22,253 bases of DNA from a virus. Position numbers and translations under genes: made by a program. The stretch spans positions 1 to 22,253 of the IMG/VR virus record IMGVR_UViG_3300027792_000059; one strand, written 5' to 3'. How positions within the stretch are numbered: the stretch's first letter is position 1; every line of letters begins with the position of its first letter. This document shows positions 1 through 22,253 of this stretch, in pieces. The notes beneath the pieces were generated by a model. That model had not been told where the DNA came from, ran no database searches, and worked only from the letters and a program-made list of their open reading frames with translations.

Positions 1-678
1 TTATCCGGGGTAGGACTTATCCAGCGTGACAAGGAAATCCCTGTTTTAAATAATGTATTGTTCTGTAAAGACGGGGTAATGGTTGTCGGTTGTCGAAATA
101 TCTTTATGGCAATTGAACCGGTTCCGTATAAACTGTCCAGCCAGCTTCGCTTGGAAAGTACTCCGTTAATGGAAGATGTCTTGTTGTCAGGCGAAAATGT
201 AAAAAGGTTGTTATCTATGATACCGTCTGATACGAAATTTAAAGGGTATCTTGAGTATTTTGATATGACATATAACAAGGAGACTAAAAAGGTTATTGTA
301 AATTTCTTCGACGGCATACAGGAGCACCGAGTGACCTTTGGGAAGGTTGATTTAAGTTACTTTACAGTCAATAAAATCTTTGGTGATATTCTACAGTCCA
401 TTAAAGCAGGTTCGTATGCTGAGATAGATTGTCGGATAAGAATCAATCTGACAAGGCTGTCTCTTGTACTATCAGTTATTAAAAATGTAACGGGCGACAA
501 GTCCGGGGAGATCCCTGTTTATCTTTGTATATGTAAAGGAGGGGAATCAACGAACCTGTTTTTTAAAACAAAAAACCCCGCAACAGGTCAGGATGTAATA
601 GCTGTAAGTGGACTGGTAGGAATACAACCTTCAGAATGGGTAAAGGACGGTAAAATAGAAAGGAAGTTCGTCAGATAG
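1..678 (+). CDS. DNA sliding-clamp-like protein (DnaN/beta-clamp fold), 5' end cut off
   Basis: The frame is open from base 1, so the true start lies outside the window; 225 residues are visible, ending at TAG. The first residues (LSGVGLIQRDKEIPVLNNVL, then a strand, KDG and another strand) closely match the opening of bacterial beta clamps, where a helix ending in 'SGV' precedes 'LPVLSNVL...DG.L.L...'. The next stretch, 'SGENVKRLLSMIP', sits where DnaN has its second domain-1 helix. A second helix, 'NLTRLSLVLSVIKNVTG', would open a second clamp domain. The visible length fits two clamp domains rather than the three of DnaN. The family would act as a processivity factor tethering the replicative polymerase to DNA. 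It could also be a clamp-fold protein of other function. A TTG at 58 is in frame, but the homology-like sequence starts upstream of it, so it is unlikely to be the start. Confidence 0.4.
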   Translation, partial: LSGVGLIQRDKEIPVLNNVLFCKDGVMVVGCRNIFMAIEPVPYKLSSQLRLESTPLMEDVLLSGENVKRLLSMIPSDTKFKGYLEYFDMTYNKETKKVIVNFFDGIQEHRVTFGKVDLSYFTVNKIFGDILQSIKAGSYAEIDCRIRINLTRLSLVLSVIKNVTGDKSGEIPVYLCICKGGESTNLFFKTKNPATGQDVIAVSGLVGIQPSEWVKDGKIERKFVR

Positions 679-685
679 TAATAGC

Positions 686-705
686 GAAAGTATAGCACTT
701 TTTTT
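686..705 (+). terminator. Weak terminator-like hairpin after the clamp-like gene
   Basis: AAAGT (687-691) can pair with ACTTT (697-701) around a 5-base loop, running into seven consecutive T (699-705). The stem is short and AT-rich, so termination would be inefficient at best. Confidence 0.25.
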
Positions 706-711
706 ACAAGT

Positions 712-762
712 AAAAAGGGATTTCTTTTGTATATTTAAGTATATACAGGAGGATCCCTTTTT
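712..762 (+). promoter_or_regulatory. Nested stem structure enclosing the TerS ribosome binding site
   Basis: A perfect 10-bp outer stem pairs AAAAAGGGAT (712-721) with ATCCCTTTTT (753-762). Inside it, TGTATAT (728-734) pairs perfectly with ATATACA (741-747) around a 6-base loop. The Shine-Dalgarno AGGAGG (747-752) lies between the two stems, and the ATG of the next gene (763) directly follows the outer arm. The SD-to-ATG distance is a long 10 bases and is occupied by the 3' arm of the stem. Folding should therefore affect initiation of the small terminase gene. The arm also ends in five T, so it could act as an attenuator. Confidence 0.45.
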
Positions 763-1584
763 ATGTTGACAGAACCTACAAAATGCAAGAAAATTCAGAA
801 GCAGATAATAGCCGACCGCTGTAACATGTTCGAAAAGGAAGAGCGTGTTCACACTATTAAAATCAAAGATACCCGTTTTCGTAATAAACTGTTTGGCCAG
901 AGGATTCGATCCGTAAACGATTTTAGAAGAGTTCATCCTGGAAAGCTTGATGATGGAAGGCTCATGAGAGCCTTTGGTTACTATAAGAAGAAGCCTCCAG
1001 ACTGGAATAGGATTTATAAAACGCTTCGAATAACCGACACCGTCGGGAAGGATATGAAAGACGACCTCGTTTCATATTTTAACATATTCGCAATCCATGG
1101 AAAATTTCCGCGTGAACGACCGAATGGGACTGAATCGTATATATACCGGTTATTAAGTCCACAGGCGATGTCTATAATTAAGTACGGCACCATCGCAGGA
1201 TTTAATCGCCAGAAGATTTCAGAGATGATTGGAATTACAGAGGGGCAATTATCTGACTGGAGTAAACGGTTCCCAGAGGTTCGGTCGGCGCTTTTACACG
1301 GAAGAGACCTCGCGGATTTGAACGTTGTCAAAGCGGCATATCGTAGAGCAACAGGTATGGGAATACGAGACACATATTTTTCAGCTTATGAAGGTGAAAT
1401 TAAAACGAAACCTTTTGTAAAGTATCTTCCACCGAATCCTCATAGTATTGAACTATGGTTAAAGCACAATAAACAATGGTTAAAAGAAACGAGTTCTGAC
1501 GGTGAAGAACGTGGTCTTATTATGGAGGAGCTGGATAAAAAGATAAACGAACCGGTGTCTGGTGATGACGAGGTAGAAGAGTAA
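763..1584 (+). CDS. terS: Terminase small subunit (TerS)
   Basis: The 273-aa protein has a helix-turn-helix DNA-recognition region at about residues 138-170: 'IAGFNRQKISEMIGITEGQLSDW' followed by 'RFPEVRSALLHGRDLADLNVVKAAYRRATG'. This reproduces the TerS pattern of a short HTH, then W..yPe...al..Gk..AD..V..A...rA.G. The following 'KYLPPNPHSIELWLKHNKQW' matches the usual TerS 'PPd..a...WLkNr.p..W' motif. TerS recognises the packaging site on the concatemer and hands the DNA to TerL. The N-terminal 120 residues are basic and not recognised; the C-terminus is acidic. The gene ends 4 bases before terL, which suggests co-translation. Start chosen at ATG 763, downstream of AGGAGG inside a leader structure. 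Confidence 0.8.
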   Translation: MLTEPTKCKKIQKQIIADRCNMFEKEERVHTIKIKDTRFRNKLFGQRIRSVNDFRRVHPGKLDDGRLMRAFGYYKKKPPDWNRIYKTLRITDTVGKDMKDDLVSYFNIFAIHGKFPRERPNGTESYIYRLLSPQAMSIIKYGTIAGFNRQKISEMIGITEGQLSDWSKRFPEVRSALLHGRDLADLNVVKAAYRRATGMGIRDTYFSAYEGEIKTKPFVKYLPPNPHSIELWLKHNKQWLKETSSDGEERGLIMEELDKKINEPVSGDDEVEE

Positions 1585-1588
1585 ACTT

Positions 1589-2872
1589 ATGTTCAGTCTA
1601 TCCAATAAACAACGAACAACTATACAACGAGCCGTAAAACGTATAAATATATGGGAGGGAGCTGTACGGAGTTCTAAGACGTGGGGGAGCCTTGTAAGGT
1701 GGGTTGAGTACGTGTATAGGTATAAAGGTAGAGCCGACCTTATAATGGCTGGTAAGACCGATAGAGCGATTCTACGTAATATCATTCGACCGTTACAAAT
1801 AATATTCGGTACAAAGCATATAAAGTATTTCAGCGGTAAAGGCGAAGCCGTTATTATGGGGAAGCGAATATTTTGTATTGGAGCGAATGACGAACGGGCG
1901 GAGCAGAAGGTACGCGGATTGTCGGCTGGAGGTGCATACGGTGATGAAATTACCTTATGGCCTGAATCGTTTTTTAGGATGCTTATGACAAGGCTGTCTG
2001 AGGAGGGTGCAATGTTTTTTGGAACGACAAACCCGGACACCCCGTATCACTACCTCAAGAAGGATTATATTGATAGAAAAGAACTGGATTTAATCAGTTT
2101 TCATTTTGAATTAAAGGACAACCCGTTCCTTTCAAAAGTATATGTCGCAAACCTGGAAAAGGAATACCGGGGTTTGTGGCGGAAACGGTTTATCAAGGGT
2201 CTGTGGGTCGTCGCAGAGGGGTCTATCTATGACTGCTTTGATGACGATAGTCCTGTTCATGTACGTGAAACACCGCCTTATGACAACCCAGACTATTACA
2301 TTACCGGGGTGGATTATGGTACATCAAACCCGTGTGCATTTTTAAAAATAGGAATTATACACCACAACAATCAAGTATATGCCTGTATTGAAGATGAGTA
2401 TTATTACAGTAGTGAAACAGAGGGGAGACAGAAAGGCGATGGACAGTACGTTACCGATTTTAAATACTTTACCAAAGGGTATGCGAGCCGTAACATGTTC
2501 ACAGTCGTAGATCCATCTGCAGCTTCATTTATTGTCGCTCTACAACAGTCCGGTGAAACGAATGTTATCCCAGCGGACAATTCGGTTATCGACGGTATCC
2601 GTTATTGTTACAACATGATGGATGAAGGTAGACTAATGATTCTTGCCCGTTGTAAACATACAAGGGAAGAAGTTTCAGGGTATACATGGAATAAACGTTC
2701 TCAGCTTTTGGGTGTTGATGAACCGCTGAAAGTAAAGGATCACTGTTGTGATGGATTCCGTTACCCTCTTCATACTGTATTTAATACCGAACGATATAGT
2801 ACAATGATAAATATGGAAAAGGCAATGGCAGGGTCAAAGGTTATAATGAACAAGAATGGGGTGGTCGGTTAA
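1589..2872 (+). CDS. terL: Terminase large subunit (TerL), PBSX/Terminase_3 type
   Basis: This is the 427-aa packaging motor: an N-terminal ATPase and a C-terminal RNase H-like nuclease that cuts the concatemer. Walker A is GAVRSSKT (residues 24-31). Walker B is 'GGAYGDEITLW', with D119 and E120 as Mg-binding and catalytic acids. The coupling motif is 'FFGTTNPD'. The nuclease part starts with 'GVDYGTSNPCAFLKIG' (D242), followed by 'VVDPSAASF' (D308) and 'DHCCDGFRYPLH' (D384/D388), which gives the usual acidic cluster. Length and order fit the PBSX-type large terminases. It lies 4 bases after terS with only a weak SD, so it probably depends on terS translation. The gene looks intact. Confidence 0.93.
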   Translation: MFSLSNKQRTTIQRAVKRINIWEGAVRSSKTWGSLVRWVEYVYRYKGRADLIMAGKTDRAILRNIIRPLQIIFGTKHIKYFSGKGEAVIMGKRIFCIGANDERAEQKVRGLSAGGAYGDEITLWPESFFRMLMTRLSEEGAMFFGTTNPDTPYHYLKKDYIDRKELDLISFHFELKDNPFLSKVYVANLEKEYRGLWRKRFIKGLWVVAEGSIYDCFDDDSPVHVRETPPYDNPDYYITGVDYGTSNPCAFLKIGIIHHNNQVYACIEDEYYYSSETEGRQKGDGQYVTDFKYFTKGYASRNMFTVVDPSAASFIVALQQSGETNVIPADNSVIDGIRYCYNMMDEGRLMILARCKHTREEVSGYTWNKRSQLLGVDEPLKVKDHCCDGFRYPLHTVFNTERYSTMINMEKAMAGSKVIMNKNGVVG

Positions 2873-2876
2873 ATAA

Positions 2877-2903
2877 CATTCGTAAATTTACAAGGTAATC
2901 AGT
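2877..2903 (-). repeat. Dispersed near-palindromic element, copy 1 (inverted)
   Basis: On the minus strand these 27 bases match the first 27 bases of the tandem repeat at 22142 in 24 of 27 positions; the differences are confined to three adjacent bases. The core is the perfect palindrome GTAAATTTAC, and the flanks extend it to ATTYGTAAATTTACRAAT. It sits between the terL stop and the next small gene. No known element is recognised; an operator for a dimeric protein is an inference. Confidence 0.5.
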
Positions 2904-2910
2904 AAAAAAA

Positions 2911-3111
2911 ATGAAATTAATACTACATACTTTATTGCTATTAGTGTCTGACCCTGTGTCGGTTCTATTTATTGTTCTTGCTGTGATATTAATTGTAGTT
3001 ATTACTCATTTATATTGGGTCATTAAAATAAATAGAATTGATTTGAAAAAACAATTGGAAAACCATTGTAAGAACTGTCCGTTAAACAGAAGGAGAAAAA
3101 ATTATGTCTGA
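2911..3111 (+). CDS. Small membrane protein, function unknown
   Basis: The 66-aa product has one strong transmembrane segment at about residues 16-38 (VSVLFIVLAVILIVVITHLYW). A short basic and Cys-containing tail follows (HCKNCP at 52-57, then NRRRK). The tail may face the cytoplasm by the positive-inside rule. Its end overlaps the portal start by 8 bases, and the portal SD (AGGAG) lies within its last codons, which supports real coupling. The SD for this gene is weak (AAGG about 15 bases upstream). It interrupts the usual terL-portal adjacency, so it may be an accessory (moron-like) gene. A holin-like or host-membrane role is possible, but no lysis genes are nearby. Confidence 0.6.
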   Translation: MKLILHTLLLLVSDPVSVLFIVLAVILIVVITHLYWVIKINRIDLKKQLENHCKNCPLNRRRKNYV

Positions 3112-4477
3112 TGTAGAAAAGAGCTTGGAAAAGAGTATAGCGAATCATGATGGATGGGAGAATACAATACAAGGTGTTGGTCAATCCGGGATAGATCCTT
3201 CAAGGAATACACAATTTAATCAAGGCGATTTACTTTGTGAAATTGATGTGCAGGCATTATACACGGATGAAGGGATTGCCGCTCGTATTGTGAATCTTGT
3301 AGTTGAGGACATGTTACGTTCGGGGTTTAAAGTCGCCGTAAAGGATCCCGAAGCCGATGTCTACATACAGAAGCGGTTTGAAGGCTTAAAATTACTGTAT
3401 CACTTAAACCGGTTGTTTTGTTGGGCGAGAGCCTGTGGTGGAGCAGTTATGACTATCGGCTTTAAAGACGGCGAGACTGACTTAAGCAGACCGCTTAACG
3501 AACAAGTGATAAAAGGTATATCTTTCGTAAAGGTATTTGATAGATTTAGAGTGTCAAATATTGTTTACGATAAGAACATTTTATCGGATACATATTTACA
3601 ACCTTTAATGTATACTATTTCACCGTATAATTCATCACCGTTTACTATCCACGCTTCGCGGTGTATTGTCGTTGATGGAGTTGATTGCCTTGACTCGGTT
3701 CGTGTCCAAAATCTGGGGTGGGGTTTAAGCGTATACCAAAATCTGTACGATCCATTAATGCGGATCGGGCGTGTGTTTTGCTCTATCTCTGTAATAGTAG
3801 ACAGCTTTGTTCAGGATGTAATTGGAATTGAAGGTCTCCATGCTTTTATTGCAGCGGGAAAAGAAGACGTAATAAAAAAACGGTTACAGTATATTGATGC
3901 CGGAAAGCACGTTTTGAACTCTATTCTATTAGATAAAAACGAAACGTTTACAAGACAGGTATCCTCTGTGTCGGGTCTTGCCGATCTTATAGACAGGTTC
4001 GGTGGATATATCTCTTCAACAAGCGGCATTCCACAAACATTATTATTCGGGCGTTCTCCAGCGGGTTTGAATGCGACAGGGGACTCCGATACCCGTGGAT
4101 GGTATGATCGTGTGAAGTCGAAACAGGAAACAGATCTGCGACCGGTACTGGAGCGGTTTATTCACCTCTTATTTATTTGTAAAGAAGGGTATAAAAAAGA
4201 ACCTGAAGACTGGTCGATTGAATTTTATCCGTTGATGCAGATGAGTGCTCCTGAAGAAGCGACCTATAGAAAAACGATTGCCGAAACGGATAAACTGTAT
4301 GTTGATAGTCAGGTCGCAACACCTGACGAGGTCGCCTTTACTCGTTTTTCTGGTGGTCGGTATAGTGACGAACCATTGAAAATAGTGTTCAGTGAAAATA
4401 CCGGTAGTCAGGTAAAACAACCCGAATCAAAAGCATTACCAGAGGGCAAGGAAATAGAAGAAGCAGAAAATGAATAA
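3104..4477 (+). CDS. Portal protein (DUF1073 family)
   Basis: The 457-aa protein forms the dodecameric channel at the capsid vertex through which TerL pumps DNA and to which the connector attaches. Family signatures are visible. Near residue 50 is 'DVQALYTDEGIAARIVNLVVEDMLRSGF', the portal 'Y...gla.riVd..a.dm.R.gf' opening. Near residues 305-345 is 'SGIPQTLLFGRSPAGLNATGDSD', then 'WYDRVKSKQETDLRPVLERF', the DUF1073 'LfG.sP.Glnatge.D...yyd.v...Q...l.P.l' segment that covers the wing/stem helices. Length is normal for the family. ATG 3104 follows AGGAG at a good distance. The 3' end overlaps the MuF gene by 8 bases. Confidence 0.88.
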   Translation: MSDVEKSLEKSIANHDGWENTIQGVGQSGIDPSRNTQFNQGDLLCEIDVQALYTDEGIAARIVNLVVEDMLRSGFKVAVKDPEADVYIQKRFEGLKLLYHLNRLFCWARACGGAVMTIGFKDGETDLSRPLNEQVIKGISFVKVFDRFRVSNIVYDKNILSDTYLQPLMYTISPYNSSPFTIHASRCIVVDGVDCLDSVRVQNLGWGLSVYQNLYDPLMRIGRVFCSISVIVDSFVQDVIGIEGLHAFIAAGKEDVIKKRLQYIDAGKHVLNSILLDKNETFTRQVSSVSGLADLIDRFGGYISSTSGIPQTLLFGRSPAGLNATGDSDTRGWYDRVKSKQETDLRPVLERFIHLLFICKEGYKKEPEDWSIEFYPLMQMSAPEEATYRKTIAETDKLYVDSQVATPDEVAFTRFSGGRYSDEPLKIVFSENTGSQVKQPESKALPEGKEIEEAENE

Positions 4478-6179
4478 GTCAAAAGTAAAGCTTCCAAAGG
4501 TTGTTTACCCGTTCGCTTTAGAACGACAGTTATTGACTATTTATTTAACAGTCGTTGAAGATACGATGGTGCTTTTAACCAAGTCAGTACTCCATATATT
4601 CCATGATGCTGGCAGAGATAAGTCAATAAAAGGAATTATAGGAAAAGCGGGTAAAGAGCTTTCCGGGGTAGAAAGAACAGCGAAGGCATGGGATCGGGTT
4701 GAATGGAATAAACTACGGGGTATAATGGCATTACCGAATACAGCGTATGCAAAGCCTCTACAGGACAGGCTTAATAAATTAGTGGAAGATAATATCGGTT
4801 TAATTCAAAGCCTCCCAGAACGACTTATATCCCGACTCGAAACAAAGATAAAAGACCTGCCGACAACTGGTGAGTCACGGGTTACGGTTCAGAAGCTGTT
4901 AAAAGAAACGGGCGAAGTAGGTAAAAGCCGAGCCGAGCTTATTGCACGGGATCAGGTCGGAAAATTAAATGGTGATTTGACAAGGATACGACAGGAGTCC
5001 CTCGGTGGAACAATGTATATATGGAGGACTTCGCAGGATGGTCGGGTTCGTGAAGAACACCAAGCTTTAGATGGTATGGTTTGTAAATGGGAAGACCCTT
5101 CTGTTTATGCAGAAACAGTAGAAAAGGCAATGGCTAATGAGTGGAATAGCCGAGGTGAAATAGGAGGGTATGAGGGGCATCCTGGAGAAGACTATCAGTG
5201 TCGTTGTTCTGCGGAAATGGTAATGGATGACATTTTAGCAGTACCGACAAGTAAAGGCACGGAGGAAGGAACCGAACGTATAAAACGGGAACGGGGTGGA
5301 ATACCTATATCAAGGTTTATTCCAGAGAATAGGTCTGGTACAGTGTTCAGTCGTTCTTTAAAAGGTTTGTCTCCAGAAGAGCAAGACAGGATTAGAGCTT
5401 TACGAGCGGCACGAAAAGCCCGTAAAGCTGGGGTTCTTGTAGAACCGGTTCCCAGACAGAATGCCGCTGTACGTACAGAGCCTGTCGTTAGAGCAGAGCC
5501 TGTTGTTCGTAAATCTGTAGAGGGGTTTGGAGACAAAACCGTATTAAAAAGGTCAGTTACGGATATCAATTATATTAATGTTTATGGTAGATCCTACGAA
5601 CCAGAAACCCGTATAAAAGACAAAGGTATTAGACAACGAAACACTATAAGAGATCGTATTGATGGGATTGTTGATAAGGTTCATAAGCTTCCAAAAGGAG
5701 CGGAAGTAATTGATTTTGCATTCGCTGAATTTCCAGGAGCAACTAATGGGTCGTATACTGCTAAAGTAAATGAAATTCGAGTAACAGTGACGTCACATCT
5801 TGGGAGCGCCAGGCAGACGTTTACTCATGAGTTCGGTCATCATTTACATTCTGAGTTGGATCAATGGAAAGACAATACGGTTTTACAGGCAATTAAAAAA
5901 ACAGAATATTTTAGGAAACTTAAATATCAGATGGATGAAGCCGAGCCTTTGTTCGGGGGAGTAACCGAACAGTATAGACACCTTAAATATTTAGTGGACG
6001 ATCGGGAACTGTTTGCACGAGCGTATTCCCAGTATATCTGGGAGAAGCTTGATGATACAGAAGCGTGCCTCGCTGCACTCAGGAACGGACATAACTATTA
6101 TATTAAAGAAATAGATTTTGCTTCCATACGTAAAGCGTTCGATGAGTACTTTAAAAGTAAAGGCTTAAGCGTGTCTTAA
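4470..6179 (+). CDS. MuF-type minor head protein fused to a C-terminal HEFGHH zinc-metallopeptidase domain
   Basis: Residues about 150-250 form a Phage_Mu_F domain: 'KSRAELIARDQVGKLN', then 'WRTSQDGRVREEHQALDGMV', then 'HPGEDYQCRCSAEM' (C244/C246), the family's rTe..N / W....D.rvR..H..ldG / nCRC order. MuF proteins are minor head proteins next to the portal. The chain continues through a basic, proline-containing linker with short repeats (TEPVVR, AEPVVR, about 325-350). It ends in a domain bearing HEFGHH at 453-458 and a downstream 'DDRELFARAYSQYI' whose E513 is a plausible third zinc ligand, as in gluzincins. At 569 aa it is longer than plain MuF proteins. The known class of MuF polymorphic toxins carries variable C-terminal enzymatic domains, so an effector injected with DNA is possible; capsid processing is an alternative. 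The active-site residues look intact. Confidence 0.85.
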   Translation: MNKSKVKLPKVVYPFALERQLLTIYLTVVEDTMVLLTKSVLHIFHDAGRDKSIKGIIGKAGKELSGVERTAKAWDRVEWNKLRGIMALPNTAYAKPLQDRLNKLVEDNIGLIQSLPERLISRLETKIKDLPTTGESRVTVQKLLKETGEVGKSRAELIARDQVGKLNGDLTRIRQESLGGTMYIWRTSQDGRVREEHQALDGMVCKWEDPSVYAETVEKAMANEWNSRGEIGGYEGHPGEDYQCRCSAEMVMDDILAVPTSKGTEEGTERIKRERGGIPISRFIPENRSGTVFSRSLKGLSPEEQDRIRALRAARKARKAGVLVEPVPRQNAAVRTEPVVRAEPVVRKSVEGFGDKTVLKRSVTDINYINVYGRSYEPETRIKDKGIRQRNTIRDRIDGIVDKVHKLPKGAEVIDFAFAEFPGATNGSYTAKVNEIRVTVTSHLGSARQTFTHEFGHHLHSELDQWKDNTVLQAIKKTEYFRKLKYQMDEAEPLFGGVTEQYRHLKYLVDDRELFARAYSQYIWEKLDDTEACLAALRNGHNYYIKEIDFASIRKAFDEYFKSKGLSVS

Positions 6180-6208
6180 GACTGATTATCTTGTAAATTT
6201 ATAGAAGG
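6178..6208 (+). repeat. Dispersed near-palindromic element, copy 2
   Basis: Ungapped alignment with the start of the 22142 repeat (from two bases upstream) gives 24 of 31 identical positions, including AAGACTGATT and GTAAATTTA. As at 22139, it begins at or just after a TAA stop codon. It precedes the strong SD of the next small gene. The right half of the palindrome is degenerate (TAT instead of TAC). Confidence 0.4.
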
Positions 6209-6221
6209 TAAGGAGGGTAAT

Positions 6222-6410
6222 ATGCCGAGGTCAGTTTCAGTTGTAAAGCTCTTAAAATATTTAGATAAACCAATACAGGAATTAGAAGCTATACCAAAAG
6301 ACGTTTTTATAAAGGAGCTGGAATCCTTTGGGGTAGAACCAGAAGAAGCTGAGGATATTTACAAAACGTATCACGGAAGGTTTATTCAAATAGACGCAGT
6401 TCCGGTATAG
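6222..6410 (+). CDS. Small acidic protein, unknown; candidate partner of the upstream MuF-peptidase
   Basis: The 62-aa product is predicted to be mostly helical and is acidic (12 D/E against 8 K/R), with an EPEEAED cluster near residues 39-45. It has no membrane segment or recognised domain. It has one of the strongest ribosome binding sites in the window (AAGGAGG, 5 bases before ATG), so it is probably expressed well. It lies 42 bases after the MuF-metallopeptidase gene. Position and charge would suit an inhibitor or immunity protein for that enzyme, but this is inference; small hypothetical genes also occur here without such a role. Confidence 0.6.
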   Translation: MPRSVSVVKLLKYLDKPIQELEAIPKDVFIKELESFGVEPEEAEDIYKTYHGRFIQIDAVPV

Positions 6411-6472
6411 GTTTTCTCCAGTGGTAGACGGTATTTTATAGCAAAAACAAGCGATATATAAAGGGTATATTA

Positions 6473-6501
6473 TTATACTTTAAGCTATTTTTATAGTATA
6501 A
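6473..6501 (+). promoter_or_regulatory. AT-rich hairpin abutting the protease ribosome binding site
   Basis: TTATACT (6473-6479) pairs perfectly with AGTATAA (6495-6501). The SD AAGGAG (6500-6505) starts in the last two bases of the stem, 5 bases before the ATG at 6511. The rest of the 100-base gap (6411-6510) holds AT-rich sequence in which I see no clear -35/-10 pair. Confidence 0.25.
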
Positions 6502-6510
6502 GGAGACCGT

Positions 6511-7716
6511 ATGGTAAACAAGAAAGAATTCATTTTTAACGATACCGGTGAAGTTTTTCTATACAAAACGAAAGAAGGTTATTATAAAGGTTCGGCTCGT
6601 GTTACTCGAACCGGTATTTTGATTTACAAACAAAAAGACGGTACTCCTTTAAGAGTTCTTAGACATCCTGATGACGTGTTCAAACAGGAAAGTTTACAGA
6701 CGCTCAAAATGATTCCAGCTACGAATGACCATCCTATTACACAAGACCCGAATGTTGTTCTCCTTGATGCAACGACAGCAAAGAAATTCAGTATTGGATT
6801 TACTGGTGAAGATGTAAAGGCTGATGGACAGTTCGTAACCGTTTCTTTATGCATTATGGATTCTAATGGTATCAGTGCAATTAAAGACGAGGGTAAACTT
6901 GAACTTTCTTGTGGGTATGAATCAACACTGGAAGAGACTCCTGGAATTTATAATACAGTTCCGTATGATGCAAGACAGGTCGATATTGTTTACAACCATG
7001 TTGCTGTCTTAAGTAAAGGTCGAGCAGGGTCTGATGTCAGATTAAAATTAATGGATGGAAGTTATTATGAATTAAGAAAACAAGATGATGATGACAATGA
7101 TGATGATGAAAACCTTAAAAATCAAAATGTAAAGGAGAAGTCTATGTCACTACCAAAAGTTATGCTCGACTGTATCGAGTATGAAGCAGCTCCCGAGGTA
7201 ATCAATGCGCTGAAAAAAGGCGAAGTAAAGATCGCGGAGCTTGTTCAGGAAATAACAAAAACCAAAGCGGTTCTGGATTCTTCAAACATTGAACTCGCAA
7301 AACTTAAAGCGGTTGATGTTGAGAAGCTTGTGACCGACCGTGTTCAAGAACGTTCGGAGTTGATTTTAAAAGCGACGCCTTTCTTGGATTCGGCTGAAAA
7401 AGAGCACGTATCTGAGTTGTCAAACGAGCAGATCCGGAAGCTTGTCGTAACGAAAAAGTTCCCGAAGCTGGAGCTGGAAGGTAAAGACCCGAACTATGTT
7501 CGAGCACTTTGCGATGGTGCATTCGTGGTCGTTGATGGTGCTGATAAAGGTGACACCGATGACGATGATGATGATGATGATGACGTGGAAGGAAAGACCG
7601 CTTCTGCTGCACAAAAGAAAACCGTTTTCGGTGATTCAGCAAATCAGGAAACTGTCAGGACCGCTGAAATGGCTCGGAAAGAATACAACGACCGGTTACA
7701 GGGTAAAAAGAAATAA
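6511..7716 (+). CDS. Prohead protease (DUF2213) fused to scaffold domain
   Basis: Residues 1-190 carry the DUF2213 pattern: 'RHPDDVFKQESLQTLKMIP', 'NDHPIT' (H74), 'KLELSCGYE' (S133) and 'YDARQVDIVYNHVAVLSKGRAG' (H163). S133 and H163 are candidate catalytic residues. The family lies at the position of the prohead protease in DUF2184-capsid phages. An Asp-rich linker (DDDDNDDDE, about 192-200) leads to a helical, coiled-coil-prone region (about 225-320). A nine-residue Asp tract (bases 7558-7584) and a basic C-terminus follow, a composition typical of scaffolds. The full-length product would be targeted into the prohead by its scaffold part and then cut scaffold and capsid proteins. ATG 6511 has SD AAGGAG at good spacing. 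An internal start produces scaffold alone (see 7144). Confidence 0.82.
   Translation: MVNKKEFIFNDTGEVFLYKTKEGYYKGSARVTRTGILIYKQKDGTPLRVLRHPDDVFKQESLQTLKMIPATNDHPITQDPNVVLLDATTAKKFSIGFTGEDVKADGQFVTVSLCIMDSNGISAIKDEGKLELSCGYESTLEETPGIYNTVPYDARQVDIVYNHVAVLSKGRAGSDVRLKLMDGSYYELRKQDDDDNDDDENLKNQNVKEKSMSLPKVMLDCIEYEAAPEVINALKKGEVKIAELVQEITKTKAVLDSSNIELAKLKAVDVEKLVTDRVQERSELILKATPFLDSAEKEHVSELSNEQIRKLVVTKKFPKLELEGKDPNYVRALCDGAFVVVDGADKGDTDDDDDDDDDVEGKTASAAQKKTVFGDSANQETVRTAEMARKEYNDRLQGKKK
7144..7716 (+). CDS. Nested in-frame scaffold protein from an internal start
   Basis: Within the protease gene and in the same frame, AAAGGAG (7131-7137) lies 6 bases before ATG 7144. This site is as good as those of the stand-alone genes nearby. 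It falls exactly between the Asp-rich linker and the scaffold region, and would make a 190-aa protein beginning MSLPKVMLDCIEYEAAPEV. Lambda C/Nu3 is the known precedent, where a protease-scaffold fusion and an excess of scaffold come from one gene. The product is inferred; the site itself is directly visible. Confidence 0.6.
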   Translation: MSLPKVMLDCIEYEAAPEVINALKKGEVKIAELVQEITKTKAVLDSSNIELAKLKAVDVEKLVTDRVQERSELILKATPFLDSAEKEHVSELSNEQIRKLVVTKKFPKLELEGKDPNYVRALCDGAFVVVDGADKGDTDDDDDDDDDVEGKTASAAQKKTVFGDSANQETVRTAEMARKEYNDRLQGKKK

Positions 7717-7806
7717 CCATCACAAAGCAATATACGTTTATTCACATCTAATTTTTTTTGTGTTATTAACCAAAAGTCAAATAAATATTAACAAAACGAG
7801 GTAAAT

Positions 7807-8514
7807 ATGAACACGAGTTATCCTTTGGATATGCCGTCTCCCTTTGCAGGAGCGTTGGCGGACATTGGTCCTGTTGATAAGAAATCAGGAACCGCTCTCA
7901 AAACAATTGAGTTCGGGACTGCAGTCGTGAGCGAAGCCGGGAGCAATAACGTTGCGACCCCGGTTAATGACGTTGCCACCTTAACCTTCAGCGCTGATTT
8001 GATAACCGGTAACAAAACGAACTTGAAGGTAAACGGTGTTTCAATGGCCGAGGTGACCTATGGAACGTCTCATAACGCGACGATGACTGCGATCGCTGCC
8101 GCTTTGTCGGCAATGACTGGTGTATCTGCTTCAGTTACCGCTGCAAGAGTTATAACGGTTAAAACCGATCACGTTGAAATTGTTATCGCTGATGCTCTGG
8201 TAACCGAAGGGTCTACGCAGGCGACAATTACTCCAGCATACACTCACGATAATGTTTTCCGTGGAGTCGCAATGCATACTCATTGTACTTCTGGAAAGTA
8301 TCTTGAGAACGACGCTGTTCCGTATATAACGAAAGGTCGTATCCAAGCGGTTGTCTCCGAAGCAGTAGCAATCGATGATGCTGCATACGTAGACCTGTCT
8401 CCCGTCGGTGGAAAGTTTTGCAAGACCTCTTCTACAAACCTTGCGACTGGCGGAAAATTCTGTTCGGCAACAAGTGGAGCAGGTATTGCGATTCTGGAAA
8501 TTAATTTACCCTGA
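7807..8514 (+). CDS. Capsid cement/decoration protein with an inserted domain
   Basis: The 235-aa protein precedes the major capsid gene, as structural cement proteins (Gp24/DUF2190-like) do. The N-terminal 50 residues (MPSPFAGALADIG, TIEFGTAVVSE) and the C-terminal part (FRGVAMHTH, GKYLENDAVPYITKGRIQAVV, then Gly-rich strands) give the cement pattern of a 'fG.av' strand, then '.f.Gva', then a beta-barrel. Between them, residues about 56-140 form a separate module with alternating strands and one helix (VNGVSMAEVTYG, ATMTAIAAALSAMTGV). A similar module is in the baseplate J protein of this window. The protein would stabilise the expanded shell from outside. SD is weak (GAGG). Composition is GC-richer than the baseplate genes. 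Confidence 0.65.
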   Translation: MNTSYPLDMPSPFAGALADIGPVDKKSGTALKTIEFGTAVVSEAGSNNVATPVNDVATLTFSADLITGNKTNLKVNGVSMAEVTYGTSHNATMTAIAAALSAMTGVSASVTAARVITVKTDHVEIVIADALVTEGSTQATITPAYTHDNVFRGVAMHTHCTSGKYLENDAVPYITKGRIQAVVSEAVAIDDAAYVDLSPVGGKFCKTSSTNLATGGKFCSATSGAGIAILEINLP

Positions 8515-8523
8515 TCCAGGGTA
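8507..8523 (+). promoter_or_regulatory. Perfect 7-bp hairpin across the cement gene stop codon
   Basis: TACCCTG (8507-8513) pairs with CAGGGTA (8517-8523) around a 3-base loop; the TGA stop (8512-8514) is inside the hairpin. No T-run follows immediately, so mRNA 3'-end protection or partial attenuation before the capsid gene is more likely than full termination. Confidence 0.4.
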
Positions 8524-8586
8524 GTAGTCGGACGAACATGAGCTTTACTTTTAGTTTTTTCATATACATTTAACAGGAGATTATTT

Positions 8587-9543
8587 ATGCCGAAACGTTT
8601 TACTAACCTTGATGGACAAGAGTCCATTTATTTCTCCAGACAATTGGAGCATGTCAAGACGAGAACTTATGATCAGCCTTTCCCGGAAATGAAGGCGCTC
8701 AATGGACTCATGCCGATATCGATGGAAGCGGGTCCAGCCGCTGATACGATAACCGCTCGGTCATTTACCGAACACGGCATCGCTCAGTTTTTGTCGTCTT
8801 ATGCTGACGACTTACCGAGGGTCGATATTTCGGGCGTTGAAGAGTCAATTAAAGTTCGTTCTATCGGCGACTCTTTTGGGTATACGGTTCAGGATGTTCG
8901 GTATGCTGCAAAAGCAGGCATTCCTCTACAGGCCTCAAAAGCAATCGCGGCAAGACGGGCAATCGAGATGCTGATAAATAAGTCGGCATGGAAAGCTCGT
9001 GCCGCTGACAAGACGTATCAGGGATTGACCGGTCTGCTTTACCATGCGAACGTAACGAGCTATAAAGTCGCAGTTGAAGGTTCAGATTATGTATGGGCGG
9101 ACAAGACCGCAGACGCGATTATAGCAGATATCAACACACTTGTCAACACGCCCATAAGATTGTCAAAAGGGTATGAGGTTCCGGATACGTTCCTTTGCCC
9201 GATTGAGCAGTTCACTCTAATTTCCACCACGCCCCGTTCAACCTATTCGGATACCACAATTCTTGAATTTGTCAAGAAGGCAAATCCGCATATTACAAAA
9301 TGGGACTGGCTGGAAGAACTGAATGATGTGAATCCGGTTCCCTCCACAGGAGCGGTCGCAAACACTGATTGCGCTATTACGTATAAAAACAGCATTGACA
9401 AGTTCAGTCTTGAGATCCCACAGGGATACGAACAGTTCCCTCCACAGGAAAAGGGTCTTGAGTTCATCGTTCCTTGTCATGCACGGTTTGCATCGGTGTT
9501 TGTATATTACCCGATTTCGATTGCCATTGCCGAGAACATATAA
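8587..9543 (+). CDS. Major capsid protein (DUF2184, HK97-like fold)
   Basis: The 318-aa protein matches the DUF2184 major capsid pattern. Near residues 40-110 are 'GLMPISMEAGPAADTITARSFTEHGIAQFLSSYADDLPRVD' and 'GYTVQDVRYAAKAGIPLQASKAIAARRAIE'. Near 145 is 'GLTGLLYH'. The C-terminal half has a 'STTPRSTYSDTTILEFVKKANPHI' helix and a final 'GLEFIVPCHARFASVFVYYP', typical of this family's A-domain. Hundreds of copies form the shell. SD CAGGAG precedes ATG 8587. The gene has visibly higher GC than the window's baseplate genes, as expected for a highly translated gene. A strong hairpin follows the gene. There is no obvious N-terminal delta domain, consistent with the separate scaffold. Confidence 0.85.
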   Translation: MPKRFTNLDGQESIYFSRQLEHVKTRTYDQPFPEMKALNGLMPISMEAGPAADTITARSFTEHGIAQFLSSYADDLPRVDISGVEESIKVRSIGDSFGYTVQDVRYAAKAGIPLQASKAIAARRAIEMLINKSAWKARAADKTYQGLTGLLYHANVTSYKVAVEGSDYVWADKTADAIIADINTLVNTPIRLSKGYEVPDTFLCPIEQFTLISTTPRSTYSDTTILEFVKKANPHITKWDWLEELNDVNPVPSTGAVANTDCAITYKNSIDKFSLEIPQGYEQFPPQEKGLEFIVPCHARFASVFVYYPISIAIAENI

Positions 9544-9576
9544 GTTCGGTTTTTTGCCGTGCTCCTTTTGTATCAG

Positions 9577-9617
9577 TAGAACAAGGTATGGTTCTTAAAC
9601 TCTACCTTGTTCTATTT
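9577..9617 (+). terminator. Hairpin terminator after the major capsid gene
   Basis: TAGAACAAGGTA (9577-9588) pairs perfectly over 12 bp with TACCTTGTTCTA (9603-9614), loop 14 bases. Only a short T stretch (TTT at 9615-9617, then ACTT) follows, so readthrough into the connector genes is likely. It would lower connector-gene expression relative to capsid. Confidence 0.6.
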
Positions 9618-9657
9618 ACTTAAAAAGAAAGTTACATTTTTAAACCAGGAGGTCTTC

Positions 9658-9972
9658 ATGTCAGTTGCTTTTACCTTAACCAGAACGGTTCCACGAATAA
9701 CCGTTATTGCGACAAAAGTTATTTATCCGGGAGTTAATAACCTTAAATTTGACTCCGAAGCTGAACTCCAGGCATTTCAAAATGATCCATCCTACAAAGA
9801 AGGAATGAAAACCGGTTATCTTAGAATCGACAATGATCCGATTGATCCGGTAGTTACAAAGATTCCGGTTACAGAAATCAAACCAATATGGCCGAGCAAA
9901 GAAGTGACAGAAAAAAGACCGGGAAAAAAACGGCGGAACGTGGATGATTCAGATCTGGATATCGACGCGTAA
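9658..9972 (+). CDS. Small basic/acidic-tailed protein between capsid and connector genes, unknown
   Basis: A 104-aa protein. The ATG at 9658 is chosen because CCAGGAGGTCTTC lies just upstream; the in-frame upstream codons from a TTG at 9607 overlap the preceding terminator stem and are not credible. The first 30 residues are beta-rich. A helix follows ('DSEAELQAFQNDPSYKEGMKTG'), with a proline-rich middle and a charged tail (RPGKKRRN, then DDSDLDID). The helix, with its 'sw..l..f..d..y..g...G.l.i', resembles the short head proteins often found after capsid genes in phages of this type. It stands between two hairpin terminators, so its dosage may be tuned separately. A head-tail connector or minor head role is likely but not shown. 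Confidence 0.65.
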   Translation: MSVAFTLTRTVPRITVIATKVIYPGVNNLKFDSEAELQAFQNDPSYKEGMKTGYLRIDNDPIDPVVTKIPVTEIKPIWPSKEVTEKRPGKKRRNVDDSDLDIDA

Positions 9973-9982
9973 AACCAAAAAA

Positions 9983-10023
9983 TAAAGTCCTGTGCAGAAT
10001 TATCCTGCATAGGGCTTTACTTT
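9983..10023 (+). terminator. Intrinsic terminator-like hairpin
   Basis: Bases 9983-9997 (TAAAGTCCTGTGCAG) pair with 10005-10019 (CTGCATAGGGCTTTA) over 15 bp with two G-U pairs and a 7-base loop. The RNA then continues ACTTTAG. It lies just after the TAA of the 104-aa gene. The U-tract is weak, so partial termination is expected. Confidence 0.6.
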
Positions 10024-10036
10024 AGAGGTATTGTTT

Positions 10037-10429
10037 ATGTTGACCACTTTACAAATTATAAGCCTTCGCGCTCCGCAGTTTTCGACGTCGCCGAGATTAT
10101 CTACGATGATTGCGTATGCACAAGAAGGTATCAACCGAGCCGCTTTTGGTGATGCATACGAAAACGCTGTTGCGTTGAAGGTAATGCATTTATTTACAAT
10201 TGAAAAAATAAATGGCGGAACCGAACAGGATACGGGTATAATTGGAAGCGCTCAAATAGCTTCAGAATCCGAAGGAAGCCTGTCAAGGAGTTACGCAATT
10301 AAACAAGCTTCTTCCAGTGATGCCGAAGATCTTAAAAGAACTGGATTCGGGTTGGAATATCTACGATTAATGCAAACAACTAATATTTCCGCTTTTCAAA
10401 AGGGTGTTCCAAGTTGGCTGCAACGATAA
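10037..10429 (+). CDS. Head-tail connector/adaptor (DUF4054, gp6-like)
   Basis: The 130-aa protein shows the DUF4054 layout: 'APQFSTSPRLSTMIAYAQEGINRAAFGDAYENAVALKVMHLFTI', then 'GIIGSAQIASESEGSLSRSYA', then 'LKRTGFGLEYLRLM'. This is the family pattern l..aA...i....fG..y..A...l.aH.l........G...sesvG..s.sya.......l..T.yG..yl.L. Adaptors of this type form the ring below the portal. Start is taken as ATG 10037 because AGAGGT (10024-10029) is well spaced; an in-frame TTG two codons earlier is an alternative. The 3' end overlaps the next gene by 16 bases. Confidence 0.78.
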   Translation: MLTTLQIISLRAPQFSTSPRLSTMIAYAQEGINRAAFGDAYENAVALKVMHLFTIEKINGGTEQDTGIIGSAQIASESEGSLSRSYAIKQASSSDAEDLKRTGFGLEYLRLMQTTNISAFQKGVPSWLQR

Positions 10430-10920
10430 AAATAATTGTTCAGGATAAAGGCTGGAATACCATTAAAGAGACCTTAACAAAATACAAATCGGCCTACACA
10501 AAGGTTGGGTTTCCAACCGAAAAGGAGCCGGCATCTGGTGATCAAAAAACAATGGCAGACGTTTCGGATATAGCAACATTTAATGAATATGGTACGAAAC
10601 ATATACCCGCTCGTCCGTTTATGTCAACAAGTTTCAAGGAAAATAAAGAAAAAATACAACAGTTGATTGACGTTTTATACGACAGGTTATTAAGAGGAAC
10701 TATTACTATTCCACAGGCTCTTGGTTTAATTGGTGAGTTTACAGCCGATAGAATTAAAGAAAAAATAAGAGCAATAACAACCCCTCCAAATAAACCGAGC
10801 ACAATAAAAAGAAAGATGAGAAAGAGAACACAATTTTTATCTGGAACAGCTCCGACAAAAGTTCTTATAGATACAGGACAGATGATTAATACGGTTACTC
10901 ATGTAGAGGTTTTTGAGTGA
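10414..10920 (+). CDS. Head-tail/tail completion protein (HK97 gp10-like)
   Basis: The 168-aa protein contains 'DIATFNEYGTKHIPARPFMSTSF' (about residues 50-73), the hallmark 'a..nEyGt..iPaRPFl...f' of this tail completion family. It also has a C-terminal 'PPNKPSTIKRK...LIDTGQMINTVTHVEV', which matches the usual 'pPLvDTG.m..svty.v' ending. Proteins of this type cap or join the tail end during morphogenesis. No ATG is available at the 5' end; TTG 10414, overlapping the previous gene by 16 bases and preceded by AAAAGGG, is the best start. It ends in TGA that overlaps the next GTG start, so the connector genes appear translationally coupled. Confidence 0.75.
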   Translation: MAATIKIIVQDKGWNTIKETLTKYKSAYTKVGFPTEKEPASGDQKTMADVSDIATFNEYGTKHIPARPFMSTSFKENKEKIQQLIDVLYDRLLRGTITIPQALGLIGEFTADRIKEKIRAITTPPNKPSTIKRKMRKRTQFLSGTAPTKVLIDTGQMINTVTHVEVFE

Positions 10921-11237
10921 TACCAAGAAAAACATTAATAACTAAATCAAAAGTAAACGGTGTATTTACTGATGGAAAATGGACTGGTGAAACAGTTATT
11001 AATGGAGTAGTCATTGCAAGTGTTCAACCGCTCACACCACGACAGAAGAAATCATTACCCGAAGGAAGGCAGACGGTAGAATCTTATCGTTTGTTTAGTT
11101 CATCTTTATTAAACACGGTTGAAGAACAGAATCCAGATATAGTTATTATTAATGGTCAGGACTTTGAAGTACATAGTAGAGGTGGGTGGCAGAACAATAT
11201 AATAAGTCATTTTGAATACGTAGTTATTAAAATATGA
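10917..11237 (+). CDS. Head closure / tail completion protein
   Basis: The 106-aa protein probably starts at GTG 10917 within GTGA, a 4-base overlap with the upstream stop. The sequence has the pattern of small head-closure proteins: 'DGKWTGETVINGVVIASVQPLTPRQKKSLPEGRQ' (w..g......i.asvQPl....l..lpeG.r), then 'YRLFSS' and 'DIVIINGQDFEVHSRGGWQNNIISHFEYVVIK' (d.i..nG..yeV......w..n.lshye....). Such proteins form the ring that seals the filled head before tail joining. The 3' end overlaps the next ATG by 4 bases (ATGA). Confidence 0.65.
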   Translation: MIPRKTLITKSKVNGVFTDGKWTGETVINGVVIASVQPLTPRQKKSLPEGRQTVESYRLFSSSLLNTVEEQNPDIVIINGQDFEVHSRGGWQNNIISHFEYVVIKI

Positions 11238-11815
11238 TTGATTTCAATTTAATTGAAAAAGCTATTTACGACTGGGTATCTGGAGCTTCCGGTTTACCTA
11301 CAATCTGGGAAAATCAAAATGCTCCAGCACCATCCGCGAATTATATTACTTTAGCTTTACTTTCTGCAGTTGATATTGGTCATGATGCGTGGGCTCCAGT
11401 TAATCAGAATAAAATGTCCAGGATTCTATCAGATAAGACATTAGATATTCGAATACAATGTTTTTCAAATAATGCCATTTCTATTCTTGATCATATTGGT
11501 GTCGTAACTAAATTAGAACAGTATAGTTCTTTATTTCATACCGCTGGAATTACTTTACTTCAGAAGGGTAAAATACAGAACTTAACTGGTCTTGGAGAAA
11601 ACGATCAATTTACTCAACGCGCTGCGATGGATGCAATGTTCCTTCTGACAACTATAAGCGATGAACTGGATTTGTCTACTATAGAAGGAGTAGAAATAAA
11701 TGGTACTATAAAGGTAGGATCGAGCACTATAAAGGAACTACAAATAATAAATTGTACAGTTAATGGATTAATTCAGACCGAACACTTATTAGAAGGTTCA
11801 ATCACCTCTAATTAA
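11234..11815 (+). CDS. Neck/tail terminator protein (LIC_12616-like) with C-terminal extension
   Basis: Residues 1-145 fit the neck/tail terminator pattern. They comprise 'IEKAIYDWVSGASGLPTIWENQNAPAPSANYITLAL', then 'DIRIQCFSNNAISILDHIGVV', then 'LLQKGKIQNLTGLGENDQFTQRAAMDAMFLLTT' (..iw.nQ.aP.P...Y......; v.iqcfs..A...l; g....n.t.l....fe.ra.mD..f). These proteins cap the tail tube and sheath and contact the head. The last 45 residues are a Thr/Gly/Asn-rich beta-looking tail ('EGVEINGTIKVGSSTIKEL', 'NCTVNGL') beyond the usual family end. The gene immediately precedes the sheath, as expected. Confidence 0.72.
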   Translation: MIDFNLIEKAIYDWVSGASGLPTIWENQNAPAPSANYITLALLSAVDIGHDAWAPVNQNKMSRILSDKTLDIRIQCFSNNAISILDHIGVVTKLEQYSSLFHTAGITLLQKGKIQNLTGLGENDQFTQRAAMDAMFLLTTISDELDLSTIEGVEINGTIKVGSSTIKELQIINCTVNGLIQTEHLLEGSITSN

Positions 11816-11836
11816 ATTTTTTAAAAGGAGATTATT

Positions 11837-12925
11837 ATGAGTAAAGTTGACAGGATTGTACAGGTTACTATTCTCCGGGAATCAAAGCCTATAAGTCAAG
11901 CGGCTTTTGATATGGTTCTTATCCTCGGTGAAAATTTCGAACTTGAAGATGATGCTCGGTATGCTGTTTTTTCAACCGACGATCTCACTGCACTCGCAGC
12001 GGTTCTTGGATCTACTCCGACAGAAAAACCCGAATACCTTGCAGCGGAAGCTATTGCTTCCCAGAGTCCCAGACCGACACAGTTCGCCGTTGGTCGTGTA
12101 GATAGTGAAGATACAGACCATAAAGTGGCGCTCGCTGCTATTATGCTCGAAAACAGTAACTTCTTCTACGTCGTCTGTGCAAGTAGAACTCAAGGTGATC
12201 AGGAGGATACGGCGGACTGGTGTAATGCGAACAGAAGAATATTTATTTCGACAAGTGCTGGAACGGACGGTGATATCCTGGACACAGTAGGTAACGACGA
12301 CAGCTCATTAGCTTTTTACATAAAAGATGGTGCTCTCGATAAAGCTTGTTGTATATATCATGCGAATGCCGCAACAGACTATATTGATGCAGGTCTTTCG
12401 AGTCTTCTTGCAGTTCGTAGACCGGGAACTTATACTCCTATGTTCAAGACAATAGTGGGGTCGGGAGTGGACTCATTAAATTCAACACAGCAAACAAACC
12501 TTTTTGCAAAGTATTGTTCTTCCTATGAATCGGTTGGAGGACAGAACATACTTCAAGAAGGGTGGGTCGGTACTGGAGAATTCCTTGATCTGATTATCTG
12601 GCTGGAGTGGTTAAACTCAAAAATACAGACGAACGTTTACAGTCTATTAGTAAACAATGAAAAGGTTCCGTTTACGTCTGAGGGTCTTGGTCTGCTTGAA
12701 TCTGCTGTTCAACAGGTTCTTGAGATTGAGCAAGCGGCAAAAGCAATCAGTCCCGAGGAGTTTACAGGTAATGTACAGACCGGTGGCTTCTTTACAAGTG
12801 TCCCAAAGATAAGTGAAGTGCTGCAAAACGACAGGCTTCTTAGACTTGCAAAGGATATCAAGTTTACCTGTTGGTATAATAATCCTATCCACCGTGTTCA
12901 AATTAATGGTATTGTCAAAATATAA
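11837..12925 (+). CDS. Contractile tail sheath protein (DUF3383)
   Basis: The 362-aa protein defines this phage as a myovirus. It opens with 'VDRIVQVTILRESKPISQAAFDMVLILGEN' and continues with 'PEYLAAEAIASQSPRPTQFAVGRV', the DUF3383 pattern of an N-terminal strand, then 'fn..lil', then 'y..a...fsQ.P.p..l.vgr'. Later blocks include 'CIYHANAATDYIDAGLSSLLAVRRPGTYTPMFKTIVG' and 'GWVGTGEFLDLIIWLEWLNSKIQTNVYSLLVNNEKVPFTSEGLGLLESAV'. A C-terminal 'VQINGIVKI' strand would complete the inter-subunit handshake. Sheath subunits contract to drive the tube through the envelope. SD is AAAAGGAG. High GC relative to the baseplate genes suggests high expression. Confidence 0.88.
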   Translation: MSKVDRIVQVTILRESKPISQAAFDMVLILGENFELEDDARYAVFSTDDLTALAAVLGSTPTEKPEYLAAEAIASQSPRPTQFAVGRVDSEDTDHKVALAAIMLENSNFFYVVCASRTQGDQEDTADWCNANRRIFISTSAGTDGDILDTVGNDDSSLAFYIKDGALDKACCIYHANAATDYIDAGLSSLLAVRRPGTYTPMFKTIVGSGVDSLNSTQQTNLFAKYCSSYESVGGQNILQEGWVGTGEFLDLIIWLEWLNSKIQTNVYSLLVNNEKVPFTSEGLGLLESAVQQVLEIEQAAKAISPEEFTGNVQTGGFFTSVPKISEVLQNDRLLRLAKDIKFTCWYNNPIHRVQINGIVKI

Positions 12926-12991
12926 CGAAAGTTATAGTTCGATTACTGTATAAATTAGAATTTCAAAATCAGAATTTAAAAGGAGGTTTGT

Positions 12992-13441
12992 ATGTTGACC
13001 CCGGGAATCGCAACGATAGACCCTGCAATGGTGGTGACCACCGTCGGTAAAGGAATCATCGGTGGTTTTGCTGATGGAACTTTTATCAATGCAGAATACA
13101 GTGCTGACTTCTACACAAAGACAACGGGCGCTGATGGTTTGACAACGAGGATTAAACAGAATGATTTCAGTGGAACAATTACGTTTACATTGAAACAATC
13201 TTCATTGTCAAATGATTTGCTCATGGCTCTTGTAATTATGGATAGACAGGCGAATACGGGTATTGTTCCGGTATCTATTAAAGATCTACTTGGTACAACC
13301 AAGATTGCGACTGGATTTGCCTGGATTCGTAAACCAGCATCATCTATCTATAGTAAAGGAGTTGAGAATCGTGAATGGGTTTTGGATTGTGCGACACTAA
13401 GAATGTATGTCGGCGGAAACATACAAGTCCCAACAGTGTAA
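12992..13441 (+). CDS. Tail tube protein (DUF3277)
   Basis: The 149-aa protein lies directly after the sheath gene and matches DUF3277 tube proteins. These have a Gly-rich start, then 'GFADGTFINAEYSADFYTKTTGADGLTTRIKQNDFSGTITFTLKQSSLSNDLLMAL' ('f.dG..i.v......f....Gadg...R...nd.sg.iti.l.qtS..N..l..l'). A C-terminal '...R.WvLdca.l..yvGGN' follows (here 'REWVLDCATLRMYVGGN'). The protein stacks as hexamers to form the inner tube. SD AAAGGAGG is near-perfect. A small TATAAC-GAAA-GTTATA hairpin (12921-12936) precedes it in the 66-base gap. Confidence 0.88.
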   Translation: MLTPGIATIDPAMVVTTVGKGIIGGFADGTFINAEYSADFYTKTTGADGLTTRIKQNDFSGTITFTLKQSSLSNDLLMALVIMDRQANTGIVPVSIKDLLGTTKIATGFAWIRKPASSIYSKGVENREWVLDCATLRMYVGGNIQVPTV

Positions 13442-13476
13442 AAACCATTAATATTTAGACTATCCAGGAGGTCTTT

Positions 13477-13944
13477 ATGATTAACAATGTAGAAAAGTTA
13501 TTGACGAATTCAACTGGAGTTACTGTAACGGTTATCTCCAGTTCCTTTCCAGCGAGGCAGTCTCTTTCTGTTCGCTCAAAGCTGTTTGCTATTATCCTTC
13601 CTTTTCTTAGCCATTTTTCATTTCCAGAATTAAAGGCTATTACGCAGGGTAAAGGTTTGGATGATCCTCAAGTCATACTTAAATTAATTCCAGCATTGAC
13701 CCCCATTCTATCATCAGACGGGGTTGTTCCTCTAATTTTAGAGTTACTTTCCTTCACTCGAATAAACGGGTTGGAAGTATCAAAAGGTGAAGTATTTGAT
13801 TCAGTTTTTACCGGTGAAGATACTTTACTTTTTAAGGTTCTTAAATTCGTTATTGTGGATGTAAACTCTTTTTTAGCGGGAGCAGAGGCTGGGAAAAATA
13901 TTATAGGAGCTCCAGGCCTCGCCACAAATCAAGAAACGAAATAG
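13477..13944 (+). CDS. Tail assembly chaperone, short (unshifted) product
   Basis: The 155-aa, mainly helical protein sits between tube and tape-measure genes, the standard position of the tail assembly chaperone (lambda gpG analogue). It has 'RQSLSVRSKLFAIILPFLSHFSFPELKAITQGKG', a hydrophobic 'ILKLIPALTPILSS', and a central 'GVVPLILELLSFTRINGLEVSKGEVFDSVFTGEDTLLFKVLKFVI', as in chaperones of myoviruses with DUF3277 tubes. It would coat the tape measure while the tube polymerises. SD CCAGGAGG. The last 100 bases overlap an open -1 frame, and a slippery heptamer at 13869 probably diverts some ribosomes into it (see next entry). Confidence 0.75.
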   Translation: MINNVEKLLTNSTGVTVTVISSSFPARQSLSVRSKLFAIILPFLSHFSFPELKAITQGKGLDDPQVILKLIPALTPILSSDGVVPLILELLSFTRINGLEVSKGEVFDSVFTGEDTLLFKVLKFVIVDVNSFLAGAEAGKNIIGAPGLATNQETK

Positions 13945-14129
13945 CTCTTATAGAATCTAATATTGATCAAAGTCTAATGCAAGAAGGAATAATCTGGGAG
14001 GCAGTCTTAAGCGGTAAAGTCACGCTTCATGAATTAGAAACTTCATATTCTTTGGATGATTTACATAGATTAATCAGCTTCTTAAATATACAAAGTGATA
14101 TTGATCATGTGTTAATCGAGAAGGAATAG
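13477..14129 (+). CDS. Tail assembly chaperone, -1 frameshift fusion product (gpGT-like)
   Basis: Reading 133 codons from 13477 to 13875, slipping one base back on T TTT TTA, and continuing from 13875 gives 84 further codons to TAG at 14127-14129, a 217-aa protein. The second frame is open from 13845. Its end reads 'MQEGIIWEAVLSGKVTLHEL' and 'YSLDDLHRLISFLNI', coding-like sequence of the kind seen in chaperone T-domains (W..v..G...l.el...ysl.Dl..l...l). An ATG exists at 13977 in that frame, but no SD precedes it, which favours frameshifting over independent initiation. Without this product about 190 bases before the next gene would be unexplained. Fusion products of this kind bind tube protein and tape measure together. 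Confidence 0.65.
13869..13920 (+). promoter_or_regulatory. Programmed -1 ribosomal frameshift signal
   Basis: The heptamer T TTT TTA (13869-13875) is in the correct register with the 13477 frame (TCT TTT TTA). After a 9-base spacer, GAGGCTGG (13885-13892) pairs with CCAG-G-CCTC (13912-13920) as an 8-bp stem with one bulged G (13916). Heptamer, spacer and stem are the three parts of a classic -1 signal; the heptamer is the same as in HIV-1 gag-pol. Confidence 0.65.
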
Positions 14130-14136
14130 GTATTAT

Positions 14137-14511
14137 ATGATTGAAAAAATTACAGTAGGTATTTTAATATCTGCCGTTTCTGGACTCTTTGTTTATGCTT
14201 TTATAACAAATAGATCAAGGCTTGACATTATAAAAGACGCTGGGGTATTGGTTACGGAAGCGGTTAAAACTCATCTATCTATAGAACATAAATTACCAAT
14301 GTCCTCCATTATAGAAAAGCATGTTGAAGAGTGTGATGCCTCAGAGCGTATTATTGAAATAAATCAAAAATTTGATAATCATGTTCGAACGTGTTCTGCT
14401 CCACAAAACGTACAAGAACTTCAAAATCAACTTAACATTATAAAAGTTTCACTCATCTTTCTTGTTCGTAACGCTGGAGGAAACCCTGACGATCTTGGAT
14501 TAAGGTTGTAA
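14137..14511 (+). CDS. Membrane-anchored small protein before the tape measure, unknown
   Basis: The 124-aa protein has an N-terminal membrane segment at about residues 5-24 (ITVGILISAVSGLFVYAFIT) and a charged helical body. A pair of His/Cys motifs follows: H62-x3-C66 and H82-x3-C86, both reading HV..C. The C-terminus 'LQNQLNIIKVSLIFLVRNAGGNPDDLGL' has a coiled-coil-like helix. I do not recognise the family. The His/Cys pairs could bind a metal. The gene is wedged between the chaperone frameshift ORF and the tape measure gene (2 bases), so it belongs to the tail operon. A membrane segment is unusual at this place. Confidence 0.65.
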   Translation: MIEKITVGILISAVSGLFVYAFITNRSRLDIIKDAGVLVTEAVKTHLSIEHKLPMSSIIEKHVEECDASERIIEINQKFDNHVRTCSAPQNVQELQNQLNIIKVSLIFLVRNAGGNPDDLGLRL

Positions 14512-14512
14512 T

Positions 14513-16084
14513 ATGATTACTGTAAGAGAACTTGTCAATCTGATTGGATTTAAAATTGATGAAGCGGAGTTCGTTTCAGCTCAGAAACGAATGGATGGAT
14601 TTCAACAAAGTCTTTCCAAGACAGGAAAAAAAATGCTCCTTGGTGTTACGCTTCCTTTCGTTGGAATAGTTACAGCGGTTGTGAGAGCGGCATCAAAACA
14701 AGATACAGCTTCCGCTCAAGTTTTTCAGGCAATACAATCAACTGGTGGATCGGCAAAGCGAACACTTGAAGAACTATCCGATATGGCAAACAAGTTTCAG
14801 AAGGAAACTCTTTTTGCTGACGATGACATTTTGGGAGGTGTTTCTGCCACATTATTAACTTTCCAAAATATTTCCGGGGAGGTTTTTGATAGAACTCAAG
14901 AAGCTATTCTTAATGTTACCCAGAGGATGAGCGGAGCGAATGGAGGGATGCAAGCTTTACATGGAACTACACTCCAGTTGGGTAAAGCATTAAATGATCC
15001 ATTAGTCGGTTTACAGGCGCTCGGTCGTGCTGGCATTCAATTTACTGCCGAACAGAAAAAAGAAATAACAAACCTTGTCAAATCTGGGCAATTACAGAAG
15101 GCTCAGATTCTCATGTTGAATTTACTTGATGCAAAGTTTGGAGGAGCGGCAAAAGCTGCTGCCGAAGCTTCTTTTGGTTTTAAACAGTTGGCGAATGCTC
15201 TTGATGACCTTTTGGAACTCATAGGTCAATCATTAAAACCGATTTTAAAACCGTTTACAGAATGGTGTAAAAATTTGATTCGTACTCTTCAAAAGGTAAG
15301 TCCAGAGCTTGTCTCGGCTATTTTTTTTATGGGTGGACTAACAGCGGCAATTGGTCCTTTACTAATAGCTCTTTCATCTTTAATTAAAGCAGGTATGATA
15401 ATTCGTACACTGTTTGTTTCTATTAAAGCAGTTTCTATGGCGACCGGTATTTCAATGGGATTAATGTCTTTGAAGTTTATAGCAATCGCAGCGGCAATCG
15501 CAGCGGTTATTGCAGCTATTACATTACTCGTTGAAGATTTCCTTGTTTACAAAAAGGGTGGAAAAAGCTTTATTGGTGAAATGATTAAATGGTGGGAAAA
15601 ATTAAGTGAAGTAATGGGTATAAAAACCATTGCAAAGGAGTGGAATGATTTCTTTTTTAATCTCGGCGGTTGGTTACATACTTTTATTACAGAAAAGTGG
15701 ATTCCATTCTGGGAAGATGCTGGAGCTGGTTTACATTCGGTTATCCAAAAAATAGGAGAGTGGTGGGATACTATCTGGAGTAAGGTTGGTTGGGGTCTGG
15801 ATAAAATGAAATTAGTTGTGGATGCTTTACAAAAGTTTTCAGATGCTTCTTCTATAAATAATTTTGACCCAGAGCTTGGAGGAAAGAATTTAAGTTTAAT
15901 TAACAGGTTGAATACACCACCTGAAAAGGCAATAAAAATTGATGCGACAATAAATACTTATGTTCCGGAAGGTACAAGTTTACAAGCAACCGAATCAATA
16001 AAAAAGACCGCCGAAGACGTGTATGGCGTAATGATAAAAAAATTAACAAGGCAACTATCCTATAGTGTCCCGATGAGGGAATAA
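14513..16084 (+). CDS. Tail tape measure protein
   Basis: The 523-aa protein has the tape measure layout. The helical N-terminus has 'ELVNLIGFKIDEAEFVSAQKRMDGFQQSLSKTGKKML', followed by a TP901-type core at about residues 60-215 ('AQVFQAIQSTGGSAKRTLEELSDMANKFQKETLFADDDI', 'ALGRAGIQFTAEQKKEITNLVKSGQLQKAQ'). A long hydrophobic stretch at about 264-345 follows ('SAIFFMGGLTAAIGPLLIALSSL', 'IAIAAAIAAVIAAITLLV'), which can insert in the host membrane on injection, and then a W-rich part. At the usual 1.5 angstrom per residue it predicts a tail of about 78 nm, short for a myovirus. It starts 2 bases after the upstream stop and lacks a strong SD. Confidence 0.88.
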   Translation: MITVRELVNLIGFKIDEAEFVSAQKRMDGFQQSLSKTGKKMLLGVTLPFVGIVTAVVRAASKQDTASAQVFQAIQSTGGSAKRTLEELSDMANKFQKETLFADDDILGGVSATLLTFQNISGEVFDRTQEAILNVTQRMSGANGGMQALHGTTLQLGKALNDPLVGLQALGRAGIQFTAEQKKEITNLVKSGQLQKAQILMLNLLDAKFGGAAKAAAEASFGFKQLANALDDLLELIGQSLKPILKPFTEWCKNLIRTLQKVSPELVSAIFFMGGLTAAIGPLLIALSSLIKAGMIIRTLFVSIKAVSMATGISMGLMSLKFIAIAAAIAAVIAAITLLVEDFLVYKKGGKSFIGEMIKWWEKLSEVMGIKTIAKEWNDFFFNLGGWLHTFITEKWIPFWEDAGAGLHSVIQKIGEWWDTIWSKVGWGLDKMKLVVDALQKFSDASSINNFDPELGGKNLSLINRLNTPPEKAIKIDATINTYVPEGTSLQATESIKKTAEDVYGVMIKKLTRQLSYSVPMRE

Positions 16085-16086
16085 TT

Positions 16087-16707
16087 ATGGTAACTGTTTT
16101 TACTACCTTTCAAAATGTAAAGATAGAAGGAATCGAAGTGGACACGGTTCTTTCCGAGACACACAGTTATTCTAATCAAGTCACAGCTTATCCAACCGAA
16201 GGAGACGAACTTTCTACTGATAACGTTCAAAGAAATCCAGAAGAACTGGTAATAGAAGGCATTTCGTCAGATACGCCGATAAGAGAAATTAATTCAGATC
16301 TACAAAAACAAGCGTTATCCAGTGGTAGAGTTCAGGTTGTATTTAACAAACTATTAGAATACGGTGGATTTGAAGTAAATCAATATAATGGAAAAAAGAT
16401 ACTAAATAAAATTCCAAAAGTATTGACAGTCATTACCGGACTAAAAGTCTATACTGATATGATAATTACTCAATTGACAATACCAAGAACGTATGGTTCT
16501 GGACAAGGTTTGACATTTACAGTAACATTTACAAAACTTATAAAAGTCAATACTCAGTTTGTTGCAGGAGTAAATCTTGTATCGGATAAAGCTGGGACTG
16601 GAACACCGGATCAGACTTCCAGTACAACAGATAAAGGACAGCCGGAGAAAACTAAAGTCCCAGGAGAATCTGGATTATATAAAATTACGTTCGGGCTTTT
16701 TGACTAA
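16087..16707 (+). CDS. Dit-like baseplate/tail protein
   Basis: The 206-aa protein starts 3 bases after the tape measure gene. Its first 70 residues follow the Dit-like N-terminal pattern: 'IEVDTVLSETHSYSNQVTAYPTEGDELSTDNVQRNPEELVIEGISSDTP' (i.gi.ld.v..e.h..s..vt.hPve.G..isD.v...P..l.i.g..s). A middle part follows with 'YNGKKILNKIPKVLTVITGLKVYTDMIITQLTIPRTYGSGQGLTFTVTF', the usual '...vkt....Y.nmvi..l..pr....g..l.f.v.f'. A low-complexity Thr/Gly/Pro segment (about 160-190) leads to the C-terminus. Such proteins link tube and hub. An intrinsic terminator follows, so it closes the tail transcript. Confidence 0.7.
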   Translation: MVTVFTTFQNVKIEGIEVDTVLSETHSYSNQVTAYPTEGDELSTDNVQRNPEELVIEGISSDTPIREINSDLQKQALSSGRVQVVFNKLLEYGGFEVNQYNGKKILNKIPKVLTVITGLKVYTDMIITQLTIPRTYGSGQGLTFTVTFTKLIKVNTQFVAGVNLVSDKAGTGTPDQTSSTTDKGQPEKTKVPGESGLYKITFGLFD

Positions 16708-16746
16708 AAATAATAGGCTTTTAAACAACATTACAGGCTATTACAG

Positions 16747-16791
16747 GGAGGTTTATTTTTAATAGTAATAAACTCCGGTTTTAATTTTTTT
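16747..16791 (+). terminator. Intrinsic terminator between tail and baseplate genes
   Basis: GGAGGTTTATT (16747-16757) pairs with AATAAACTCC (16767-16776) over 10 bp with one bulged G and a 9-base loop. It is followed by GGTTTTAATTTTTTT, a good U-tract. It lies in the 139-base gap 16708-16846, the largest between genes in the tail region. Confidence 0.65.
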
Positions 16792-16811
16792 AGTCCGGTA
16801 AACAGGCTCTA

Positions 16812-16840
16812 TTGTCTCTAACCTTTATTTAAAGTATAGT
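16812..16840 (+). promoter_or_regulatory. Candidate sigma70-type promoter for the baseplate operon
   Basis: TTGTCT (16812-16817, 4 of 6 consensus) and TATAGT (16835-16840, 5 of 6) are separated by exactly 17 bases. The pair lies just after the intrinsic terminator and just before the baseplate plug gene. The predicted start of transcription (about 7 bases after the -10) coincides with the A of ATG 16847. The surrounding AT-richness makes chance matches possible. Confidence 0.4.
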
Positions 16841-16846
16841 TAAAAT

Positions 16847-17167
16847 ATGTATACAATACCATTCTCAGAAAATGCTTCTTTTTTACAAGAAATTGAACTT
16901 GATTCTATTCTATATAAATTTCATTTCCATTACAATACACGGGAACAAAGCTGGTCTTTTGATATGTTTGATAGAATAGGAACTCCTATACTTTATGGCA
17001 AAAAGATAGTACTCCATTTTAATTTATTAAAGTCATTTACCGGGGATGTCTTTCCAAAAGGTATTATTGCCGCAATTGATACTTCTGGTAATTTAAAATC
17101 CATTGGTAGAAATGATTTTACCAATGGAAGGTTAAGTCTTGTATATATTGAGGAGAATGAACTGTAA
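16847..17167 (+). CDS. Baseplate plug protein (Pam3 gp18-like)
   Basis: The 106-aa beta-rich protein resembles the plug domain described for the baseplate of cyanophage Pam3: 'IPFSENASFLQEIELDSILYKFHFHYNTREQSWSFDMFDRIGTPILYGKKIVL' follows the pattern ip......q.....L.g..y...f.yn.r...W..di.d..g..i..g..lv. The plug sits in the hub channel. There is no SD upstream of ATG 16847 (TAGTTAAAAT), and the candidate promoter places the transcript start at this codon, so leaderless initiation is possible. The stop TAA overlaps the next ATG by one base (TAATG). Confidence 0.7.
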   Translation: MYTIPFSENASFLQEIELDSILYKFHFHYNTREQSWSFDMFDRIGTPILYGKKIVLHFNLLKSFTGDVFPKGIIAAIDTSGNLKSIGRNDFTNGRLSLVYIEENEL

Positions 17168-18066
17168 TGTTTTTTCCAGTGATCAAAGCTGAAATTTCTG
17201 ATATGAATATTAATGGTGGAATAACCACAATCACTGATTTAGCAATGGCATTCACAATTGTTAAAACAGCGGGGAAGGAAGAAAACACATTATCTTTACA
17301 AATATATAACCTTTCAGATACAGTTAAAAATAGAATAACAAAAGAAAATTGTGTAATTGTGTTGAGTGCTGGATATGAAGATGAAAGACCATTACAGATT
17401 ATTTTCAAAGGTGATATATGTTTTACACAGTTTATGGTACAAAAACCAGAACGAATTTTTACTATTGAAGCACTGGATGGAAACAAATTATTAAAAGAAA
17501 CAAAAGTTATTTATTCATTCAAATCTGGAAGTACAGCAAAACAAATCTTATTGTATTTAATTAAAGAACATAATATTAAAATGAGGTCGGATATAAATTT
17601 ACTTCCAATACTGGATAAGCAGTATTTGACTGGTAGTAGTTTTAACGGAACACTCGTAAACGCATTAAATAATATTTGTTCAGACTTAAATTTAAAATGG
17701 TCTATCCAGAACGGGCTTCTTGTATTCTGGGATAAGAAAAGAATAACCAGTAATTTAAAAGGTAGAATTTATTTATCAAAAAATACAGGTTTAATTGGAA
17801 GCCCGAAGGAAATTAAAATAAAGGATGAAGAGGCTTCTACTGCTTCCGAAAGTGAATCAGAAGGTTCAAAAAATACTTTTAGAAATGGATGGGAAGTTAT
17901 AAGTTTATTACAGGCTTCTATCCAGCCTGGAAGTATTGTTCAAATAGCTTCTAATAAATTTACGAAAGATATTACTGTAAAAGTAATTGACGTAAACCAT
18001 AGTGGATCTAATATGCCTGGAGGAGAGAATATAACCAGTTTTACTTCGGAGGTATATAATGAGTAA
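17167..18066 (+). CDS. Baseplate hub protein (gp27/Mu gp44-like)
   Basis: The 299-aa protein lies between plug and spike, where the hub is expected. The N-terminal part has 'ITDLAMAFTIVKTAGKEENTLSLQIYNLSDTVKNRIT', the hub pattern 'l.i.f.v.k......n...i.iyNls..t...l'. It continues with 'GDICFTQF' and 'RIFTIEALDGNKLLKETKVIYSF', 'SGSTAKQILLYLIKEHNI' and 'FNGTLVNALNNICSDLNLKWSIQNGLLVFWDK'. These match the hub domains that form a trimeric ring continuing the tube. An Asp/Glu/Ser-rich stretch (EEASTASESESEGS, about residues 220-233) breaks the C-terminal half. The 3' end overlaps the spike gene by 8 bases. Confidence 0.75.
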   Translation: MFFPVIKAEISDMNINGGITTITDLAMAFTIVKTAGKEENTLSLQIYNLSDTVKNRITKENCVIVLSAGYEDERPLQIIFKGDICFTQFMVQKPERIFTIEALDGNKLLKETKVIYSFKSGSTAKQILLYLIKEHNIKMRSDINLLPILDKQYLTGSSFNGTLVNALNNICSDLNLKWSIQNGLLVFWDKKRITSNLKGRIYLSKNTGLIGSPKEIKIKDEEASTASESESEGSKNTFRNGWEVISLLQASIQPGSIVQIASNKFTKDITVKVIDVNHSGSNMPGGENITSFTSEVYNE

Positions 18067-18766
18067 CTCCGGTGAATTTATTAAAGTAATTGAAAATATT
18101 ATTCTAAATATAATCAATAGTTGTGTTCATACTTGTCTACCAGGTAAAATACTTTCCTATGATTCAGTAACTCGAAAAGCAACAGTTCAACCGTTAATAA
18201 AAAAGAAATATCTGGATGGATCAACTGCAAGTTATAAACCAATTGAAGCAGTCCCAGTGTTATCTTTCAGTATTGGAAATAGTGGTATGAGGTTACCTGA
18301 AAGTCAATTTAAAAATAAATCGGTTTTATTAATTGTTCCAGAGCGATCCATAGACACGTGGCTCGTAGGTAATGGCAAAGAAGCAGTTCCACAGTCAAAT
18401 AGAAAGTTTGATATATCAGATTGCATTGCAATTATTTCTTTAAATACCTTTTCTAATAAAGACTCTGGAGGTAATAATTTAGAAATTTATTTCAACGATA
18501 GTTTAATAAGGATAAAACCGAATGGCAACATTGAGCTTGGAATAGATACTTTTAAAAAATTGATAAATGAAAGTTTCGCAGATTTATTTAATAACCATGT
18601 TCATAATATTGCAGCGGATCCAACAACCCATGCAGGAATAACGTCGAGTCCTTCCGTATTGGTCGGAACTGTTGGTGTACGAGTTCCAGCGGTTCCCGCT
18701 TTAGTAAACGTGTTCAACAATGATTTAGGAAGTACTCACATGACTTCAAAAGTAAAGGCGGAATAG
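18059..18766 (+). CDS. Baseplate spike protein (Gp138 N-terminal family)
   Basis: The 235-aa protein has the Gp138-type OB domain at about residues 25-110: 'CLPGKILSYDSVTRKATVQPLIKK', 'PIEAVPVLSF', 'SVLLIVPERSIDTWL'. A beta-helical region follows ('LEIYFNDSLIRIKPNGNIELG'), then a His-rich tip, 'FNNHVHNIAADPTTHAG'. It ends in 'VNVFNNDLGSTHMTSKVKAE', the usual C-terminus of these spikes. As a trimer it is the piercing needle. HVHN and the following H may bind a metal at the tip, as seen in other phage spikes. Start at ATG 18059 with SD GGAGG. It abuts the next ATG directly after its TAG. Confidence 0.8.
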   Translation: MSNSGEFIKVIENIILNIINSCVHTCLPGKILSYDSVTRKATVQPLIKKKYLDGSTASYKPIEAVPVLSFSIGNSGMRLPESQFKNKSVLLIVPERSIDTWLVGNGKEAVPQSNRKFDISDCIAIISLNTFSNKDSGGNNLEIYFNDSLIRIKPNGNIELGIDTFKKLINESFADLFNNHVHNIAADPTTHAGITSSPSVLVGTVGVRVPAVPALVNVFNNDLGSTHMTSKVKAE

Positions 18767-19180
18767 ATGCATACAATAGATGATTATACTGATAGAATCG
18801 GTGGGGTATTTGAAACACCTATTTTATGTCAGAAGGGTATTTTGCAAGCTTCTTGCTTTACAGACTATTCCGGAGGAGAGGTACTAACTTATAGTGTATA
18901 TTTTAAATTTCAAGCTATTGCAGGAAAAAAGTATACTATAGGTATCGAATCAGGTGAAACACTTTCTAATTTTTTCTTTTTAAATATTGCAATGGCTATA
19001 TGGAAACCAAGCGATATTGGAGAAGCTTCAACATACTTTAGTGATAACGATGAAGTATCACCTCCGATTTTACCTTATGATTATATACTCACTGGAGGAG
19101 CACGTATTCAATTTACAGCGGAAGAGACCGGTGAATATATATTAGCAATATTTGGTTTTAAAGAAGGTGGTCCGAAATGA
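18767..19180 (+). CDS. Small beta-sandwich protein of the baseplate locus, unknown
   Basis: This 137-aa protein is not recognised as a known baseplate component. The pattern 'YSVYFKFQAIAGKKYTIGIESGE' (about 43-65) and C-terminal 'ARIQFTAEETGEYILAIFGFKEGG' resemble PPC-like/carbohydrate-binding beta-sandwich domains (v.f.a.aG..Yti.i ... i.fta..tGeY.l.i). There is no signal peptide, so it is not exported by the usual route and is probably virion-associated. The start is the codon directly after the spike stop. The last 4 bases (ATGA) overlap the propeller-gp25 gene, so the two are co-translated. A role in ligand or host-surface binding is inferred. Confidence 0.6.
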   Translation: MHTIDDYTDRIGGVFETPILCQKGILQASCFTDYSGGEVLTYSVYFKFQAIAGKKYTIGIESGETLSNFFFLNIAMAIWKPSDIGEASTYFSDNDEVSPPILPYDYILTGGARIQFTAEETGEYILAIFGFKEGGPK

Positions 19181-20679
19181 TAACATTAAAGCAATTAAAT
19201 GAAATAATTAGGGATGATTATGGTTTATTTATATGGTGTGATACTGTTAATTTACTTGCTTTTATAATTGACGGTGGAGACCATAAGATACGTAGTTATC
19301 GTTATAATGCTGCCGGTGAGTTAAGTTATTTATCAGTATCGGAAGCGGTTGGGACTTCTTCTCCATTAGTTTTGACAGGTGATGCATCCTCAATGATATT
19401 ATTTGCGGGTGCTTATAGAATAAAAATGTTTACTTATGACTCCGAGGGTATAATAACTTATAGGGTACAGGAATCAAACGCTTCAAGAAGTACAAGAGGG
19501 TCAAGTCCATTTATAACTCTTGATACAACAAATAAGATAATGTTCTGTAATGATTATAATAATCCAACTCCAGGAGCAAAAACATTAATTTCGTATCGTT
19601 ATGATCCAGTTGGTTATTCCCTTACCGCTCTTGACACGGAGGGGACTAATATTTCTGGGATGGTATGGTGTGACCCTGTTAATATGCTTGTCTTTGCACT
19701 ATCTGATGTCACCGGTGGAAACTACACAATAAATTCTTATGCTTATACTATTGATGGATTACTTACATATAAGTCAACGACTTTAATAACAGGCGCATAT
19801 CAAATATGGGGAATAACTGGAGATGGCGGTTGTAGAACAATATTCATCCGTTTACTGGATAATAATAAACCGCGAGCAATAGTTTATGAAACTGACGGTA
19901 CAATGCGACAAGCGACTACATCAATTTATGAAGATACATATTCAAAATCAATTTTATTTACAAAAAGTACCGATAGCGGTTCATGGGTAATGTCAACCGG
20001 TACTATATTTGATATTTTTAAATTTAATGCGGAGGCGGAAACTATTGAGTTAAACAATAGTTTTACTCCGGAGGGGGAAGGTGATATTTCTGTTGATTGT
20101 TTCTTTTTTGATTTTACATTAAATTTATTATTCGTAATATCTTCTAATGGAGAATATAAAGTAACTGTTCTTTTAGCCAGGGATTATGATTTTGGATTTC
20201 ATATTTTAGAAGAAGAAGGTGAGCCAGTACCGGTTCCGGTTCTACGAACAAGTTCCAGAATGAGTTTACAGGTAACCTTTAAAGTACAATCTAAATATGG
20301 TGCTTTGGTTCTTACCGAACAAATTACAATACCTCCACTGGGAACGGTTCAAGAAGAAGAAGCAAAGAATTATTATAATAAAGAAAAAACTGATCCATGT
20401 GATTTACGTCTTGGATCAACCCATGATTTACTAATAGTTAATAATGATTTTGATATTGTTTATAACATTGATAAGGTTCGACAGAATTTAAAAATAAGAT
20501 TGCAAAGCTTTATAAATGACTGGTTCCTGGACATTAGAGACGGGATAAATTTTTATGGCATTGTCTTTGTAAAGGAACCAGATATGAATCTTATTGACGG
20601 TGTTATAAAAACAGTGATAATGGAAACAGATGATATTATTGAAATCCTTGAATATAATTCTCAATTACAAAGAATTTAA
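19177..20679 (+). CDS. Beta-propeller domain fused to gp25-like baseplate wedge protein
   Basis: The 500-aa protein has two parts. Residues about 395-500 are the gp25/DUF2634 wedge domain: 'DLRLGSTHDLLIVNNDFDIVYNIDKVRQNLKIRLQSFINDWFLDIRDGINFYG', matching Dl.....dl....dd..lv.g...v.q.i..rL.t..GEwf.d...Gi.y. Wedge proteins of this family are normally about 110-150 aa. The first 345 residues form about seven 42-48-residue repeats (starting near 16, 62, 110, 160, 206, 253 and 300). The unit is a strand, D...N, a hydrophobic strand, 'I.SY.Y...G.L.Y.S', as in 'WCDTVNLLAF...IRSYRYNAAGELSYLS' and 'WCDPVNMLVF...INSYAYTIDGLLTYKS'. This is a beta-propeller signature. A proline linker (EEEGEPVPVPVLR, about 346-358) joins them. 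The propeller could bind receptor or sugar at the baseplate rim. Confidence 0.75.
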   Translation: MITLKQLNEIIRDDYGLFIWCDTVNLLAFIIDGGDHKIRSYRYNAAGELSYLSVSEAVGTSSPLVLTGDASSMILFAGAYRIKMFTYDSEGIITYRVQESNASRSTRGSSPFITLDTTNKIMFCNDYNNPTPGAKTLISYRYDPVGYSLTALDTEGTNISGMVWCDPVNMLVFALSDVTGGNYTINSYAYTIDGLLTYKSTTLITGAYQIWGITGDGGCRTIFIRLLDNNKPRAIVYETDGTMRQATTSIYEDTYSKSILFTKSTDSGSWVMSTGTIFDIFKFNAEAETIELNNSFTPEGEGDISVDCFFFDFTLNLLFVISSNGEYKVTVLLARDYDFGFHILEEEGEPVPVPVLRTSSRMSLQVTFKVQSKYGALVLTEQITIPPLGTVQEEEAKNYYNKEKTDPCDLRLGSTHDLLIVNNDFDIVYNIDKVRQNLKIRLQSFINDWFLDIRDGINFYGIVFVKEPDMNLIDGVIKTVIMETDDIIEILEYNSQLQRI

Positions 20680-20693
20680 CTTAGGAAGGTTAT

Positions 20694-22139
20694 ATGATTT
20701 ACGGATTAACAACAGAAGGCTTCAACCAAAAAAGATTCCCAGAAATTGAACAAGAGCTTAAAGATAGTTCGATTGTTCAATTTCCAAATATTTTAACTAC
20801 GCCGGGGTCGGTCAATGGTGTATTGTTAAGTATATTTTCAAAACCTATTACTGATATATGGGAAGCCCTCGGTGCTTTATATCATGCATTGCATCCATCT
20901 GAAGCGGAAGGAATTAATTTAGATTATATTGCAGAATATAAAGGCATTACTCGTCTGGAAGCTTTGTCAACGGTTACTGAAATTCTGCTGTCCGGCAGTT
21001 CCGGAACGGTTATCCCAGCGGGGTCAACACTGTTTAAGTCAACAGTAAATAATTCTATTCATGAGCTTACCGAACAAGTTACTTTATCTAATGATTTACA
21101 AGAAGCGGTTGTTACAGTTCCAGAGGTTATAGTCGATGATGATTATACAATTACAATAGATGAACATGAATATACATATACAGCGCAAGAAGGTGATTCT
21201 ATTGCGGATATTATATCTGGGTTAATTGGTGAAATAACTGACTTTGCGGAGGCAACTATTGACGCTGAAGCGTATGGTTCGGGTTGTAAAGTTATAGCAA
21301 AGAATAATTTCTTTACAATAGGAGTAACAGAAAATCTTATTCTTTGGAATATAGGTCACTCTAAATCTATTGTTCTGGATGCAATTGCAGTTACCGAAGG
21401 AGATATTACGGAGATAGAAACACCGGTGACTGGACTTGATTTTGTTAATAATCTTCTTGCTGGTATTCCTGGAAGGAAAGCAGAATCCGACACCGAATTA
21501 AGGATACGGTTTGCCGAAGCCTTGACTTCTGGTGGTGGCGGTTCTTTAAGTTCAATCTGTGCTGAACTGTTAGATAAAGTTGATTCAGTTATCTTTGCGA
21601 AAGGGTATGAAAATCGTACTTCTGCAGAAGTAGATGGACGTCCGCCACACTCGTTTGAAATAGTAGTTTCAGGAGGTAATGAAAATGAAATAGCACAAAA
21701 GATATGGGATTTGAAGCCCGCTGGAATACAGACTGTTGGAAATACAGAAGTAGATATTACTGATTCAAACGGTGATGAACAGAAGGTTTGCTTTTCTGTA
21801 CCCGAAAGTAAATATGTATGGTTTAAAATAACATTGACAAAGTATACCGATGACGGGGTATATCCATCAAACGGGGATGCTATGATTAAAGCTGGTATTA
21901 TTGATCAGGGAGCAGGTATTGGTATAGGGATGGATGTCATACCCGATAAGTTTAAAGGTTCTATTTTTTATTCGAGTCCTGGAGTATCTATACCGGGGAT
22001 TGCAGGAGCGGTCGTAGAAGCAGCGGTAAGTGATGACCCACAAGAAGAACCTGAAAGTTTTTCAACAGGTCGAATTGAAATTGCAGAAAATGAAGTTGCT
22101 TTATTTGATAACGATCGAATAGAAATTATTGAAGCATAA
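20694..22139 (+). CDS. Baseplate J-like protein (Mu gp47 / T4 gp6 type)
   Basis: The 481-aa wedge protein has the Baseplate_J features: the N-terminal 'GLTTEGFNQKRFPEIEQELKDS', 'GSVNGVLLSIFSKPITDIWEALGALYHALHPSEAEGINLDYIAEYKGITRLEA', and 'SGSSGTVIPAGSTLF'. Then come 'VTGLDFVNNLLAGIPGRKAESDTELRIRFAEALTSGGGGSLSSI' (about 245-290) and 'PPHSFEIVVSGGNENEIAQKIWDLKPAGIQTVG'. Residues about 147-222 are an inserted strand-helix-strand module (YTITIDEHEYTYT, GDSIADIISGLIGEI) like that in the cement protein. J proteins form the ring around the hub that transmits the contraction signal. SD AGGAAGG. No coding sequence follows to the window end. Confidence 0.85.
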   Translation: MIYGLTTEGFNQKRFPEIEQELKDSSIVQFPNILTTPGSVNGVLLSIFSKPITDIWEALGALYHALHPSEAEGINLDYIAEYKGITRLEALSTVTEILLSGSSGTVIPAGSTLFKSTVNNSIHELTEQVTLSNDLQEAVVTVPEVIVDDDYTITIDEHEYTYTAQEGDSIADIISGLIGEITDFAEATIDAEAYGSGCKVIAKNNFFTIGVTENLILWNIGHSKSIVLDAIAVTEGDITEIETPVTGLDFVNNLLAGIPGRKAESDTELRIRFAEALTSGGGGSLSSICAELLDKVDSVIFAKGYENRTSAEVDGRPPHSFEIVVSGGNENEIAQKIWDLKPAGIQTVGNTEVDITDSNGDEQKVCFSVPESKYVWFKITLTKYTDDGVYPSNGDAMIKAGIIDQGAGIGIGMDVIPDKFKGSIFYSSPGVSIPGIAGAVVEAAVSDDPQEEPESFSTGRIEIAENEVALFDNDRIEIIEA

Positions 22140-22141
22140 AG

Positions 22142-22253
22142 ACTGATTGATTTGTAAATTTACGAATGGTTTTTAACTGATATTTAACTGATTGATTTGT
22201 AAATTTACGAATGGTTTTTAACTGATATTTAACTGATTGATTTGTAAATTTAC
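22142..22253 (+). repeat. 45-bp tandem repeat array, about 2.5 exact copies, running off the window
   Basis: Copies at 22142-22186 and 22187-22231 are identical, and 22232-22253 is the first 22 bases of a third. Each unit contains the palindrome GTAAATTTAC within ATTTGTAAATTTACGAAT. At the boundary, two TTTAACTGAT half-sites lie 11 bp apart (for example 22172 and 22183), one helical turn. The first copy starts 2 bases after the baseplate J stop. Related single copies lie at 2877-2903 (inverted) and 6178-6208. Its architecture recalls iterons or phage operator/stoperator sites; its function is unknown. Confidence 0.85.

Follow-up and report, generated by a model that had tools for sequence, protein, structure and literature searches.

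Why should a sheath initiator, which belongs to the smallest and most conserved parts of contractile machines (myophages, pyocins, extracellular injection systems, type VI TssE), bear an additional domain of 345 residues? The window analysed here, an entire IMG/VR virus record of metagenomic origin (22,253 bases), holds an open frame for a 500-aa protein between the genes for the baseplate spike and for baseplate wedge J, the place expected for a gp25-like sheath initiator in the tail operon. The tail genes follow the order Dit-plug-hub-spike-X-J, as they do in reference phages where X encodes an initiator standing alone (116-128 aa). The tail region contains:

11837-12925: sheath (phrog_205)
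14513-16084: tape measure
16087-16707: Dit-like protein
16847-17167, + strand: baseplate plug, Pam3 gp18-like (PF22479, E 1e-18)
17167-18066, + strand: baseplate hub (E217_GP41, E 3e-10; phrog_196, E 4e-54)
18059-18766, + strand: baseplate spike, gpV-like, upstream edge of the cassette (PF18352, E 2e-16; 76% identical in the sister phage)
18606-20265, + strand: exchangeable cassette, without DNA homology to the sister phage from the end of the spike gene to codon 364 (blastn, two contigs)
18767-19180, + strand: 137-aa cassette protein, weakly PPC beta-sandwich-like (PF04151, E 0.12, below cut-off)
19177-20679, + strand: sheath initiator with a predicted N-terminal propeller, apparently permuted, 500 aa (one open frame; domain matches)
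20694-22139, + strand: baseplate wedge J (phrog_6, E 1.5e-46)

Elsewhere in the window, a Mu F-like head protein (4470-6179) has an HEFGHH motif of the zinc metalloprotease type in its C-terminal part and a weak LPD1 match, and is possibly an injected polyvalent protein.

Identity and layout of the 500-residue protein

The original prediction, made from the DNA alone, proposed that a beta-propeller is fused to a gp25-type baseplate wedge protein in one ORF, and this has held. The frame (19177-20679) is uninterrupted, its start, at which it shares four bases with the end of the 137-aa gene ahead (the stop codon included), has a plausible ribosome-binding site in front of it (GAAGGTGG), and GC content differs little between the N- and C-terminal parts of the gene. 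Residues 409-497 match phrog_120 ('baseplate wedge subunit', E 1.8e-9), and the core matches the PDB sheath initiators gp87 (9zd7, E 2e-10) and Pam3 gp21 (7yfz, E 3e-5), all initiator matches of the ORF being confined to residues ~409-497. By these comparisons the protein is a gp25-like sheath initiator, albeit an apparently permuted variant rather than an ordinary member. Initiators of this family are hexameric, and in A-1(L) and XM1 the initiator ring attaches both to the first sheath ring and to the wedges, that of XM1 remaining with the sheath after contraction (PMC10966104; PMC10457771). In phage 7-7-1, the N-terminal domain of the sheath is received by the corresponding wedge 1 (PMC12796354). 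By analogy, the 500-aa protein would form a hexamer that touches the first sheath ring.

A scan with the terminase recovered a sister contig (IMGVR_UViG_3300031746_000184, L021; terminase 83% identical), as well as a near-identical contig (L002) that ends before the baseplate. In the sister, the initiator ORF encodes 495 aa; its last 155 residues share 75% identity with those of the protein studied here, and its first ~340 residues show no similarity to the N-terminal domain of the latter. Since this independent contig has the same order of linker, hairpin and core on another N-terminal domain, comparison of the two rules out an assembly error as the source of the fusion. The parts of the protein are as follows:

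19177-20211, + strand: residues 1-345, probable lactonase-like beta-propeller (self-alignment, repeat HMM, lactonase HMM, hhalign)
20212-20253, + strand: residues 346-359, Glu/Pro-Val linker EEGEPVPVPVLRTS (PVPVP also in the sister phage; weakest constraint)
20254-20337, + strand: residues 360-387, putative displaced C-terminal initiator hairpin SRMSLQVTFKVQSKYGALVLTEQITIPP, which completes canonical initiator profiles if put after the core
20338-20397, + strand: residues 388-407, predicted new linker from hairpin to core (alignment with the sister phage and canonical initiators)
20398-20676, + strand: residues 408-500, sheath initiator core (phrog_120, PDB 9zd7/7yfz), which stops 3 aa past the last conserved core position

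Selection differs along the C-terminal part, with pN/pS values of 0.16 for the core, 0.35 for the hairpin segment and 0.73 for the Pro-Val linker (residues 346-362). Of the region that had been taken as a Pro/Glu linker (residues 346-406), the description fits residues 346-359, but the remainder also includes what appears to be the displaced hairpin. This circular permutation, along with the module exchange described below, had been missed.

Order of hairpin and core

When aligned with canonical initiators, this protein and its sister stop where the others continue into a hairpin of the form R-x-x-x-x-F-x-V-x-T-x-x-G, and the stretch that matches this hairpin, RMSLQVTFKVQSKYGALVLTEQITI, is located N-terminal to the core. 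In 73 of 73 stand-alone initiators compared, 24-42 aa follow the core, versus 3 aa in this protein and in the sister. The C-terminal beta-hairpin after the core, a feature of family members, is absent here and a hairpin-like segment is found N-terminal to the core instead; the hairpin cannot lie downstream, because J begins 14 bases after the initiator stop. The initiator appears to be circularly permuted, with the hairpin moved ahead of the core and a linker of ~20 residues joining the two. Such an order could plausibly have arisen if the initiator gene was duplicated in tandem and the first core and last hairpin were then lost.

The permutation was first spotted by eye in the alignment and then tested, so that the tests are post hoc, with the same segment winning in both proteins. 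On an HMM of 11 initiators, the core alone scores 83.5 bits and the core with residues 360-395 appended 97.3 bits (+13.8); for the sister, joining the core and the hairpin stretch raises the score from 90.1 to 102.0 bits (+11.9). None of 1000 shuffles and none of 1479 background segments, taken from other proteins of the window, did as well. On an HMM of 73 initiators, re-ordering gains 13.7 bits here and 14.1 bits in the sister, with shuffles peaking at 6.7 and 10.1 bits (none of 1000 equals the gain here). These values fall inside the range of the gains that true C-terminal hairpins confer in a leave-one-out comparison of the 73 initiators (6-29 bits, median 21). Likewise, when segments of 36 aa are slid along each protein, the hairpin stretch scores best in both. 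The phrog_120 score rises from 43.5 to 56.1 bits here and from 56.4 to 67.2 bits in the sister upon re-ordering, the match being extended from profile position 150 to 177. There are only two permuted sequences and their C-terminal parts are 75% identical, so that they count as about one event.

It could be argued that no permutation occurred, the C-terminal hairpin having merely been lost and residues 360-387 being a beta-hairpin that belongs to the linker and has no relation to it. It is indeed a short segment, beta-hairpins are widespread, and some background segments joined to this core do reach up to +7 bits on the 11-initiator HMM. However, no shuffle or background segment equals the gain from re-ordering, the same segment is the best in both proteins, purifying selection acts on it, and the hairpin is present in every stand-alone relative compared, all of which makes simple loss very unlikely. 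We find it scarcely credible that the single frame yields two products, full-length protein and a short initiator started near Met362, such that only some copies carry the propeller: while an in-frame ATG does stand directly before the hairpin in this gene, the sister phage has no ATG at that place, and a good ribosome-binding site was not found ahead of the internal ATG of this gene.

The N-terminal domain

The repeats that had been noticed in residues 1-345 are real, as the best internal self-alignment of the domain scores 108, compared with a maximum of 60 among 100 shuffles. About seven repeats of 44-51 aa can be placed. A leave-one-out repeat profile recovers repeats 1-4 (residues 15-60, 61-104, 108-156 and 159-206; none of 1000 shuffles did as well), repeat 5 (207-254) is weak and not recovered, and repeats 6 and 7 (255-300 and 301-345) were assigned by eye only. 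Against an HMM built from nine lactonases, the domain obtains 15.0 bits, versus at most 2.6 bits for shuffles (251 reported), 3.4 bits for the reversed domain and 5.2 bits for the Asp-box propeller of the sister, the reported other proteins of the window being negative. Comparison with lactonases by hhalign gives 37% over residues 4-348, with controls at or below 0.3%, and of the five weak matches (E 0.08-0.2) returned by a search of 7.3 Gb of plasmid DNA, three were to 6-phosphogluconolactonase genes. The domain on its own has no match in Pfam, nor in any phage record. A scan with tandem consensus sequences depends on the consensus used, as a hand-made one matched the Pfam Lactonase family and an automatic one did not.

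Because AlphaFold failed on the full-length protein (pLDDT 32; 28 for the sister), the fold assignment rests on sequence. In the low-confidence model (pLDDT 32), the strands in residues 15-98 form two groups of four, and its Foldseek matches are mostly propellers, at TM scores under 0.25. Altogether, it is well supported by sequence that residues 1-345 best fit a seven-bladed beta-propeller of the lactonase type; the propeller fold that had been proposed is thus backed by profile comparison, with 6-phosphogluconolactonases as the nearest weak matches, but not by a confident model.

Many Gly, Leu and Asp scaffold positions of the lactonases are retained, while H130, H180, E195, R248 and R278, invariant in the nine lactonases, are missing from the domain in the alignment. 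It is conceivable that the propeller is an enzyme, a lactonase-like hydrolase or another, that modifies the host surface or signals, as its closest weak relatives would suggest; yet the absence of these conserved His, Arg and Glu residues, with only two His left in the whole domain, renders this highly improbable. A binding role is favoured over an enzymatic one because the conserved polar residues are missing.

Module exchange, function and known systems

DNA homology between this contig and the sister breaks off at ~18605, close to where the spike gene ends, and returns at 20266, which is codon 364, while neighbouring baseplate and tail proteins of the sister are 74-81% identical. Within these borders, one phage has a PPC-like gene and a propeller and the other a two-ORF Asp-box propeller and an unassigned domain, the latter without a match in Pfam, the PDB or phages. 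The Asp-box (BNR/sortilin-type) propeller of the sister spans two ORFs of the same frame, with stops between them (L021 6681-7412, 7422-7691), and is a second, distinct propeller at this site. A third phage (IMGVR_UViG_3300028653_000053, L103) has a non-permuted 473-aa initiator with an N-terminal beta-helix (PF13229, E 4e-5, just under the curated cut-off) and a terminase 47% identical to that of this phage, so that each of the three related phages has a different N-terminal domain. Judged by these comparisons, the propeller together with the small gene preceding it makes up a cassette that is swapped whole among related phages, an accessory module exchanged as a unit, while hairpin and core stay conserved. 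The search for the same fusion elsewhere, which had been suggested, has led to a sister in which linker, hairpin and core follow an unrelated N-terminal domain. Directly after J, the sister encodes a beta-rich protein, perhaps a beta-helix (L021 10682-11755), at a position mostly taken in reference phages by gpI/DUF2612 or other structural genes. The contigs of this phage, the sister and L103 all end soon after J, which may reflect a hypervariable stretch that breaks assembly.

How common are such fusions? A stand-alone initiator of 116-128 aa occupies this place in 10 of 11 reference phages read, the exception being Rheinheimera phage Barba1A (441 aa, initiator first, then ~320 aa). The gene concerned, gp114 (L029 3423-4748), encodes a gp25-type initiator that is not annotated as such, with an Ig/fn3-like C-terminal extension of ~320 aa, and is matched by 115 Rheinheimera phage records. 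Among the best 80 of at least 509 viral initiator loci, intact loci are nearly all 115-132 aa, longer frames have N-terminal extensions that are short or doubtful (L039, L090, L095, L088), and fusions are evident in L078/L081 (459 aa, C-terminal) and in L103 (N-terminal). Beyond these 80, there may be additional permuted members. In L078 (39-869, 2304-3683), the C-terminal extension of the initiator and an upstream tail gene share the linker VVRLLAGACSTRSEGAATL, as if a linker of surface domains had been copied from one baseplate gene to another. The whole protein, J and the C-terminal alignment, scanned against viral_contigs and genome_contigs, returned nothing or the sister contig alone, and a survey of prophages with phrog_120 (249 genomes, six matches) found no large fusion. 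In the open-access literature, we found no paper that pairs circular permutation with sheath initiators, an absence that is not proof of novelty, and no propeller/initiator fusion of this type. The claim that no such fusion had been described thus stands for the literature searched, but gp25-type fusions do exist unannotated in sequence records (Barba phages, L078/L081, L103).

What could such a domain be for? We think it rather probable that the protein is a permuted hexameric initiator that would couple the contractile sheath to the baseplate wedges, and whose freed N-terminus bears the seven-bladed lactonase-like propeller through the Pro-Val linker as an exchangeable accessory adhesion domain. 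By homology with hexameric initiators, six propellers on flexible linkers would ring the upper baseplate. The ring of propellers originally envisaged thus keeps its multi-copy display, but would be sited at the sheath-baseplate junction instead of the tail tip. There, the propeller would act as a non-enzymatic binder of a host surface glycan or another exposed ligand beside the main tail fibres, and perhaps benefit adsorption. Exchange that requires no change in the neighbouring tail genes is the hallmark of surface modules, for example the carbohydrate-binding modules found in lactococcal phages, of which two bind host cells (PMC6669499), and beta-propeller lectins occur on fibres of related injection systems (PMC12923769). 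K8 GP075 (PMC9887876) was considered as a precedent for a receptor-binding wedge protein and set aside, being a different wedge protein (DUF2612). Alternatively, the N-terminal domain may be structural, bracing the baseplate periphery, shielding the junction or standing in for a missing peripheral wedge protein. Indeed, sheath initiators occupy a mechanically loaded junction (PMC10457771), and with a beta-rich gene and no obvious gpI/DUF2612 wedge following J in the sister, the baseplate may differ in its construction. However, a part fitted to its neighbours should not be replaced by an unrelated domain in a phage with such similar neighbouring proteins, and reference phages manage without any such domain, so that we regard a structural role as unlikely. 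As to the adhesion reading, it is tempting, if rather speculative, to propose that the permutation turned a buried assembly protein into a plug-in scaffold. With the free end ahead of the hairpin, an entire cassette of surface domains could be swapped on the 5' side of the two conserved pieces, which would give this group of phages a swappable recognition ring of six copies at the junction of sheath and baseplate that is independent of the tail fibres.

Accessory domains on tail proteins are already known, and it is the permutation that is surprising. Pam3 gp21 (7yfz), gp87 (9zd7), XM1 gp15 and A-1(L) gp30 resemble this protein in the sequence of the core, in being encoded between spike and J and, by homology, in the hexameric coupling of sheath and wedges, but have 115-130 aa, a C-terminal hairpin and no extra domain, whereas here hairpin and core are apparently permuted and a 345-aa domain lies ahead. 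The L103 initiator is alike in its N-terminal display-type domain of ~320 aa, Pro-rich linker and operon position, but has a beta-helix in place of a propeller and is not permuted. The initiators of Barba gp114 and L078/L081 likewise carry a large extra domain, but at the C-terminus (~320-340 aa, weak Ig/fn3- or PKD-like signals) and without permutation. With the Lactonase family (PF10282; E. coli Pgl), the domain shares weak profile similarity and the repeat pattern, but lacks the conserved polar residues and by itself falls below Pfam detection. A natural permuted initiator that tolerates 345 aa of cargo would mean that the ring can be rewired and used for domain display, offering a natural site at which domains could be attached to contractile particles, and the case points to host-recognition parts hidden in proteins annotated merely as 'baseplate wedge'. 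The modules of lactococcal 936 phages (PMC6669499), from which a host-binding role is suggested here by analogy, are likewise exchangeable surface domains on virion structural proteins, but they sit on the neck, major tail protein and Dit of siphophages, whereas here the module sits on the sheath initiator of a contractile tail.
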